A DNA stretch of 64,000 bases from assembly GCF_010537335.1 (NCBI RefSeq), contig NZ_AP019711.1:620001-684000 (forward strand), read 5' to 3'. This stretch comes from Amedibacterium intestinale. Lineage in GTDB: Bacteria; Bacillota_I; Bacilli_A; Erysipelotrichales; Erysipelotrichaceae. The notes under the pieces were generated by a model, which was given only the letters and a program-made list of their open reading frames with translations, ran no database searches and was not told the DNA's origin. Of the stretch, positions 1-64,000 are shown piece after piece (positions within the stretch are counted from its first letter, which is position 1; each line of letters begins with the position of its first letter). A program made the position numbers and the translations under genes.

Positions 1-327
1 ATTTTGACAGGAGAAGATAAAAAGAAAATCAAGGAAGGAATTGTTCTTGATGATGGTATCAAAACACTTCCTGCAAAATATAAAATGACAGAAATTGATA
101 AAGAAAAAAATCAGTGCAGTTTAGATTTGACAATTTATGAAGGAAGAAATCGTCAAATTAAACGTATGATGGAATCTTTAGGGTATGAAGTGCGCCGTTT
201 ACATCGCAAAGAGCTGGCTTTCTTAAAATGCAGTGACTTAAAACAGGGAGAATATCGAAAATTAAAACCATTTGAAGTACAGCAGTTAAGAAGTCTTTCA
301 CAAAAAGGGGTACTAAAAAATAAATAA
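1..327 (+). CDS. RsuA/RluB-family rRNA pseudouridine synthase, C-terminal part (5' end outside window)
   Basis: Only the last 108 codons are in the window; the frame is open from the first base, so the start lies upstream. The visible part carries the conserved EGRNRQIKRM segment and the following LGY...LHR stretch typical of the C-terminal half of RsuA/RluB/RluE synthases, which isomerise uridines in rRNA. Which uridine is targeted cannot be told from this fragment; RluB is the usual Gram-positive family member. A terminator hairpin follows directly, so this is the last gene of its transcript. Confidence 0.85.
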   Translation: MLTGEDKKKIKEGIVLDDGIKTLPAKYKMTEIDKEKNQCSLDLTIYEGRNRQIKRMMESLGYEVRRLHRKELAFLKCSDLKQGEYRKLKPFEVQQLRSLSQKGVLKNK

Positions 328-341
328 CATAAATAGGATAG

Positions 342-368
342 AAAGGTTTGTGTCATGCAAACCTTTTT
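342..368 (+). terminator. Intrinsic terminator after the pseudouridine synthase
   Basis: A perfect 9-bp stem (AAAGGTTTG / CAAACCTTT) with a 7-base loop runs into a T tract, 14 bases after the stop codon. Confidence 0.85.
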
Positions 369-385
369 GAATATCAAAAAAAAAC

Positions 386-413
386 TTGACGAATAGCAAA
401 GGAATGATATGAT
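386..413 (+). promoter_or_regulatory. Probable sigma-A promoter of the ABC exporter
   Basis: TTGACG at 386-391 and TATGAT at 408-413 are separated by 16 bases, just upstream of the ABC ATPase gene at 459. Confidence 0.6.
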
Positions 414-458
414 GAAGTTATAAATAAAGGTGCAGCTATATAGAAAAAGGGAGTACTT

Positions 459-1400
459 ATGAAACATTGTATTGAAATCCAGCATTTAAAAAAATCTTTT
501 GGAGATATTCATGCAGTTGATGATATTAGCTTTCATGTGAAGGAAGGAGAGCTGTTTGCGTTTCTTGGGATAAATGGGGCAGGAAAGTCAACAACCATTC
601 ATATGATTTGTGGACAGCTTCGTAAGGACAGTGGAAGTATTATCGTCGATGGCTATGATTTAGAACAGGATATGAACAAGATGAAACAATCCATTGGAAT
701 CGTGTTTCAAAATAGTGTGCTGGACAGTGCATTAAGTGTTTATGATAATTTGGAAAGTCGTGCAGCATTATATGGTATTTATGGAAAAGAATTTCAAATG
801 CGATTAAAGGAACTTGCGAAACTTTTAGATTTTGAAGATTTGTTGAAACGAACATTAGGGAAATTATCTGGAGGACAGCGCAGAAGAATTGATATTGCCC
901 GTGCTTTGCTGCATAAACCAAAGCTTTTGATTTTAGATGAGCCAACAACAGGGCTTGATCCACAAACAAGAAAACTGTTATGGAAGGTTATTCGTGATTT
1001 GCAGAAAAAAGAAAATATGAGTGTCTTTCTTACGACACATTATATGGAAGAGGCTGCAGAGGCGGATTATGTTGTGATTTTGGATAAAGGTAAAATTCTT
1101 GCGGAAGGAACACCACTGCAGTTAAAAAGCACCTATACGAAAGATTGCATTACACTTTATGATACGAGTGAAGAAGAAGTTCAAATGCTTGCACATCCTT
1201 ATATAAAGCTTCGTGATGCGTATAAAATAGAAATAGAAAATACGCAGGAAGCTACAAAATTAATTATGCAGTATCCACATGTTTTTCATGATTATGAAAT
1301 TTCGAAAGGAAATATGGATGATGTTTTTCTTGCGGTTACAGGAAAACAGCTGATGGGCGGTGATGAGTATGAAGATGTTAAGAATTCTGATAAAACGTAA
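459..1400 (+). CDS. ABC transporter ATP-binding protein, DrrA-like (ABC-2 exporter)
   Basis: A 313-residue ABC ATPase. It has Walker A GINGAGKST at about residues 37-45, the signature LSGGQ at 136-140, Walker B LLILDE at 156-161 and a GLDP D-loop. The extended C-terminal tail after about residue 230 is typical of daunorubicin-resistance-type (DrrA/NatA-like) exporters. It overlaps the permease gene that follows, so the two are surely co-translated as one transporter. The exported substrate cannot be inferred; drugs, lipids or ions are all possible for this family. Confidence 0.9.
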   Translation: MKHCIEIQHLKKSFGDIHAVDDISFHVKEGELFAFLGINGAGKSTTIHMICGQLRKDSGSIIVDGYDLEQDMNKMKQSIGIVFQNSVLDSALSVYDNLESRAALYGIYGKEFQMRLKELAKLLDFEDLLKRTLGKLSGGQRRRIDIARALLHKPKLLILDEPTTGLDPQTRKLLWKVIRDLQKKENMSVFLTTHYMEEAAEADYVVILDKGKILAEGTPLQLKSTYTKDCITLYDTSEEEVQMLAHPYIKLRDAYKIEIENTQEATKLIMQYPHVFHDYEISKGNMDDVFLAVTGKQLMGGDEYEDVKNSDKT

Positions 1401-2271
1401 TATCAAATTGTTTTTCAAAGATAAAGGTATGTTTTTTACATCCTTGATTACACCAATCGTTTTGCTGGTACTGTATACGACATTTTTAGGAAATGTATAT
1501 CGTGATAGTTTTTTGTCTGCTGCTCCAAAAGGGATGGAGTTTTCTGAATCACTTGTGAACGGATTTGTAGGAGGACAGCTTGTTTCTTCGATTCTTGCCG
1601 TATCCTGTGTGTCGGTAGCATTTTGTGCCAATATGATCATGGTACAGGACAAAGTAAATGGAAGCATTCATGATTTAATGATAACGCCGGTGAAACCATC
1701 TGTTCTTGCGTTTGGATATTATCTTGCAAATTTTATTACGACTCTTTTGGTTTCTTTCTGTGCTGTAATAGCTGGGCTTATCTTTATGGCAGTAACAGGC
1801 TGGTATATGAGTGTTGCAGATATTTTTGGGTTATTTTTGGATGTTGTGCTGCTTACAATGTTTGGAACAGCGATATCCAGTGTTGTCAGTTTCTGCTTGA
1901 AATCACAGGGGCAAATTTCTGCAGTCAGTGCAATTATCAGTGCAGGATATGGATTTTTATGTGGAGCTTACATGCCTATCTCTCAGCTTTCAAAAGGAGT
2001 ACAGTATGTTATTTCTTTTTTGCCAGGTACCTATGGAACTTCCTTGGTGCGAAATCATGCAATGCATGGGGTTTTTGAAGAAATGAAGGCGCAGGCAGTA
2101 CCAGATAAAGTTATACAGTCTTTACAAGATGCGATAGACTGTAATTTGTATTTTTTTGATCATAAAGTTTCTATGGAAATGATGTATGCAGTCTTAATTG
2201 GCTTTATCATATTGCTTATTGGATTGTATATCATTATGAATATTAGAAAAGAAAAACATTTAGTGAAGTAA
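1360..2271 (+). CDS. ABC-2 type transporter permease
   Basis: About 300 residues with a cytoplasmic N-terminus, one membrane segment near residues 20-40, then a block of about five hydrophobic helices through residue 295. This is the ABC-2 permease pattern and partners the DrrA-like ATPase just upstream. The start is ambiguous: GTG 1360, ATG 1363 and ATG 1369 all lie inside the ATPase gene, and the GGGCGG at 1355-1360 would best serve 1363 or 1369. The substrate is unknown. A strong terminator follows at 2287. Confidence 0.88.
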   Translation: MMSMKMLRILIKRNIKLFFKDKGMFFTSLITPIVLLVLYTTFLGNVYRDSFLSAAPKGMEFSESLVNGFVGGQLVSSILAVSCVSVAFCANMIMVQDKVNGSIHDLMITPVKPSVLAFGYYLANFITTLLVSFCAVIAGLIFMAVTGWYMSVADIFGLFLDVVLLTMFGTAISSVVSFCLKSQGQISAVSAIISAGYGFLCGAYMPISQLSKGVQYVISFLPGTYGTSLVRNHAMHGVFEEMKAQAVPDKVIQSLQDAIDCNLYFFDHKVSMEMMYAVLIGFIILLIGLYIIMNIRKEKHLVK

Positions 2272-2286
2272 GAAATAAATGATTAT

Positions 2287-2313
2287 GGGCATCTTTTGCT
2301 GATGCCTTTTTTG
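2287..2313 (+). terminator. Intrinsic terminator of the ABC exporter operon
   Basis: The stem GGCATC (2288-2293) / GATGCC (2301-2306) is followed by a run of six T. Confidence 0.85.
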
Positions 2314-2358
2314 TAATCAAGTTTAGAAAAGATTTATTAAAATTCATGAGGAAATGAC

Positions 2359-2450
2359 TTGTATAGAATAGGGAGGAAGCGTATAATCATACCAGCTCTT
2401 TCGTAGGAAATGCTTTTTCAATTGTAAGGATTATATTTTTGTAGTATGAT
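2359..2450 (+). promoter_or_regulatory. Two tandem candidate promoters upstream of rsmE
   Basis: The first is TTGTAT 2359-2364 with TATAAT 2382-2387 (17-base spacer). The second is TTGTAA 2422-2427 with TATGAT 2445-2450 (17-base spacer). Both point to rsmE at 2469. No structure was recognised in the stretch between them. Confidence 0.5.
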
Positions 2451-2468
2451 GTATGAGGTGATTTTTAT

Positions 2469-3242
2469 ATGCAGCAGTATTTTTTAATGAAATCTATACA
2501 AATAAATGATGTCTTAGAGATGGATAAAGAACAGTCACATCATATCGCAAATGTTATGCGTATGAAACCGGAGGAGAAAATTCGAATAGCGGATGGCTTT
2601 GGTCATGTATATCTGGCACATGTGATGTTTAAAAATAAAAAGGTGTTTGCTGTTGTAGATGAAGAAATAGTAGATATTACATTGCCTAACATTTCTATCA
2701 CCTTGGCACAGGGACTCATTAAAAAAGAAAAATGGGATTTTTTATTACAGAAATGTGCGGAACTAGGTGTTAGTCGAATTTTGCCGTTTGTAAGTTCTCG
2801 CTGTGTAGTAAAAGCAAAAGAGGATCGGCAGGATAAGAAAAAAGAAAGATGGAATAAAATTTTACTGGAAGCTTGTGAACAGTGTAAACGTTCTACCCTT
2901 GTAGAATTAGAAGATACATGTTCTTTTTCTGCTTTGAAAAATGAAGAAGCGGATTTAAAATTAATTGCTTATGAAAATGCAGATCGTGTTTCCTGTAAAC
3001 TTAGTGATATTGTAAAGCAGCATCCCAATGCGAAAAGTGCAGTTGTAGTTATTGGCTGTGAAGGTGGTTTTTCTTTAGAAGAAGTAGAAGAATTAGAACA
3101 TGCAGGCTATCAGCGTGTTTCTTTGGGTTCTAGAATCCTTCGTGCAGAAACAGCTGCAATGTCAATGATAGATCGTATAGGATTCTACTATGATGAAATG
3201 GCAGGTGAACTTCATGCAAAACATGGAGATGATTCTGAATAG
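2469..3242 (+). CDS. rsmE: 16S rRNA (uracil1498-N3)-methyltransferase RsmE
   Basis: A 257-residue SPOUT-class methyltransferase that methylates U1498 of 16S rRNA using S-adenosylmethionine. An N-terminal PUA-like domain (HHIANVMR near residues 25-32) is followed by the knotted C-terminal domain with GCEGGFS (family consensus GPEGGFS; here Cys replaces Pro) and the hallmark LGSRILRAETA. Length is normal. The following genes match the B. subtilis yqeU-yqeV order, apart from one unrecognised gene between them that overlaps the rsmE 3' end. Confidence 0.95.
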   Translation: MQQYFLMKSIQINDVLEMDKEQSHHIANVMRMKPEEKIRIADGFGHVYLAHVMFKNKKVFAVVDEEIVDITLPNISITLAQGLIKKEKWDFLLQKCAELGVSRILPFVSSRCVVKAKEDRQDKKKERWNKILLEACEQCKRSTLVELEDTCSFSALKNEEADLKLIAYENADRVSCKLSDIVKQHPNAKSAVVVIGCEGGFSLEEVEELEHAGYQRVSLGSRILRAETAAMSMIDRIGFYYDEMAGELHAKHGDDSE

Positions 3243-3993
3243 AGCATATGATAAACCATTTTATAAAACAAAGACTTATCGTAAAGCTGTGAAGAAAATG
3301 GATCGTTTTTTGAAACCATATGATATACTGGTTGAGGGAAAAAGTGATGTAGATTGTTTTGAAAAAGAAATTATTTTTCATTCTTTAAAAACAAAACAGC
3401 AGTTTGAAGATGTGTTTTTTGATACATATGTATCTATGTATGATTACTGGTATGATTTAACATATCAGGAAAGAAAAAAACAAATGAATATGGAGATAGA
3501 AAAGCTAATGGCAAAACTTCCATATTTTATGAGTAAAGGGCAGCGTATTTTTTTGCCATGTTTTGATGAACGATTTAACAATTTATATACGGATGAAATC
3601 GTATTGCTTGATTTAAAACAATATCATCGCTATATTCGTACATGCCATCAGGAAATCAAGCTTCATCCTTATGGTGCCCAATGTTATAAAAACGATTTTT
3701 CTTCTGCTGAAGTTTTGTTTCAAAAAGATGGTGATTTTGTTTTGTATCACCCTTTGATGCATCGTTTTTATGTAAACAAAAATAATACATGGGCAAAGGT
3801 TTTATCTTTTGATCCCAAAAAAGAATGTAGTGAAGAAGCTTTGCGAAAACTTGCAGTTTCTATTTTTTATGATGAAGAAGATACTGTCATCAATATTCTT
3901 CTAAAAGAAGAATTGGTGGGTAAAAAAATAAAAAGAAGGCTGGAAAAATACCAGCGAAAGAAACAGAAAAAATTAAAGAAAGAAAAGGAGTAG
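3214..3993 (+). CDS. Unrecognised conserved-looking protein between rsmE and mtaB
   Basis: I do not recognise this family. From the ATG at 3214, chosen because GCAGGTGA lies at a good distance upstream, it is 259 residues. Its start lies inside rsmE, so it is probably translationally coupled. It is soluble, with no signal or membrane segments, rich in Lys and aromatic residues, and has a strongly basic tail (KKIKRRLEKYQRKKQKKLKK). A central patch contains His, Tyr, Cys and Asp residues (YGAQCYKND, YHPLMHRFYV). The basic tail and its place among RNA-modification genes would fit an RNA-associated role, but that is only inference. Confidence 0.75.
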   Translation: MQNMEMILNRAYDKPFYKTKTYRKAVKKMDRFLKPYDILVEGKSDVDCFEKEIIFHSLKTKQQFEDVFFDTYVSMYDYWYDLTYQERKKQMNMEIEKLMAKLPYFMSKGQRIFLPCFDERFNNLYTDEIVLLDLKQYHRYIRTCHQEIKLHPYGAQCYKNDFSSAEVLFQKDGDFVLYHPLMHRFYVNKNNTWAKVLSFDPKKECSEEALRKLAVSIFYDEEDTVINILLKEELVGKKIKRRLEKYQRKKQKKLKKEKE

Positions 3994-3997
3994 GAAT

Positions 3998-5305
3998 ATG
4001 ACAACCTTTGCGTTAGCAACTCTTGGGTGCAAAGTGAATACTTATGAATCTCAAGGTTATGAAAGTGCATTAATAGAAAGAGGATATACAGAGGTTTCTT
4101 TTAAAGAAAAGGCGGATATTTATATTATTAATACATGTGCAGTTACAAACACTGCAAGCAGTAAGTCTCGTCAAAAAATTCATGCGGCAATTGCATTGAA
4201 TCCAGATGCATTGATTGTTGTTGTTGGATGCTACGTACAGACGGCATTTGATGCGTTAAATACAATGGAACATGTTGATATCTTAGTCGGCAGTGAAGGA
4301 AAAAGCCAGCTTGCAGATATGATAGAGGATGCTTTAAAAGATCATCGTCCTCGCAAAGTTATTCAGGAAGCTCGTGCTCCGCGTGCTTTTGAAGCAATTC
4401 CGGTTCATCGATTCGAACATCAGACACGTGCATTTTTAAAAATTCAGGATGGATGTAACCAGTTTTGCAGTTACTGTATTATTCCATATGCTAGAGGACA
4501 GGAAAGATCACTTGCAGAGGATGAAGTGCTGCAAAGTGCACAAGAGCTGGTAAATAATGGACATTTAGAAATCGTATTAAGTGGTATTCATACGGGTAGA
4601 TATGGAAATGGATTGAATACAAATTTAACGCATTTGTTAAAACGTATGTGTGAGGAAGTAACAGGATTAAAACGCATTCGTATCTCAAGTATCGAAATGA
4701 ATGAGATTAGTGATGAGCTTTTGGAATTGATGAAGAGTGAAGAAAAAATTGCTAGACATCTGCATATTCCTATTCAATCTGCCAATAATGAAGTATTGAG
4801 AAATATGAATCGCCCATATAATGTTGAATGGTTTAAAGAGCGTGTACAGAAGATAAGGGAAACGGTTGGAGATATCAGCATCTCTACAGATGTTATTGTT
4901 GGTTTTCCGCAGGAAAGCGAAGAACAGTTTGCAGATACATGTAATAATCTTAAAGATATGCAGTTAAGTTTTATGCATATCTTCCCATATTCAAAAAGAG
5001 ATCATACAAAAGCTGCTGAAATGAGCGGACATATTGAAAATAAGATGAAGAAAGAACGCGCATCAAGACTTGCGAAAATCTCAAAAGAGTTATATACTGC
5101 TTATAAACAAAAATTCATTGGGAAACATGTTTCCGTTTTGTTTGAAAAGGAAAAAGATGGATATTTATTTGGACATACAAGTGAGTATTTGGAAATTTAC
5201 TGCAAAGCAGATAAAGCTTTTTTACATACGATTCAAGAGGTTTGTGTTGTATCTTATGATGAAGAATTGGATCGTCTTATTGCGGTTGGCAAGGAGGAGA
5301 TTTGA
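3998..5305 (+). CDS. mtaB: tRNA (N6-L-threonylcarbamoyladenosine37-C2)-methylthiotransferase MtaB
   Basis: A 435-residue radical-SAM methylthiotransferase that converts t6A37 to ms2t6A37 in tRNAs reading ANN codons. Three N-terminal cysteines (C11 in LGCKVN, C47 in NTCAVTN, C78 in VGCY) ligate one 4Fe-4S cluster; CNQFCSYC (C153, C157, C160) ligates the radical-SAM cluster. The LGCKVN start and the CSYCIIPYARG motif favour MtaB (YqeV) over MiaB. It is followed by murE with a TGATG overlap, so the two are co-translated. Confidence 0.93.
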   Translation: MTTFALATLGCKVNTYESQGYESALIERGYTEVSFKEKADIYIINTCAVTNTASSKSRQKIHAAIALNPDALIVVVGCYVQTAFDALNTMEHVDILVGSEGKSQLADMIEDALKDHRPRKVIQEARAPRAFEAIPVHRFEHQTRAFLKIQDGCNQFCSYCIIPYARGQERSLAEDEVLQSAQELVNNGHLEIVLSGIHTGRYGNGLNTNLTHLLKRMCEEVTGLKRIRISSIEMNEISDELLELMKSEEKIARHLHIPIQSANNEVLRNMNRPYNVEWFKERVQKIRETVGDISISTDVIVGFPQESEEQFADTCNNLKDMQLSFMHIFPYSKRDHTKAAEMSGHIENKMKKERASRLAKISKELYTAYKQKFIGKHVSVLFEKEKDGYLFGHTSEYLEIYCKADKAFLHTIQEVCVVSYDEELDRLIAVGKEEI

Positions 5306-6756
5306 TGAAATTATCCCAGTTGTTTGAAAATGCACCAGATATGGAAATAGAAGGTCTGTGTCTGGATTCAAGACTAGCAAAAGAAAATGATATGTATTTC
5401 TGTATGGAAGGAATCGTGCATGATGGACATGATTTTATTGATGATGTTCTAGATAAAGGTGTCAAATGTATTGTGCATTCCAAAGAATTATCAAACATGC
5501 GAAAAGGTGTAGCATACATTAAAGTAGAAAATGTAAATCGTACACTGAATTCAGTCGCAAGTCGTTTTTATGGTAATCCCAGCAAAAAAATGAAGGTGTT
5601 TGGAGTTACTGGTACAAATGGAAAAAGTTCTGTAACAAATATCATACAGGATGTATATTCTCATTTTCATCCATGCGGATATATCGGTACGATTTCTATT
5701 CGTTATGGAAATGTTACATTACCACCAAATTTAACTACACCAGACCCTATTATACTGCACCATGCAATGCATGATATGGTAGAGAATGGGATGGAAGCAG
5801 TGGCTTTGGAAGTAAGTTCTCATGGATTGGAACTTGGAAGAGTGCAAAGTGTCGATTTTGATATTGCAATCTTTACAAATCTTACATATGATCATTTGGA
5901 TTTTCATGGAACATTTGAAAATTATTTTGAAGCAAAGAAAAAATTATTTACAAATTTGAAACCAGAAGGAATTGCTGTTTTAAATGCAGATGATGAATAT
6001 TTTGATAGACTTAAAGATGCAACGAAAGCAAAAGTTGTAACCTATGGAATTCAAAATGATGCAGATTATCATGCGGATAACATCCGTATGGGAACAGATG
6101 GTTCCAGCTTTGTTTTAAGATGCAAGGAAGGTACTTTTGAAGTAACTACCAACCTTGTAGCGCTGTATAACATTTATAACCTTTTAGCAGCTGTTGCGGC
6201 AATGTGTGAAAGTGGAATAAAGGTGGAAGATATGCTTCCATATCTTGAAACATTAAAGCAGATTGAAGGAAGGCTGGAAAGAATTGATGAAGGACAGCCA
6301 TTTAATGTTTTTGTAGATTTTGCACATACGCCAGATGGAATGGAAAAAGTATTTGAATATGCAAAAGGGATAACACCTGATAACTGCAGTATTATTGCTG
6401 TTTTTGGCTCTGCTGGAAAACGTGATACGAAAAAGCGAAAAGTATTTGGCGAAATTGCTGATCGCTATTGTGACAGCATTATTTTGACAGAAGATGATCC
6501 GCGAGATGAAAGCGCAAAAGATATTGCAAATGAAATACGAAGCGGTATAAAAAATACAAACAGTATTTTCATTGAAGATCGCTATGCGGCAATTCGTCAG
6601 GCGATTGAAAGTGCAAATGTAAACGATACGGTTTTGATACTTGGAAAAGGTGACGAAGTGTTTATGTATCGTGAATTTGGCAGGGAAGAGTGGATGGGAG
6701 ATCATAATGTCGCAAGACATTGCATCCGTAAATATACTTTAGGAATAGAAGAATAA
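5305..6756 (+). CDS. murE: UDP-N-acetylmuramyl-tripeptide synthetase MurE
   Basis: A 483-residue Mur ligase that adds the third stem-peptide residue to UDP-MurNAc-L-Ala-D-Glu. The ATP loop GTNGKS is at about 103-108, and the Mur central-domain motifs (TNLTYDHLDFHG and the lysine-rich EAKKKLF at about 209-215) are present. The residue-selecting motif at about 397-400 reads DDPR, not the DNPR usual in diaminopimelate-adding enzymes. I recall DDPR from the lysine-adding Thermotoga enzyme, so the amino acid added is left open, with L-Lys more likely. ATG 5305 overlaps the mtaB stop and has AAGGAGGAG upstream. Confidence 0.9.
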   Translation: MKLSQLFENAPDMEIEGLCLDSRLAKENDMYFCMEGIVHDGHDFIDDVLDKGVKCIVHSKELSNMRKGVAYIKVENVNRTLNSVASRFYGNPSKKMKVFGVTGTNGKSSVTNIIQDVYSHFHPCGYIGTISIRYGNVTLPPNLTTPDPIILHHAMHDMVENGMEAVALEVSSHGLELGRVQSVDFDIAIFTNLTYDHLDFHGTFENYFEAKKKLFTNLKPEGIAVLNADDEYFDRLKDATKAKVVTYGIQNDADYHADNIRMGTDGSSFVLRCKEGTFEVTTNLVALYNIYNLLAAVAAMCESGIKVEDMLPYLETLKQIEGRLERIDEGQPFNVFVDFAHTPDGMEKVFEYAKGITPDNCSIIAVFGSAGKRDTKKRKVFGEIADRYCDSIILTEDDPRDESAKDIANEIRSGIKNTNSIFIEDRYAAIRQAIESANVNDTVLILGKGDEVFMYREFGREEWMGDHNVARHCIRKYTLGIEE

Positions 6757-6801
6757 AATCTAAAATGTTACTATCGTAAGAAAAAAGGTCAAATATATGA
6801 T

Positions 6802-6827
6802 AAAATGCAATATTTTTATTGCATTTT
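6802..6827. repeat. Perfect 11-bp inverted repeat between murE and rpsU
   Basis: AAAATGCAATA (6802-6812) pairs perfectly with 6817-6827 around a TTTT loop. The right arm contains the -35 element of the rpsU promoter. It may be the murE terminator, an operator, or both. Confidence 0.6.
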
Positions 6828-6847
6828 CATGAAGTTTTCAGTATAAT
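6819..6847 (+). promoter_or_regulatory. Probable sigma-A promoter of rpsU
   Basis: TTGCAT 6819-6824, a 17-base spacer and a perfect TATAAT 6842-6847, followed by the strong ribosome site GGGAGGG before ATG 6880. Confidence 0.7.
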
Positions 6848-6879
6848 TAACTTGCTTGCATCAGAAGGGAGGGTCAGTC

Positions 6880-7059
6880 ATGCCGAAAGTAGTATTAAAA
6901 GAAAACGAAGTTCTTGATGACGCACTACGTAGATTCAAACGTCAGGTGTCAAGAAATGGAACCCTTGCTGAAGCTCGCAAAAGAGAGTTTTACGTTAAAC
7001 CTGGCGTTCGTCGTAAATTGAAGTCAGAAGCTGCACGTAAAGCACGTCGTGGTAAATAA
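6880..7059 (+). CDS. rpsU: 30S ribosomal protein S21
   Basis: A 59-residue, highly basic protein matching bS21: the start [10 protein letters not shown], the [13 protein letters not shown] core, and the basic tail ending ARKARRGK. It sits near the 16S 3' end in the small subunit. The start at 6880 is set by GGGAGGG at 6868-6874. A terminator follows five bases after the stop, so the gene is monocistronic here; the next gene in many Firmicutes (yqeY) is absent and the hxl island takes its place. Confidence 0.96.
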
Positions 7060-7063
7060 GGGA

Positions 7064-7088
7064 AAGAGGCTATGCCTCTTTTTTTGTT
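7064..7088 (+). terminator. rpsU intrinsic terminator
   Basis: AAGAGGC (7064-7070), TAT loop, GCCTCTT (7074-7080), then a T-rich run. Confidence 0.9.
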
Positions 7089-7114
7089 TTACAGGAAAAG
7101 ATTTCGGAGTGATA

Positions 7115-7138
7115 AAATAAAAAGTGCCGAAGGCACTA
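7115..7138 (-). terminator. Intrinsic terminator for the deoR-type gene (minus strand)
   Basis: Read on the minus strand: AGTGCC, TTC loop, GGCACT, then T residues (the plus-strand A run at 7115-7122). It lies about 225 bases past the regulator's stop codon. The stretch 7139-7362 holds no ORF and is probably 3' untranslated sequence; within it 7275-7337 can fold through GAAGCG/CGCTTC arms. Confidence 0.65.
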
Positions 7139-7362
7139 TAAAAACTATAAATAAAGAATATATAAATAGTTAGGATGGCAGAAAATATTGCTGTTGTTCT
7201 TATATAAGTGATTTTGTTAGATTTCTAATTCTTCTTATATCTTTGGGCCATCTAGATAGGTATCTTTTATGCGTGAAGCGATTGTTTTATAAAAGAGTTT
7301 CTTAAAACTTCATATTTTAGAAAATCAACGCTTCTCTTTTTCTATCTAGAAGTTTATAGGTT

Positions 7363-8118
7363 TTATGTCTCTGCGATAATTATAGATTTAATCCCTTCTA
7401 TCCTTTTCTTGTCCTGATTTTTAATGTCATCACAAATAAGATAGTCATAGTCACTACATTTTGCGAAAGTATAGGTTGAATGTTTAGAAAATTTGCTGGA
7501 ATCACTTAATAATATTTTTTGTGTACTTCTATTTATTACATGCTTTTTTACTTCCATTTCCTCATGTGAGAAAGTGGTAGGACCATCCATAAATCCATCA
7601 CAGCTCATAAAAGCTGTATCAATAACAATAGAATCAATAATAGCTGTCGTAAATGGGCCTACAAAAGATTTTCCTTGCTTTTGCAGTTTTCCACCAGCAA
7701 ATAACAATTCATGATTTGTTTCTGATACGATTTGGGCTATTGCAAGAGAGTTTGTCACAATGGTTAATCCCTTTTTTAGTCGCAAATATTTTGCCAAATA
7801 TAATGTTGTGCTTCCGGGGTCAAGGAAAATAATAGAATTATCTTTTATAAAAGGAAGTGCAGCTTTGGCAATCTTTTGTTTTTCTAAAGAATGCTCTGTT
7901 ATCTTTATGTCTAAGGGCAATTGATAAAATTCGTTAAGTACTTCTGCACCACCATGGTTTTTAATTAATAATCCTCTATCTTCCATTATGTTTAGATCTT
8001 TACGTATCGTCTCCATTGTTACGTGGAAATATTGAGCAAGCTCTTTTACTTTAACTTTTCCGCTGGACACTAGTAAAGAATATATTTCATTTCTCCTTGT
8101 TTCTGTATTTTTCGACAT
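7363..8118 (-). CDS. DeoR-family transcriptional regulator
   Basis: A 251-residue sugar-phosphate-responsive repressor type. The N-terminal winged helix-turn-helix (residues 1-55, with VKELAQYFHVTMETIRKDL) binds DNA; the C-terminal DeoRC sensor domain carries DPGSTT and TIVTNS effector-binding motifs. ATG 8118 is preferred over 8124 because AAAGGA is then about eight bases upstream. It is divergent from hxlA-hxlB-cupin and is therefore the likely regulator of that operon, responding to a sugar phosphate. The ligand is unknown. Confidence 0.9.
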   Translation of the reverse strand: MSKNTETRRNEIYSLLVSSGKVKVKELAQYFHVTMETIRKDLNIMEDRGLLIKNHGGAEVLNEFYQLPLDIKITEHSLEKQKIAKAALPFIKDNSIIFLDPGSTTLYLAKYLRLKKGLTIVTNSLAIAQIVSETNHELLFAGGKLQKQGKSFVGPFTTAIIDSIVIDTAFMSCDGFMDGPTTFSHEEMEVKKHVINRSTQKILLSDSSKFSKHSTYTFAKCSDYDYLICDDIKNQDKKRIEGIKSIIIAET

Positions 8119-8139
8119 AATCATCGTCCTTTCTTTTTT

Positions 8140-8167
8140 ATTGTAAAATAGTTTTATAAAACGTCAA
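8140..8167 (-). promoter_or_regulatory. Probable promoter of the deoR-type regulator
   Basis: On the minus strand: TTGACG (8162-8167), 16 bases, TACAAT (8140-8145). Its -35 lies in ACGTCAAT, the mirror image of ATTGACGT in the hxlA promoter. Confidence 0.55.
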
Positions 8168-8226
8168 TTAAAAATTGGGAATATATTTGTTTTGTTTGGA
8201 AATTCATGCATTATTTCTTATAAAAC
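8154..8226. promoter_or_regulatory. Candidate operator: TTATAAAAC repeated in the divergent spacer
   Basis: TTATAAAAC occurs at 8154-8162 and 8218-8226, in the same orientation 64 bases apart. One copy overlaps the regulator's promoter. DeoR-family repressors often bind spaced repeats and loop DNA, so these are candidate operators; binding is inferred only. Confidence 0.35.
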
Positions 8227-8268
8227 AAAGAAAATTATTTTCTATTTTAAGGAAATACCAAATTTATA

Positions 8269-8298
8269 TTGACGTTAAATATAAAGAAGGATTATGCT
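8269..8298 (+). promoter_or_regulatory. Probable sigma-A promoter of hxlA
   Basis: TTGACG 8269-8274, an 18-base spacer and TATGCT 8293-8298, with a short leader to the GGGAGGA ribosome site and ATG 8325. Confidence 0.6.
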
Positions 8299-8324
8299 AA
8301 TGACAACAAAGGGAGGATGAAAAA

Positions 8325-8951
8325 ATGAAATTACAGATTGCTTTAGATACATTATCATTGGAAGAATGTATCATATTGTTAGAACAAACAAAGGGAAATG
8401 TTGATATTGCAGAAGTAGGAACTCCTTTTATCATTGAAGAAGGAATGCGGCCTGTAAGAGAATTGAAAAAGAGATTTCCTGAAATTGAAATTCTTGCTGA
8501 TACAAAAATTATGGATGCAGGTGAATTAGAAGCTTCCAGTGCATTTAAAGCGGGTGCTGATATCGTTACAGTTTTAGGCGTCAGCAATGATGAAACGATT
8601 TTAGGAGCGATTAAAGCCGCAAAGCAACATGGTGGTAAAATTATGATTGATATGATTGCGGTTAAAAATCTTGTAGAACGTGCAAAAGAGATTGATGCAA
8701 TGGGAGTGGATTATATTTGCGTTCATACTGCATTTGATGTACAGAAAAGTGGAAAAGATCCGCTAGATGAATTAAAAATGATAAACAAAGTTATCTGCAA
8801 TGCGAAATCAGCGGTTGCTGGTGGTGTAAAATTATCTACTATTGATGAGATAGTAGAGGAAGGGGCAGAAATCATTGTAGTTGGAGGAGCCATTTGCAAT
8901 GCAGAAAATAAAAGCGAAACTGCAAAAGAAATGAAAAAACATTTACAATAA
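8325..8951 (+). CDS. hxlA: 3-hexulose-6-phosphate synthase
   Basis: A 208-residue TIM-barrel enzyme of the orotidine-monophosphate-decarboxylase superfamily, condensing formaldehyde with ribulose 5-phosphate (or running in reverse to make ribulose 5-phosphate). The first strand LQIALDT, the DTKIMDAG active-site motif at about residues 64-71, YICVHTAFD and the phosphate-binding VAGGVKL and IIVVGGAI motifs match B. subtilis HxlA closely as I remember it. 3-Keto-L-gulonate-6-phosphate decarboxylase is the main alternative, but the adjacent isomerase argues for HPS. Confidence 0.9.
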   Translation: MKLQIALDTLSLEECIILLEQTKGNVDIAEVGTPFIIEEGMRPVRELKKRFPEIEILADTKIMDAGELEASSAFKAGADIVTVLGVSNDETILGAIKAAKQHGGKIMIDMIAVKNLVERAKEIDAMGVDYICVHTAFDVQKSGKDPLDELKMINKVICNAKSAVAGGVKLSTIDEIVEEGAEIIVVGGAICNAENKSETAKEMKKHLQ

Positions 8952-8963
8952 GGAGAGAGCGAT

Positions 8964-9524
8964 ATGCTATATAAAGAATATGCAAATAAAGTTTTAGATG
9001 AATTGCGTCACACATTGACAGCTGTGGATCAGGAAAGCGCAAAAACATTTGTTAATCTTGTTGAAGAGGCAGATGAGGTGTTCTGTGCAGGGGCTGGAAG
9101 AAGTGGATTCCAGGTAAAAGGATTTGCTATGCGATTAATGCATATGGGTATTTCCAGTTATGTTGTTGGTGAAACATGTACTCCAAATATTAAAGAGGGA
9201 GGGCTATTGGTTATCTGCAGCGGATCTGGTGAGACAAAAAGTTTGGTAAATCATACAAAAAAAGCGAAAGAAATGAACGCAAAAGTTGCGATAATTACAA
9301 TTAATCCAAAATCAACAATTGCATCACTGGCGGATGTAGTAGTAGAAATCAGTGCACCATCTCCAAAAAGTGAAAAACAGGGAGATGTAGTTTCTATTCA
9401 GCCTATGGGTTCTTTGTTTGAACAAAGTGAGGGAATCTTTATGGATATTGCTATTATGATGCTGATGGAAAGAAAAAACATGACGAGTGATACGATGTTT
9501 GGACGTCATGCAAATATGGAGTGA
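8964..9524 (+). CDS. hxlB: 6-phospho-3-hexuloisomerase
   Basis: A 186-residue SIS-domain isomerase that converts 3-hexulose 6-phosphate to fructose 6-phosphate, the second step of the ribulose monophosphate pathway. Visible motifs are FCAGAGRSG (residues 31-40 region), the SGSGETKSL sugar-phosphate loop, ITINPKSTI, and IQPMGSLFEQ near the C-terminus, all characteristic of HxlB. It lies 12 bases after hxlA with its own AAGGAGAG site and is followed closely by the cupin gene, forming one operon. Confidence 0.92.
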   Translation: MLYKEYANKVLDELRHTLTAVDQESAKTFVNLVEEADEVFCAGAGRSGFQVKGFAMRLMHMGISSYVVGETCTPNIKEGGLLVICSGSGETKSLVNHTKKAKEMNAKVAIITINPKSTIASLADVVVEISAPSPKSEKQGDVVSIQPMGSLFEQSEGIFMDIAIMMLMERKNMTSDTMFGRHANME

Positions 9525-9528
9525 TATT

Positions 9529-9885
9529 ATGAAGTCCGAAGTAGAAAAGTTTGTAGAAAAACCATGGGGCTATGAGAAATGGATAGCTGTTACGAAAAAT
9601 TATGCTTTAAAAGAAATCTTTCTAAAAAAAGGATGTCGAACGTCTTTACAGTATCATGAATACAAAGAAGAACATTGCTATGTATTATCTGGGAAAATTT
9701 CTATTGAAGAAGATAATGATAAAAAAGAATTAGAAACACATATTTATGTTCCAGGAGATATCGTTCATGCACTTCCTTATTATAAACATCGTTTAACAGC
9801 CTTAGAAGATAGTATATTTATAGAGGTAAGTACTCCGTATTTAGATGATGTAATACGTGTAGAAGACGATTTCAATAGGAAATAA
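9529..9885 (+). CDS. Small cupin, mannose-6-phosphate isomerase type II-like
   Basis: A 118-residue single-domain cupin. The start KPWGYEKWIA and the metal motif QYHEYKEEHCYVLSG (two His and a Glu in cupin motif 1), followed by a PGDIVHALPYYKHRLTA second motif, match the C-terminal cupin of ManC/type II mannose-6-phosphate isomerases. ATG 9529 starts four bases after the hxlB stop, so it belongs to that operon. It probably isomerises a sugar or sugar phosphate linked to the hexulose pathway; the substrate is not known. Confidence 0.8.
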   Translation: MKSEVEKFVEKPWGYEKWIAVTKNYALKEIFLKKGCRTSLQYHEYKEEHCYVLSGKISIEEDNDKKELETHIYVPGDIVHALPYYKHRLTALEDSIFIEVSTPYLDDVIRVEDDFNRK

Positions 9886-10099
9886 AGATATTTTGATATT
9901 GAAAAATGGCATTAATAAACTAAAAACTTTTATTGGAAGATAAAGTGTTATAAGATGATGCTTGAATAGTTATTTAAGCAGATAAATAGTTCCTGTTTTA
10001 GGGTAGAGAGTATCTCTTCTTGAGGGGGAAAGCTTTTATATCTTATCTATTGTCTAATATAAAAGAACATGAAAATAAGAAACAACATACACTTTTCAT

Positions 10100-10133
10100 G
10101 GCAGTTGGTTTTATATCAGCTGTCTATTTTTTT
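10100..10133 (+). terminator. Probable terminator of the hxl operon
   Basis: GGCAGTTG (10100-10107) pairs over eight positions (two G-T) with CAGCTGTC (10117-10124), followed by a T-rich run. It lies 215 bases after the cupin stop. Confidence 0.6.
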
Positions 10134-10591
10134 GAGGTTAGTATTTGCAAGGAATTTCACAGATCAATTTTTTAAATCCAAAAATTCAAATACTATTTTT
10201 AAATAATGAAACAGAAAGGAATACACATTTAATTAATGGTTTCTGAAAAATTAAAAAAATTGTGAGATATAGAAAAGGAGAAATATTATAGTAAGATGTA
10301 TTTAGGTGGTATCAATACAGAAGAAAAATAATTAAGTATGATCTATGATATTAAAACTTTATATAGAAGATGTCCTCAGAGTGATGGAGGATTTAGTGAA
10401 GATAAGGAAGAAAATCTGTTTGGATTCACATAAGTGTGCATATATCGTGATTTTATGGATTGATTATATAGATAAATTGGAGATTTTGGGCGTAAGTCAT
10501 AAAGTGCCTATGAGCGTTGAATTTGAAAAAGTATTATATTTATGGCTTTTGAGATTGGTTCAATATAAAAACATAATTCTGCTGTTTCTTT

Positions 10592-10599
10592 CATATATT
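10592..10599 (+). promoter_or_regulatory. Weak candidate sigma-E -10 element upstream of yqfC
   Basis: CATATATT resembles the sigma-E -10 consensus CATACANT, with ACATAAT (10571-10577) 14 bases upstream as a poor -35. yqfC is a sigma-E gene in B. subtilis. Confidence 0.25.
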
Positions 10600-10618
10600 G
10601 AATTGAAGGAGTGAGGGC

Positions 10619-10813
10619 ATGCTTTCGATACGTAAAAATCAAATGACGATTGCACAATATGATAAAATCTGTCTTGTAACAAATACTATGGTGGTGCTTG
10701 AAGTACATGGAAAAACAGTGAAAATTCAAGGGGAAGATTTGCAGGTTTCTGCTTTAGAAAAAGAAGAAGTAGCTTTAAAAGGTTTGTTTCAGTCGATAAC
10801 ATTCCATGAATAA
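10619..10813 (+). CDS. yqfC: Sporulation protein YqfC (YabP/YqfC family)
   Basis: A 64-residue protein aligning with the second half of the YabP/YqfC domain (VVLEVHGKTVKIQG...). It is shorter than the roughly 90 residues usual in Bacillus, lacking the N-terminal third. GGAGTGAGG precedes ATG 10619. It overlaps yqfD by eight bases, and the yqfC-yqfD-phoH order is conserved in spore formers. In B. subtilis the pair is expressed in the mother cell under sigma-E; the molecular role is not established. Confidence 0.82.
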   Translation: MLSIRKNQMTIAQYDKICLVTNTMVVLEVHGKTVKIQGEDLQVSALEKEEVALKGLFQSITFHE

Positions 10814-11723
10814 GAAAGAAATTGGTCTTGATCGCTGGCAGATTCAAATGCAGGCAAGCTCTTTTTTGAATTTATGTAAAAAACAGTCTATCGATGTATT
10901 TGACTGTACATTCAAGAATTCACATATAAGTTTTTATTCACCTGTATTTGAACGCATGCATATACATCACACATTTCCTGATGCAGTTTTACTTAATACA
11001 ACAGGGATGTTAGGATATTTTTTTCGTTCTTTAAAAAAGCCTGCATTTGTTATTTCTATTTTACTTTCTATAGGATTGTGGATGTTTTTATCACAGTTTG
11101 TTTTCTCGGTGGAAATTCATGGGGAAGATTCAATGTGTAAAAAAGCAATTCAGGATACGATGCATTCCTTAGGCTATAACATTCCTTTTTCCGCAGATGA
11201 AAGCGAGATAAAAAAAGAGTTGAAAATGAGATTGTCTGATAAAGTAGCATGGCTGGAAGTTGAAAAACAAGGGAGCAGTCTGCACATTGCTTATACACCA
11301 AAAGAACACGCGCAAATAAAGCAAACTTCAAGAAAACAGCTGTATGCGTTAAAAGATGGTATGATTGCAAGATTTGATATTAAACATGGAGAAAAAATCG
11401 CAAAGGTAAACCAGATCGTTCATAAAGGAGACTTGCTTGTAGCAAACTCTTTAAGTGACAGTAAAGGGAGTTTGCAGGAATTAGATGTTGAGGGCAGAGT
11501 GTATGCTTATACATGGAAAGATGTAGTAGTTTATGCAAAGCCGCAGGATATAAAAGCTTTCTCTTATTTTGAAATGCTTATGGAAGCTAGAAGAGAAGTT
11601 ACAAAAGATTTTCATAAAGAAGATGAAATCATAGCAGAAAATGTTTTGCAATTCACAAAAGAACTGGGTAAAATAAAGATGGTGATTCATTATACAATGC
11701 TTCAAGATATTACATCACCATAA
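10806..11723 (+). CDS. yqfD: Sporulation protein YqfD (SpoIV-like)
   Basis: A 305-residue protein with one clear membrane segment at about residues 78-100 (FVISILLSIGLWMFLSQFVF) following a short cytoplasmic domain, then a large extracytoplasmic region containing a FtsQ/POTRA-like VEIHGEDSM segment. This is the architecture of YqfD, a sporulation protein required in the mother cell; it is shorter than the approximately 400-residue B. subtilis protein. It is coupled to yqfC by overlap and is followed 10 bases later by phoH. Confidence 0.85.
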   Translation: MNKKEIGLDRWQIQMQASSFLNLCKKQSIDVFDCTFKNSHISFYSPVFERMHIHHTFPDAVLLNTTGMLGYFFRSLKKPAFVISILLSIGLWMFLSQFVFSVEIHGEDSMCKKAIQDTMHSLGYNIPFSADESEIKKELKMRLSDKVAWLEVEKQGSSLHIAYTPKEHAQIKQTSRKQLYALKDGMIARFDIKHGEKIAKVNQIVHKGDLLVANSLSDSKGSLQELDVEGRVYAYTWKDVVVYAKPQDIKAFSYFEMLMEARREVTKDFHKEDEIIAENVLQFTKELGKIKMVIHYTMLQDITSP

Positions 11724-11733
11724 AGGAGAAGTT

Positions 11734-12714
11734 ATGAAAAAACAGTACCAAATACCCTTAGAAGAATATCCAATGGAATGGATTGCAGCTTTTTGCGGTT
11801 CACAAGATAAGAATTTATCAATGATATGCGAAGCTTTTTCCTGTGAGATTGTTGTAAGGAATAATGTTTGTAAAGTCTTGTGTGAACAAGAAACAGATTT
11901 TATACATGTACAGCATGTTGTGCAGGCTATTTTTGAAATGTTGGAACATTTACATGAAATTCAGCCTAGAGACATACAATATATCACTCGTTTGGAAAAG
12001 CTGGATCGATTATCTGATTTATCTTTAACATATCAAAAACCAATAGGAAAAACAGTGAATGGAAAACTGATTTATCCTAAAACAATTGGACAAAGAAATT
12101 TGTTTTGCTGCATGTGCAAATCGGAAATTGTTTTTGCCAGTGGTGTAGCTGGAACCGGGAAAACCTACCTGGCTGTTGTGTATGCGGCTACATTGTTAAA
12201 AAAAGGAGAAATTCGTAAGATCGTTTTAACAAGACCAGCGGTTGAGGCTGGAGAAAACCTTGGCTTTTTGCCTGGAGATTTAAAAGAAAAGGTAGATCCA
12301 TATTTACGACCACTGTATGATGCTTTATATGATGTGTTAGGAAAAGAACAGGTAGAAAAACTTTTAGAAAAAGAAATTATTGAAATTGCTCCATTGGCAT
12401 ATATGCGAGGAAGAACATTGGATAATGCTTTTATTATTCTGGATGAAGCTCAAAATACAACACGTGCACAAATGAAGATGTTTTTGACACGTATGGGGTA
12501 TCACTCTAGAATTGTCATAACAGGAGATGTTTCGCAGATTGATTTGATACGTAAAAAAGATAGTGGACTTGTCAATGCGAAAGCAATTTTAGATGGGATA
12601 GAAGGGATTTCTTTTGTGGAATTAACAAGTTTGGACGTTGTGCGTCACCCATTGGTTCAAAAGATTATAGAACGTTATGAAAGGGAGGAAGGAACATGGC
12701 AAGAATCTTATTAA
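11734..12714 (+). CDS. phoH: PhoH-like ATPase (YbeZ type)
   Basis: A 326-residue protein with a KH-like N-terminal part and the PhoH P-loop ATPase domain. Walker A GVAGTGKTY is at about residues 137-145, FIILDEAQNT supplies Walker B, and the LTRPAVEAGE and VITGDVSQIDL motifs are also present. The family pairs functionally with the rRNA-maturation endonuclease YbeY, whose gene usually follows directly. Here about 4.7 kb of two-component and phosphate-transport genes intervene. Its 3' end overlaps the response regulator gene. Confidence 0.93.
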   Translation: MKKQYQIPLEEYPMEWIAAFCGSQDKNLSMICEAFSCEIVVRNNVCKVLCEQETDFIHVQHVVQAIFEMLEHLHEIQPRDIQYITRLEKLDRLSDLSLTYQKPIGKTVNGKLIYPKTIGQRNLFCCMCKSEIVFASGVAGTGKTYLAVVYAATLLKKGEIRKIVLTRPAVEAGENLGFLPGDLKEKVDPYLRPLYDALYDVLGKEQVEKLLEKEIIEIAPLAYMRGRTLDNAFIILDEAQNTTRAQMKMFLTRMGYHSRIVITGDVSQIDLIRKKDSGLVNAKAILDGIEGISFVELTSLDVVRHPLVQKIIERYEREEGTWQESY

Positions 12715-13373
12715 TAGAGGATGAAGTAAATATTCGTAAGATTACAGCTTATGATTTAAGAAATGCAAATTATGAAATTGTAGAATGTGCGGATGGAAAA
12801 GAAGCAATTGAACTGGCGAAAAGAGAAGAATTTGATGTATATATTATTGACTGGATGCTTCCTCATGTCAGTGGTATTGATATTGTTAAGGCATTACGTG
12901 CGAATAATGTTGACAGTATTTTAATCATGCTTACTGCCAGAGATGATGAAGCAGATGTTTTATATGCTTTTGAAAATGGTGTAGATGATTATATTACAAA
13001 ACCATTCTCTCCAAGAGAATTGCTGGCAAGAGTAAATGCGCATTTAAAACGTCAAAAGAAGAAAGAAGAAAGACTTTTGGCTGGTAAACTTTCTATGGAT
13101 ATGAAAAGAAGAGAGGCATTTATTGATAATGAAGGAATCACATTAACAAAAAAAGAATTTGATTTGCTGGAATATTTTGTAAGAAATAAAGGGGTTGTTT
13201 TATCTAGAGACAATATTTTAAATGATATTTGGGGATTTGACTATGATGGAGATACCCGTATCGTAGATGTACATGTATTTAAGCTTAGAAATAAGCTTCA
13301 AAAAGCAAGTGTTACAATAAAATCAAGCAGAGGTGTAGGATATTTGCTGGAGGAACTTCATGAAGCAGCCTAG
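12696..13373 (+). CDS. OmpR/PhoB-family response regulator
   Basis: A 225-residue two-domain regulator. The receiver has the acidic pocket E9/D10, phosphoacceptor D52 (YIIDWMLP) and K102 (ITKPFSP). The winged-helix DNA-binding domain (about residues 125-222) contains LTKKEFDLLEYFVRNKG and the GVGYLLEE wing. It overlaps phoH upstream and the kinase downstream (14 bases). Its proximity to a Na/phosphate cotransporter with a PhoU tail suggests a PhoP/PhoB-like phosphate role, which is inference. Confidence 0.92.
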   Translation: MARILLIEDEVNIRKITAYDLRNANYEIVECADGKEAIELAKREEFDVYIIDWMLPHVSGIDIVKALRANNVDSILIMLTARDDEADVLYAFENGVDDYITKPFSPRELLARVNAHLKRQKKKEERLLAGKLSMDMKRREAFIDNEGITLTKKEFDLLEYFVRNKGVVLSRDNILNDIWGFDYDGDTRIVDVHVFKLRNKLQKASVTIKSSRGVGYLLEELHEAA

Positions 13374-14580
13374 ATGGTTATGGTTTGTTATCCTGTTTGT
13401 GCTATCTAGTGTCATTCAGTATTTTTTCTCTGTAAATGTTTATGTTTTATTATTTATCGTATGTACTTCATCTTTTGTATTAAGTGAATGTTTTGCACAG
13501 TTTAAATATACATTAAGTAAAAGGGAAAATAAGGAGCTGCAGGAAGAAATACGTACAACTGCGACAGATGCACATTTAAAAAACAAACAGCTGCTGACAG
13601 TTGTATCCAGCATTCCATATCCCATGCTTTTAATTGATCAGTTTGGCAATGTTGTTATGCATAATACAATTAAAGAAATTTGTGTTTCTGATAAACCATA
13701 TGAAAAAATAACCTATTTACATAATGATTTTGTTCATTCTGTAAGTGAATTTATTAAAGATGCATTTATTCTTGAAAAAAACATGGATAAAATCATTTCT
13801 GTGAAGAATATTGAATACCAGGCAATTAGTGTCCCTGTTACGGCAAAAGGGCACTATAGCGGATGTTTAGTTCTGTTTCAAGACATATCTAAGACACTTG
13901 AAGGAGAAAAAATGCAGAAACGTTTTATTGCGGATGCATCTCATGAACTTAAAACACCTATTGCTGTCTTAAAGGGAATGATAGAGATTTTAAATAGGGA
14001 AGATTTTCATGATGAAGAAACACAAAAAGAATTCCTTAAACAGATGGAAGTTGAAATTGAAAGATTAGATATTCTGGTTAAGGATTTATTACAGCTTTCT
14101 CGTCTATCACTTTCTACACTTATTCTTGAAAGAGAAAAGACAGATGTGAAGAAATTAGTAGAAAAAGCATTTTCTTCTTTAAAGAAAAAAGCACAAGATA
14201 AAAACATTGTATTAACTACGGATTTAAAGACAGATGAATTGTTATTTTGCGATCCAAAAAAAATATTACAGGTTTTATTGAATTTATTAAGTAATGCAAT
14301 AAAATACAGTGACACTGGTACGATAACAGTTAGAAGTTATACAGAAGATGCATATTATTTTATTGAGGTTATTGATGAAGGATGCGGATTAAAGAAAGAG
14401 GAAATAGATAAAATTTTTGATCGTTTTTATCGTGTGGATGATGCGCGTTCTAGGAAAAACGGAGGTTCAGGACTTGGCTTATCTATCGTAAAATCTATTA
14501 TGGATGCTCATGGGGGAGAAATCAGTGTAGAAAGTACGTATGGACAAGGCTCTTGTTTCCGTCTAAGATTTAATAATTAA
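13360..14580 (+). CDS. Sensor histidine kinase, PhoR-like
   Basis: A 406-residue membrane kinase. Two closely spaced N-terminal membrane segments (about residues 7-24 and 27-46) with almost no extracellular loop are followed by a PAS-like region (residues 75-180). The dimerisation domain has phospho-acceptor H195 in ASHELKTP; the ATPase domain has the N box NLLSNAIKYS, G1 DEGCGL and G2 GGSGLGLS. The lack of an external sensing loop parallels PhoR proteins that sense through the transport machinery. It is paired with the regulator just upstream. Confidence 0.92.
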   Translation: MKQPRWLWFVILFVLSSVIQYFFSVNVYVLLFIVCTSSFVLSECFAQFKYTLSKRENKELQEEIRTTATDAHLKNKQLLTVVSSIPYPMLLIDQFGNVVMHNTIKEICVSDKPYEKITYLHNDFVHSVSEFIKDAFILEKNMDKIISVKNIEYQAISVPVTAKGHYSGCLVLFQDISKTLEGEKMQKRFIADASHELKTPIAVLKGMIEILNREDFHDEETQKEFLKQMEVEIERLDILVKDLLQLSRLSLSTLILEREKTDVKKLVEKAFSSLKKKAQDKNIVLTTDLKTDELLFCDPKKILQVLLNLLSNAIKYSDTGTITVRSYTEDAYYFIEVIDEGCGLKKEEIDKIFDRFYRVDDARSRKNGGSGLGLSIVKSIMDAHGGEISVESTYGQGSCFRLRFNN

Positions 14581-14630
14581 ATATATAAAAACATTCAGGA
14601 TCTGCTGTCTCTGAATGTTTTTATATATTT
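14581..14630. terminator. Bidirectional terminator between kinase and HD-domain genes
   Basis: A stem of up to 18 bp (ATATATAAAAACATTCAG at 14581-14598 against 14611-14628) with a 12-base loop, T-rich on both strands. It serves the kinase on the plus strand and the HD gene on the minus strand. Confidence 0.85.
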
Positions 14631-14644
14631 TTCTTTTGTAGCTG

Positions 14645-15211
14645 TTATCGTTTCTCTTGTTGCAGTTTTTCTAAAGTATCTTTTCTTATTTCCTGTCGTA
14701 ACTGTGTAAGATGTGCAGAAAATCCAACACGATCATCTGCATAGGTTTTATTTAATTCATATTCATTTGATGACCATGTAGATAAATCAGAAATATTGTG
14801 TTGAATCAAAGCTTCCAAACTGTCAATAGCTTTATAAATTTTGGATTCAATGGTTTGCTGCTGCTTCATTTCGTGATATAAGGAAAGCATTTCTTCTGCC
14901 TGATTTTTTGGCAAGCTGTGTACCCATTGAAGCAGCAAAGTTTCTTCTTTTATATCATCTTTCTCGGTTTTACAAAATGTAGGAATATCTCCAGTAAAAG
15001 CTTCTCCTAAATCATGAATAATACACATTTCGATAACTTTATGCATATCTGCTTCTGGAAATTCATCTTTAATTAGAAAAGCCATTAAACTCATTAACCA
15101 GCTATGTTCGGCAACACTTTCCTGTCTGCCATTAGCACCATAACAATGGCGTGTTGTTTCTTTTAATCGTTCTGCAATTTGTAATGCATCTAATAATTCT
15201 CTTGGCTGCAT
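14645..15211 (-). CDS. HD-domain phosphohydrolase (YfbR/5'-deoxynucleotidase-like)
   Basis: A 188-residue HD-superfamily protein. The metal-binding residues read along VAEHSWLM, then CIIHDLGEAFTGD, then KAIDSLEALIQH, the pattern of YfbR-like dNMP 5'-nucleotidases. It would remove phosphate from deoxynucleoside monophosphates in the cytoplasm. ATG 15211 is supported by AAGGAGGA upstream. It is monocistronic, flanked by a tRNA gene and a shared terminator. The exact substrate cannot be read from the sequence. Confidence 0.8.
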   Translation of the reverse strand: MQPRELLDALQIAERLKETTRHCYGANGRQESVAEHSWLMSLMAFLIKDEFPEADMHKVIEMCIIHDLGEAFTGDIPTFCKTEKDDIKEETLLLQWVHSLPKNQAEEMLSLYHEMKQQQTIESKIYKAIDSLEALIQHNISDLSTWSSNEYELNKTYADDRVGFSAHLTQLRQEIRKDTLEKLQQEKR

Positions 15212-15304
15212 GATAGTATCCTCCTTGTTTTTGATTATAAACCCTTATATAGTTTTGTAAAAGGGAAAGGTTACATAAAAATACACCAAAATTTGAAAAG
15301 ATAT

Positions 15305-15329
15305 AAAAAAAGCCATAAGAATAAGGCTT
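15305..15329 (-). terminator. Terminator downstream of tRNA-Glu
   Basis: On the minus strand AAGCC...GGCTT followed by a run of seven T, 14 bases past the tRNA 3' end. Confidence 0.7.
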
Positions 15330-15342
15330 GTTAGTAATATGG

Positions 15343-15414
15343 TATCGCGTACGGGATTTGAACCCGTGATACAGCCTTGAGAGGGCTGTGGCTTAACCCC
15401 TTGCCGAACGCGAC
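15343..15414 (-). tRNA. tRNA-Glu (anticodon CTC)
   Basis: On the minus strand: acceptor GTCGCGT pairing with ACGCGAT (a terminal G-T, the rest Watson-Crick), D-stem GGC/GCC, anticodon stem CAGCC/GGCTG with loop CTCTCAA giving anticodon CTC, and T arm ACGGG-TTCAAAT-CCCGT. The 72 bases plus discriminator match the bacterial tRNA-Glu layout. CCA is not encoded (the sequence continues ACC). Confidence 0.9.
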
Positions 15415-15478
15415 AGTTCTGACAAGATTCATTATAGTACTTTATTATAAAAATTCAAGTACGAATATGATATATTTT

Positions 15479-15504
15479 ATAAAAAAGCAGAACGTGTCTG
15501 CTTT
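15479..15504 (-). terminator. Terminator of the Na/phosphate cotransporter gene
   Basis: AAAGCAGA (15484-15491) and TCTGCTTT (15497-15504) form an 8-bp stem just past the stop, with T residues following on the minus strand. Confidence 0.75.
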
Positions 15505-15505
15505 C

Positions 15506-17179
15506 TTATTCGTTTGAAATCGTATTTGTATAATTCATATCCGTTTGTTTTGTTATGTTATGAATATGATCTCCAATTCGTTCTAATGTAGCTAGAATAT
15601 CTACGAATATACTTGCTGCAACTCCTGAAACACAAACTTCTTCTGTCATGCGTTTAAAGTGGCGCTGTCTTGCTTTTTCTTCTATTAAATCAAGATAATT
15701 TTCTTTATCATTGATAAGCTTTAGATATTTTTCCTGAGGTTCTTCATAATAAAGCAAGGCGAGTTCATTCATTTCCAGGACAGTTTTATACATTTCATTT
15801 ATGTCGTGGATTGCGCTGTCTGTGAAGGTTCCTTTGTCTTCAATGACAAGTTCATAAAACTCTGTTAAATTCATTGTCAAGTCACCTACACGCTCGATAT
15901 TCTTAATTACCTGTAAATTTGAAATGAATACATCAGTATCATGTTCACTTAAGTTGTTATGTGAAATCTCCATTAGATAAGAAGTAATCTTGCTATCAAG
16001 TGAATTGATCGCATCTTCATATTGTTTTGTACTATTTCTATATTTGCCAGATTTTTTATTAAAATATTCCTGACTGGAACGAATACAATCAGCAGCCAGT
16101 TCTCCCATTTTAATAGTGACCTGTTTGCTGACACCAAGCGCACCAGCTGGAAGTGAAGATGCCAAGCTTGGATCCAATGCATCTAAATCCAGTTCAATTT
16201 TTTCTTCTTCGCCTGGTATAATTTTTTTAATAACTTTAACCATGGTGCCAATAAATGGATAAGCGATAATGGAAATAATAAGCGTGCGAAGAATGTGAGC
16301 AATGGCAATTTGCATCATTGGTGAAATAGAAAATGTTTCACTTAAGTATGTGATGAGTCCAACATAAGGGGTAAGCAAAAACATGAATGCAATAGAGCCA
16401 ATTGTATTAAAAAGAACATTGACTCCAGCAGCACGTTTTGCAGAAGTACTTCCCCCAATAGAAGCAAATACTGCTGTAATCGTAGTACCGATATTACTTC
16501 CAAATACAAATGGCAAAGCAGCTGTTAGTGTCATAGCACCAGAGTCATAAATTTTTTGTATGATACCGACAACAGCACTGCTTGACTGTACGATTGCGGT
16601 TAAAATAATACCGCATAGAAATCCAAGAACAGGCTGGTCCTGCATTGTCATCGTAAGGTTTGTAAAAAATTCCATTTGTCCTAACTTACTCAATTCATCA
16701 CCCATGAGTCGAAGTCCAAAGAAAAGAATTCCAAAGCCTAAAACAATTTGTCCTAAATATGTGTGTTTTTTTCTTTTTGCAAATAACGTAATCAGTACTC
16801 CAAGGAACACAAAATATAAAGCCAGTTCTTCTACTTTTAAGCCTATAAGAAATGCGGTTACGGTTGTTCCAATGTTGGCACCGATAATAATCCCAACGGA
16901 TTGTTCAAGGCTCATCAATCCTGCACGTACAAAACCTATTGCAATTGCGCTTGTTGCACTGCTGGACTGTATGAATACAGTTATAACGGCTCCTACCAGG
17001 ATTCCTTTCCATGGTTTATTTGTATATCTGTCAATATAATCTTTTAATTTTTCTCCTGCTATACTTTTTAATCCATCGCCCATAAACTGGATACCAAAGA
17101 GAAATAAAGCAAGTCCTCCGATAATAAAATCCCAGCTGATTGACGATAGGGAAGCAGTATTTGCTGCTATATGAATCAT
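15506..17179 (-). CDS. Na/Pi-cotransporter II family protein with PhoU-like C-terminal domain
   Basis: A 557-residue protein. The N-terminal 315 residues are a multi-span membrane domain with the two inverted QSSSA motifs (IQSSSATSAIAIG and VQSSSAVVGII) that define Na-dependent phosphate cotransporters. Residues about 340-550 are soluble and helical, resembling a duplicated PhoU domain, as in YjbB/NptA-like proteins. It probably moves phosphate with sodium, with the PhoU part gating or signalling. GGAGG precedes ATG 17179. Its closeness to the PhoB/PhoR-like pair suggests a phosphate-homeostasis cluster. Confidence 0.92.
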   Translation of the reverse strand: MIHIAANTASLSSISWDFIIGGLALFLFGIQFMGDGLKSIAGEKLKDYIDRYTNKPWKGILVGAVITVFIQSSSATSAIAIGFVRAGLMSLEQSVGIIIGANIGTTVTAFLIGLKVEELALYFVFLGVLITLFAKRKKHTYLGQIVLGFGILFFGLRLMGDELSKLGQMEFFTNLTMTMQDQPVLGFLCGIILTAIVQSSSAVVGIIQKIYDSGAMTLTAALPFVFGSNIGTTITAVFASIGGSTSAKRAAGVNVLFNTIGSIAFMFLLTPYVGLITYLSETFSISPMMQIAIAHILRTLIISIIAYPFIGTMVKVIKKIIPGEEEKIELDLDALDPSLASSLPAGALGVSKQVTIKMGELAADCIRSSQEYFNKKSGKYRNSTKQYEDAINSLDSKITSYLMEISHNNLSEHDTDVFISNLQVIKNIERVGDLTMNLTEFYELVIEDKGTFTDSAIHDINEMYKTVLEMNELALLYYEEPQEKYLKLINDKENYLDLIEEKARQRHFKRMTEEVCVSGVAASIFVDILATLERIGDHIHNITKQTDMNYTNTISNE

Positions 17180-17382
17180 AATTCATTCCTCCCGTTTCTA
17201 GCAGGGTTATTTTAACAAAAACTTAACAATATGTATACAAAAACTTAACAAACTGATTTTAAAAGGTATTTCTTTTTATATTGATTAAGCTTCATAATTT
17301 ATTACAAGTTTAAAAGTGTTTCCTGCAAAACTTCATAAAGAAGAAAAATAATGCTATAATAAGTAAAAAAGTGAGGTAGTAT

Positions 17383-17850
17383 ATGGAAATTAGTGTAATT
17401 AATCAGAGTGAAGAGAAGCAATGGTCACGATTTAGAAAAGATTTTTCTATAATTGCCAAAAGAACAGAAGAAATACTGAAATTAGAAAAAGAATATAGTG
17501 CCAGTGTTATTTTTGTGAATCCTGAAGAAATACATGAGATTAATAAAACATATCGTGGGATCGATCGGCCAACGGATGTAATCAGTTTTGCATTGATGGA
17601 CAGCGAAGATGATTATGAGATGATGGAAGATGACAATGAGCTTGGAGATATCTTTATTAATGTTGAAGCAATTCGCAATCAGGCAAAAGAATATGGACAT
17701 TCTTTAAGAAGAGAAGTTTGCTTTTTGTTTACTCATGGATTATTGCATCTTTTAGGATATGACCATATGGAAGAAGATGAAGAAAAAGAAATGTTTGCTT
17801 TACAGGATGTGATATTAGATGAAATCGTTCCTAAAAAAGTACGTGCGTAA
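17383..17850 (+). CDS. ybeY: Endoribonuclease YbeY (rRNA maturation factor)
   Basis: A 155-residue metalloprotein with the zinc motif HGLLHLLGYDH at about residues 114-124, plus the FVNPEEIHEINKTYRGID and PTDVISFAL segments of the family. It takes part in 16S rRNA 3'-end processing and late 30S quality control. It begins the conserved ybeY-dgkA-cdd-era-recO run. Its 3' end overlaps dgkA by 32 bases. Confidence 0.95.
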   Translation: MEISVINQSEEKQWSRFRKDFSIIAKRTEEILKLEKEYSASVIFVNPEEIHEINKTYRGIDRPTDVISFALMDSEDDYEMMEDDNELGDIFINVEAIRNQAKEYGHSLRREVCFLFTHGLLHLLGYDHMEEDEEKEMFALQDVILDEIVPKKVRA

Positions 17851-18178
17851 GTTTTATTATGCTTTTAGCGGTCTGTTTCATGGAATAACACATGATGCCA
17901 GTATAGCTTTGCAATGTATATTGGGAATTATAGCATTAGCTGTATTTGCTTTTTTTGATTTAACAGTAACAGAATGGATCGTGGTGATCATACTTATTGC
18001 CCTGGTGATTACTTTAGAATTTGTGAATAGTGCTGTGGAACATGTGGTGGATTTTATATCTCCAAATTATCATCCACAGGCAAAAATTATAAAAGACTAT
18101 ATGGCTGCAGCTGTGCTTGTTGTATCTATTGCAGCTGGGGTGATAGCTTGTATTATTTTAGGAGGAAAGTTATTGTGA
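17819..18178 (+). CDS. dgkA: Diacylglycerol/undecaprenol kinase DgkA
   Basis: A 119-residue membrane enzyme with three hydrophobic helices (about residues 33-52, 57-75 and 95-117) and the family motif EFVNSAVEHVVD with its catalytic Glu. The Gram-positive enzyme phosphorylates undecaprenol to supply carrier lipid for wall synthesis. The start overlaps ybeY and the end overlaps cdd (GTGA), indicating translational coupling along the operon. Confidence 0.92.
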   Translation: MKSFLKKYVRKFYYAFSGLFHGITHDASIALQCILGIIALAVFAFFDLTVTEWIVVIILIALVITLEFVNSAVEHVVDFISPNYHPQAKIIKDYMAAAVLVVSIAAGVIACIILGGKLL

Positions 18179-18588
18179 AAGAGAACATAGAGGGATATAC
18201 CAAAGTTTTAGATATGGCCTTTCAAGCGATGGAACATGCTTATGCGCCTTATTCAAACTATCATGTAGGAGCATGTGTGCTTACCCATGATAATCAAAGT
18301 TATATTGGTGCAAATATTGAAAATGCATCGTATGGATTAACTTGCTGTGCAGAAAGAAATGCTATTTTTTCTGCTTATTCCAATGGATGCAGAAAAGAAG
18401 ATATAAAAGCTATCGCTATTGTTTCTGATGGTGCTCGCATTGGTGCTCCATGTGGAGCATGCCGTCAGGTATTGAGTGAACTATTGATGCAGGATACACC
18501 AATTGTATTAAGCAATGGAAAAGAAAGTCTTGTTACTACAATAAAAGAATTGTTGCCAATGCAGTTTAATGAGGAGGATTTAAAATGA
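18175..18588 (+). CDS. cdd: Cytidine deaminase
   Basis: A 137-residue zinc deaminase that converts cytidine or deoxycytidine to the uridine form. The zinc site is CAERNAIF (Cys and catalytic Glu) with PCGACRQ supplying two more Cys. GTG 18175, overlapping the dgkA stop, is the likely start because GGAGGAAAG lies at 18161-18169; an upstream ATG at 18148 has no ribosome site. It is part of the ybeY-dgkA-cdd-era-recO run. Confidence 0.94.
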   Translation: MKENIEGYTKVLDMAFQAMEHAYAPYSNYHVGACVLTHDNQSYIGANIENASYGLTCCAERNAIFSAYSNGCRKEDIKAIAIVSDGARIGAPCGACRQVLSELLMQDTPIVLSNGKESLVTTIKELLPMQFNEEDLK

Positions 18589-19484
18589 CATATAAAAGCG
18601 GGTTTATCGCTATTATCGGAAGACCTAATGCAGGGAAAAGTACATTGTTGAATGCGATTTTAAAACAAAAAATAGCAATTACAACACCAAAGGCACAAAC
18701 GACTAGAAATAATATTGCAGGTATTCTTACAAGAGAGGATGCACAATTTATCTTCACAGATACACCAGGTATTCATAAACCAAAACATGAACTAGGACGT
18801 TCTTTAAATCGAAATGCGTATACTGCGATTGCAGAAGCTGATATCAATTTCTGGGTCGTTGATGCAACACAAAGTTTTGGCGGTGGAGATGAATTCTTGC
18901 TTGAAAAAATCAAACAGTCGCACATTCCATGTTTCTTATTGTTAAATAAGATTGATTTATTGAAAAAAGAAGAAGTGTTAAAAACATTAGAAGAATGGAA
19001 AGAACGCTATGATTTTGCAGAAATTTTCCCTATTTCGGCATTGGAAAGAGATAATGTAGAACATTTGCTGGAAGTTGTGAAGGAATATCTTGAGGAAGGT
19101 GTTAAATATTTTCCTGATGAAATGGTATCGGATCATGGAGAACAGTTTCAGATAGCAGAAATCATTCGTGAAAAAGTACTTTTGAAAACAAATGAGGAAG
19201 TACCACATTCTGTAGCTGTTGTAATTGAAAGAAAAGAAGAAACGGATACCCGTATGGATTTACAGGCTATGATCGTAGTGGAAAGACCAAGTCAAAAATC
19301 TATTCTAATTGGGAAGCAGGCTTCTATGATACGAAGCATTCGTTTGTCTGCTCAAAAAGAACTAAAAGAAAAATTCCATAAGAAAGTGGAATTGGAACTT
19401 TATGTGCGAGTAGAAAAAAACTGGCGAAATCGTGCGAACAAACTGCAGCAGTTAGGATATCTTGAATTGGATGACAAACAATGA
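18585..19484 (+). CDS. era: GTPase Era
   Basis: A 299-residue GTPase that binds 16S rRNA near its 3' end during 30S assembly. The GTPase motifs are GRPNAGKST (about residues 11-19), DTPG, and NKID; the C-terminal KH domain spans about 200-295 with the IGKQASMIRSI region. It overlaps cdd (ATGA) and recO (ATGA), so three genes are tightly coupled. Confidence 0.97.
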   Translation: MTYKSGFIAIIGRPNAGKSTLLNAILKQKIAITTPKAQTTRNNIAGILTREDAQFIFTDTPGIHKPKHELGRSLNRNAYTAIAEADINFWVVDATQSFGGGDEFLLEKIKQSHIPCFLLLNKIDLLKKEEVLKTLEEWKERYDFAEIFPISALERDNVEHLLEVVKEYLEEGVKYFPDEMVSDHGEQFQIAEIIREKVLLKTNEEVPHSVAVVIERKEETDTRMDLQAMIVVERPSQKSILIGKQASMIRSIRLSAQKELKEKFHKKVELELYVRVEKNWRNRANKLQQLGYLELDDKQ

Positions 19485-20224
19485 TAGAACAAATTGATGC
19501 AATCATACTAGATTCTAAAGACTATAAAGAAAAAGATGCACTGCTAAGTGTTTTGTCTTTAAAATATGGAATCCTGCATCTGGTGGCAAGGGGAATTCGA
19601 AAAATTAATAGTAAAAATGCAAGTGCCTGTCTGCCTTTTACATATGCAAAGCTGATGGTTGATTTAAAAGAACAGCGAAGTTTACATACTTTGCAAAGTG
19701 CAGTAATTCTAAAAAGTTATCGCAAGATACGGGAAGATTTACTGAAACAAAGTATAGCATCTTATTTTTGTGAAATGATTGAAAAAAGCAATTTTGATGA
19801 GGATGTGTTTTCAATTTTGCTGGAAGCTTTATCATGCCTGCAGGATACAAAGAATCCTTTTTCTGTTCTTTGTTTATTTCAATCCATTATGAATCGCATG
19901 CATGGAATAGAACCATTTGTGGATGGGTGTGTACGCTGTGGCGGTTTACATAATATTTATGCATTATCGTATCGAGATGGAGGTTTTGTATGTTCCTCAT
20001 GTTATCGGCAAGGCATAGATTCTGTTCAAGATAAGGAAAGATTGAAAAAGTTTCGTATCTTGTGTAAAGCCAAATGGGAACATTATGAAATCATTAAAGA
20101 AATTCCGTTTGATTATGATGATTTTTTACATGTTTATACCTATTTTGAGGAGTATGCAGGAATTGGTATGAAAAGCATTCGTTTTCTAAAAACAATATGT
20201 GAGATGGAAGTTAAAGCAAAGTAA
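19481..20224 (+). CDS. recO: DNA repair protein RecO
   Basis: A 247-residue recombination mediator that helps load RecA at single-stranded gaps. It has an N-terminal OB fold (start IDAIILDSKDYKEKDALLS) and a helical C-terminal domain with a zinc finger formed by CVRCGG and CSSCY at about residues 150-180. It is the last gene of the ybeY operon, with a terminator overlapping its stop. Confidence 0.93.
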   Translation: MIEQIDAIILDSKDYKEKDALLSVLSLKYGILHLVARGIRKINSKNASACLPFTYAKLMVDLKEQRSLHTLQSAVILKSYRKIREDLLKQSIASYFCEMIEKSNFDEDVFSILLEALSCLQDTKNPFSVLCLFQSIMNRMHGIEPFVDGCVRCGGLHNIYALSYRDGGFVCSSCYRQGIDSVQDKERLKKFRILCKAKWEHYEIIKEIPFDYDDFLHVYTYFEEYAGIGMKSIRFLKTICEMEVKAK

Positions 20225-20241
20225 ATCGCTTTGCTTTTTTT
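20213..20241 (+). terminator. Terminator of the ybeY-recO operon
   Basis: AAAGCAAAG (20213-20221) / CTTTGCTTT (20229-20237), a perfect 9-bp stem that includes the recO end, followed by T residues. Confidence 0.85.
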
Positions 20242-20287
20242 ATCATGTGTTTATTATGAAAAAGGTAAAAAACAAAACGGTATATCG

Positions 20288-20317
20288 TTGACATTTCTTT
20301 TAAAAAAGTGTTATATT
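20288..20317 (+). promoter_or_regulatory. Probable promoter of glyS
   Basis: A perfect TTGACA at 20288-20293 and TATATT at 20312-20317 with an 18-base spacer. Transcription should begin near 20324. Confidence 0.7.
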
Positions 20318-20329
20318 ATAGTGTATTCT

Positions 20330-20381
20330 TGTAAATGTTTCTCAATTGTTACAAAGCATCATCAGATGGTGCGTTTTTTTT
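20330..20381 (+). promoter_or_regulatory. Leader hairpins with a terminator-like element before glyS
   Basis: In the roughly 75-base leader, TTGTAA (20330-20335) can pair with TTACAA (20349-20354). This is followed by GCATCA (20356-20361) / TGGTGC (20367-20372) and then eight T (20374-20381), an intrinsic-terminator shape placed just before the glyS ribosome site GAAAGGGG. This looks like an attenuator; no T-box motif was found. Confidence 0.5.
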
Positions 20382-20398
20382 GAAAGGGGCATATAGAT

Positions 20399-21781
20399 AT
20401 GAATAGAGAGAAATTGTTTGATACCGTTGTAGCCCATGCAAAAAACAGCGGTTTTGTGTATCAGGGATCTGAAATCTATGGCGGTTTAGCTAACACTTGG
20501 GATTTTGGACCACTAGGTGTTGAATTAAAAGAAAATATTAAAAAAGCATGGTGGAGACGTTTTATTCAGGAATCTCCATATAATGTGGGAATTCAGTCAG
20601 CTATTTTAATGAATCCTTCTGTCTGGGTAGCAAGTGGACATGTTGGAGGATTCTCAGATCCATTGATGGATTGTAAAGAGTGTAAATCCCGTTTCCGTGC
20701 TGATCAATTAATAGAAGAAGCTACAAATGGAGAAGTGAGTGTAGAAGGATGGAGCAATGAAGCAATGAGTTCTTATATTGAAGAGCATAAGATTGCCTGT
20801 CCAAAATGCGGTGCTCACAATTTTACCGATATTCGTCAATTTAATTTGATGTTTAAAACATTCCAGGGTATTTTGGAAGATAATAAAAATACGATTTATT
20901 TACGTCCGGAAACAGCACAGGGAATGTTTGTAAACTTTAAAAATGTACAGCGTTCTATGCGCAAAAAATTACCTTTTGGTATTGGACAGATTGGAAAAAG
21001 TTTCCGTAATGAAATTACTCCTGGAAATTTCATTTTCCGTACAAGAGAATTTGAACAAATGGAACTGGAATTCTTCTGTCAGCCTGGAACAGATTTAGAA
21101 TGGTATGCTTATTATAAAGATTACTGCATGAAATTCTTGACAGATTTAGGTGTAGATAAAGAAAATTTACGTTTCCGTGATCATACACCGGAAGAACTTG
21201 CTTTCTATAGCAAGGGGACTTGTGATATTGAGTATAACTTCCGCTCTCAGATAGGCTGGGGAGAGCTATGGGGGATTGCCGATCGTACAGATTATGATTT
21301 GCGTCAGCATCAGGATGCATCCAAGAAATCTTTGGAATACCTGGATCCGACTACAAATGAAAAATATTTGCCATACTGTATTGAACCGGCAGTTGGTGTT
21401 GAACGTTTGATGTTAGCATTTATGTGTGATGCTTATGATGAAGAAGAACTAGAAAATGATACACGTATCGTTATGCATCTTCATCCATTCCTGGCTCCGG
21501 TAAAAGCATGCGTAATGCCTCTTTCCAAAAAATTGGGTGATAAAGCATTAGAAGTGTTCCAGATGCTTGCGCCAATTGCAAACTGCGAATATGATGATGC
21601 CGGAAGCATTGGAAAACGTTATCGCCGTCAAGATGCGATTGGTACACCATTCTGTATTACAGTTGATTTTGAAACAGAAACGGATGGATGTGTAACAGTT
21701 CGTGAACGTGATTCAATGAAACAGGAAAGAATTGCGATTTCAGATTTAGCAGCTTATATTGAAGAGCGAATTAAACTGTAA
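20399..21781 (+). CDS. glyS: Glycyl-tRNA synthetase, single-chain (dimeric) type
   Basis: A 460-residue class II aminoacyl-tRNA synthetase of the eukaryote/archaeal-like alpha2 type, not the alpha2beta2 GlyQS form. It starts with the typical [20 protein letters not shown]. Motif 2 falls in the [20 protein letters not shown] region, motif 3 around [10 protein letters not shown], with a C-terminal anticodon-binding domain from about residue 360. A short insertion contains paired cysteines (CKECKSR, CPKCGAH) for zinc. It leads the glyS-dnaG-rpoD group. Confidence 0.96.
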
Positions 21782-21799
21782 CACCGAAAGGGTGATAGC

Positions 21800-23566
21800 A
21801 TGGCTCGTCTAAGTGAGCAGGAGATTAATGGTATACGTGCGAAAGCAGATATTGTTGATGTCATAGGACGTTATGTACCACTATCCAAAAAAGGTAGAAA
21901 TTACTGGTGTGTATGTCCGTTTCATGATGATCATTCTCCTTCCATGTCAATTGCATCAGATAAGCAGATTTATAAATGTTTTGTTTGCGGTGCAGGAGGG
22001 AATGTATTCACTTTTGTACAAAATTATGAAAAAATTTCATTTATTGAGGCAGTTTATAAAGTAGCGGGTTATGCTGGTGTTCATCTTGAACATTCTTTGG
22101 TGTTGCCACAGAAACATATTGACCCGCATATTGCTGCTTTACATAAAGCGTGTAAAGAAACGATTGAATTTACGAATTATCAATTAGACTCTATTGACGC
22201 TAAAAATGTGAAAGAATATCTGTTTAAGAGAAATATAACAGAAGATATCATACGTAAATTTACGATTGGATATAATCCAAAAAATGATGCATTATATCGC
22301 TTTTTAAAAGCAAAAAAAATTAAAGAGGACGATATGATAGGTGCAGGATTAGTTCGTATGACTTCGATGGGAATAAAAGATATTTTTTCAAATCGTATTA
22401 TGATTCCCATTCATGATGCAGAGGGAAATCCGGTTGGATTTACAGCAAGAAGAACACAGGAAAATGAAGAAGCAAAATATATTAATACGACAGAGACAGA
22501 TATCTATGTAAAGGGAAATTTAGTTTTCAATTATCATAGAGCAAAACAGGAAGCTAGAAAAGCAAAGAAAGTATTTCTGGTCGAAGGTGCAATGGATGTA
22601 CTGGCTTTTGAAAAAGTCGGTTTAACAAACTCTATTGCTACTTTAGGTACAGCGCTAACTTCTACACAGCTTCATCTGCTGAAACTTCTTCATGTACCTG
22701 TTGTTGTATGTTATGATGGGGATACTGCAGGGAAAAATGCAACTTATAAATTTGGGAAATTAGCTATAAAAGAGCATGTTCCTTTTGAAATCGTTGATAA
22801 TCGCTATGGATTAGATCCTGATGAAATCATTGATGGTTATGGCAAAGATGCATTAAAATCAATGTCTTCTAATACGATATCATGGATTGACTTTCTTTTT
22901 GAATATTTGCTTACCAAATATAATTTAAACAACTATTCTCAAAAGAAAGAATATGCGATGGAAATAGCGGAAGAAATCAATCAGCTTTCAGATACTTTTG
23001 AGAAAGAAAGTTATTTCATTCGTTTAAGAGAGTTGACAGATTTTGATATGCAGCCCAAACGATCAATTGATAAAAAGACTTCTGTAAAAGAGTATTCGCA
23101 AAGGAAACAACAGTTTCTATCTTATCCTAAAACGGGCAGGATACGTGCTGAGCAGGAGATTTTATCGCAGATGTTATGTGGTGTTGCCGCAAGTAATTAT
23201 TATAAAGAAGAGCTTGGTTTTATGAAAGATGAAACATGTAATAAGCTTGCTTTGTATATTATTGATTATTATCGTAATCATCCAAAAATGGAAGTTGCGG
23301 ATCTTCTAAACGATATTCAAGAAGATAATGTCCGCCAGCTTTTATTGGATATTTCCCAATGGGAATTGGCTAGTCAAGATATAAATATGCAGGTATTACA
23401 GGATGCTCTGGAAAAAACAAAAGTCTGTATGCTGGATGATCAGATTCAGATGCTGAATGAGAAAATTAAAACGATACAAGATCCTATGGAAAAAGCAAAA
23501 TTGGCACAGCAAAAAAATCAGCTAATCAAGGATCGTAATGATCGGATGTGCCAAGAAAGGAAGTAA
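21800..23566 (+). CDS. dnaG: DNA primase DnaG
   Basis: A 588-residue primase that makes RNA primers for replication. The N-terminal CHC2 zinc finger uses CPFHDDHSPS and CFVCGAGG (about residues 40-66). The catalytic core and TOPRIM domain follow, with VEGAMDVLAF (about 262-271) and YDGDTAGKNA (about 309-318). The C-terminal helicase-interacting part spans about 430-588. It sits 18 bases after glyS and directly before rpoD, the classical macromolecular-synthesis arrangement. Confidence 0.97.
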   Translation: MARLSEQEINGIRAKADIVDVIGRYVPLSKKGRNYWCVCPFHDDHSPSMSIASDKQIYKCFVCGAGGNVFTFVQNYEKISFIEAVYKVAGYAGVHLEHSLVLPQKHIDPHIAALHKACKETIEFTNYQLDSIDAKNVKEYLFKRNITEDIIRKFTIGYNPKNDALYRFLKAKKIKEDDMIGAGLVRMTSMGIKDIFSNRIMIPIHDAEGNPVGFTARRTQENEEAKYINTTETDIYVKGNLVFNYHRAKQEARKAKKVFLVEGAMDVLAFEKVGLTNSIATLGTALTSTQLHLLKLLHVPVVVCYDGDTAGKNATYKFGKLAIKEHVPFEIVDNRYGLDPDEIIDGYGKDALKSMSSNTISWIDFLFEYLLTKYNLNNYSQKKEYAMEIAEEINQLSDTFEKESYFIRLRELTDFDMQPKRSIDKKTSVKEYSQRKQQFLSYPKTGRIRAEQEILSQMLCGVAASNYYKEELGFMKDETCNKLALYIIDYYRNHPKMEVADLLNDIQEDNVRQLLLDISQWELASQDINMQVLQDALEKTKVCMLDDQIQMLNEKIKTIQDPMEKAKLAQQKNQLIKDRNDRMCQERK

Positions 23567-23569
23567 GAT

Positions 23570-24760
23570 ATGAAAAAAGCAAAATCAAAAGTTCTGCAGG
23601 AGTATAAAACTTTAGATGAAATTAAAGAAGAACTGCAGGAAGCATATCAAAAAAATAATGTACTTTATCAAAGAGATGTTGTAGATGCTGTTGAGCACTT
23701 AGATATGAGTGATACAGAGTTTGATGATTTGTTTCAATGGTTTTCTGATCACGACATTGATATTGTCAATGAGGATGATGATACAGATTTAATGGATGAT
23801 GATGCACTTGCAGATGAAGGCAGTGACGATTTAGATTTTTTGGATGATGAAGATGATGATGAAAATTCTATCGCAAGTGAGATTGAAAGTCTTGAACAGT
23901 CTTTTGCAAATTCTTCACATACAAAAATTAATGACCCAGTAAAAATGTATCTAAAAGAAATCGGTCGTGTAGAGTTGCTGGATCCTAAAGAAGAACCAGA
24001 GATTGCTCGCCGTATTCAGGCAGGAGATGAAGAAGCGAAAAAGAAACTGATTTCTGCTAACCTTCGTCTAGTTGTATCCATTGCAAAAAAATATGTAGGA
24101 CGTGGAATGTTATTTTTGGATTTGATTCAAGAAGGAAATATGGGTCTTGTAAAGGCTGTAGAAAAGTTTGATTATACAAAAGGATTTAAGTTCTCAACAT
24201 ATGCTACATGGTGGATTCGTCAGGCTATTACACGTGCAATTGCAGACCAGGCAAGAACAATTCGTATTCCAGTACATATGGTTGAAACAATCAATAAACT
24301 TACAAGAATCCAGCGTCAGCTTGTTCAGGATTTAGGAAGAGATCCAACTGCGGAAGAAATTGCTGCTAAAATGGAAAATATTTCTCCTGAAAAAGTTCGT
24401 GAAATTCAAAAGATTGCTTTAGAACCAGTATCTTTAGAAACTCCTATTGGAGAAGAAGATGATTCTCATTTAGGAGACTTTATAGAGGATAAAGAAGCTT
24501 TATCACCTGATGAATATGCGAACAATCAGCTTTTAAAAGATGAAATTAATAATGTGCTGCAGGGATTAACTGAAAGAGAAGAAAAAGTTCTAAGACTTCG
24601 TTTTGGATTATATGATGGAAGAACAAGAACTTTAGAAGAAGTTGGTAAAGAATTTAATGTAACACGTGAACGTATTCGTCAGATTGAAGCAAAAGCATTA
24701 CGTAAATTAAAACATCCAACCCGCTCAAAACGTTTAAAGGATTTTGTTGATAAACCTTAA
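23570..24760 (+). CDS. rpoD: RNA polymerase primary sigma factor (RpoD/SigA)
   Basis: A 396-residue housekeeping sigma factor. An N-terminal region 1.1-like segment is followed by a very acidic linker (about residues 65-105, nearly all Asp/Glu). Region 2 contains [17 protein letters not shown] for -10 recognition, region 3 follows, and region 4 ends with the helix-turn-helix [20 protein letters not shown] for -35 recognition. Promoters in this window with TTGACA/TATAAT elements fit it. Its stop overlaps the trmK start (TAATG). Confidence 0.97.
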
Positions 24761-25437
24761 TGAAGTTGAGTAAAAGATTACAGGCTATTTACAATATGGT
24801 AAATAGCCCTTGTATTTTAGCGGACATTGGATGTGATCATGGACTTTTGCCTATTGCGTTAATAGAGGGAGAAAAATGTCAGAAAGCATATGCTTGTGAT
24901 GTGAGAAAAGGTCCTTTAGCAAGAGCACAGGAAGCAATTGCGCTTCATCATCTTGAAGATAAAATCACAACAGTCTTGTGTGATGGGCTTGATGGAGTGA
25001 AAGAAGATGTAGATACCTTTGTTATTGCAGGTATGGGTTTTGATACGATTACGCATATATTAACAGATGGAATGGCAAAAGCAATCAAGGCAAAACAATT
25101 GATCTTACAGTCGAACAATCATGTAGAAGATTTAAGAAGATGGCTGTGTGACCATGGATTTACGATTGATCATGAAGAATTGGTTGAAGAACAGCATTAT
25201 TATCAAATTCTTTCTGTTCATTATGAAAGTGAAAAACTTAGTGAGGATCAAATTCTTTTCGGAAAGTTTTTACCAAGTCATCCTCTTTTTTCTAAATATT
25301 GGAATTATATGTTAGAGAAAAAGAAACTTATTTTGCAGAATATGCCTGAAAATCACGAAAACCGAGAAGAACTTATTTCACTTATTAAGTGTATTGAAGA
25401 TAAATTAAAAGAGGTTGTGGATAGTAAGAAGAATTAA
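24760..25437 (+). CDS. trmK: tRNA (adenine22-N1)-methyltransferase TrmK
   Basis: A 225-residue Rossmann methyltransferase that makes m1A22 in tRNA. The SAM motif ADIGCDHGLLPIAL is at about residues 21-34, followed by ACDVRKGPLARA, VIAGMGFDTI and LILQSNNH, which are characteristic of TrmK (YqfN). ATG 24760 overlaps the rpoD stop, so translation is coupled. This gene position after sigA is conserved in Firmicutes. Confidence 0.93.
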   Translation: MKLSKRLQAIYNMVNSPCILADIGCDHGLLPIALIEGEKCQKAYACDVRKGPLARAQEAIALHHLEDKITTVLCDGLDGVKEDVDTFVIAGMGFDTITHILTDGMAKAIKAKQLILQSNNHVEDLRRWLCDHGFTIDHEELVEEQHYYQILSVHYESEKLSEDQILFGKFLPSHPLFSKYWNYMLEKKKLILQNMPENHENREELISLIKCIEDKLKEVVDSKKN

Positions 25438-25463
25438 TTTTCTTCGAAAACCACAACCTTTTC
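25408..25463 (+). terminator. Terminator at the 3' end of trmK
   Basis: AGGTTGTGG (25412-25420, inside the gene) pairs with CCACAACCT (25451-25459), enclosing a second GAAGAA/TTCTTC hairpin and ending in a T-rich stretch. Confidence 0.75.
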
Positions 25464-25518
25464 AAAATATTTACATTTATATGCGTTAGGTACATTTTAA
25501 GTTATATGTTATAGTTCA

Positions 25519-26430
25519 TCATAAAACTTTTGTTATATCTATTGCGGGTTTTTGTTTTTCTTTGTCAAAATTTAAAAGATAAGATATCACTTGTGAAGTC
25601 AAATAAGTAGGGGTGCTGGCTCCTGCGGTAACTGCAACTTTATTGACTCCTTTTAGATAATCCTCATGAATATCATTAACATCATCAATTCGATAAACAT
25701 GGGGAATGTTTTGTTGAAGAGCAATCTGCGCCAGTCTTGTTGAATTGTTGGAATGCTTATCGCCTACAACAAATAATACATCAATATTCTGTCCCTTTAA
25801 ATCAGCAACAGCCTGTTGACGAATTCTAGTAGCATTACATATTTCCTCACTAAAAATCGCATTTGGATAATGTTCATTAATGCATTCAAAAAGTTCGCTA
25901 ATATCAAACATTGACATCGTAGTCTGGTTTGTAACAAACACCTTTTTAAAATCTTTCAAATCTACTATATCTTGTTTGTTGCAGATAAGATGTACATGAG
26001 AGCTTAAGGCACAGATGGCTTCTGCCTCTGGATGATTCTTTTTCCCTATATATAAGATTTCATAACCGTTTTCTAAATGTGATTTTACAATGTTTTGTGT
26101 TTTTACTACATCACAGCAACTGGCATCGATCGCAATCAAGCCGCGTTTTTGTGCTTCTGTTTTCACTTGTGGAGCTACCCCATGTGCAGTAAAGATAACA
26201 ACGCTGCCGCTAGGAATCTTTTCTAACAGTTTTATTCTTGTGCTATTCTTGTCATCAATTGTTTTGATTCCCAATAAGTTTAAAGCTTCCATTACATAGC
26301 GATTATGTACGAGCATACCTAGCACATAGATATCTTTATCAGGATATTCTTTCGCTGTTTGTTTGGCGATTGAAATAGCATGTATGACGCCTTTGCAATA
26401 TCCTCTAGGTGCAACTTTAATAATTTCCAT
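25519..26430 (-). CDS. ispH: 4-hydroxy-3-methylbut-2-enyl diphosphate reductase IspH
   Basis: A 303-residue iron-sulfur enzyme of the last step of the MEP isoprenoid pathway, producing IPP and DMAPP. Cluster cysteines appear in APRGYCKGV (about residue 12), ASCCDVV and EICNATRIRQ; HGVAPQV and HPEAEAI carry substrate-binding residues. ATG 26430, preceded by GAGGTG, is preferred to an upstream ATG at 26487. IspG lies 3 kb away in the window, so the MEP route is represented twice. Confidence 0.95.
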   Translation of the reverse strand: MEIIKVAPRGYCKGVIHAISIAKQTAKEYPDKDIYVLGMLVHNRYVMEALNLLGIKTIDDKNSTRIKLLEKIPSGSVVIFTAHGVAPQVKTEAQKRGLIAIDASCCDVVKTQNIVKSHLENGYEILYIGKKNHPEAEAICALSSHVHLICNKQDIVDLKDFKKVFVTNQTTMSMFDISELFECINEHYPNAIFSEEICNATRIRQQAVADLKGQNIDVLFVVGDKHSNNSTRLAQIALQQNIPHVYRIDDVNDIHEDYLKGVNKVAVTAGASTPTYLTSQVISYLLNFDKEKQKPAIDITKVL

Positions 26431-26520
26431 GATTTTCACCTCAGATGTATTATACCCTAACTTTTCTGTTAATTGATAGTAAAACAACTTGTTTTTACGT
26501 TATAATGTAATAGAAGTTTA

Positions 26521-26548
26521 TTTACATGTAAATGAATTCATGTATAAT
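26521..26548 (+). promoter_or_regulatory. Candidate promoter of the DEAD-box helicase gene
   Basis: TTTACA 26521-26526, a 16-base spacer and TATAAT 26543-26548. The element contains nested palindromes TTTACATGTAAA and ATGAATTCAT. Confidence 0.5.
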
Positions 26549-26580
26549 TAAAGAGCTGCTTTTAAAAAGGAGGCGTAAAT

Positions 26581-27945
26581 ATGAGCAAATATAGTGATTA
26601 TATGTTTAAAGAAACAACAAAACAGTTTATTAAACTGGAAAATTTTATAGAACCAACTCCAATTCAAAAAGAAGTTATTCCCATGGCCTGCAAAGGAAAA
26701 GATATTATTGGTATTTCGGATACAGGAACAGGGAAAACACATGCTTTTTTGATTCCTATTATGGAAAAAGTAGATAGTTCAAAAAATGTAGTACAGGCGG
26801 TTATTACGGCACCTACAAGAGAGCTGGCATTACAGATTTATAATCGATCTTTAAAAATGAGCGAAGCAGATTCTAATCTAGTGATTCGTCTGATTACAGG
26901 TGGTATTGAAAAGACAAGAATGATGGATTCATTGAAGAAGCAACCACAGATCATTATAGGGACACCAGGACGTATCAAAGATTTGTTTTTGAATGAAAAA
27001 GTGCTGCGTGTTGACACAGCGGATATTTTTGTCGTTGATGAGGCGGATATGACATTAGAATTTGGATTTTTAGAAGATGTGGATGCCATTGCTGGTAAAA
27101 TGAAGAAAAATCTTCAAATGATGAGTTTTAGTGCAACAATTCCTGCAGAATTGCGTCTATTTCTAAAAAAATATATGAGCAATCCACAAACCGTAAAAAT
27201 AGAGGAACAAAGCAATTTCCATCCTAAAATCCAACATATCTTAGTTCCTGTTCAACCAAAGAACTATGAAGAAAAACTGATGGAAATTTTACCTTCTATT
27301 CAGCCTTATGTGTGCTTGATATTTGCGAATACAAGAGGAGAGGCTGCAAGTGTTGCGAAACGTATGCGTGATGAAGGATATGGTGTGATTGAGCTACATG
27401 GCGATTTGACACCAAGAGAGCGTGTAAAAGCAATGAAAGATTTAGCAAATCTTGAAAAATCATTTGTTGTTGCGACAGATATTGCGGCTAGAGGTATTGA
27501 CATTGATGGTGTTTCTCATGTTATTTCACTAGGTTTTCCAAAAGAAATTGATTATTATATTCATCGAAGCGGTCGTACAGGAAGAGCAGGACGTGATGGT
27601 ATTTGTTATGCCTTATATGAGAAAAAAGAAGATGCGATGATTCGTCAGCTTGAGGTACGAGGAATTCATTTTGATCATAAAAATTTTAAAAATAATACAT
27701 GGGTAGATCTAGAACCTTTACATAAAAAGAAAGTTAAAAAAGATGATCCATTAGAAAAAGAAATTGCGAAGATTGTTTCTAAAAAGAAAACGAAAGTGAA
27801 GCCGGGCTATAAGAAAAAACGTGCACAGGAAGTAGAAAAATTAAAACGAAGAGCTAGACGAGCGATGATACAAGAGGATATTCGCCGTCAGAAAAAGGAA
27901 CGTGCAAAACAGAAAATGATTGAGAAAAGGAATGGTGAACTATGA
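26581..27945 (+). CDS. cshB: DEAD-box RNA helicase, CshB-like
   Basis: A 454-residue ATP-dependent RNA helicase. Q motif region FIEPTPIQKEVIP, motif I SDTGTGKT (usual A-Q replaced by S-D), motif II VDEAD, SAT, then ATDIAARGIDIDGV and HRSGRTGRAGRDG in the second RecA domain are all present. A highly basic C-terminal tail (residues 385-454) probably binds RNA. Position after ispH and before nfo matches B. subtilis yqfR (cshB), which supports the symbol. Such helicases act in mRNA turnover and cold adaptation. It ends four bases into nfo. Confidence 0.9.
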   Translation: MSKYSDYMFKETTKQFIKLENFIEPTPIQKEVIPMACKGKDIIGISDTGTGKTHAFLIPIMEKVDSSKNVVQAVITAPTRELALQIYNRSLKMSEADSNLVIRLITGGIEKTRMMDSLKKQPQIIIGTPGRIKDLFLNEKVLRVDTADIFVVDEADMTLEFGFLEDVDAIAGKMKKNLQMMSFSATIPAELRLFLKKYMSNPQTVKIEEQSNFHPKIQHILVPVQPKNYEEKLMEILPSIQPYVCLIFANTRGEAASVAKRMRDEGYGVIELHGDLTPRERVKAMKDLANLEKSFVVATDIAARGIDIDGVSHVISLGFPKEIDYYIHRSGRTGRAGRDGICYALYEKKEDAMIRQLEVRGIHFDHKNFKNNTWVDLEPLHKKKVKKDDPLEKEIAKIVSKKKTKVKPGYKKKRAQEVEKLKRRARRAMIQEDIRRQKKERAKQKMIEKRNGEL

Positions 27946-28820
27946 AAATAGGTAGTCATGTATCTATGTCTGCGCCAGATTATGTGCTGGGGTCTGTAAA
28001 AGAGGCTTTGTCTTATGGAGCAAATGCGCTAATGCTTTATACAGGTGCTCCGCAAAATACGAGAAGAAAAGATATGAGCGAACTTAAAATTGAGGAAGCT
28101 TTACGCTTGATGGATGAAAAGGGGATTGAAAGAAGCAGTGTTATTGTACATGCCCCTTATATCATTAATCTTGCGAACTGTATGCGACAGGAAACTTTTG
28201 AATTAGGAGTGGAGTTTTTACAAAAGGAAATTGAACGTGTAAAAGCTCTGCAAGCAAGCATTCTTGTTTTACATCCTGGAAGCCATGTAAAAGCTGGGGA
28301 AGAAGCAGGATTGCAAAAGATTGTAGAAGGATTGGATTTGGCAATGGAACATGTAGATGATGTTCAGATTGCGATTGAAACGATGGCTGGCAAAGGCAGT
28401 GAATTAGGTTATGCTTTTTCCCATATTCGCTATCTGATCGATCATGTAAAACATCCTGAAAATATTAAAGTATGTATGGATACCTGCCATTTGCATGATG
28501 CAGGTTTTGATTTGAAGGACTTCGATAAAATTTTAGATGAGTTTGATGAAATCATAGGTTTGGATCGTCTTGTCTGCATGCATATTAATGATTCTAAAAA
28601 TGTACAGGGTGCTAGAAAAGATCGTCATGCCAATATTGGGTTTGGAGAAATTGGATACGATGTTTTATCATCGATTGTACATAATCCACGAGTTGCACAT
28701 GTCGTAAAAATCTTAGAAACTCCATACGTAGAGGATAAACCACCTTATCGTTTTGAAATTGAAATGTTAAAAAACAAGGTGTTTGATGAACATATTATGG
28801 ATAAAATCATAAATCAGTAA
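27942..28820 (+). CDS. nfo: Endonuclease IV (AP endonuclease)
   Basis: A 292-residue TIM-barrel zinc enzyme that cuts DNA 5' of abasic sites in base-excision repair. Metal-binding motifs are visible: VHAPYIINLA, LHPGSH, IETMAGKGSE, CMDTCHLHDAGFD, HINDSK and RHANIGFGEIG. Its start overlaps the helicase stop (ATGA), so the two are co-translated. A terminator shared with ispG follows. Confidence 0.97.
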   Translation: MKIGSHVSMSAPDYVLGSVKEALSYGANALMLYTGAPQNTRRKDMSELKIEEALRLMDEKGIERSSVIVHAPYIINLANCMRQETFELGVEFLQKEIERVKALQASILVLHPGSHVKAGEEAGLQKIVEGLDLAMEHVDDVQIAIETMAGKGSELGYAFSHIRYLIDHVKHPENIKVCMDTCHLHDAGFDLKDFDKILDEFDEIIGLDRLVCMHINDSKNVQGARKDRHANIGFGEIGYDVLSSIVHNPRVAHVVKILETPYVEDKPPYRFEIEMLKNKVFDEHIMDKIINQ

Positions 28821-28823
28821 ATG

Positions 28824-28846
28824 AAAAGGAGCACATGCTCCTTTTT
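28824..28846. terminator. Bidirectional terminator between nfo and ispG
   Basis: AAAAGGAGCA (28824-28833) / TGCTCCTTTT (28836-28845), a perfect 10-bp stem with T tracts on both strands. Confidence 0.9.
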
Positions 28847-28849
28847 GAC

Positions 28850-29920
28850 TTATTTATTTGAATGTTCTTTTTCAAAAGCAAGAATTTCTTCCTTTAATCG
28901 ATCTACGATTTTCTCTTGAGGAAGTTTTTCAATGATGACTCCTTTTTTTATTAATAATCCTTCTTTTTTTCCTCCAGCAATTGCTATATCTGCATGTTTA
29001 GCTTCCCCAGGACCATTTACTGCACATCCCATGATTGCAACATTAACATCGCAATTGATGTTTGTGAGAAACTTTTCAATTTCATTTACTACTGGCTGCA
29101 TATCCCATGCGGTACGCCCACATGTAGGACAGGCAATTAAATTAGGTGTATTGTTTAAAAGTTTACAACATTTTAATAGCTGTTTCACAATTGTGATTTC
29201 ATTGATTGGATCACCATTTACGCTGATTCGAATCGTATCTCCAATACCTTCATTTAACAAAGTCCCTAGTGCCATACTGCTTTTGATTGCACTTCCAATA
29301 AATGTGCCTGCTTCCGTAACACCTAAATGCAATGGGTAAGGAAATGTTTTAGAAGCTAGTCGATATGCTTCTATACAAAGCAGCGGGTCACTGGACTTAA
29401 ATGATAGACAGATATCATGAAAATCTAAGTCTTCAAGTATTTGTACATGTCTTTGTGCACTTTCCATCATACCTTCTGCTGTAGGTTTTCCATATTTCTC
29501 ATGAATATCTTTTTCTAGAGAACCACTGTTGATACCAATACGAATAGGTATATTGTGTTCTTTGCATACATTTACAACAGCTTCTACATTCTCTTTTTTG
29601 CCAATGTTACCTGGATTCAATCGAATTTTATCAATTCCATTTTCGACTGCCTTGATTGCCAAACGATAATCATAATGAATATCAGCTACTAATGGTATAT
29701 GGGTGTGTTTTTTTATTTCAGAAATTGCACAGGCATCTTCTTCATCTATGATAGCCATGCGAACAAGTTCACATCCTGCTTGTTCTAAATCTAAAATCTG
29801 TTGAATTGTTTTTTCAATGTCTTTGGTTTTGGTATTACACATGGATTGAATGACAACTTTATTTTGTCCTCCAATTGTTAAATTACCAACCTTTATTGAT
29901 CGAGTTTCTGTTCTTTTCAA
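28850..29920 (-). CDS. ispG: 4-hydroxy-3-methylbut-2-en-1-yl diphosphate synthase IspG (GcpE)
   Basis: A 356-residue iron-sulfur enzyme converting MEcPP to HMBPP in the MEP pathway. The TIM-barrel part starts with VGNLTIGG and contains PLVADIHYDYRLA and KIRLNPGNIG; the C-terminal cluster domain has CPTCGRT and GCAVNGPGEA. Length is typical of the bacterial two-domain form. It supplies the substrate of IspH, also in this window. Transcribed convergently to nfo. Confidence 0.96.
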   Translation of the reverse strand: MKRTETRSIKVGNLTIGGQNKVVIQSMCNTKTKDIEKTIQQILDLEQAGCELVRMAIIDEEDACAISEIKKHTHIPLVADIHYDYRLAIKAVENGIDKIRLNPGNIGKKENVEAVVNVCKEHNIPIRIGINSGSLEKDIHEKYGKPTAEGMMESAQRHVQILEDLDFHDICLSFKSSDPLLCIEAYRLASKTFPYPLHLGVTEAGTFIGSAIKSSMALGTLLNEGIGDTIRISVNGDPINEITIVKQLLKCCKLLNNTPNLIACPTCGRTAWDMQPVVNEIEKFLTNINCDVNVAIMGCAVNGPGEAKHADIAIAGGKKEGLLIKKGVIIEKLPQEKIVDRLKEEILAFEKEHSNK

Positions 29921-30281
29921 TTTTTCTCACCTCTTGAGTTTATTATAGCATTATTCCACTTATCTTTTGTATTAAAATAATCTTAAGTAAGAAATAGGAG
30001 CATCCTTTTTTGAAATTCTTTTTTATGATTTACATAGCGTTACCTTTACTTTTATTTTGGCATGGATGATTTATAATTGCGGTGAGCATGATCAAAGGTT
30101 TTGTATGCGAAGATGAGTTTTATTATTTCAGTGTTATTTTTATAATAACTGTATAGTAATAGTATAGTTAACAGTTGATTTTTCATCTGTTGTTTTTAAC
30201 TCTTACAAAATGTTAATTATGCGCCTGAATTCATCTTTTTGTGCTATAATATCAAAGAATATTTAGCAAGGAGGAGTTTGT
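29921..30281. other. Intergenic region between ispG and the PBP gene
   Basis: About 360 bases without a supportable gene. It holds the upstream regions of both divergent genes, including an extended -10 element TGCTATAAT at 30242-30250 with no good -35, which probably serves the PBP gene. No strong hairpin or repeat stands out. Confidence 0.5.
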
Positions 30282-32354
30282 ATGCTGCGTAATCCGTTTC
30301 GTGACTTAGATCAAAAACAGCTTAGTCGCAGTTCAGATATATTAAAATCACAGAATGATTATTTTAAAATTGTAAATAAAAGAATTTTTATTTTTTCTTT
30401 AATTATTGTTATACTTTTTTCCTGTATTATTGTTCGTTTGCTGTTTTTACAGGTAAGAGATAAAGAGCTTTATACTGACAAGCTGGCTGCATATTCACAA
30501 AAAGAAGAATCAACCCCTACGCCAAGAGGACAAATGTATGATAGAAATGGTAATTTAGTTGTGAAAACGGCCTCTTCTCATAATATTATTTATTATCCGC
30601 CCAAAGATGTTACTTCTGATGAAAAATGGGAATTAGCCCAAAAATTTACGAAACAATTTAAGTATGAGGCAAAGAACATGACAAAATCAGATTATGAGGA
30701 TTTGTATATGTTTTTACATACAGATGAGAATGGAAAGAAAGACAGAGGGATGAGTTTGTTGACTCCTGAAGAACAAAAATCAAAGAATTATGAAAAGATT
30801 CTCCGCTCACGTATTACAGAAGACATGGTTAATGAAATTGCAGATGAAGCTACAAAAAATGCATTTGCTGTATATTTATCCATGAATAAAGCTCCAGCAG
30901 AACATACAAAGGTTATTGTAGAAGATGCAAGCAATGAAGATGTTGCGTATTTAATGGAACATAAAGAAGCTTTTCCGGGATTCGATGTCGATTTTGGTTC
31001 ATGGAAAAGAGAATATCCATATAAGAATATGCTAAGAGATGTACTAGGTTCTGTCACTACATCGTCTCAAGGTGTTCCATATGAGCAGAAAGACTATTAT
31101 GAATCTTTAGGATATGCATTAACAGATCGTGTTGGCAGCAGTGGTTTGGAAAAACAATATGAAAGTATTTTAAAGGGAACGCCTAGAGTAAGTGAAGTTA
31201 GTTTTGATGAAAATGGGATTGCGACATTAAATGAAGTATCAAGTGGAAAAAAAGGATATGATTTACATTTGACAATTGATGCTGAATTGCAGTCCAAAGT
31301 AGATAAAATCGTGCAGGATACCCTTAAAAAATATGCAGGAACTAGTGGACGAGAAAATTTGGAAAAAGCATTTGTGGTGCTAATGAATCCTAAAACAGGT
31401 GAAATATATTCTATGAGCGGGGCATTAAAAAACAAAAATGATATCATTAATTATTCTAGTGGTGCTTATTTGGATGCCTATATGCCGGGTTCTGTTGTTA
31501 AGGGGGCAACGGTATACATGATGTTGAATGAAGGTATACAAACACGTACAAGTACGGAACTGGATGCCCCAATGTATATTGCAGGTACAGAGGTTATGAA
31601 ATCTTATATGAATATGGGTGTTGTAAATGCGATTACTGCTTTAGAACAATCAAGTAACGTATATATGTTTAAATCTACAATTAAACTTGCTGGAGGCACT
31701 TATAGAGAAAATCAGCCTTTAAATATTGACTATACACAGACACTGAACACTTATGAAAAAATGCGCAACTATTATACGATGTTTGGATTAGGTACAAAAA
31801 CGGGATTAGATGTGCCTAATGAAGTTACAGGCTTAGCTTATACTCCGACAACAGCAGGTCAATTGCTGCATTATTCCATTGGGCAGTTTGAAACGTTTAC
31901 GCCTATTCAGCTAGCGCAATATGTATCTATGATTGCCAATGATGGGAATAGGATTCAGCCTAAACTTGTTAATTATGCAACGGAAATTAACAGTGATTAT
32001 GTTGTCTATGAAAATAAAACAAATGTTTTAGGCACAATAAATGGAAGCATTGAAGATTTGGAAACCGTGCAGGATGGATTTAAAGCTTGTGTGGAAGGGA
32101 ATCATTGTGGTCTGGCATTAAAGAATATGGATAAGAAAATTGCATCAAAAACAGGTACGGCACAGGTTGTTGTTGATGGAAAAAATCTGGTAAATCAAAC
32201 CCAGATAGGTTATGCACCATATGATGATCCAGAGGTTTCCTTTGTATGCAGTACACCAACTTCTGCTAACGATACATCAAATGCGGCAGCTAGCTTATGT
32301 ACAACAGAAATATTGCCGCAGGTATTGGAAGAGTTCTTCAAAATATATAAATAG
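30282..32354 (+). CDS. Class B penicillin-binding protein (transpeptidase, PbpA/PBP2-like)
   Basis: A 690-residue membrane-anchored transpeptidase. One N-terminal membrane helix (about residues 34-57) is followed by the dimerisation domain (STPTPRGQMYDRNG). The catalytic domain has the active Ser at about S404 in PGSVVKG (SxxK), SSN at about 457-459 and KTGT at about 623-626. It cross-links peptidoglycan stem peptides during elongation or division. No PASTA repeats are present. It lies where B. subtilis has pbpA, before rpmG and an MBL hydrolase. GGAGG precedes ATG 30282. Confidence 0.93.
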   Translation: MLRNPFRDLDQKQLSRSSDILKSQNDYFKIVNKRIFIFSLIIVILFSCIIVRLLFLQVRDKELYTDKLAAYSQKEESTPTPRGQMYDRNGNLVVKTASSHNIIYYPPKDVTSDEKWELAQKFTKQFKYEAKNMTKSDYEDLYMFLHTDENGKKDRGMSLLTPEEQKSKNYEKILRSRITEDMVNEIADEATKNAFAVYLSMNKAPAEHTKVIVEDASNEDVAYLMEHKEAFPGFDVDFGSWKREYPYKNMLRDVLGSVTTSSQGVPYEQKDYYESLGYALTDRVGSSGLEKQYESILKGTPRVSEVSFDENGIATLNEVSSGKKGYDLHLTIDAELQSKVDKIVQDTLKKYAGTSGRENLEKAFVVLMNPKTGEIYSMSGALKNKNDIINYSSGAYLDAYMPGSVVKGATVYMMLNEGIQTRTSTELDAPMYIAGTEVMKSYMNMGVVNAITALEQSSNVYMFKSTIKLAGGTYRENQPLNIDYTQTLNTYEKMRNYYTMFGLGTKTGLDVPNEVTGLAYTPTTAGQLLHYSIGQFETFTPIQLAQYVSMIANDGNRIQPKLVNYATEINSDYVVYENKTNVLGTINGSIEDLETVQDGFKACVEGNHCGLALKNMDKKIASKTGTAQVVVDGKNLVNQTQIGYAPYDDPEVSFVCSTPTSANDTSNAAASLCTTEILPQVLEEFFKIYK

Positions 32355-32477
32355 GTGGTTTTATCGTAAATTCAAAGATATGATGTAGAAAGTGTTTTTT
32401 GAGGATATTAAAAAAAAGACTACCTTTTTTAAGAAGAGTATGATATAATTTTCAAGCAATGTACAAGGAGGGACATC

Positions 32478-32627
32478 ATGAGAGACAGAATAACATTCAA
32501 ATGTTCAGAATGTGGTGAAGAAAACTACATTGGAACAAGAAATAAACGTAAAAATCCAGAACGTATGCAAATTCAGAAATATTGCCCACGTTGTAACAAA
32601 AAAACTTTACATAAGGAGAAAAAATAA
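32478..32627 (+). CDS. rpmG: 50S ribosomal protein L33
   Basis: A 49-residue bL33: start [13 protein letters not shown], the conserved [15 protein letters not shown] stretch, and the second cysteine pair CPRC near the C-terminus, making the zinc-binding (C+) form. AAGGAGGG at 32465-32472 precedes ATG 32478. A TATAAT-like -10 lies at about 32445. It sits between the PBP and an MBL hydrolase, as in many Firmicutes. Confidence 0.93.
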
Positions 32628-32628
32628 A

Positions 32629-32652
32629 AAGGGCCGAAGAGGTCTTTTTTAT
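32629..32652 (+). terminator. Probable terminator of rpmG
   Basis: AAGGGCC (32629-32635) pairs with GGTCTTT (32641-32647) through seven pairs including two G-T, followed by T residues. The MBL hydrolase gene begins about 12 bases later. Confidence 0.6.
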
Positions 32653-32664
32653 TCATAGAAGCAT

Positions 32665-33273
32665 ATGAAAGACATACAGTGTTACGTATTGGGTATGGTG
32701 CAGGTAAATACTTATCTTTTATGGAAGGATAATCATGTTTTAATTATCGATCCGGGGACGGCTTCTAAGAGGTTGTTTGAAGCTATTGATGAGCGTCAAG
32801 GTATTGTGGATGGCATTGTATTAACACATGCTCATTTTGATCACATTGGCGGTATAGATGCAATTGTAAAAAAATATCAGTGTTCTTTGTATATGAATGA
32901 TTTAGATGAAGAGTTATTAACGAATTCTCGTCTAAACTTTTCTATTGGAGAAGAAATCATCGTGCATACAAAACCTGAAACATTACTCCCAGGCGTACAT
33001 ACGATCGGTAATTTTGAGATTACATTTATTGATGCTCCTGGTCACAGTGAAGGTTCCAGCATGATTTTATGGGATGATAATCTTTTTAGTGGAGATGTAT
33101 TGTTTCAGGGAAGTATTGGACGTACGGATCTAGCAACAAGTTCAAACACAAAAATGATGCAGAGCTTAAGAAAAATCAGGGAAATGGATCCAAATTTGAA
33201 AGTTTATCCTGGACATGGTCCAGCGAGTACTTTGAAAGATGAGCTGTTATATAATCCATATTTACAATTTTAA
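32665..33273 (+). CDS. MBL-fold hydrolase (YqgX/glyoxalase II-like)
   Basis: A 202-residue metallo-beta-lactamase-fold protein. The dinuclear metal motif THAHFDHIGG (HxHxDH) is at about residues 53-62. APGHSEGS and YPGHGPAS carry further ligands, with the FSGDVLFQGSIGRTDL strand in between. It resembles B. subtilis YqgX, annotated as hydroxyacylglutathione hydrolase-like, but the real thioester substrate is unknown in bacteria lacking glutathione. Its position before comGA is conserved. A strong terminator follows. Confidence 0.88.
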   Translation: MKDIQCYVLGMVQVNTYLLWKDNHVLIIDPGTASKRLFEAIDERQGIVDGIVLTHAHFDHIGGIDAIVKKYQCSLYMNDLDEELLTNSRLNFSIGEEIIVHTKPETLLPGVHTIGNFEITFIDAPGHSEGSSMILWDDNLFSGDVLFQGSIGRTDLATSSNTKMMQSLRKIREMDPNLKVYPGHGPASTLKDELLYNPYLQF

Positions 33274-33280
33274 TTAGTTT

Positions 33281-33317
33281 AGGTTGTTGATAATCTTATC
33301 AATGACCTTTTTTTTTG
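33281..33317 (+). terminator. Terminator between the MBL hydrolase and comGA
   Basis: A 12-bp stem, AGGTTGTTGATA (33281-33292) / TATCAATGACCT (33297-33308), with two G-T pairs, followed by eight or more T. Confidence 0.85.
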
Positions 33318-33411
33318 TCTTGAAAAGTTTATAACTTTAATAAATTTTCATATTTTTTTGTATTTTCTGTTTTTCTTCTCGTATATAAATAGTGAAGAAG
33401 GAGGTGAAGTC

Positions 33412-34404
33412 ATGAAAAAGAAAATAGAACAATTATTATCTATGGCAATGGAACATGATGTCAGTGATATTCATTTTTTAGTGAGAGGAAAATATATGCA
33501 GGTTACGATGCGTACGATTAATGGTTTAGAGGAAATGAATAGTAGTGCTTTTGATATTATGCTTTTTAATTATTTGAAATATTTGTCAAATATGGATTTG
33601 GGAAATGGTGCTAGAGCACAAAGTGGAAATTTTACATATACGTATCAAGGAAATGAATTGTTTTTTCGTTTTTCTTTGCTTTCAACAATCGAAAAACAAA
33701 CAGGTGTATTACGAATTTTAAACGCAAAGAAAGAGTTGGATATCTATTCATTAAGTGAAGATAAAACAATTACGGAATCTTTTTTAAGATGGACACAGTC
33801 AAGATGTGGAATGGTTGTGTTAAGTGGTCCAACAGGGAGTGGGAAAACCACTACACTGCATGCCATATTACACCATATTGCAGAAAAACAAAAACTTCGT
33901 GTTGTTTCTTTGGAAGATCCGATTGAAATCCTAGATGACAGTTATCTACAATTACAAATCAATGAACAATCTCGTTTTTCTTATGAGGAAGGAATTCGTC
34001 AGCTTCTTCGTCATGATCCAGATGTTATTATGATTGGAGAAATTAGAGATGTTTCAACGGCAAGAATGGTATTGCGATGTGCTTTATCTGGACACATGGT
34101 ATTTACGACAGTTCATGCAAAATCATGCGAAGAAACTTTAAAAAGATTAGAAGAGCTGGGAATTCGAAAAGAGGATTTGAAAGGTACTTTAAGTGCTGTT
34201 TGTGCACAACGTATTTATAAAAGAAAAAAAGGAAAGGGGAGAGTCTGTCTATATGAAATCTTGGAGAAAAAAGAATTATCAGGATACTTCCAAAACAATG
34301 AACTTGATAAAAAACATCGAACCATTTTTGACATCATTCAAAATGCAGCTGACAAGGGAATTATCGATAAAGAAGACGCGAAACTTGATTTGTACGCTTC
34401 CTAA
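33412..34404 (+). CDS. comGA: Competence pilus assembly ATPase ComGA
   Basis: A 330-residue type II/IV secretion ATPase (GspE/PilB family) that powers assembly of the DNA-uptake pseudopilus. Walker A GPTGSGKTTT is at about residues 139-148, the Asp box region VSLEDPIEI follows, Walker B is VIMIGEIRD, and the His box is GHMVFTTVHAK. ATG 33412 follows GAAGGAGGTG. It opens the comGA-comGG operon, whose genes overlap or nearly abut. Confidence 0.95.
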   Translation: MKKKIEQLLSMAMEHDVSDIHFLVRGKYMQVTMRTINGLEEMNSSAFDIMLFNYLKYLSNMDLGNGARAQSGNFTYTYQGNELFFRFSLLSTIEKQTGVLRILNAKKELDIYSLSEDKTITESFLRWTQSRCGMVVLSGPTGSGKTTTLHAILHHIAEKQKLRVVSLEDPIEILDDSYLQLQINEQSRFSYEEGIRQLLRHDPDVIMIGEIRDVSTARMVLRCALSGHMVFTTVHAKSCEETLKRLEELGIRKEDLKGTLSAVCAQRIYKRKKGKGRVCLYEILEKKELSGYFQNNELDKKHRTIFDIIQNAADKGIIDKEDAKLDLYAS

Positions 34405-35350
34405 GGAACAATGGATGGGTATCAGTGCTTTGATGAAGGCAGGTTATAATTTTCTAGAAAGTATACAAATATTACAAATACCTAGTAAGGATATAGAAGA
34501 GGCTTTTAAAGAAGGAAAGGATCTAAAAGAAATACTGCTTGATGGACATAAAGGACGATTTTATGAGCATCTTTCTTTTTTTCTGGAAATTAGTGATGTG
34601 GCGAATGCGATTGACAGCGCATTAACAATGGAAGAGTTTGAAAAAGGATGGATACGGTTTCTTGTTTCATCCTGTGCTTATCCCTGTTTTATATTTTTGT
34701 TTGCCTATGTAATGATGGTTGTTTTTTCAACATCTCTGCTTCCGCAAATGATACAGGGCTTTGAATTAACTGAAAGTTCTGGTTTTTTATTGTTCTGTGT
34801 AGAAGCTTTGCAGTATTTTTGTGTGTTTCTGGCAATTGGCGCAGTTGCAAGTGTTTGTTTTTTTCTTGTTTTATATTTATATAAGCCATTACGCTTAAAA
34901 GTATTAATTCGATTGCAAAATAAGATATCTCTATTAAAGGATCATACATCCTATATGTTTGCTGGATATATGAAAGTTTTAGAAAAGCAGGGAGTACCTA
35001 CAAAAAAAGCTATGAAATATATGATGAATGTACAGAAAGATAGCTTGTTTTCACTTTGTATCAATTCTTGTGAAGAACAATTATGCAATGGTATTGATTT
35101 TATAGATGTTTTACAAAAAACAGAAATGTTAAATGAGTTATTCCATAAAATGATTCCTATCGGTATTATAACATCGTCGATAAGTGAATTATTAGAAATT
35201 TTTATGCAGCAGCAGGAACTTATCTGGAAAAAGAAAGTGAAAAAAATAGGTATTTTTATCCAACTGCTTTCTTATAGCTTTGTTGCGATTTTAGTGCTGG
35301 TTGTTTATCAGCTGATGCTGCTGCCCCTATCTATGCTGGAACAATTTTGA
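34298..35350 (+). CDS. comGB: Competence pilus inner-membrane platform protein ComGB
   Basis: About 350 residues of the GspF family, with three main hydrophobic segments (near residues 130-160, 175-205 and 325-348) and two helical cytoplasmic domains. The start is uncertain: the frame is open well into comGA, and ATG 34253, 34298 and 34343 are possible; none has a strong ribosome site, and 34298 is chosen because the alignment-like core (SALMKAGYNFLESIQIL) begins about 45 residues later. It anchors ComGA to the pseudopilus. Confidence 0.85.
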   Translation: MNLIKNIEPFLTSFKMQLTRELSIKKTRNLICTLPKEQWMGISALMKAGYNFLESIQILQIPSKDIEEAFKEGKDLKEILLDGHKGRFYEHLSFFLEISDVANAIDSALTMEEFEKGWIRFLVSSCAYPCFIFLFAYVMMVVFSTSLLPQMIQGFELTESSGFLLFCVEALQYFCVFLAIGAVASVCFFLVLYLYKPLRLKVLIRLQNKISLLKDHTSYMFAGYMKVLEKQGVPTKKAMKYMMNVQKDSLFSLCINSCEEQLCNGIDFIDVLQKTEMLNELFHKMIPIGIITSSISELLEIFMQQQELIWKKKVKKIGIFIQLLSYSFVAILVLVVYQLMLLPLSMLEQF

Positions 35351-35367
35351 AAAAGAGGAGAAGAGTT

Positions 35368-35667
35368 ATGAAAAAAGATGATGGTTTTACAATATTAGAA
35401 ATGATGATTGTTTTATCAGTTATTGCGTTGATTTTTCTTTTAACGCTGCCCAATATACAGCAAAAGGAAGATATTATTAGAAATAAAGGATGCGAAGCTT
35501 TGACAGAGGTTGTAAACTCACAAATTTTGTTATATGAAATTGAAAATTTATCTCCGCCTACTACGATACAGCAGCTTATTAGCAAAGGATATTTAAAGCC
35601 AAGTCAGCAGCGCTGTCCAAGTGGAGATAAAATTACAATTGAAAATGGACAAGCTGTTGTCAGATAA
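35368..35667 (+). CDS. comGC: Major competence pseudopilin ComGC
   Basis: A 99-residue prepilin. A six-residue leader MKKDDG precedes the processing motif G-FTILEMMIV, with the hydrophobic helix IVLSVIALIFLLTLP immediately after it. The rest is a small globular domain (typical ComGC NKGCEALTEVVNSQ). GAGGAGAAG at 35354 precedes ATG 35368. A ComC-type prepilin peptidase, not present in this window, would cleave it. Its end overlaps comGD. Confidence 0.93.
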   Translation: MKKDDGFTILEMMIVLSVIALIFLLTLPNIQQKEDIIRNKGCEALTEVVNSQILLYEIENLSPPTTIQQLISKGYLKPSQQRCPSGDKITIENGQAVVR

Positions 35668-36040
35668 AGGTTTTACATTGCTGGAAATGATACTTGTTTT
35701 GAGTGTTGTTTGTGTTTTGCTGCTATTTGGCGGGGCGATTGTATCGAAAAATAAGACTGCATTTATTTATCAGATGAAAATCATAAGAGAAAATATAACA
35801 GAAACGCAGATAAAAGCTGTATCTGAAAAAGATAGAAAACAGATTCAATTTTTGTCTGATCGAGTTCTTATAGATGATAAAATTTTAAAATATCCAAAAG
35901 AAATGCAGTGTTCTTTTTTGGGTTTTCATTTTACAGAAAAAGGAACGATTTCAAAAGCAGGTACGACTACCTGTACAATGGAAGGTATAACAAGAAAGAT
36001 GGTGTTTCAGCTTGGAAGTGGACAAAGTGACATCCGATAA
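35645..36040 (+). CDS. comGD: Competence minor pseudopilin ComGD
   Basis: A 131-residue prepilin with the motif DKG-FTLLEMILV and the hydrophobic helix VLSVVCVLLLFGGAIV. ATG 35645 lies inside comGC; GTG 35621 is an alternative and neither has a strong ribosome site, suggesting coupling to comGC translation. It is a minor component of the competence pseudopilus, assigned by position and motif. Confidence 0.85.
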   Translation: MDKLLSDKGFTLLEMILVLSVVCVLLLFGGAIVSKNKTAFIYQMKIIRENITETQIKAVSEKDRKQIQFLSDRVLIDDKILKYPKEMQCSFLGFHFTEKGTISKAGTTTCTMEGITRKMVFQLGSGQSDIR

Positions 36041-36194
36041 TGGATTTGTGCTTATAGAAGCGTTGTTTTTACTCATGATTTCTATTGTTTTGGTACATTT
36101 AACCTTATCATTTTGTATGTCTTATGTACATTATGAAACAGTAGTGGATAACGTTTTTCAAAATAAAGAAATGGAGCTTATTTATGAAAGATGA
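36027..36194 (+). CDS. comGE: Competence minor pseudopilin ComGE-like
   Basis: A short protein of about 55 residues with the prepilin-type motif SDNG-FVLIEAL followed by one hydrophobic helix (LFLLMISIVLVHLTLSF). It has no ATG start: GTG 36027 is chosen because GGAAG lies eight bases upstream and the resulting six-residue leader matches ComGC and ComGF; TTG 36012 and GTG 36018 are alternatives. The assignment rests mainly on its place between comGD and comGF. It overlaps both neighbours. Confidence 0.7.
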   Translation: MTSDNGFVLIEALFLLMISIVLVHLTLSFCMSYVHYETVVDNVFQNKEMELIYER

Positions 36195-36576
36195 TAGTGG
36201 TTTTACATTGCTGGAAGTATTAATTGCTTTACAGATTGTCCTAGTTTGTATGTTATTTGTTTTTCCTTGTGTGCATGCTATGAAAGTTTTAAGTGAAGAT
36301 AGCAGACAAACAGATGATGCAATGGCTTTATATTTTCTTCGAAGAGAATTGGCGGCAGCCAGCAGTATACATCTTTCTTCATCTGCATTGGACTATGAGG
36401 CTTTCAAAGAAGTGAAAAAGCTGCAATTGCATAATGGACGTTTAGTGTCCATGGCGGGATATGAGATATTTTTTCAAAATATTGATGATGCATCTTTTTA
36501 TGAAGAAAATAACTGTATATGGGTAAATTGGAAAAGAAAGGAACATGTGTATGAAGCGATTCTTGTATGCCGATGA
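36184..36576 (+). CDS. comGF: Competence minor pseudopilin ComGF
   Basis: A 130-residue prepilin with leader MKDDSG, motif G-FTLLEVLIAL and hydrophobic helix IVLVCMLFVFPCV. The globular C-terminal part includes LRRELAAASS and GYEIFFQN. It overlaps comGE by 11 bases and comGG by 26, so the whole pseudopilin set is probably translated by coupling. Confidence 0.85.
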   Translation: MKDDSGFTLLEVLIALQIVLVCMLFVFPCVHAMKVLSEDSRQTDDAMALYFLRRELAAASSIHLSSSALDYEAFKEVKKLQLHNGRLVSMAGYEIFFQNIDDASFYEENNCIWVNWKRKEHVYEAILVCR

Positions 36577-36961
36577 TGGATTTTTCAGTGTTTATGCCAT
36601 GCTTTTATTAAGCATTGCCATGCTGTTTTCAACTTTTCTTTTTTGTAAGATACATACTGCTTATACGATGACGAAATTATCCTATAGTGATATTTTTGTT
36701 TTATATAAAGTGAATTCCTATTTAAAGCAAAATCCAGAAGAAGTGCCAGATGAAATGATGAATGAGGAAAATGAAGAAAGCCTGGAAGATTCTAATATAA
36801 CAGAAGAAGAATTGTTTTATAATGATGCATATATTTTTATTACATATGATGATCAGGAAGCTATTTGTAAAGTAAAGGAAAAAAACCAAAGTTATGTTAT
36901 GTATATTACTTATAATAAGCAGGAAAAAAAGATTTTAGCGTATAGATATGAACAAATGTGA
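36551..36961 (+). CDS. comGG: Competence minor pseudopilin ComGG-like
   Basis: About 136 residues with a prepilin-like N-terminus (YADDG-FFSVYAML) and hydrophobic helix MLLLSIAMLFSTFLF. The glutamate at position +5 of mature pseudopilins is absent, which fits ComGG-type tip proteins. The C-terminal half is very acidic (NEENEESLEDSNITEEE). ATG 36551 is favoured over 36545 by spacing from AAAGGA. Assigned by position as the last comG pseudopilin. Confidence 0.7.
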   Translation: MKRFLYADDGFFSVYAMLLLSIAMLFSTFLFCKIHTAYTMTKLSYSDIFVLYKVNSYLKQNPEEVPDEMMNEENEESLEDSNITEEELFYNDAYIFITYDDQEAICKVKEKNQSYVMYITYNKQEKKILAYRYEQM

Positions 36962-36988
36962 AAAACTATAGTAACAGGAGGGATACAC

Positions 36989-37135
36989 ATGACGCTTTTC
37001 GTTAGTACTTTGGCGTTTTTCTTGTTCCTGCTTTTAGGAAAAGTACTGTTGTTTATAAACGAAGCTTTTTATATCTTGGTTTTGTTATATGTGCTGTATT
37101 TATTCTTGTTAAAGTTTTTTCACTTGTCAGTGTAG
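36989..37135 (+). CDS. Small hydrophobic ORF after comGG (48 residues, possibly frameshifted)
   Basis: ATG 36989 is preceded by AGGAGGG at an ideal distance and reads 48 residues that are almost wholly hydrophobic (two possible membrane helices), ending at 37135. A second, overlapping frame is open from 37006 to 37209 (67 codons, no start codon) and also reads as a membrane protein with more natural charged residues (FRKSTVVYKR). The locus may be one small membrane gene with a frameshift near 37005, or a true short protein. Function unknown. Confidence 0.4.
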   Translation: MTLFVSTLAFFLFLLLGKVLLFINEAFYILVLLYVLYLFLLKFFHLSV

Positions 37136-37248
37136 CTTATCTTTATATGTCTTCCTTTATTTCCATGATGCTTTATATAGATACGTTACGTTTTAAAAGT
37201 CTTTTTTAGCTTTTTCTTTTGGTTTTCTAGCAGTTTTGTAGAAAAAAA

Positions 37249-37276
37249 TTGACAAATACCGCAAAACCATTAAAAT
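37249..37276 (+). promoter_or_regulatory. Probable promoter of efp
   Basis: TTGACA 37249-37254 and TAAAAT 37271-37276 with a 16-base spacer, 40 bases upstream of ATG 37316. Confidence 0.65.
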
Positions 37277-37315
37277 AAGAACAGTAATGTTATAAACAAG
37301 GAAAGGTGAATAAAG

Positions 37316-37876
37316 ATGATCAGTTCAAATGATTTGAAACCAGGTATGACCATTCAGCAGGATGGAGAGTTGTTTATTGTTTTGGAACAGAGTCAAAATA
37401 AAACTGCACGTTCTGCTATGGTTGTTAAGGCAAAAGTTAGAAATTTAAGAACAGGTTCTAATGTAGAACTATCCTGGGGAGGCGGAGATAAGATTCAGCC
37501 TGCACAGATTGATAAAAAAGAAATGCAGTATTTATATGATACAGAAGACGCATTGGTATTCATGGATAATGAAACTTACGAACAAATAGAAATTCCTAAG
37601 GATCACTTGAAATGGGAAATTAATTTCTTAAAACCAAATGATAATGTAAATATTTCGATGTTTGAAGGAGAAATTCTTGGAATTATTCTTCCAGATAAGG
37701 TGTCTTTGCGCGTAGTAGAGTGTGAACCTGCGGTAAAAGGTGATACAGCTACTTCCGCTAGTAAAAATGCTGTGCTTGAATCTGGATTGGAAATCAAAGT
37801 TCCATTGTTCATCTCTCAGGATGAAATGATCGTTGTTTCTACTGCAGATGGGAAATATTCAGGAAGAGCTAAATAG
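37316..37876 (+). CDS. efp: Elongation factor P with Arg at position 32
   Basis: A 186-residue EF-P with the normal three-domain layout (KOW-like N domain, two OB folds) that relieves ribosomes stalled at proline runs. Ungapped comparison with the B. subtilis protein places R32 (in NKTARSAM) exactly where Lys-32 in PGKG is normally modified, and the flanking PG-G residues are also replaced (T-A-R-S). Other hallmarks such as MQYLY, ESGLEIKVPLFI and TADGKYSGR are intact. An AAGG ribosome site precedes ATG 37316. A terminator follows. Confidence 0.96.
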   Translation: MISSNDLKPGMTIQQDGELFIVLEQSQNKTARSAMVVKAKVRNLRTGSNVELSWGGGDKIQPAQIDKKEMQYLYDTEDALVFMDNETYEQIEIPKDHLKWEINFLKPNDNVNISMFEGEILGIILPDKVSLRVVECEPAVKGDTATSASKNAVLESGLEIKVPLFISQDEMIVVSTADGKYSGRAK

Positions 37877-37877
37877 T

Positions 37878-37903
37878 AAAAAAGCTGCTAGTCAGCTTTT
37901 TTT
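37878..37903 (+). terminator. efp terminator
   Basis: AAAAAAGCTG (37878-37887) / CAGCTTTTTTT (37893-37903), with the T tract forming part of the stem. Confidence 0.85.
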
Positions 37904-37990
37904 GTACAGTTTTTATGGAATTGTAAGAAAAGTAATATTCAATCTTTCTTATTTTTGTTATAATATACCTTAGATTAGGAGGTAGTGTAT

Positions 37991-38860
37991 ATGGAAAAAC
38001 TATCGCGAGTTAAAAAATATGAAAGTTTGCGTAAAGCAATTGAAATAGATAATAATATAGATGCTGCAGAAGATAGCAAGAGCAGTGAACAGGCATTAAA
38101 ATCTTTTGATTCCTCTATTTTTAAAAAAGCAGCAATAAAGGAAGAAACAGCTCCTAAACGCGCAAAAGAAGAAAAAGAAGTAGAGGGTAAAGAAAGCAGC
38201 ACGAGCGATACCTTTACCAATGAATATTTAGATGACTTTATCAAGGAAGTTAGAGACTACAATATTCGTAAAGGGAATCGACAAAGCGAAGATACACAGG
38301 TTGATATCTTATATCAGCTGAATGCAGAAAACAGAGCAAAACGGACACGTTATCTGCAGGAAATCAAAGATAAGCAGGATGATACTATTATAGAGCCGCT
38401 AAGTGATGAAGAAAATGGAAAACCTGTTTTAAGTAAAGAAGATTTAGCAAAAGAAGTTCAGCAGTTATTAATTGATGAGGATGTGCAGGGTTCCACATTC
38501 GATGAAGAAACACAAGATACAGATGTAGAAGAACTTAGCGAGAAACTTATGCAGACACAGCAAATTGATTTGCATCAAGCAGCTGCTTTAGTTCTTCCAA
38601 GTGATGATGAAGAAGAGGATATCGAAGATTCTGTTAAACCAAATGATGAGGAGGACTCTTTGCATAAAAAGCTGATTGAAGAAACACAGCAGCTTCGTGT
38701 ACAGCTGGATGAGTATGAAGGTGAGTTATCTGATTTAAGTAGTGGAGTAGAGAAAAATAATCGTATCTTAAATTTTATTTTATGTTTTTTGATTTTGGTA
38801 TTGCTTGTCATAATTGGATTTATCGGATATTATTTATGGCAGGCTACAGGAGGGTTTTAA
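37991..38860 (+). CDS. Unrecognised acidic protein with a single C-terminal membrane anchor
   Basis: A 289-residue protein I cannot place in a family. The first 250 residues are hydrophilic, rich in Asp/Glu/Lys, probably partly disordered and coiled coil (SLHKKLIEETQQLRVQLDEY near 220-240), with acid clusters such as PSDDEEEDIEDS. One hydrophobic helix (about residues 258-280, ILNFILCFLILVLLVIIGFIGYYLW in part) lies near the C-terminus, predicting a tail-anchored cytoplasmic protein. AGGAGG sets ATG 37991. It abuts cmk with no gap, so it is co-transcribed with cmk-der. Confidence 0.82.
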   Translation: MEKLSRVKKYESLRKAIEIDNNIDAAEDSKSSEQALKSFDSSIFKKAAIKEETAPKRAKEEKEVEGKESSTSDTFTNEYLDDFIKEVRDYNIRKGNRQSEDTQVDILYQLNAENRAKRTRYLQEIKDKQDDTIIEPLSDEENGKPVLSKEDLAKEVQQLLIDEDVQGSTFDEETQDTDVEELSEKLMQTQQIDLHQAAALVLPSDDEEEDIEDSVKPNDEEDSLHKKLIEETQQLRVQLDEYEGELSDLSSGVEKNNRILNFILCFLILVLLVIIGFIGYYLWQATGGF

Positions 38861-39517
38861 ATGAAATTTAATATAGCAATTGATGGACCAAGTGCAGCTG
38901 GTAAAAGTACAATTGCGAAGAAACTGGCAAAAGAATTAGGGTATGCACATTTAGATACAGGAGCGATGTATCGCTGTGTTGCTTACTTTTCAAAATTAAA
39001 AGATGTTTCTTTTGATGATGAAGAAAAAGTGGCTTCTTTGATTGATGCTATGCAGATTCACTTTGATGCACAGGGAAATGTATATCTTAATGATGAGAAT
39101 GTGTCTAATGAAATACGTAAAAACGAAATTTCCATGTTGACAAGTAAAATTTCTGCTTATCCTGCGGTAAGAGAAAAACTTGTTGCTATGCAGCAGAAAA
39201 TGGCAGAGCATAAAGGATATATAATGGATGGAAGAGATATTGGAACCGTTGTTTTACCAAATGCAGAAATAAAAGTATATATGGTGGCAAGTGTTAAAGC
39301 TCGCGCAGATCGTAGATATAAAGAATATGTAGAAAAACAAATAGAAGCAGATTACGATACGATTTATAAAGATATCGAACAGCGTGATTATCAGGACATG
39401 AATCGCAAAACATCACCATTAAAAAAAGCAGATGATGCTGTTGAAATAGATACATCAGATATGAGTATTGAGGAAGTTGTAAATACGATTCGCAGACTGC
39501 TTCCAGCAGAAGTTTAA
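38861..39517 (+). CDS. cmk: Cytidylate kinase
   Basis: A 218-residue nucleoside monophosphate kinase that phosphorylates CMP and dCMP. The P-loop GPSAAGKST is at about residues 9-17, LDTGAMYR follows, and [12 protein letters not shown] and RRYKEY carry substrate-binding residues. It starts one base after the stop of the acidic membrane protein and is followed 13 bases later by der; B. subtilis likewise has cmk close to der. Confidence 0.96.
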
Positions 39518-39530
39518 AGGAGGATCTTTT

Positions 39531-40841
39531 ATGATTAGTGGTATTTTAGCAATAGTAGGTCGTCCAAATGTTGGTAAATCTACGATTTTTAATCGTATTA
39601 TAGGGGAAAGAAAAAGTATCGTTGAGGATATCCCAGGAGTAACTCGTGATCGTATTTATGGAAAAGCAGAATGGCTTACAAAGGAATTTCGAGTAATTGA
39701 TACGGGTGGTATTCAGCTTGCAGATCAGCCTTTTCGTGATGAAATCAATATGCAGGTAGAAATTGCAATTGATGAAGCGGATGTGATTTTATTTGTAGTC
39801 AGTGGTAAAGATGGAATTACGATGGATGATGAGTATATTGCCAGACTTCTTCAAAAATCCAGAAAACCAATCGTTTTGGCTGTAAATAAAGTGGATGATT
39901 TTTCACAGAATGATGCAATTTATGAGTTCTATAACTTAGGTCTTGGAGATCCGATTGCAGTTTCTGCAGCGCATGGTATTGGTACTGGCGATATGCTGGA
40001 TGAAATCGTTAAGGCTTTTCCGGATAAGCAGCAAAAAGAATATGAGGGTATGACTCGTTTCTGTCTAATAGGTAGACCAAATGTTGGGAAAAGTTCCTTA
40101 GTAAATGCAATATTAAATCAGGAACGTGTTATTGTATCAGATATTGAGGGAACAACACGTGATGCCATTGATACGCCTTTTAAACGTGAAGGAAAAGATT
40201 ATGTTGTTATTGATACAGCAGGAATACGTAAAAAAGGAAAAGTCTATGAAAATATAGAAAAATACTCTGTTTTACGTGCTATGGCAGCAATTGAAAGAAG
40301 TGATGTTGTTCTTGTAGTAATTGATGGAGAAACAGGTATTCGCGATCAGGATAAACATGTGGCAGGATATGCACATGAAGCTGGAAAAGGGGTCATCATT
40401 GTTTATAACAAATGGGATGCTGTAGACAAAGATGAGCAGACGATGCAGAAAATCGAAAAAGAAATTCGTGCACAGTTCCTATATCTAAGCTATGCACCAA
40501 TATTATTTGTATCTGCGCTTAAAAAACAGCGTATCCATACACTTCTTCCGGCAATTGATGAAGTGCATGATTATTCAGTTCTTCGTATTCAGACAAACGT
40601 ATTGAATGAAGTAATTATGGATGCACAGTTAATGACACCACCTCCTACACATAAAGGAAAACGATTAAAAATTTATTATGCATCTCAGGTATCGGTAGCA
40701 CCTCCTACAATTGTGTTATTTGTAAATGACCCAGAATTGCTGCATTTCAGTTATAAACGTTACCTGGAAAACTGTTTGCGTGATGCATTTGCCTTTACAG
40801 GAACGACAATTCGTATCCTGGCAAGAGAAAGAAATAGATAA
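39531..40841 (+). CDS. der: GTPase Der (EngA)
   Basis: A 436-residue ribosome-assembly GTPase with two G domains in tandem: the first with [16 protein letters not shown] and NKVD, the second with [16 protein letters not shown] and NKWD, followed by a KH-like C-terminal domain (about residues 350-436). It is needed for 50S maturation. AAAGGAGG precedes ATG 39531. A terminator overlaps its stop codon. Confidence 0.97.
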
Positions 40842-40862
40842 AGAGCGAAAGCTCTTTTTTTT
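40840..40862 (+). terminator. Terminator of the cmk-der operon
   Basis: AAAGAGC (40840-40846), GAAA tetraloop, GCTCTTT (40851-40857), then T residues. Confidence 0.9.
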
Positions 40863-40952
40863 AAATGAAAAATACCTAGTAATATTTTATAAAAACATGT
40901 ATAATAAGGTACGCATTTGCTATTAAATTATAAAAAATGTCAGGAGGTAGCT

Positions 40953-42548
40953 ATGGCTGATTATATTAATGAAATAAAGCGAAGAAGAACATTCGCAATT
41001 ATATCTCACCCTGATGCCGGTAAAACTACACTAACAGAAAAACTGTTATTATATGGTGGTGCTATATTGCAGGCAGGGAGTGTTAAAGGAAAAAAAGCAA
41101 ATAAACATGCTGTTAGTGACTGGATGGAAATAGAAAAACAAAGGGGAATTTCAGTAACAAGTTCTGTTCTTCAGTTTGAATATAATGATTTTTGTATAAA
41201 CATTCTAGATACACCAGGACATCAGGATTTCTCTGAAGATACCTATCGTACACTGATGGCTGCAGATTCAGCTGTTATGGTTATCGATGCAAGTAAAGGT
41301 GTAGAAGCTCAGACAAAAAAACTGTTTAAAGTATGTTTGCTTCGTAAAATTCCTATTTTTACTTTTATTAATAAAATGGATCGTGCAGCTATGGATCCTT
41401 TTAAGTTAATGGAACACATTGAAAGTGAACTTGGTATTTCTACATATGCAATGAACTGGCCAATTGGATCAGGGAAAGAATTTAAAGGTGTATACGAACG
41501 TGATAATAAACGTATTATAGCTTTTCATGGTGGAGATCATGGTATGAAAGCTGCAGAAGTTACAGAAGGCAGCTTACAGGATGATACATTCCGTTCTATT
41601 TTAGGCGATCATTTCTTTGAACAATTAAAAGAAGATAGCGAATTATTAGATATCGCCAGTACAGAGTTTGATCAGGAATTAATTAGCAAGGGAGAATTAA
41701 CTCCTGTATTCTTTGGCAGCGCTTTAACGAATTTTGGTGTTGAGCCATTTTTATCACATTTCCTTGATATGACAACAAGTCCTCTTCCTAGAGAATCATC
41801 AAACGGGTTTATTGATCCATTGGATGAGCATTTTTCAGCGTTTGTATTTAAAATTCAGGCAAATATGAATAAGGCACATCGTGATCGTATTGCCTTCATG
41901 CGTATCTGCAGTGGAAAATTTGAAAAAGGAATGGAAGTTACTCATATTCAAGAAAATAAGAAAATCCGTTTATCTCAGCCGCAGCAATTTATGGCACAGG
42001 ATAGAGAAATTGTAGAAGAAGCTTATGCGGGAGATGTTATCGGTGTATTTGATCCAGGTATTTTTTCGATTGGAGATACTTTGTGTGATCCGTCAATGAA
42101 ATTTACATTTAAGAAAATACCTACTTTTGCCCCAGAACATTTTGCTCGTGTTACGCAGAAAGATACAATGAAACGTAAGCAGTTTACGAAAGGAATTAAC
42201 CAGATTGCCCAGGAAGGGGCAATTCAGGTATTCCAGCAAATTGATGCCGGTATGGAAGAAATTATTGTTGGTGGTGTTGGTGTACTTCAGTTTGATGTTT
42301 TAGAACAGCGATTAAAAAGTGAATACAATGTAGAAATTAAACTGGAAATTCTACCTTATCAGTGTGTAAGATGGATTGATGATCAAACGATTGATCCACA
42401 TACTTTAAATTTAACATCTGATTCTAAACGTGTAAAAGATTTAAAAGGTAGAAACCTAATTATCTTTATGAATAACTGGGGTATCAAGTGGGCACTTGAT
42501 CAGAATAAAAATCTTTCTCTTAGTGAATTTGGTAATATGGATGAATAA
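40953..42548 (+). CDS. prfC: Peptide chain release factor 3
   Basis: A 531-residue translational GTPase that recycles RF1/RF2 from terminated ribosomes. G1 SHPDAGKTTLTEKL is at about residues 16-29, G3 DTPGHQDFSEDTYRTL and G4 NKMDR follow, and the RF3 C-terminal domain is present (VGVLQFDVLEQRLKSEY). ATG 40953 is supported by CAGGAGG; an in-frame TTG at 40917 is less likely. It is monocistronic, with terminators on both sides. Confidence 0.96.
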   Translation: MADYINEIKRRRTFAIISHPDAGKTTLTEKLLLYGGAILQAGSVKGKKANKHAVSDWMEIEKQRGISVTSSVLQFEYNDFCINILDTPGHQDFSEDTYRTLMAADSAVMVIDASKGVEAQTKKLFKVCLLRKIPIFTFINKMDRAAMDPFKLMEHIESELGISTYAMNWPIGSGKEFKGVYERDNKRIIAFHGGDHGMKAAEVTEGSLQDDTFRSILGDHFFEQLKEDSELLDIASTEFDQELISKGELTPVFFGSALTNFGVEPFLSHFLDMTTSPLPRESSNGFIDPLDEHFSAFVFKIQANMNKAHRDRIAFMRICSGKFEKGMEVTHIQENKKIRLSQPQQFMAQDREIVEEAYAGDVIGVFDPGIFSIGDTLCDPSMKFTFKKIPTFAPEHFARVTQKDTMKRKQFTKGINQIAQEGAIQVFQQIDAGMEEIIVGGVGVLQFDVLEQRLKSEYNVEIKLEILPYQCVRWIDDQTIDPHTLNLTSDSKRVKDLKGRNLIIFMNNWGIKWALDQNKNLSLSEFGNMDE

Positions 42549-42576
42549 AGCATGAGATTGTCTTATGCTTTTTTTC
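42547..42576 (+). terminator. prfC terminator
   Basis: AAAGCATGAGA (42547-42557), TTG loop, TCTTATGCTTT (42561-42571) and a T tract; all 11 positions pair, one as G-T. Confidence 0.9.
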
Positions 42577-42578
42577 TT

Positions 42579-42607
42579 GCATATTTTTCATCTTTCTTTC
42601 ATACAGT
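42579..42607 (+). promoter_or_regulatory. Sigma-E-type promoter of spoIVA
   Basis: GCATATT (42579-42585), a 14-base spacer and CATACAGT (42600-42607) match the mother-cell sigma-E consensus (about KMATATT-N14-CATACAMT). spoIVA is a sigma-E gene in B. subtilis. The SigE gene itself is not in this window. Confidence 0.75.
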
Positions 42608-42632
42608 TAGAATGACTAAGGGAGGATAAAAG

Positions 42633-44111
42633 ATGGATACCACAGAAATACTAAAAAATATTGCACAAAGATGCGGTGGTGATATATACCTTGGAGTTGT
42701 AGGGCCTGTACGTGTTGGAAAATCTACGTTTATACGTGAATTTATGGAAAAAGCAGTGATTCCTTATGTAAATGATGAATATGAAAAAGCACGTATGATT
42801 GATGAATTACCACAGGCTGGTATGGGTAAAACGATTATGACAACAGAGCCAAAGTTTGTGCCCAATACAGCTGCATCGATTACTTTTGATGATGGATTTC
42901 ATGTTAATGTAAGACTGGTTGACTGTGTAGGTTATGTCATTCCAGAAGCAAAAGGCTATAAGGATGAGGATGGTGTGCGTATGGTGCGTACGCCATGGAG
43001 TGAAGAACCTATACCATTTCATGAAGCTGCAAAAACAGGAACACAAAAGGTTATTCAGGATCACTCTACAATTGGAATCGTGGTGACAACCGATGGAAGT
43101 ATCTCTGATTTAAGCAGAGAAGCGTATATTGAAGCAGAAGCAGAAGTCATTGATGAATTAAAATCCATTGGCAAACCATTCATTGTTATTGTAAATAGCA
43201 AGGATATACATTCACCAACTTGTACAAGTGTAGTATCGAAATTAAAAGATAAATACGATGTGCCAGTTTTAGCCGTAGCCGTTAACCATATGAGCGAACA
43301 GGATATACATGATATTTTAAGAGAGGCATTATATGAATTCCCAGTTTCTGAAATTAATATTAATATGCCTAAGTGGGTTGCGGTTTTAAGTGATGAGCAC
43401 TGGCTGAAGAAGAGTTTTCAGGAATCAATTGAACAAAGTATGTCAAGTGTAGAAAGATTAAGGGAAGTAGAAGCAATTAGTGATGTGTTAAATGAAAATG
43501 AATATATTGAAAGCAGCAATTTATCTACAATCGATACAGGGCAGGGAATTGTTCATGTTGATATTACGGTACGGGCAGGACTTTATAATGAAGTATTAAA
43601 AGAAATCATCGGTAAAGATATTAAAGATAAAGCTGAATTGATGGAGCTAATGCAGGAATACAGTAAAGCGAAAAAAGAGTATGATACGATTAGTTCTGCC
43701 TTGCAGATGGTAAAACAGACGGGATATGGTTTTGCCAGCGCATCATTACAAGATATTCAATTAAGCAAACCGGAAATTATTAAACAGGGAAGCAGGTATG
43801 GAGTAAAGTTAAAGGCTATTGCGCCTAGCATTCACATGATCAAAGTTGATGTGGAAAGCAGTTTTGAACCGATTATTGGTTCAAAGCAGCAAAGTGAAGA
43901 GTTAGTAAAATATTTGCTTCGAGACGATGGCACAAATGATGACTCTATCTGGGATAGTGATATCTTTGGAAGAAAATTATCAGATTTAATTAGAGATGGA
44001 TTAAATGCGAAACTTTCAATGATTCCAGAAGCTGCGCGTGTTCGTTTACAGGATATTCTTACAAAACTTGTGAATAAAGGAAAAGGAAATGTAATCGCTA
44101 TTGTATTATAA
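42633..44111 (+). CDS. spoIVA: Stage IV sporulation protein A (spore coat morphogenetic ATPase)
   Basis: A 492-residue ATPase that polymerises on the forespore surface and founds the spore coat. It starts with the typical DTTEILKNIAQRCGGDIYLG and has Walker A GPVRVGKST at about residues 25-33. The DCVGY and NSKD motifs follow in the nucleotide-binding domain, and the C-terminal middle and anchoring domains are full length. AGGGAGGA precedes ATG 42633. The spoIVA-hup order is as in B. subtilis. Confidence 0.96.
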   Translation: MDTTEILKNIAQRCGGDIYLGVVGPVRVGKSTFIREFMEKAVIPYVNDEYEKARMIDELPQAGMGKTIMTTEPKFVPNTAASITFDDGFHVNVRLVDCVGYVIPEAKGYKDEDGVRMVRTPWSEEPIPFHEAAKTGTQKVIQDHSTIGIVVTTDGSISDLSREAYIEAEAEVIDELKSIGKPFIVIVNSKDIHSPTCTSVVSKLKDKYDVPVLAVAVNHMSEQDIHDILREALYEFPVSEININMPKWVAVLSDEHWLKKSFQESIEQSMSSVERLREVEAISDVLNENEYIESSNLSTIDTGQGIVHVDITVRAGLYNEVLKEIIGKDIKDKAELMELMQEYSKAKKEYDTISSALQMVKQTGYGFASASLQDIQLSKPEIIKQGSRYGVKLKAIAPSIHMIKVDVESSFEPIIGSKQQSEELVKYLLRDDGTNDDSIWDSDIFGRKLSDLIRDGLNAKLSMIPEAARVRLQDILTKLVNKGKGNVIAIVL

Positions 44112-44127
44112 AATCTCATAGTTTTTA

Positions 44128-44153
44128 TAGGCTTCTATTGAAAAACAAGCCTA
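44128..44153. repeat. Inverted repeat overlapping the hup promoter
   Basis: TAGGCTT (44128-44134) and AAGCCTA (44147-44153) are perfect inverted arms separated by 12 bases that contain part of the -35 element. No T tract follows, so it looks more like an operator or a weak terminator of spoIVA. Confidence 0.45.
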
Positions 44154-44166
44154 CCAATGGTATGAT
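44138..44166 (+). promoter_or_regulatory. Probable promoter of hup
   Basis: TTGAAA 44138-44143, a 17-base spacer and TATGAT 44161-44166. Confidence 0.65.
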
Positions 44167-44195
44167 AGTAGCAGCATACATTGGAGGTAATGAAC

Positions 44196-44480
44196 ATGAG
44201 TGAAATTTTAAATAAAAAAACATTAGTGGAAGTCGTTGCGGAAAGCTGTGAAATCACTAAGAAAAACGCTACTGTTGCAGTAGATACAGTATTTGAAGAA
44301 ATTACAAAAACACTAGCTGAAGGTGGAAAAGTGGATATTGCTGGTTTTGGAAAATTTGAAATCAGTGAACGTCCAGAACGTATGGGAATTAACCCTGCAA
44401 CAAAAGAACCTTTAAAAATTGCAGCTTCTAAAACTCCAAAATTTAAAGCTGCGAAAGCTTTAAAAGAAGCAGTAAAATAA
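44196..44480 (+). CDS. hup: HU-family DNA-binding protein
   Basis: A 94-residue histone-like protein that bends and compacts DNA. The family signature GFGKFEISERPERMGINPAT (arm region, about residues 49-68) is present with a helical N-terminus. ATG 44196 is chosen because GGAGG (44183-44187) is then eight bases upstream; ATG 44190 is too close. It has its own promoter and terminator, consistent with high monocistronic expression. Confidence 0.95.
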   Translation: MSEILNKKTLVEVVAESCEITKKNATVAVDTVFEEITKTLAEGGKVDIAGFGKFEISERPERMGINPATKEPLKIAASKTPKFKAAKALKEAVK

Positions 44481-44488
44481 TGTAGAAG

Positions 44489-44518
44489 AAAAGAGTACTG
44501 CAAAGTATTCTTTTTTTC
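44489..44518 (+). terminator. hup terminator
   Basis: AAAAGAGTACT (44489-44499) / AGTATTCTTTT (44504-44514) pair over 11 positions with one G-T, followed by T residues. Confidence 0.85.
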
Positions 44519-44570
44519 TCATGGTATAATAATAGCATATTGTATCATAATACAAACAAGGAAAGGAAGT

Positions 44571-44576
44571 ATGTAA
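44571..44576 (+). promoter_or_regulatory. Start-stop codon pair (ATG TAA) under the ribosome site of the metallopeptidase gene
   Basis: GGAAAGGAAGT is followed directly by ATG TAA CTT and then the in-frame ATG 44580 of the metallopeptidase. The strong ribosome site could initiate at either ATG. Confidence 0.4.
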
Positions 44577-44579
44577 CTT

Positions 44580-45293
44580 ATGCCAATATATTATTATCCT
44601 TCGTTTTCATCACAATATCTTCTGTATTTATTAGGTATTCTTATTGTATTATATGCACAGGGACGAGTAAGTTCTGCGTATAATAAATATAAGCAAATAC
44701 CTAATAAAAAGGGAATACGTGGGGTAGATGCGGCACGCATTATATTAGATAGAAATGGTTTACAGGATGTACGTATCGAACCAGCGAAAGGCGGAACATT
44801 AAGTGATCATTATGATCCTGTGCATCGCGTAGTTCGCTTATCATCTGATATTTACTATAATGCAAGTATTGCATCTGTCAGCGTTGCTGCACATGAATGT
44901 GGACATGCGATACAGCATAAAGTAGGGTATGCAGCTTTATCCTGGAGATCAAAACTATTACCAGTAGCAAACATTTGTTCGCAGTTAGGCTGGATCACGC
45001 TGATTCTTGGATTGTTTCTTTTTTCCAGTTTTTCATCATTGGTTTATCTTGGAATTGGGATGATTTTAGTAGTCTTTTTATTCCAGGTTGTAACATTACC
45101 GGTAGAATTTAATGCATCTACTCGAGCAATTGCACAGATATCTGAATTGCAGTTAATGCAGGATGATGAAAGACCTATGGTAAGAAGTATGTTAAAGGCT
45201 GCAGCATTTACATATGTAGCATCTGTTTTATCAACATTACTACAAATTTTTAGAATTCTAATAATGGTATTAGGCAGAAGAAATAACGACTAA
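44580..45293 (+). CDS. Zinc metallopeptidase, YugP-like
   Basis: A 237-residue membrane metalloprotease of the YugP/neutral zinc metallopeptidase family. An N-terminal hydrophobic helix (about residues 11-24) precedes the zinc motif HECGH (about residues 102-106) in AAHECGHAIQHK; two hydrophobic helices near residues 130-175 follow. A downstream Glu in VEFNASTRA may be the third ligand. The target is unknown. An intrinsic terminator originally followed; its loop is now occupied by an insertion sequence. Confidence 0.88.
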   Translation: MPIYYYPSFSSQYLLYLLGILIVLYAQGRVSSAYNKYKQIPNKKGIRGVDAARIILDRNGLQDVRIEPAKGGTLSDHYDPVHRVVRLSSDIYYNASIASVSVAAHECGHAIQHKVGYAALSWRSKLLPVANICSQLGWITLILGLFLFSSFSSLVYLGIGMILVVFLFQVVTLPVEFNASTRAIAQISELQLMQDDERPMVRSMLKAAAFTYVASVLSTLLQIFRILIMVLGRRNND

Positions 45294-45354
45294 TAAAAAA
45301 GTGCGAAAGATGTGAAGTGAACCCAATTTGTTGGACACTTAATTAAATTTGTTT

Positions 45355-46140
45355 TTAAGCAGTTATTAAGGATTGATTCCTGTATTGGACAGGAGTTAGT
45401 CCTTTTAATTTTGCTGTTATTCTTTGTTTATTATAATAATCAATATATTCTTCCATCGCAACCTTTAAATCATCTAATGTTTTAAAACTATATTCATACC
45501 CATAAAACATTTCATTCTTCATCCTTCCAAAAAAATTCTCCATTGGTGAATTATCTAAACAGTTCCCTTTCCTTGACATCGATTGTTGAATTCTTTTTTC
45601 TTCAAGCATTTCATGATATGACTGCATCTGATATTGCCAGCCCTGATCGCTATGAAATTTCAATCCTTCTAAATTGTCATATTTATCAAATGCTTGTTTA
45701 AGCATATCTTTTATTTGTTCAAAATTTGGACTTTTTGATATATTGAATGATACTATTTCTCGATTATGCAAATCTAATATCGGTGATAGATAAAGCTTGC
45801 CTGCTGCTATATGAAACTCTGATATATCTGTAGACCATATTTCATTGCATCTTGTTGTATTGAAGTTTCTATCATAATATGTTTTATGTTTTTCTTCGTC
45901 TACTACTTTACTAAGTAATAAATTTTTTGTTGTACCATTCATATCGCCTTTATATGATTTATATCTTGCTTTTGGTGTTTGTCCATATAATCCCATTATA
46001 GACATTAATCGTTTGACTTTCTTATGATTGATCGTATAACCCATATTTCTTAGCTCCAAAGTTATTCTACGATACCCATATCGTTCCTTATGTGTATAAA
46101 AGATATGGATGATAATATTCATTATTTCATCATTTTTCAT
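45355..46140 (-). CDS. IS150-type transposase catalytic part (OrfB)
   Basis: A 261-residue integrase-core protein from ATG 46140. The DDE triad is seen in STDISEF, KFHSDQGWQY and NSPMENFFGR, with the HTH_21-like segment RYGYRRITLELRNMGY upstream. The same frame stays open upstream into orfA (reading EEKVTIVCELQLKYSLK and LKRSTYYYTLSK), so the functional product is almost surely an OrfAB fusion made by -1 frameshifting near the orfA stop. It catalyses strand transfer of the element. Confidence 0.93.
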   Translation of the reverse strand: MKNDEIMNIIIHIFYTHKERYGYRRITLELRNMGYTINHKKVKRLMSIMGLYGQTPKARYKSYKGDMNGTTKNLLLSKVVDEEKHKTYYDRNFNTTRCNEIWSTDISEFHIAAGKLYLSPILDLHNREIVSFNISKSPNFEQIKDMLKQAFDKYDNLEGLKFHSDQGWQYQMQSYHEMLEEKRIQQSMSRKGNCLDNSPMENFFGRMKNEMFYGYEYSFKTLDDLKVAMEEYIDYYNKQRITAKLKGLTPVQYRNQSLITA

Positions 46141-46247
46141 ATCTTTGTTAGTCTTTGATAATGTGTAGTAATAAGTTGAACGTTTTAATCCTGATATTTT
46201 AAGAAGAATCTTTAATGAATATTTAAGCTGCAGTTCACAAACAATCG

Positions 46248-46766
46248 TTACTTTTTCTTCGATTGTTGATTTTTCCTTTTCTGAACTGCAGCACGCAGCT
46301 TTTTTAAGTATTCATTCTCTGCTTCTAGATACTGATTTTTATTTTCAAGATATTTTATTTTTTCTTCAGGTGACATATCTTCATATTTTTTATTGAATTG
46401 ATTTTCTTTGTTCATAGTAGATGGTCTTCCTTTCTTTTTTTCTACTATAACATATCCATTCTCTTTGTACGAGTTAATCCAGTTATTTAATAATCCATCA
46501 CTAGTCAAACCAAATTCAATAGCTGTACTCGTTGATGATTGACCGTCAATAAGGACTTTATTAATAATTTCTAATTTTAATTCTGGTGAATAATAATTAT
46601 TTTTGTTAGATCTTAAAATATCAAATCCATGTCTATCTATTAATCTAACTAAATAATTAATCTTACTAGATTTTATTTGATATTTTTTAGATAAAGACGA
46701 TACAGTTTCTCCTTGTTTTCGTTTTTTATATAATTCTATTTTTTGTTCTCTTGTCAGTTTTGCCAT
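46248..46766 (-). CDS. IS150-type transposase DNA-binding part (OrfA)
   Basis: A 172-residue protein with two helix-turn-helix units (residues about 5-45 with SSLSKKYQIKSSKINYLV, and 60-110 with STSTAIEFGLTSDGLLNNW) and a C-terminal leucine-zipper-like coiled coil (IKYLENKNQYLEAENEYLKK). It recognises the IS ends. The A-rich stretch GAAAAAG at its stop is a plausible -1 slip site leading into orfB. Confidence 0.92.
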   Translation of the reverse strand: MAKLTREQKIELYKKRKQGETVSSLSKKYQIKSSKINYLVRLIDRHGFDILRSNKNNYYSPELKLEIINKVLIDGQSSTSTAIEFGLTSDGLLNNWINSYKENGYVIVEKKKGRPSTMNKENQFNKKYEDMSPEEKIKYLENKNQYLEAENEYLKKLRAAVQKRKNQQSKKK

Positions 46767-46868
46767 AATAAAAATGAACCTCCATTATTTGGTGTCCAAA
46801 TAACGGGGTTCATTTCAATGTCGCACTTTTTTATGTTTAAAAGAATAAATTCAAAAAACTTCAGTTTA

Positions 46869-46991
46869 TTAAAATAGATAGTGAAAAATAATTGGAATAA
46901 ACACAACTAAAATTGTTCCTATAATAAAAACAAACAGGACTTTTTTAAGACTATGTTTTTGCTCTTTGTTCATATCGTTATAACTTAACAT
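46869..46991 (-). CDS. 40-residue single-span membrane protein
   Basis: An ORF of 40 codons with a textbook ribosome site, AGGAGG eight bases before ATG 46991. The protein has a charged, Lys-rich first half (NKEQKHSLKK) and one membrane helix (VLFVFIIGTILVVFIPIIF), predicting an N-in orientation. It has no recognised family. It lies between the IS and degV, transcribed in the degV direction. The strong ribosome site and clean amphipathic design argue that it is expressed. Confidence 0.6.
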   Translation of the reverse strand: MLSYNDMNKEQKHSLKKVLFVFIIGTILVVFIPIIFHYLF

Positions 46992-47123
46992 GGTAAAAAC
47001 CTCCTGTATACGTAAAATTATTTTGATTTATACTTTTCTAAAGTACAACATATGGCAATAATATATTGGAGTCTTATTAAACAATCTACTTCGCATAATA
47101 TATATTATGTAATTTATAAGGCA

Positions 47124-47150
47124 TTTTAAAAGCAGCTTTTTAGGCTGCTG
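47124..47150 (-). terminator. Terminator overlapping the degV 3' end
   Basis: On the minus strand AGCAGC (47144-47149, within the last codons) pairs with GCTGCT (47131-47136), followed by TTTT. Modest T tract. Confidence 0.5.
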
Positions 47151-47988
47151 ATTTCTTAATTACTTGTATAGCAATACATCCAGGTCCACCTTGTGCAATA
47201 AAAGCAGGTGTTAACGGATATATTTCTATTTCTGTATTTGGAAATTCTTCTTTCATATGTGATGCTACTTTTTTGGCAAGTTCTTCATTTTCTGCATGAG
47301 TAATTGTCATATAAAATGATTCGTCTACCTGCATGTCATGAAAACATTTGTCAATTTCAATAATAGCTTTGGATAATGTTCGTTTTACCGTATATTTTTC
47401 TAATTTGCTTTTATCATCCGTTAAGGTCATTACTGGAACGATTTTTAACAAACCACCAATCGTTGCGGCAATTGGTGTCAATCTGCCGCCACGCTTTAAA
47501 AACGCAAAATCACTTGGAATCAAGAATGATTTTTCATGCTGCTGCAGTGTTTTCAGCTCCTGTATGATTTGTTTTGCTGTAAAGCCTTTGGAAGCTAAGT
47601 CAACAGCTTTTAAAACAAGATATCGATGAGGTCCACATAATGTTTTTGAATTGAAAACATGAATATTGTCATTATGAGGACAATCATCTTTTGCTGTACA
47701 GGCACTGTGATAAGTACCGCTTAAGCCATCAGCTATTGTAATATCGATGATTTCATCATCTTTTGCAAGTGTTTCATATAGGTGCATTTTTTCACCGATA
47801 GAAGGTTGTGAAGTTGTTGGCATAAATCCTTCATTTATTAGTTTTATAAACTCTTCTGCAGTGATTTCTTCCAGTTCTCTATAGCTTTTACCATTGATTG
47901 TTACACTCAAAGGGGAAATTGTAATACCATGCTCTTTTCCCTCTTTTACATTTAACATGGTAGAAGAATCAGAAATAATTCTTACCAT
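47140..47988 (-). CDS. DegV family protein
   Basis: A 282-residue fatty-acid-binding protein of the DegV (FakB-like) family. Features are the start RIISDSSTML, TSQPSIGE at about residues 58-65, the DGLSGTYHSA motif and the RGGRLTP motif of the lipid-binding pocket. Members present fatty acids to the kinase FakA for use in phospholipid synthesis; FakA is not in this window. AAGGAGGAA precedes ATG 47988. Confidence 0.92.
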   Translation of the reverse strand: MVRIISDSSTMLNVKEGKEHGITISPLSVTINGKSYRELEEITAEEFIKLINEGFMPTTSQPSIGEKMHLYETLAKDDEIIDITIADGLSGTYHSACTAKDDCPHNDNIHVFNSKTLCGPHRYLVLKAVDLASKGFTAKQIIQELKTLQQHEKSFLIPSDFAFLKRGGRLTPIAATIGGLLKIVPVMTLTDDKSKLEKYTVKRTLSKAIIEIDKCFHDMQVDESFYMTITHAENEELAKKVASHMKEEFPNTEIEIYPLTPAFIAQGGPGCIAIQVIKKSAA

Positions 47989-48044
47989 AAATAATTCCTC
48001 CTTGTCTTTGTCATATTTAGAATACCATGGAGTATGAATAAAGT

Positions 48045-48080
48045 AAAGACATTTAGTATTGAATACTAAATGTCTTTTTT
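48045..48080 (-). terminator. Terminator between gatD and degV
   Basis: AAAGACATTTAGTA (48045-48058) and its exact mirror (48064-48077) form a 14-bp stem. The T run is better on the plus strand, but the only transcript arriving here is the minus-strand murT-gatD message. Confidence 0.65.
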
Positions 48081-48098
48081 ACTATATAAGTAATGCTT

Positions 48099-48839
48099 TT
48101 ATTTCACTTGAAGACGATGCAGCATAGCTTCTTTTGCTTTGTGTTCCAAGGTGTCATCAAGTGGTACAAGATCCGTTAAAGCAACATCTGGATTTTTTGC
48201 TTTTAAAGCTTTATAAATAATGAAATCTGCTATTTCTGGATTTTTTGGAAGCAGTGGACCATGCATATAGGTTCCAAGAACCTGTCCATTATAAAAGCCT
48301 TCTTGTTTTGCGCCAAAACAGTTTCCATGTCCACTTAATACATTTCCTAGAGGAGATGACACATTGCGTGTCTGTCCTCCATGATTTTCAAATCCAACAG
48401 CAACGATTTCTCTTCCATCAAGATTGCATTTAATTGCGATGTTTCCAATGCAGCGAGACCCATTATCTCCTGTTTCTGTATAGTAATCAAACAATTTTAA
48501 ACCTTCAATTTTTTTATTGTCAGCACTAATATAGTATTGACCAAACAGCTGGTACCCACCACAAATCAGCAAAGCAAAAGTCCCTTGGTTCAATGCTTGC
48601 TTGATGTTTTCTTTGCGTGATAATAAATCCTCTATCAGCATCATCTGCTCTTTATCTGCTCCCCCACCTAAAAAAAGCAGATCATATTGTGTTAAGTCTT
48701 TTTCTTCTCCAATTCCCAAAGTATCAATTGTACAGGATATTCCACGAGCTTCACATCGTTTCTTAAGTACCATCATATTTCCCTTGTCACCATATAAATC
48801 CATAATATCATGGTACATCCAGCAAATTTTAATTTCCAT
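48099..48839 (-). CDS. gatD: Lipid II isoglutaminyl synthase, glutamine amidotransferase subunit GatD
   Basis: A 246-residue class I glutamine amidotransferase-like protein of the CobB/CobQ type. The nucleophile Cys is in LLICGGYQLFG (about residue 93) and the catalytic His in GTYMHGPLLPKNP (about residue 190). It supplies ammonia to MurT for amidation of D-Glu in lipid II to D-isoglutamine. Its start overlaps the murT stop (TAATG), as expected for a two-subunit enzyme. Confidence 0.93.
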   Translation of the reverse strand: MEIKICWMYHDIMDLYGDKGNMMVLKKRCEARGISCTIDTLGIGEEKDLTQYDLLFLGGGADKEQMMLIEDLLSRKENIKQALNQGTFALLICGGYQLFGQYYISADNKKIEGLKLFDYYTETGDNGSRCIGNIAIKCNLDGREIVAVGFENHGGQTRNVSSPLGNVLSGHGNCFGAKQEGFYNGQVLGTYMHGPLLPKNPEIADFIIYKALKAKNPDVALTDLVPLDDTLEHKAKEAMLHRLQVK

Positions 48840-50149
48840 TAGCTTTCCCTCCTCAAAAGTTTTCTTGTAGGCTGTAAAGCTGTATAAGTAGCAATCGCAT
48901 ACATTGTCATATCACAGCGCAATAAATCATTTACGGCGTCTTCTAAATTTTCAATGACAGTTAAATCTTTTTCCCATCCAGCATATTTCAAACGTAAAGC
49001 CATATCATAGGCTCTTGTTCCACTTGTGATGATTTTACTTGTTTCATCATTTAAAAGTTTTTCAAAGAAAGTATCGTAGATCCATGAAACATCCCTACCA
49101 TCCTGTGCATGATCATTTAATACGATAAGAATTGTTTTCTTTCTATGATCTTCTTCAATAACTTTCATAACCTCATTTGCACCAGTTGGGTTTTTTACAA
49201 GGTTTAAGATAAGATCATGACCTTTATATTCCATTTTTTCATTTCTTCCATCAGGAACAACAATTGTTGTAAATGCCTGTTCAGCAAATTTTAATGGAAT
49301 AGCAAACTTTTTCGCAACACATAAAACGGCCATGCAGTTATACATAGTATATAAGCCGCCTTGTGGCGCATGGAACACATTTTGTTCATAAATGAACTCC
49401 CGTTTTTCAATGTCTTTTACTGTACCGCATACATCCATTGCTGGTGTTTTAAAATCGCAGTTTGTACAGTGAAATTCTCCAATATGAGAGTATTGATAAT
49501 ACTGGTATTTTAAACGGTTTGCACATCGTGGGCAGAATTTCCCTTCACTGGCTTCTTTTGTTGCAGATGAACTGGTAATACATTTATGCATACCAAAATA
49601 CATGGCAGCTGCTTGTGGCGCCTTGTCTTTTAATCGTACAACATTTGGATCATTTCCATTTAAAATCAAAGTCCCTTTAAAATCCGGGATTGCTGCTTCA
49701 ACTTTGGAAATAAGCTGTTCCATTTCTCTTGCTCTGTCAAGCTGATCTCGAAAGAAGTTTGTAACGACCAATGCAGTAACTGGCAAGCTTTTTATAATAT
49801 AAGGAATGTTTAATTCATCAACTTCCAAAACAATGGCATCTGCGTGAATTTTTCCTGTAAGTGTAGAAGCACATAAAAGAGAAGTAGTGATACCTGCTCG
49901 AAGATTATCACCTTTGCGATTGCTTATTACCTTATCTTTCTTCTGCTCAAACATTTCAACAATCATATTGCTTGTACTGGTTTTTCCATTTGTTCCAGTC
50001 ACAAGAATGACAGGACATGTGATTTTTAGTTTACATAAAACATCATTACATATCTTTAATCCTAACTGACCTGGCAAAGAGCCGCCTCGATGTATTAGAT
50101 GTAAAAGAAAAGCAGATAGCTTTGTTATAAATATGGCAATGCTTTTCAT
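48839..50149 (-). CDS. murT: Lipid II isoglutaminyl synthase, Mur-ligase-like subunit MurT
   Basis: A 436-residue Mur-ligase-like protein. The ATP loop GTNGKTS is followed by a small zinc-ribbon insertion with four cysteines (CPRCANR and CTNCDF), diagnostic for MurT, and a C-terminal DUF1727-type domain (LNLVKNPTGANEV). ATG 50149 is chosen because AGGAGG sits just upstream. With GatD it amidates the stem peptide, usual in Gram-positives with lysine-type cross-links. It is divergent from purC. Confidence 0.94.
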   Translation of the reverse strand: MKSIAIFITKLSAFLLHLIHRGGSLPGQLGLKICNDVLCKLKITCPVILVTGTNGKTSTSNMIVEMFEQKKDKVISNRKGDNLRAGITTSLLCASTLTGKIHADAIVLEVDELNIPYIIKSLPVTALVVTNFFRDQLDRAREMEQLISKVEAAIPDFKGTLILNGNDPNVVRLKDKAPQAAAMYFGMHKCITSSSATKEASEGKFCPRCANRLKYQYYQYSHIGEFHCTNCDFKTPAMDVCGTVKDIEKREFIYEQNVFHAPQGGLYTMYNCMAVLCVAKKFAIPLKFAEQAFTTIVVPDGRNEKMEYKGHDLILNLVKNPTGANEVMKVIEEDHRKKTILIVLNDHAQDGRDVSWIYDTFFEKLLNDETSKIITSGTRAYDMALRLKYAGWEKDLTVIENLEDAVNDLLRCDMTMYAIATYTALQPTRKLLRRES

Positions 50150-50297
50150 GGTATTCCTCCTTGTATTTTTCATTTTTCAAATTCCTTATTTATTATACAT
50201 GAAATACCATTGTTTTTATATATTGGGGAATATATTTTACGAAAAAATAAGGAACTTTTTCACTGATTTACAGTTGTAAAATTTTCCCTTCCCTTTC

Positions 50298-50326
50298 TTG
50301 ACACTCTCTTTTTAAAAACCTATAAT
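50298..50326 (+). promoter_or_regulatory. Consensus sigma-A promoter of purC-purB
   Basis: Perfect TTGACA (50298-50303), 17-base spacer, perfect TATAAT (50321-50326). No purine riboswitch or clear PurR box was recognised in the short leader. Confidence 0.85.
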
Positions 50327-50390
50327 TAATAGGTAAGAAATGTGAAAACTCACTTTCTTATTTCCAAGAGAACAAATGGAGGATGAACAA

Positions 50391-51098
50391 ATGAAAGAGT
50401 TAGAAATGCTTTACGAAGGAAAAGCAAAAAAAGTTTTTGCAACTGAAAATCCAGATATGGTAATCGTGGATTACAAGGATGATGCAACTGCTTTTAACGG
50501 TTTAAAAAAAGGAACAATTGTTGGTAAAGGTGTTGTTAACAATAAGATGACAAACTTCTTGTTCCAGAAACTGGAAGAAAAAGGAATTCATACACACTTT
50601 ATTGAAGAATTAGATGATCGTAAAACACTTGTTAAAAAAGTGGATATTGTGCCTTTGGAAGTTATCATACGTAATAAGGTAGCAGGAAGCTTTGCAAAAC
50701 GTATGGGATTAGAAGAAGGAACAGAGTTGAAATGTCCTATTCTTGAATTCAGCTATAAAAATGATGATTTAGGAGATCCTATGATCAATACATATATGGC
50801 TTTGGCTGTAGGAATTTCTACAAAAGAAGAAATTGAAACAATTACAAATATGGCATTTAAAGTTAATGAAGAACTGAAAAAAATCTTTGCTGCTGCAGAT
50901 ATTGAGTTGATTGACTTTAAATTGGAATTTGGACGTTATAAAGATGAAATTGTTCTGGCAGATGAAATCTCTCCAGATACATGCCGTTTTTGGGACATTC
51001 ATACACACGATCATTTAGATAAAGACCGTTTTAGAAGAGATCTTGGAAATGTAGAAGATGCATACCATGAAGTTTACAAACGTTTAGGTATTAAATAA
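50391..51098 (+). CDS. purC: Phosphoribosylaminoimidazole-succinocarboxamide synthase (SAICAR synthetase)
   Basis: A 235-residue enzyme that joins aspartate to CAIR in purine synthesis. The start [12 protein letters not shown], the VRNKVAG-like segment [21 protein letters not shown] and [12 protein letters not shown] motifs are family hallmarks. ATG 50391 follows GGAGGATG; the upstream ATG 50376 overlaps that site and is rejected. It is followed by purB, which acts on its product. Confidence 0.96.
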
Positions 51099-51118
51099 GT
51101 TATAGAAAGGAATATCTT

Positions 51119-52549
51119 ATGTACGATCGATACGAAAGTCCACTTGGACTTAGATATGCCAGCAAAGAAATGCAGGGCATTTTTTCTCAGGATAAAAAAT
51201 TCAAGACTTGGAGAAAACTTTGGATTGCACTTGCGCAAAGTGAAAAAGAACTAGGCTTGGATATTACACAGGAACAGATTGATGAGTTGATTGCTCATAA
51301 AGATGATATTAACTATGATGTGGCAAAAGAACGTGAAAAAATCGTTCGTCATGATGTTATGAGTCATGTATATGCTTATGGTACACAATGCCCTAATGCG
51401 AAAGGAATCATTCATCTTGGAGCTACTTCCTGCTATGTAGGAGATAATACAGATTTAATTGTAATGTATGAAGCATTGGAACTTGTAAAAAACAAACTGG
51501 TCAATGTACTGGCAGCGCTACAGAAATTTGCATTGGAATATAAAGACTTGCCTACTTTGGCATTTACACACTTTCAGCCTGCACAGCCTACAACATTAGG
51601 AAAACGTGCAGCTATTTGGGCACAGGATCTTCAGCTTGATTATGAAGAAATCTGCTGGCTGTTAGAAAATAAAAAGCTGCTTGGATGCAAAGGTACAACA
51701 GGTACACAGGCAAGCTTTATGGAACTGTTTGATAATGATACTGATAAAGTAAAAAAACTGGATCAGCTAATTGCAGAAAAAATGGGATATAGTGAATGCT
51801 ACCCTGTTTCCGGGCAGACATATTCTCGTAAGATTGATTCAAGGATTTTGAATGTATTAAGTTCCATCGCTCAAAGTGCACATAAATTTTCTAATGACAT
51901 TCGTCTTCTTCAGCATTTAAAAGAGGTTGAAGAGCCGTTTGAAAAAGGTCAGATTGGTTCCAGCGCGATGGCTTATAAACGTAATCCAATGCGAAGTGAA
52001 CGTATGGCTTCATTGGCAAATTATGTAATTGCAGATACATTGAATCCAGCAATTACTGCAGCTACACAGTGGTTTGAACGTACATTAGATGATTCAGCTA
52101 ATAAACGCATTAGCATTCCGGAAGGCTTCCTTGCGGTAGATGGTATTTTAGATTTATATTTGAATATTACAGATGGTTTGGTTGTTTATCCAAAAGTAAT
52201 TCAATCTCACTTAATGAAAGAACTTCCTTTTATGGCTACAGAAACAATTTTGATGGATGCTGTAAAAGCTGGTGGAGATCGTCAGGAACTTCATGAACGT
52301 ATTCGTGTGCATTCTATGGCTGCTGGTAAAGTGGTAAAAGAAGAAGGAAAAGAAAATGATCTTCTAGAAAGAATTGCAAATGATGAAATGTTTGGAATGA
52401 ATATGGAACAGCTGGAAGCTATTATGCACCCAAATAAATTTGTTGGACGTGCTCCTCAGCAAACGGAAGAATATTTCCATGACTTTATTTCCCCTATTCT
52501 TGAAAAAGAAAAAGATGCACTTGGAATGCATGCAGAAATAAACGTATAA
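51119..52549 (+). CDS. purB: Adenylosuccinate lyase
   Basis: A 476-residue fumarase/aspartase-superfamily lyase cleaving SAICAR and adenylosuccinate with release of fumarate. HLGATSCYVGDN and THFQPAQPTTLGKRA contribute to the active site, and the signature loop GSSAMAYKRNPMRSE is complete. AGAAAGGA precedes ATG 51119. It forms an operon with purC; purA, which makes its other substrate, lies 3 kb on, on the other strand. Confidence 0.97.
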   Translation: MYDRYESPLGLRYASKEMQGIFSQDKKFKTWRKLWIALAQSEKELGLDITQEQIDELIAHKDDINYDVAKEREKIVRHDVMSHVYAYGTQCPNAKGIIHLGATSCYVGDNTDLIVMYEALELVKNKLVNVLAALQKFALEYKDLPTLAFTHFQPAQPTTLGKRAAIWAQDLQLDYEEICWLLENKKLLGCKGTTGTQASFMELFDNDTDKVKKLDQLIAEKMGYSECYPVSGQTYSRKIDSRILNVLSSIAQSAHKFSNDIRLLQHLKEVEEPFEKGQIGSSAMAYKRNPMRSERMASLANYVIADTLNPAITAATQWFERTLDDSANKRISIPEGFLAVDGILDLYLNITDGLVVYPKVIQSHLMKELPFMATETILMDAVKAGGDRQELHERIRVHSMAAGKVVKEEGKENDLLERIANDEMFGMNMEQLEAIMHPNKFVGRAPQQTEEYFHDFISPILEKEKDALGMHAEINV

Positions 52550-52567
52550 ATACATTAGATAAAATAG

Positions 52568-52600
52568 AAAAAGCTGGTGATGAAGAATCCCAGCTTTTTT
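52568..52600 (+). terminator. purC-purB terminator
   Basis: AAAAAGCTGG (52568-52577) / CCAGCTTTTT (52590-52599), a perfect 10-bp stem with a T tract. Confidence 0.9.
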
Positions 52601-52676
52601 AGATATAAGAATTACTTTTGATAATAACACTATGAAACACCGTATTTTACAAGTCTTTGAACATCACTTAATGAAA

Positions 52677-53507
52677 TCATATGATAGAGTATATGAAAAA
52701 TGATATTCCTAACACTAGTAGAATAATAGCAGTGCTTATGAAAAAATTATGTTTATATAATTTTTGTAATAAAGGTGAGTGTGGTCTTTTTCTAAGATAT
52801 AACATTAATATAATATTCAAAATTAAAAAAGGAAAGATTGCTATGTTTAAAAAAGAAATAGGTATATCAAGAAAAAAATATAAAAACAAGATGTCACTAA
52901 CAGGTTGGTATATAAAGTAATATAATATTTGGAATATTACTGGTCGAAGTTTTATCTTTCTTCTTTTTTTCAAATCTGATAAGACAATGTAATAACCTGT
53001 TGATAGAAGCAAAAACAATAAACCACATTCTATAGAAAGAAGAAGGATATCATATAGTGTATCTTCACGAAGAAAAAAGAATATTAAAAATAGCACGAGG
53101 AAATACACTATATCAAGTAAGATACACTTACGAAAATCTTTTCTTATATCAGAAATAACCTTATCATATAAACTATTCTCTAAATCTTTATCCATGCTTT
53201 TATCTATCAGTGGTAGAGGCGGCACTTTATCTTCATTATAGAAAATCGCAAAATCATTTGTTCTAAACAGAAAATCCCATCCCATAAGTTTACAGGAATC
53301 ATAAAATTCTATATCAGGGAGAATTTCTCCAAATAAATATATATCATAATGAATGTTTTTACTATTTGTTTCTATAAACGTCCAGATATTATCAGATTCA
53401 CTAATACCATTTATTTTTAAACCCTGTTTTGCTTTTTCATTTAGAAAATCTATTATTTCACTTTTTTCAAAAGGAAAATAATCAATTAAGTATTCTTCTA
53501 TTTTCAT
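52677..53507 (-). CDS. DUF2812-like membrane protein, partner of the PadR regulator
   Basis: A 276-residue protein. The soluble N-terminal third (residues 1-95) has the shape of DUF2812 domains, with EIIDFLNEKAKQGLKI early and the CKLMGWDFLFRTNDFAIFYN end. It is followed by about four to five membrane helices (residues 138-275). Such proteins are commonly encoded next to PadR regulators, as here, 19 bases downstream. Function is not known; a membrane stress or envelope role is only a guess. ATG 53507 is set by AGGGGAG. Very rich in Ile, Leu and Phe. Confidence 0.75.
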   Translation of the reverse strand: MKIEEYLIDYFPFEKSEIIDFLNEKAKQGLKINGISESDNIWTFIETNSKNIHYDIYLFGEILPDIEFYDSCKLMGWDFLFRTNDFAIFYNEDKVPPLPLIDKSMDKDLENSLYDKVISDIRKDFRKCILLDIVYFLVLFLIFFFLREDTLYDILLLSIECGLLFLLLSTGYYIVLSDLKKRRKIKLRPVIFQILYYFIYQPVSDILFLYFFLDIPISFLNIAIFPFLILNIILMLYLRKRPHSPLLQKLYKHNFFISTAIILLVLGISFFIYSII

Positions 53508-53526
53508 ATACAGACTCCCCTTTAAT

Positions 53527-53838
53527 TTATATTGATTCAATCTCTTTTCCATCATCCAATTGGTTTTTTAAAGCTTCATATTCTTCTTTTAACAGTTCTT
53601 TTCCCTTCTCTGTGATAATATAGTATTTTTTTCTTTCTAAACTTCTTGTGGCACGTATGATGCCTTCTTTTTCAAATCTTGCGAGTAAGGTATATAAAGT
53701 TCCTGTTCCTACTTTTACCCGGCCTTTAGAAATCATTTCAATATCATGCATCATAGCATATCCATGATTTTCTTCTAATAAAGTTAATAACAAATAATAC
53801 ATTGGTTCACTTAATCGTTGTAATTGATCTCTAGCCAC
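53527..53838 (-). CDS. PadR-family transcriptional regulator
   Basis: A 103-residue winged-helix repressor. It begins with PMYYLLLTLLEENHGYAMMHDIE, followed by the recognition and wing region VGTGTLYTLLARFEKEGII and LERKKYYIITEKGKELL, all standard for PadR subfamily 2. It is the first gene of a two-gene unit with the DUF2812-like membrane protein. A perfect inverted repeat brackets the promoter, suggesting autoregulation. Confidence 0.92.
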   Translation of the reverse strand: MARDQLQRLSEPMYYLLLTLLEENHGYAMMHDIEMISKGRVKVGTGTLYTLLARFEKEGIIRATRSLERKKYYIITEKGKELLKEEYEALKNQLDDGKEIESI

Positions 53839-53858
53839 TTATAACATCTCCTATCCAT

Positions 53859-53921
53859 ATATGTCGAGTGTCGTCATATATAATATATCAAAAATTCTCA
53901 CTATGTCAATACTCGACATAT
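53859..53921. promoter_or_regulatory. PadR operon promoter bracketed by a perfect inverted repeat (probable operator)
   Basis: ATATGTCGAGT (53859-53869) and ACTCGACATAT (53911-53921) are perfect 11-bp inverted arms 41 bases apart. Between them, on the minus strand, lie TTGACA (53904-53909) and TATTAT/TATATT (53880-53887). A repressor bound to both arms would enclose the promoter. Regulation is inferred. Confidence 0.65.
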
Positions 53922-53928
53922 GGGGCGT

Positions 53929-53957
53929 AAAAAAAAGAAATGTCTTTTGACATTTCC
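53929..53957 (-). terminator. purA terminator
   Basis: On the minus strand GAAATGTC, AAAA loop, GACATTTC, then a run of seven T; immediately after the purA stop. Confidence 0.88.
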
Positions 53958-55244
53958 CTATTTCATTAACATATTATGAATGTAGATGTTACAGTTTCTT
54001 TCAGGACCTACCGATACCATAGAAATTCTTGTTTTACAAAGTTCTTCAATTCTTCGCAAGTATTTCTTTGTGTTTTCTGGAAGCTCTTCATATGTTTTCA
54101 TGGTCGAGATATCTTCTTTCCAACCTTCAAGCTCTTCATAAATTGGTTTTGCTTTCTTTAGGTCTTCCATGTTAGAAGGAATGTAGTCATAACGTTTTCC
54201 ATCTATTTCATAAGCCACACAAAGTTTTATTTTGTCTAAACCACTTAATATATCTAATTTTGTAATTACTAAATCTGTTAGTCCATTGATCATGGCAGCA
54301 TGTTTTACTACATTTACATCCATCCATCCACATCTTCTAGGACGTCCTGTAGTTGCGCCATATTCTCCACCTTTTTCACGCAGCCATTCTCCCATTTCAT
54401 CATGAAGCTCACTTACAAAAGGGCCTTCTCCTACTCTAGTTGAATAAGCTTTCGCAATCCCAATGATAACATCAAGTTTTTTAGGTGAAACACCAGCCCC
54501 AGTACATACACCGGCAGATGTAGGAGAACTGCTTGTAACATATGGGTAGTTTCCATAGTTAATATCCAGCATGGCAGCTTGCGCACCTTCAAATAGTACC
54601 TGTTTGTTTTCATCTAATGCATTGTTTACTTCGATCTGAGCATTAATAATTCTTGGAACTAATTTTTCACGTATCTGTGCAAATTGCTCGACAAGCTCTT
54701 CAAATACAAAACCTTCATCATGATAAACATTTTTAAACAAAATATTTTTTTGTTCCAGTGCATGTTTTAATTTTACTTTAAAACTTTCAAAATCTAATAA
54801 ATCTCCCATGCGTATTCCAAATCTTGAATATTTATCTGCATAACAAGGTCCAATACCTCGTTTTGTTGTTCCTATACGCTGCTCTTTTAGACTTTCTTCG
54901 ATTAATGCATCTAAACGTACATGGTATGGCATAATGATATGGGAACAGTCTGAAATTTTAACATGTCCAGTGTCCATTCCTTTTTCTTCTAAGGAAGCAA
55001 TTTCTTTCAAAAAGACAAAAGGATCAACAACTACTCCTGGACCAATGATACAAGTAGCTTGCTGTAAAACGCCACTTGGCAATAAATGCAAGACGACTTT
55101 ATCATCGTTAACAACGACTGTATGTCCTGCGTTATTACCACCTTGAAAACGGACAACATAATCCATTTCAGAACCAAGATAATCAACAACTTTTCCTTTT
55201 CCTTCATCGCCCCACTGGGTACCTACAACAACATAACCTGGCAT
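53958..55244 (-). CDS. purA: Adenylosuccinate synthetase
   Basis: A 428-residue GTP-dependent enzyme that makes adenylosuccinate from IMP and aspartate. The P-loop GTQWGDEGKGKV is at about residues 8-19, FQGGNNAGHTV follows, and IGTTKRGIGPCYADK and TTGRPRRCGWMD are the IMP and catalytic segments. GGAGGAA precedes ATG 55244. It is monocistronic, separated from purCB by the PadR unit. Confidence 0.97.
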   Translation of the reverse strand: MPGYVVVGTQWGDEGKGKVVDYLGSEMDYVVRFQGGNNAGHTVVVNDDKVVLHLLPSGVLQQATCIIGPGVVVDPFVFLKEIASLEEKGMDTGHVKISDCSHIIMPYHVRLDALIEESLKEQRIGTTKRGIGPCYADKYSRFGIRMGDLLDFESFKVKLKHALEQKNILFKNVYHDEGFVFEELVEQFAQIREKLVPRIINAQIEVNNALDENKQVLFEGAQAAMLDINYGNYPYVTSSSPTSAGVCTGAGVSPKKLDVIIGIAKAYSTRVGEGPFVSELHDEMGEWLREKGGEYGATTGRPRRCGWMDVNVVKHAAMINGLTDLVITKLDILSGLDKIKLCVAYEIDGKRYDYIPSNMEDLKKAKPIYEELEGWKEDISTMKTYEELPENTKKYLRRIEELCKTRISMVSVGPERNCNIYIHNMLMK

Positions 55245-55384
55245 ATAAAATTCCTCCTTTGGTATTATAACCTTGTTATTTAAAAAAAACCTTTAATAAT
55301 ATAGCACAAAACAATTAAAAAATAAACAATTTTATTTAGAAAATCCAGGAAAGAAAGTCTTATGGATATACTAGAAAATAACAA

Positions 55385-55423
55385 CAAAAAATCTGTACTC
55401 CAGTTTATTGGAATACAGATTTT
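55385..55423 (-). terminator. mrp terminator
   Basis: AAATCTGTA (55388-55396 region) and TACAGATTT (55414-55422) form the outer stem and TCCA/TGGA an inner one; on the minus strand a T run follows. Confidence 0.75.
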
Positions 55424-55432
55424 AATACTGTT

Positions 55433-56266
55433 TTATTTTAAAGCTGCAGTAAGTTTATCTGCTGCCGGTTTCATATAAGAGCGAATTTTTTCTACAGTTT
55501 CAACAGTAAAATCATCATCTTTATAAATTGCAGAAACACAATCCATCATAGGAAGTTCTGCCCATAATTCTACTTCGTTGTTTTCCAGAAATTCTTCTGT
55601 ATTCTTATGCTGGAAGATTTCAATGCGTTTACCGCAATCAGGGCATTCTACAAAGCTCATATTTTCAATGATACCAAGCACTGGTACTTTAACCTGTTTG
55701 CACATGTTAATAGCTTTTGAAACGATCATAGATACCATTGGCTGTGGTGTAGAAACCATAACAACACCATTTACCGGAATGTTTTGTAGAACCGTTAAAG
55801 CGACATCTCCTGTTCCTGGAGGCATATCAATTAGTAAATAGTCTAATTCTTCCCATACAACATCACTCCAGAACTGACGTACAGCATTTCCAACAATAGG
55901 ACCTCTCCAGACAACTGGCTGATTTTCATCATCCATCAAGAAGTTTAAAGACATTACTTTAATACCATCTTTGTCGATAACAGGCTCAATTGCATCATTT
56001 GTACCATACGCCTTTTCTTTTTCCAATCCCATTAAACGAGGAATACTAGGTCCAGTAATATCCGCATCCATGATTCCAACTTTAAATCCCTGGCGAGCCA
56101 GCTCTTTTGCTAAAAGAACACTCATAGAGCTTTTACCAACGCCGCCTTTTCCACTCATTACACCAACAACGTGTTTGATCTTGTTTTTAGGGTTGTTTTT
56201 GATTCCGCAGGAATCTTCATTTTTACCACATTTTCCTTTACTAGGACAAGTACTGCAATTACTCAT
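55433..56266 (-). CDS. Mrp/NBP35-family iron-sulfur carrier ATPase
   Basis: A 277-residue P-loop ATPase. A cysteine-rich N-terminus (CSTCPSKGKC and a further Cys) resembles NBP35. The deviant Walker A GKGGVGKSS is at about residues 39-47, followed by DADITGPS, VVWRGPIVGNAVRQF, DMPPGTGD and the C-terminal CPDCG pair for a bridging cluster. It would assemble or carry Fe-S clusters to client enzymes, of which this window has several (MtaB, IspG, IspH). It follows deoB by 18 bases on the same strand. Confidence 0.92.
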   Translation of the reverse strand: MSNCSTCPSKGKCGKNEDSCGIKNNPKNKIKHVVGVMSGKGGVGKSSMSVLLAKELARQGFKVGIMDADITGPSIPRLMGLEKEKAYGTNDAIEPVIDKDGIKVMSLNFLMDDENQPVVWRGPIVGNAVRQFWSDVVWEELDYLLIDMPPGTGDVALTVLQNIPVNGVVMVSTPQPMVSMIVSKAINMCKQVKVPVLGIIENMSFVECPDCGKRIEIFQHKNTEEFLENNEVELWAELPMMDCVSAIYKDDDFTVETVEKIRSYMKPAADKLTAALK

Positions 56267-56284
56267 AAATACATCTACCTCTCT

Positions 56285-57475
56285 TTATTTCCACATATCC
56301 AAAATACTTTCGCCAATTGTATTTTCAGGCATAGAAACATCAAAGTTATCTGCGATGCTAGCCCCTAAATCAGCGAATGTCTTTCTTAATGGCATTAAAC
56401 CATGTCCTTTCATAGAAGGACTGTATGCAATTAAAGGAACCATTTCTTTTGTGTGATCTGTTCCCTTAAATGTAGGGTCATTTCCATGATCTGCTGTAAT
56501 CAGCAATAAATCATCATCATTTAATTTATCTAAAACAATTCCAAGTTTTTCATCAAAACGTTCCAATTCCTGCCCATATCCTACAGGGTTTCTTCTATGT
56601 CCCCACAAGGCATCAAAATCAACTAAATTGACAAAACACAGCCCATTAAAGTCTTTGTCCATCAACTCAATAACCTGTTCCATGCCATGCACGCTGCTTT
56701 TTGATTTATATGCTTCGCTAATGCCTTCCCCAACGAAAATATCATTGATTTTCCCAACGCTAAGCACATCGTATCCTTCATCTTTTAAAGCATTTAACAC
56801 TGTGCGTCCATATGGTTTTAAAGCATAGTCATGACGATTTGCTGTACGAACAAATTCGCCCTTTTTCTTTCCTGTATATGGTCGTGCGATAACACGTCCT
56901 ACTTTCCATTCAGGTTTCATTGTGATTTCTCTTGCGATTTCACAGCAGCGATATAGTTCGTCCAATCCAAATGTTTCTTCATTTCCACAAATCTGTAGTA
57001 CAGAGTCGGCGGAAGTATAAACAATCATATCCCCTGTCGCAATTTCATGTTCTGCCAGTTCATCTAAGATTTCTGTTCCACTTGCAGCTTTGTTTCCAAC
57101 GATTTTATGACCCGTGCGACGAGTCAGCTCATCTAATAATTCCTGAGGGAATCCTGTATCTGTAAAAGTCTGAAATGGTGTTGTGATATATAGTCCCATC
57201 ATTTCCCAATGGCCAGTCATAGTATCTTTTCCAACACTTGCTTCCTGCATTTTTCCATAATATGCCAATGGTTCTTGAACACCTTCTATATTTTTTAGCG
57301 GATGAAGGTTTGCCAGTCCAAGCTTTACAAGATTAGGGATTTTGAAATCTTCCATGTGTTCAGAAATATGCCCCAGCGTATCACAGCCTTCATCATCATA
57401 ATCTTTCGCATTCCAGGAAGCACCAACTCCCAATGAATCAACAACGATGGTAAATACTCTTTTATATTTTTTCAT
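56285..57475 (-). CDS. deoB: Phosphopentomutase
   Basis: A 396-residue metalloenzyme of the alkaline phosphatase superfamily, interconverting ribose 1-phosphate and ribose 5-phosphate (and deoxy forms) in nucleoside salvage. The start [43 protein letters not shown] and [17 protein letters not shown] carry the metal and catalytic residues. Its start overlaps the xerD stop (ATGA), as in the B. subtilis ripX-drm pair. Confidence 0.97.
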
Positions 57476-58371
57476 TTATGTTCCTCCTTTGCTTTTGGAT
57501 GAAAAGAAGCATAAGCTTCTTTCAATCTTTTTGTCTGTACATGTGTATAAATCTGGGTGGTTGAGATATCACTGTGTCCTAAAAGTTCCTGCAGTGAACG
57601 CAAGTCTGCGCCGCCATCTAATAAATGGCTTGCAAAGCTGTGGCGAAAACTATGCGCAGATAATCTTTCATCCAGCCCTAATTCCTGCAGTTTTTGTTTT
57701 ATTAGCGTATGCACATATTGTCTAGATACCATATGTCCACTTTTTGTTATAAAAACATAGGAATTTCGATTTTTTACCCATGAAGGACGTACAAATTCTA
57801 AATAAAGGGAAAGTGCTTTGACACTTCTTTGGTTCATAGGAACCATGCGCTCTTTGTCCCCTTTTCCAATTACTCTCAAATATCCTTGTTCCAGGTGTGT
57901 TTGATTTAAACGTAAAGAACATAATTCACTTACACGCAGACCGCAGCCATATAAGATTTCCAGCATGGCTTTATGAAACAAGTCATTATCACTGTTTGAA
58001 AAACTGTCCAAAAGTCTTTCTATATCAGCTGTATTAAAAAACGCAGGCAATTTTCTAGCAGTTTTGCGACTTTTGATATGCAATGTTGGATCATGTATAG
58101 CAGGATAGCTCATGGATATATAGCGATGAAACATTCGTAATGTTGTTATCATATGATTTATGCTTGTGTTTGTTTTGTTTTGCTGCTGCAAAGATAAAAA
58201 CTCTTCAATTAACAAATCATCAATATCGTTCATTTCATCAACGTTTTTACTGTTCAGAAAACCCAGATACTGTTTCAGTTCACATCGATAGGATGAAACA
58301 CTGGATAAAGCTTTATTTTCTACAACTTGAAGATAGTGCATATAATCTTCCAAAGCATCCTTAATCTGCAT
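57472..58371 (-). CDS. xerD: Tyrosine recombinase XerD
   Basis: A 299-residue site-specific recombinase that resolves chromosome dimers at dif together with its XerC partner. The catalytic set is visible: Arg in [11 protein letters not shown], Lys in GKGDKER, His-x-x-Arg in [13 protein letters not shown], His in [15 protein letters not shown] with the nucleophile Tyr. The N-terminal SAM-like domain spans residues 1-100. ATG 58371, preceded by AAGGTGAG, is better than the upstream ATG 58437. It is coupled to deoB. Confidence 0.93.
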
Positions 58372-58480
58372 AAACTCACCTTTTTTATTATAACATACAT
58401 GAAGATGTATTTGTATTAAAAAGCGTCTAAAAATCATTTCTGCAGATTGTAAAATCTACATCAATTTTTTAAAAAAACAT

Positions 58481-58510
58481 TTGAAAATCCTATTCGATTT
58501 GTACTATAAT
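58481..58510 (+). promoter_or_regulatory. Probable promoter of the UvrD-like helicase gene
   Basis: TTGAAA 58481-58486, an 18-base spacer and TATAAT 58505-58510, 30 bases before ATG 58540. Confidence 0.65.
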
Positions 58511-58539
58511 TGAATCACTTCGTTTTTTTGGAGGTTAGA

Positions 58540-60516
58540 ATGAGTACACTACAATCAGAAAATTTTACATTTAGTCAAATTATAAAGAGCAAGGCACAGG
58601 TTTGTGCCATTGAGGGATTAAGCGGATGTGCTAAAACTGAAGTTTATTTACAGCGTATCCATGCTTTATATGAAGAAGGAATACCATATTCACAAATGTT
58701 AAATATTGCTGGTTCTCGTTATAAAATCAAAAGCAATACGATTCGCTTTAAACAGAAGTGGAGTGAAGAGGAAAAATACCCTTCTTTTATTACCTTGTAT
58801 AGTTTTTGTTATCAGCTTATTAAAAAGTACAATGCGCAGCATGATATAGAAACATGGAAAGCGTATAAAGACCTTGGTTCTATTGTTATGCGCCTTGTAA
58901 AAAAACATTTTAATTTAGATTTATCTTTTGAAGAATGTGAATGTATTATGAGCAAGATTGCTTTATCTAAAACAAGCATGATGAGTGAGAAAGAAATACA
59001 GGCAATTCGTATTCCAAATATAGATGTAGATTTTGCTTATTTGTTTAAACAGTATGAAAAAGAAAAAGAACGTTTGAAAATTTATGATTTTGAAGATTTG
59101 CTGGTACATGCATTTCAGCTTTTATCAACAACATCTTTGGCTTCGCTTTGTTCAAACATTCAATATATTCATGTAGATGATGCACAGGAACTCCCTTTTT
59201 TGGCGCATTTGATTTTGCATAGATTAGTGAACAATGAAAAACAGCTTCATTTATTTTATGATGAACACCAGCAATTGTCTTTGCGTCATGCAGCTGATTT
59301 GCAGCCGCTTCAGGCATTAGAATCAACCTATGCGTCTGTGGAGCGATTTGAATTAAAAACAAACTATCGAAATGCTCCTGCTATTTTGTCACTTGCTGAA
59401 TCTTTTTATTTCCATAAAGATATGGAAGAAACACAGGAAATAGAAAAAGATGTTTGCTTTTATAAAGGATTTCAAACAGAAACAGAACTGTATGCCTATG
59501 CAGAAGAAAAAGCAAAAGCTTCTCAAGGGAAATGTCTGTTTTTAGCAAGAAACAAAGAGATGCTGCTTCCATTGATGGATTTATTTGTAAAGAATGAAAT
59601 TAATTTTCAATGTCCATCGATCAAATACTTTTTCAAATATTCTTTTATTACCGATATGATGCACTTTTTTGATTTATTGACAGATCCTAGAAATCTTTTG
59701 GCATTTGAAGCTATTTCATCTAAATTGAATATAAAATGCAGCGAAAAAACATACCAGAGCATTGCGGAACAATTATCACAAAATGATGATTTTGATGTAT
59801 ATCAGGCGATTATGAATGCAAATGTAAAGGCTGAAATAAAAAATGGGATTCGTAAATATATTGAAAATTTCCGTATGATTCAAAATGCATCCAGTCTTGC
59901 TATGTTTCAGTTTGTTTTACAAAAGCTGGAATATCGACGTTTTTTGATTCAGGAAAATATTTCCTTATCACATCCTGCTATGGTTGCTTTCCAGGCATTG
60001 TGTGAACGTTATACAGATCCAAAAGATGTAACTACATGTCTGCGTACACTTGCTTCTGCAACCTATCCAGACACAGCACGTATTATCCTTGATAGTATTG
60101 ATACTTGTGAAATAGAGGAATGTAGCGAAGTTTATGTAATGGATATGCAGCAGTCTTTGTTCCCTTTAACTGAAGAGGATACAGAAAGAAAAAGACTTTA
60201 TCTGGCAATGATGAAGGCACAGGATCATTTGGAATTTTTATTTGCGAAACGTGTGGGAAATACAAGATTAAGACCATCATCTTTCCTTTTAGAACTTTTC
60301 AAGAAGCCTGAAAAAGAAAATGTAGCACCACAAAATGTTGAAAGACAAGCACCTGCACTTCCAAGAAGAGGACGTAAAATCATGCATGAATCTTTAGGAG
60401 AAGGAACAATTTTAAAATTAGATAATCATTTAGCTACGATTCGTTTTGCTAATCAGAATGAGCGTACATTAAACCTTACATTTTGTTTAAATAATGGATT
60501 AGCTAAATTATTATAA
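58540..60516 (+). CDS. UvrD/Rep-like superfamily 1 helicase with altered motifs
   Basis: A 658-residue protein with the SF1A layout but unusual key residues. Motif I reads GLSGCAKTE (Ala replaces the last Gly of GxGKT), motif II VDDAQEL (the usual DE pair becomes DD), motif III FYDEHQQL, motif IV LKTNYRNAPAIL. C-terminal motifs V/VI appear as VYVMDMQQSLFPL and RKRLYLAMMKAQDHL, where the typical TRA arginine is a Lys. ATP turnover may be weak or lost. The final 50 residues form a small beta-rich tail (EGTILKLDNHLATIRF), as in PcrA. Role unknown; DNA repair is likely. Confidence 0.85.
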   Translation: MSTLQSENFTFSQIIKSKAQVCAIEGLSGCAKTEVYLQRIHALYEEGIPYSQMLNIAGSRYKIKSNTIRFKQKWSEEEKYPSFITLYSFCYQLIKKYNAQHDIETWKAYKDLGSIVMRLVKKHFNLDLSFEECECIMSKIALSKTSMMSEKEIQAIRIPNIDVDFAYLFKQYEKEKERLKIYDFEDLLVHAFQLLSTTSLASLCSNIQYIHVDDAQELPFLAHLILHRLVNNEKQLHLFYDEHQQLSLRHAADLQPLQALESTYASVERFELKTNYRNAPAILSLAESFYFHKDMEETQEIEKDVCFYKGFQTETELYAYAEEKAKASQGKCLFLARNKEMLLPLMDLFVKNEINFQCPSIKYFFKYSFITDMMHFFDLLTDPRNLLAFEAISSKLNIKCSEKTYQSIAEQLSQNDDFDVYQAIMNANVKAEIKNGIRKYIENFRMIQNASSLAMFQFVLQKLEYRRFLIQENISLSHPAMVAFQALCERYTDPKDVTTCLRTLASATYPDTARIILDSIDTCEIEECSEVYVMDMQQSLFPLTEEDTERKRLYLAMMKAQDHLEFLFAKRVGNTRLRPSSFLLELFKKPEKENVAPQNVERQAPALPRRGRKIMHESLGEGTILKLDNHLATIRFANQNERTLNLTFCLNNGLAKLL

Positions 60517-60530
60517 AATAACAATATGCA

Positions 60531-60576
60531 AAAAAGGCCTGTTTTCATAATTTCTTATGACAAACAGGTCTTTTTA
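60531..60576. terminator. Bidirectional terminator after the UvrD-like gene
   Basis: AAAAAGGCCTGTTT (60531-60544) pairs with AAACAGGTCTTTTT (60562-60575) and encloses a second TCATAA/TTATGA stem. T tracts lie on both strands; it overlaps the stop of the convergent methylase gene. Confidence 0.9.
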
Positions 60577-61239
60577 TCGTTTTATCATTTTTGGTGTTAA
60601 AACATGAAGGTTTGCTTTTCCATCTTTGCAGGCTTCAACCAAAACACTGATAGCTTCTTCTTTTGCTTCATCATATACAAACTGCATGCTTTTTGGTTCT
60701 AGCCGATGTCTTCGTAAAGCTTCGATGATATCACAGATTCTATTTGCACGATGCACCATATAAAACCTTCCTTTTTCCTGTAATACTTCACTGACTTTCT
60801 TACAAAGCTCATCTAAAGTAAGGTAGGTTTCATGACGAGCAGTAGCAAGTTCATAAGACAGATTGATATGACTATCTTCCTCAGTTTTGAAATAAGGAGG
60901 ATTGCATATAACAACATCTACCTTTTCTAAGGACATATTTCGAACATCTCCACTTAAAATGATGGCATTTTCTATTCCTAAATGTTCCATATTATATCTC
61001 GCTAGTTTTGCGGCTTCATCCTGTATTTCTACCCCATACAGCATAGAAGGAGCATATTTTGCAGCTACCGCAAGCAATGCGCCATTATTTGTACCTATAT
61101 CTAAAACACGCTCCCCTTTTTCTATTCTCATAAAATGTGCCAGCAAAGCAGTGTCCGTATTGATACGAAACATTCCTTTTTTCTGATATAAATAAACATC
61201 AGTTCCATTCACATAATCGTATGTATATTCTTTTTTCAC
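60574..61239 (-). CDS. TrmN6/YabB-like adenine-N6 methyltransferase
   Basis: A 221-residue Rossmann methyltransferase. The SAM motif VLDIGTNNGALLAV is at about residues 45-58 and the catalytic NPPYF (VVICNPPYFKTEED) marks it as an N6-adenine or N5-glutamine methylase; the overall form matches tRNA1(Val) A37 N6-methyltransferase (TrmN6, YabB). The start is GTG 61239, with AAGGAG 14 bases upstream and an out-of-frame ATG CTG TGA start-stop overlapping it. The RNA substrate is inferred only. Confidence 0.85.
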   Translation of the reverse strand: MKKEYTYDYVNGTDVYLYQKKGMFRINTDTALLAHFMRIEKGERVLDIGTNNGALLAVAAKYAPSMLYGVEIQDEAAKLARYNMEHLGIENAIILSGDVRNMSLEKVDVVICNPPYFKTEEDSHINLSYELATARHETYLTLDELCKKVSEVLQEKGRFYMVHRANRICDIIEALRRHRLEPKSMQFVYDEAKEEAISVLVEACKDGKANLHVLTPKMIKR

Positions 61240-61276
61240 AGCATGTACTCCTTTTTGTATTCATTATACAGGAATT

Positions 61277-61882
61277 TTACATGAGATTAAATAGTTTTAT
61301 ACATTCAATTACAAGGGTAGATTTCAAATAAGAGCCAATAAGCAAGATGATAAAACAAATCAAAATGTCATTTAATACACTGTTTGTTAATTTGCGAAAA
61401 TCAAGCTTTTCTCTATTGCTTGTCGCATATATAAGATACATAGATAACTGAATGGCACTTGCTGATATTAAAAAAGTTGCCAGCAAATCAAAAAAGACCT
61501 GCGGAAACAAAGTCATAACAATACCAGCGATACCTTTTAAATGATACGTTACAACAAACAAGGCAGCTGAAAAACCAATCTGCAGCCCTTTGGTAAAGGC
61601 AACAAAACTAATGAGTGGAATACCAGCAATGCTTGTACCTAAAAAGAATATTAAAAGGATGAACAAAATACCTGAAAAAAATTCACTTACAAAATAATCG
61701 TACTTGCTTACATTAGAATCAATTGTAGTTAGAAAAGAAGATAAATATTGGGTATCACTAACATCAATATAGGAAGACATTATACTTCCAGCAATAATCC
61801 CACATCCAACAAGAATCCCTATATAGAGATATACGTTATGATACTTTTTTAGAAAACCATGATATGTTCTTTTTTTGTGCAT
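61277..61882 (-). CDS. spoIIM: Stage II sporulation protein M
   Basis: A 201-residue membrane protein with about five hydrophobic helices (about residues 20-40, 70-90, 98-118, 125-150 and 170-192). The region GIPLISFVAFTKGLQIGFS and the family length match SpoIIM, part of the SpoIIDMP complex that degrades septal peptidoglycan during engulfment. GAGGAGGAAG sets ATG 61882. In B. subtilis it lies near xerD (ripX), consistent with this neighbourhood. Confidence 0.9.
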   Translation of the reverse strand: MHKKRTYHGFLKKYHNVYLYIGILVGCGIIAGSIMSSYIDVSDTQYLSSFLTTIDSNVSKYDYFVSEFFSGILFILLIFFLGTSIAGIPLISFVAFTKGLQIGFSAALFVVTYHLKGIAGIVMTLFPQVFFDLLATFLISASAIQLSMYLIYATSNREKLDFRKLTNSVLNDILICFIILLIGSYLKSTLVIECIKLFNLM

Positions 61883-61900
61883 ATACTTCCTCCTCACTAG

Positions 61901-61908
61901 AGTATATG
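61901..61908 (-). promoter_or_regulatory. Candidate sigma-E -10 element of spoIIM
   Basis: On the minus strand CATATACT, similar to the sigma-E -10 consensus, directly behind the dinB terminator. No convincing -35 was found, so support is weak; spoIIM is expressed in the mother cell in B. subtilis. Confidence 0.3.
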
Positions 61909-61933
61909 AAAAAAAAGAAGGATAACCTCCTTC
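61909..61933 (-). terminator. dinB terminator
   Basis: On the minus strand GAAGGA, loop GGTTA, TCCTTC, then eight T. Confidence 0.85.
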
Positions 61934-61942
61934 TTTTCATCG

Positions 61943-63124
61943 TCATTTTTCATCCTTTTTTGCAGATGCCTGTGCTGCACAAATAAGATGAGCATCTGGC
62001 ATTAATTTATTTAATTCTTCCAAAACTTTATAAATACTGTTTGTATCTTCGCTTTCTTCCTGGAAAATACTCATTTGATCAATGGTTTTATCAGCACTGT
62101 ATAAGGAACCTAAGGAAATTCCTAAATGTCGTATGGGAAGACCATTATAATGCTTGTCAAACAGCAGCATGGCAGTTTCCATTAAAATCGATTCTTCATT
62201 GGTATATTCATGTATCGTTTGACTTCGTACCATATTGGTAAAATCGAAATAACGAATGGATACAGATATCAAAGAACCCTTTATATGATCTTCTTTTGCT
62301 CTTCTGCTTAAAGATTTTGCAAGTCTATAAAAAACAGTTTTGATTTCATCATAATCGCTTACATCACTATCCAGTGTTGTTGATTGAGAAATAGACTGCA
62401 CACTGGAATTATAAGATAAAGCAGAATTTCCATTTCCTCTGGCATTTTGTATGCTTGTATAGGCATGTTTTCCTAAAAGTGTTAAGATCTTAGATTCATT
62501 GTCTGGATTTGCGAAATCTCCAATGGTAGAAATGCCATTAGCTTCCAGAATAGAAACACTTTTTTTACCAATGCCCCATAAGTCTCCAATAGGCAAAGGC
62601 CATAATTTTTTGGCAATTTCCTGTTTTCGTAAAATGGTAATACCCATTGGTTTTCGCATATCGCTGGCCATTTTTGCTAGAAATTTATTTGGTGCTACAC
62701 CAATGCTGCATGGAAGTTTTAAATCTTCATAAATTCCTTTTTGAAGAATCCATGCCAGATCCATAGGACGTTTATATTTCTTGATAACCTCTGTTACATC
62801 CATATAGGCTTCATCTATGCTGGCAGGTTCTACAAAAGGGGTGAATTTTCGTAAATATTGAAAGAAGCGTTTGCTTAATTCTTCATACCAGCTGTAATCC
62901 CCTTGAACAACTACAAGGTCAGGACATTTTTCCAATGCCATCATTAAAGGCATTGCACTGTTTACTCCATATTTCCTTGCCTCATAGCTTGCGGTAGAAA
63001 CAACACTTCTTCTATGTAAGCCAGCCACAACAACTGGCTGCCCTTCCAATGCAGAGTTTTTTAAGATTTCTGCACTTGCAAAAAAGGAGTTTAAATCTAC
63101 ATGAAAAATCACTCGTCCTGCCAT
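61943..63124 (-). CDS. dinB: DNA polymerase IV (Y-family)
   Basis: A 393-residue translesion polymerase. The start IFHVDLNSFFASAE holds the first catalytic Asp, VVSTASYEARKYGV is the fingers region, and ASIDEAYMDVT carries the Asp-Glu pair. The helix-hairpin-helix LWGIGKKSVSILEANGI and the little-finger domain (about residues 240-355) follow. No beta-clamp motif was identified with confidence. GAGGGTGAT precedes ATG 63124. No LexA box was recognised upstream. Confidence 0.95.
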   Translation of the reverse strand: MAGRVIFHVDLNSFFASAEILKNSALEGQPVVVAGLHRRSVVSTASYEARKYGVNSAMPLMMALEKCPDLVVVQGDYSWYEELSKRFFQYLRKFTPFVEPASIDEAYMDVTEVIKKYKRPMDLAWILQKGIYEDLKLPCSIGVAPNKFLAKMASDMRKPMGITILRKQEIAKKLWPLPIGDLWGIGKKSVSILEANGISTIGDFANPDNESKILTLLGKHAYTSIQNARGNGNSALSYNSSVQSISQSTTLDSDVSDYDEIKTVFYRLAKSLSRRAKEDHIKGSLISVSIRYFDFTNMVRSQTIHEYTNEESILMETAMLLFDKHYNGLPIRHLGISLGSLYSADKTIDQMSIFQEESEDTNSIYKVLEELNKLMPDAHLICAAQASAKKDEK

Positions 63125-63171
63125 ATCATCACCCTCGTAAGAGGTATTATACAGTGTTTTGTTTAGAAATT

Positions 63172-63990
63172 CTAGCGATACATCTGCATTCTTACATTTT
63201 TATTTTTTAATCGATGTTCTAAGCGCAGTTTATCAGAAATCATCGCAATAAATTCAGAATTTGTAGGTTTAGCTTTGCTGGCGGATATTGTATATCCAAA
63301 GATATCATCGATAGCATCAATATTTCCTCTGTTCCATGCTACTTCAATTGCATGTCGAATAGCTCTTTCAACACGAGAGGCACTTGTACTATATCTTTTC
63401 GCTATTTCGGGATATAAAACTTTTGTAATCTGTCCTAAAAAATCAACATTCAAATACGTTTCTAATATTGCAGTTCGTAAATACATATACCCCTTAATAT
63501 GAGCTGGAATTCCAATTTCATGTAATAGTTCTGTAATTTCGCTTTCCAGTTCTAATTTCGCAAGTCTTTCTTTTTCATCCTCATTTAAATTCATATCCAT
63601 CAGCATCTGCTTTTTACTTGCTTTCGCATAACCGCAAATATTATCCAGTTTATCAATCATGGTTTCAATCTCAAATGGTTTCATTAAAATATAGTCAATT
63701 TTGTAATCCTGAATTGACGATATAATAATTTCGTTGATAAATGGCGTTGTACATAAAATATGATCAGCCTCTATTCTGTTTTCTTTCATTTCTTTCAATA
63801 CAGAAACACCATCTTTTTTTGGCATAATTAAATCTAGAATTAAAACATCAACATGCTTGCCTGCTAATTCCCTTATGCATTGTTCCCCATTCCCTGCACT
63901 GCCAATTACCTCATATGTATCATTCTTGTAAAACTTTTCCTTCATACAGTGGATCATATCAATATTATCATCCACTATATACACACTCAT
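63172..63990 (-). CDS. spo0A: Sporulation master regulator Spo0A
   Basis: A 272-residue response regulator. The receiver (residues 1-120) has the acidic pair in YIVDDN, the phospho-Asp in [12 protein letters not shown] (about residue 54) and the Lys in LMKPFEIE. The C-terminal Spo0A effector domain (about 150-265) contains [15 protein letters not shown] and the recognition region [18 protein letters not shown]. It is the switch for entry into sporulation. The start at 63990 is near the window edge, so its promoter is not visible. Confidence 0.96.
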
Positions 63991-64000
63991 CTTTTCCTTC

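Follow-up and report, generated by a model that had tools for sequence, protein, structure and literature searches.

In most descriptions elongation factor P (EF-P) depends on a modification of its tip, and the gene at positions 37316-37876 of the 64,000-nucleotide stretch of Amedibacterium intestinale DNA analyzed here (the window) raises the question of how an EF-P that carries arginine at that place works in its lineage. The product of this gene, called EF-P1, is a full EF-P of 186 amino acids. It scored 223.7 bits against the efp equivalog model TIGR00038, for which the membership cut-off is 185.8, and it exceeded the cut-offs of PF08207, PF01132 and PF09285, which are all three of the EF-P Pfam domains. 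The features of the locus are as follows.

37249-37276, forward strand: promoter-like TTGACA-16-TAAAAT with 11 of 12 matches; the scan gave 4 sites against a shuffle mean of 4.1, no excess
37300-37306, forward strand: Shine-Dalgarno-like ggaaagg, 9 nt 5' of the ATG, found by eye
37316-37876, forward strand: efp1, elongation factor P of 186 aa, the type with R32 and without P30, by open reading frame, TIGR00038 and three EF-P Pfam domains
37322-37495, forward strand: KOW-like N domain PF08207, residues 3-60, by Pfam match
37397-37420, forward strand: beta3-loop-beta4, N28 K29 T30 A31 R32 S33 A34 M35, by codon table, with a predicted loop between strands 18-27 and 36-43
37409-37411, forward strand: CGT codon of R32, aligned with K32 of S. 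aureus EF-P, by codon table and HMMER alignment
37517-37678, forward strand: OB domain PF01132, residues 68-121, by Pfam match
37700-37867, forward strand: C-terminal domain PF09285, residues 129-184, by Pfam match
37880-37903, forward strand: possible intrinsic terminator, aaaagctg...cagctttt and a T run, found by eye and absent from the scan output

Directly upstream of efp1, at 33358-36961 of the window, lie genes of a comG-like competence pilus, coding for T2SSE, T2SSF and three pseudopilins with N-methylation motifs, an arrangement common to part of the relatives. The window also holds a SpoIVA gene with all three Pfam domains, a sporulation marker (42633-44111), and on the reverse strand a transposase pair (45355-46766) of an rve integrase core protein and an HTH_Tnp_1 protein, probably of IS3 type.

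The preliminary description of this DNA had placed arginine at tip position 32 through a gapless alignment in which TARS replaces the PGKG of B. subtilis EF-P. Codons 28-35 of efp1 read AAT AAA ACT GCA CGT TCT GCT ATG, and the gapless replacement holds in HMMER against S. aureus EF-P (PDB 6rji), the reference used here rather than the B. subtilis protein, with R32 opposite K32 of HVKPGKG. An AlphaFold2 model built on a 13-row alignment (pLDDT 88.2 on average and 77 over residues 31-40) has predicted strands at residues 18-27 and 36-43, which would make residues 28-35 the loop, with residues 31 and 32 in its middle and K29 off the tip. With this model, the 19 best Foldseek matches were all EF-P or EfpL chains, the second being Thermus thermophilus EF-P. 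Codon table, alignment and modeled loop agree in bearing out arginine at the tip, and K29 as the tip residue was rejected on the alignment and the predicted strands. The interval 37406-37417 formerly assigned to TARS covers A31-R32-S33-A34, a slip of one codon, and TARS proper occupies 37403-37414. All 13 rows of the alignment have N28, K29 and A31, so that a modification of K29 is conceivable; outside these rows, KQGRLS loops have G31 and Mollicutes have S28.

An error of sequencing or assembly in codon 32 would produce the same reading of the tip, and nothing was found in its favor. The loop NKTARS recurs in many independent assemblies and is common to Longicatena caecimuris and Holdemanella biformis among the best 80 loci of 576 relatives, a selection biased to close ones. 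Such an error was ruled out on this recurrence, its probability being negligible.

The tip was then compared over 60 genomes, consisting of the own genome and 59 relatives. An EF-P1 orthologue was found in 57 of them and was not detected in three of the 60 (G017, G028 and G044), of which G017 stayed blank in every search, even for families that occur in the other 59, and is therefore probably not searchable. Position 32 is arginine in 38 and methionine in 18, and one orthologue on a truncated contig was unread, so that all 56 readable orthologues have Arg or Met at the tip. The R32 loops of this set are NKTARS, NKTARA, NKQARG and NKQGRL, and the M32 loops are NKTAMRQ, NKTAMRG, NKTAMRK and NKTAMAK. 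Spiroplasma and Williamsoniiplasma, again among the best 80 loci of the 576 mostly close relatives, have SKSGR or SKTGR tips, and the loop SK[SQ]GRGQ is present in Spiroplasma citri, Metamycoplasma orale, Mycoplasmopsis cynos and Mesomycoplasma hyorhinis. In S. citri and the three mycoplasmas a gene for an 'MMB_0454 family protein' lies directly 3' of efp (L203-L206). Rarer tips beside Arg and Met in related Bacilli EF-P1 proteins are Gln and Asn. The arginine had been taken as an isolated Gram-positive exception, which is contradicted by the 56 of 56 readable orthologues with Arg or Met and by the arginine in the Spiroplasma and mycoplasma EF-Ps read. EF-P1 is the commonest EF-P of its lineage and probably its resident housekeeping copy. 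In the EF-P1 proteins examined from Erysipelotrichales, Spiroplasma and mycoplasmas, and related Bacilli, K32 and the accompanying P30 have given way to Arg or Met and, in rare cases, to Gln or Asn.

In a wider phylum sample of 392 genomes, a site coding for exactly HVKPGKG was found in 105 and in none of the other 287, a count in which the exact pattern misses variants and five genomes are without detected EF-P. Twenty stretches fetched from this sample, picked non-randomly from places of EF-P matches, include KSARS (R32), KSANS (N32), NKTAQRQ (Q32) and a shorter VLQNK loop. Judging by the loop letters, the KSARS forms may be intermediates between KPGKG and KTARS. The shortened loop, HVLQNK-VAY, occurs at L242-L245, L145 and L159, and L242-L245 represent the second EF-P of the f14 genomes G307, G317, G367 and G129, each of which has two EF-P matches. 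A third, distant EF-P-like protein with an Asn tip (IKAGNGAGY) and 27% identity to the lysine-type EF-P2 described below was seen at L082 (G023:C35:6169-6675); the genome G023 is given as 6% contaminated, so the protein may be foreign.

The genome also encodes a canonical K32 EF-P beyond the window available to the preliminary description, EF-P2, with the loop HVKPGKG and Lys32, on the reverse strand at G000:C1:1389880-1390434. EF-P2 is present in 23 of the 60 genomes. In G044, given as 100% complete, EF-P2 was detected and EF-P1 was not, a possible natural replacement. Directly downstream of efp2, mostly at 16-25 nt, an SDR gene of the FabG/YmfI superfamily was found at 47 of 47 EF-P2-clade loci (33 distinct genomes by hand count), against 0 of 113 non-PGKG loci, several genomes being counted twice, and 2 of 36 other K32 loci (L157 and L196); seven of the 203 EF-P rows, with short downstream sequence or an unreadable loop, were left out of the count. 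A truncated EF-P2 at L116, outside this count, likewise has the SDR. At L116 the efp2-SDR pair (L116:3-1003) and an M32 efp1 (L116:3001-3555) lie less than 3 kb apart on one contig.

The linked SDR of the own genome scored 161.9 bits against the YmfI equivalog model NF047420, below the cut-off of 238, and those of L157 and L196 scored 164.7 and 169.0 bits, so it is the position of the reductase, not its family, that makes it YmfI-like. The best NF047420 match anywhere in the own genome reached 179.8 bits. This model matched SDRs in 59 of the 60 genomes, with a single one over the cut-off, in G029, a genome without EF-P2; the model being uninformative, linkage to efp was used instead.

The third member of the unit is a protein of PF06838, presumably the YnbB family, as the PF06838 search also matched B. 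subtilis. The copy beside the own efp2 scored 513.9 bits and qualifies as a YnbB homologue. Full-length PF06838 proteins of 490 to 526 bits are present in 23 of 23 EF-P2 genomes and in 0 of the 37 others, where the best match is 32.2 bits; the line at 490 bits was set by hand in the score gap, whereas 30 of the 60 genomes and 62 of the 392 in the phylum sample exceed the curated cut-off of 24.2 bits, the weak matches reaching at most 43.4 bits. In 21 of the 23 genomes ynbB lies within about 4 kb of the SDR on the same contig, and in G016 and G044 the two are on different contigs. The own efp2, the FabG-like SDR and a convergent ynbB form a compact module (G000:C1:1387887-1390434; L215:7208-9944). 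Among 11 fetched efp2 regions, ten of them chosen with knowledge of the efp2-ynbB pair and one (G236) without it, only the efp2, SDR and ynbB families were common to all, an NMN-transporter-domain protein was common to six, and the surroundings beyond the module differed.

The same association was found in the phylum sample, in which PF06838 proteins of at least 490 bits occur in 34 of the 105 HVKPGKG genomes versus 0 of the 287 others, the next best score being 43.4 bits (Fisher p about 4e-22, uncorrected for relatedness and physical linkage). Since 71 of the 105 HVKPGKG genomes are without YnbB, K32 does not in general require this protein. That ynbB and the reductase strictly accompany efp2 supports YnbB as a dedicated EF-P-modifying enzyme, and the lysine-modification genes track the K32 paralogue, not the Arg protein. 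GsaB was sought as a further partner through the HemL family. The HemL model, by which HemL and GsaB are indistinguishable, was over its cut-off in 7 of 60 genomes, namely in 2 of the 23 with EF-P2 (G048 and the own genome) and 5 of the 37 without it, or in 17 of 23 and 15 of 37 when weaker matches are included, which does not separate the two groups and leaves GsaB no more than a candidate partner.

Two trees relate these proteins. In the first, from which the loop columns were omitted, 173 distinct proteins were thinned at 80% identity to 91 and joined by the window protein to give 92 rows; the 52 R/M rows form one clade (support 100/99) and the 38 K rows all fall on the other side. In the second tree, 16 rows with SARS, SANS, AQRQ, VLQNK and other loops were added and three distant K rows removed. 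The core R/M clade was retained with 57 rows (100/99), the KSARS and KSANS groups stood on the backbone without resolution, and the topology implies at least two changes between K and non-K, with a single origin not rejected (p-AU 0.34). EF-P2 clusters with K32 EF-Ps of Bacilli, apart from EF-P1, and is thus not a recent duplicate of EF-P1.

Whether arginine-directed or lysine-directed enzymes accompany EF-P1 was addressed by the searches that the preliminary description had proposed for EarP and EpmA. Searched in all 60 genomes including the own, EarP (PF10093) was found in none. Because EarP also matched in none of the 14 control genomes, a separate positive control was run and matched in 3 of 3 records, a 2.17 Mb Neisseria record classed as a plasmid and two plasmids with annotated earP; an Acinetobacter record tried for the same purpose has a K-type EF-P. 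EpmA (TIGR00462) was above its cut-off in 0 of 60 genomes and in 2 of 14 control genomes, while matches below the cut-off in 59 of the 60 are most likely lysyl- and aspartyl/asparaginyl-tRNA synthetases. Furthermore, the neighbors of 51 named non-PGKG loci were clustered within flanks of at most 3 kb, and no obvious candidate modifier appeared among the 18 largest clusters, none of which lies near more than 16 of the 51 loci; the clustering misses some families, given that EF-P itself was grouped in 44 of 51. By eye, the recurrent neighbors were comG-type genes, Der and one membrane protein; M32 loci shared genes for a hydrolase, for a topoisomerase and for two enzymes of metabolism.

These results bear on the explanation that R32 of EF-P1 is modified by an unrecognized enzyme unrelated to EarP. 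Its loop has R32 and is without P30, as in EarP-type EF-Ps (PMC6544042), and arginine is retained in 38 of the 56 readable orthologues as well as in those EF-Ps of Spiroplasma and mycoplasmas that were read. It is countered by the methionine that replaces R32 in 18 of 56 orthologues within the same GTDB family, by the lack of EarP in the 60 genomes and by the neighborhoods of the 51 loci, in whose 18 largest clusters no modifier was obvious. Methionine at residue 32 makes a conserved modification there less plausible. An enzyme without known relatives may escape homology searches, so EF-P1 may be either unmodified or the bearer of an unrecognized modification, and the modified form is considered unlikely.

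The preferred reading, held with a probability of roughly two in three, is that EF-P1 is a housekeeping EF-P that works without tip modification, next to EF-P2 as a separate lysine-modified EF-P. EF-P1 would enter the ribosomal E site like any EF-P, and its bare tip, R32 or in relatives M32 with a nearby Arg or Lys, would touch the CCA end of the P-site tRNA with no tip modification needed. EF-P2, a lysine-modified EF-P, would have been gained or kept as the efp2-reductase-ynbB cassette and would add a second EF-P activity in the genomes holding it.

Published work on other EF-Ps lends this account some precedent. R32 of T. thermophilus EF-P contacts C75 (PMC2821294), and the E. coli EfpL tip R33, in the loop SPTARGAAT, is unmodified according to mass spectrometry (PMC11611912), an analogy under which work in the unmodified state would be the simplest account for EF-P1. 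K32R in B. subtilis EF-P suppresses the swarming defect of ymfI (PMC5885033), so an R32 EF-P is not harmful in that species. Mollicutes are described as retaining EF-P without YjeA, YjeK or YfcM (PMC4014445). In E. coli EF-P, K34M abolishes activity and K34R leaves no more than about 20% of it, and the unmodified EF-P of P. putida acts as an inhibitor (PMC6544042); an unmodified Arg or Met tip is therefore not generally sufficient, and adaptation of the loop and the ribosome would be needed.

Genomes that hold EF-P1 alone allow a further comparison. EF-P1 is the only detected EF-P with a readable tip in 34 of the 60 genomes, 22 with R and 12 with M. As the YnbB homologue and the reductase are confined to the K32 paralogue, these genomes are without full-length YnbB, and they are also without EarP and without EpmA above the cut-off. 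A site coding for PPPNVTG, presumably the ValRS motif, was found in 30 of the 34 (12 of 12 with M, 18 of 22 with R), so that poly-proline synthesis seems still required; the exact site is absent in four of the 34, two of which are less than 70% complete.

This bears on another explanation, in which EF-P1, like EfpL, has become a specialist remote from poly-proline rescue and the general work falls to EF-P2. In its favor are the canonical loop and the linked genes retained by EF-P2, which may suffice in G044, given as 100% complete, since EF-P1 was undetected there. Such a division of labor is at odds with the 34 genomes in which EF-P1 stands alone, 30 of them with the PPPNVTG site, and with the Mollicutes, which keep EF-P, listed as an essential protein of M. 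genitalium and M. pneumoniae (PMC4014445; the tips of these two species fall outside the tip survey here). Drift to a specialist is accordingly judged improbable. More tentatively, and with the balance somewhat against it as a whole, the unmodified EF-P1 and lysine-type EF-P2 could be extended into a two-EF-P system, in which a modification-free EF-P1 would serve across Erysipelotrichales and Mollicutes, an efp2/FabG-like reductase/ynbB unit, gained and lost as a whole, would carry lysine modification of EF-P2 by YnbB and the reductase without GsaB, possibly of a new non-aminated type, and the two factors would serve different stall motifs.

Alternative EF-P tips are already known in aggregate: EF-Ps of organisms without yjeA/yjeK were given as 24.1% Arg and 3.4% Met (PMC2821294), and other tips are also reported in PMC11611912. 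In the titles, abstract starts and passages of open-licence literature searched, no description was found of the R/M tip loss across this lineage, nor of the efp2-SDR-ynbB linkage or the two-EF-P arrangement. One lineage, mycoplasmas included, has lost the modified EF-P residue, with Arg and Met interchanging within one family. Whether an EF-P works unmodified, and which features of loop and ribosome allow this, can be tested directly here, the K32 paralogue of the same cell serving as a natural internal control.

Among known systems, the Bacillus-type K32 EF-P with 5-aminopentanol (YmfI, YnbB, GsaB), an adduct of 101.08 Da (PMC5885033), resembles EF-P1 in family, fold and gapless alignment to S. 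aureus EF-P but differs in that EF-P1 is without K32 and P30; it resembles EF-P2 of the own genome in HVKPGKG, the YnbB homologue and the SDR, except that the linked SDR falls below the YmfI cut-off and GsaB is only a candidate partner. The EarP-type, rhamnosylated R32 EF-P of Pseudomonas, Neisseria and Shewanella shares with EF-P1 the Arg tip and the lack of proline at -2 (T30, R32) (PMC6544042), whereas here EarP is found in none of the 60 genomes and Arg and Met swap at the tip; EF-P1 groups with EF-Ps of Bacilli and Mollicutes, in trees that had no EarP-type rows. The beta-lysylated EF-P is defined by a Lys tip with EpmA, and EF-P1 has R32, with EpmA above the cut-off in none of the 60 genomes. 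A hypusine route by way of DHS would also require a lysine. EfpL (YeiP) of E. coli shares with EF-P1 the loop TAR and an Arg tip, which in EfpL is unmodified (PMC11611912), but EF-P1 has no loop extension and no P30, and it scored 126.5 bits against the NCBIfam EfpL model (cut-off 216), which together with the EfpL hallmark of a loop longer than seven residues places it outside that family. Unlike E. coli EfpL, EF-P1 is no side paralogue but the commonest EF-P of its lineage. Thermus thermophilus EF-P (1UEB, 4V6A), the second-best Foldseek match, has the same Arg32 tip as EF-P1 (PMC2821294) in a different phylum, one outside the trees built here.
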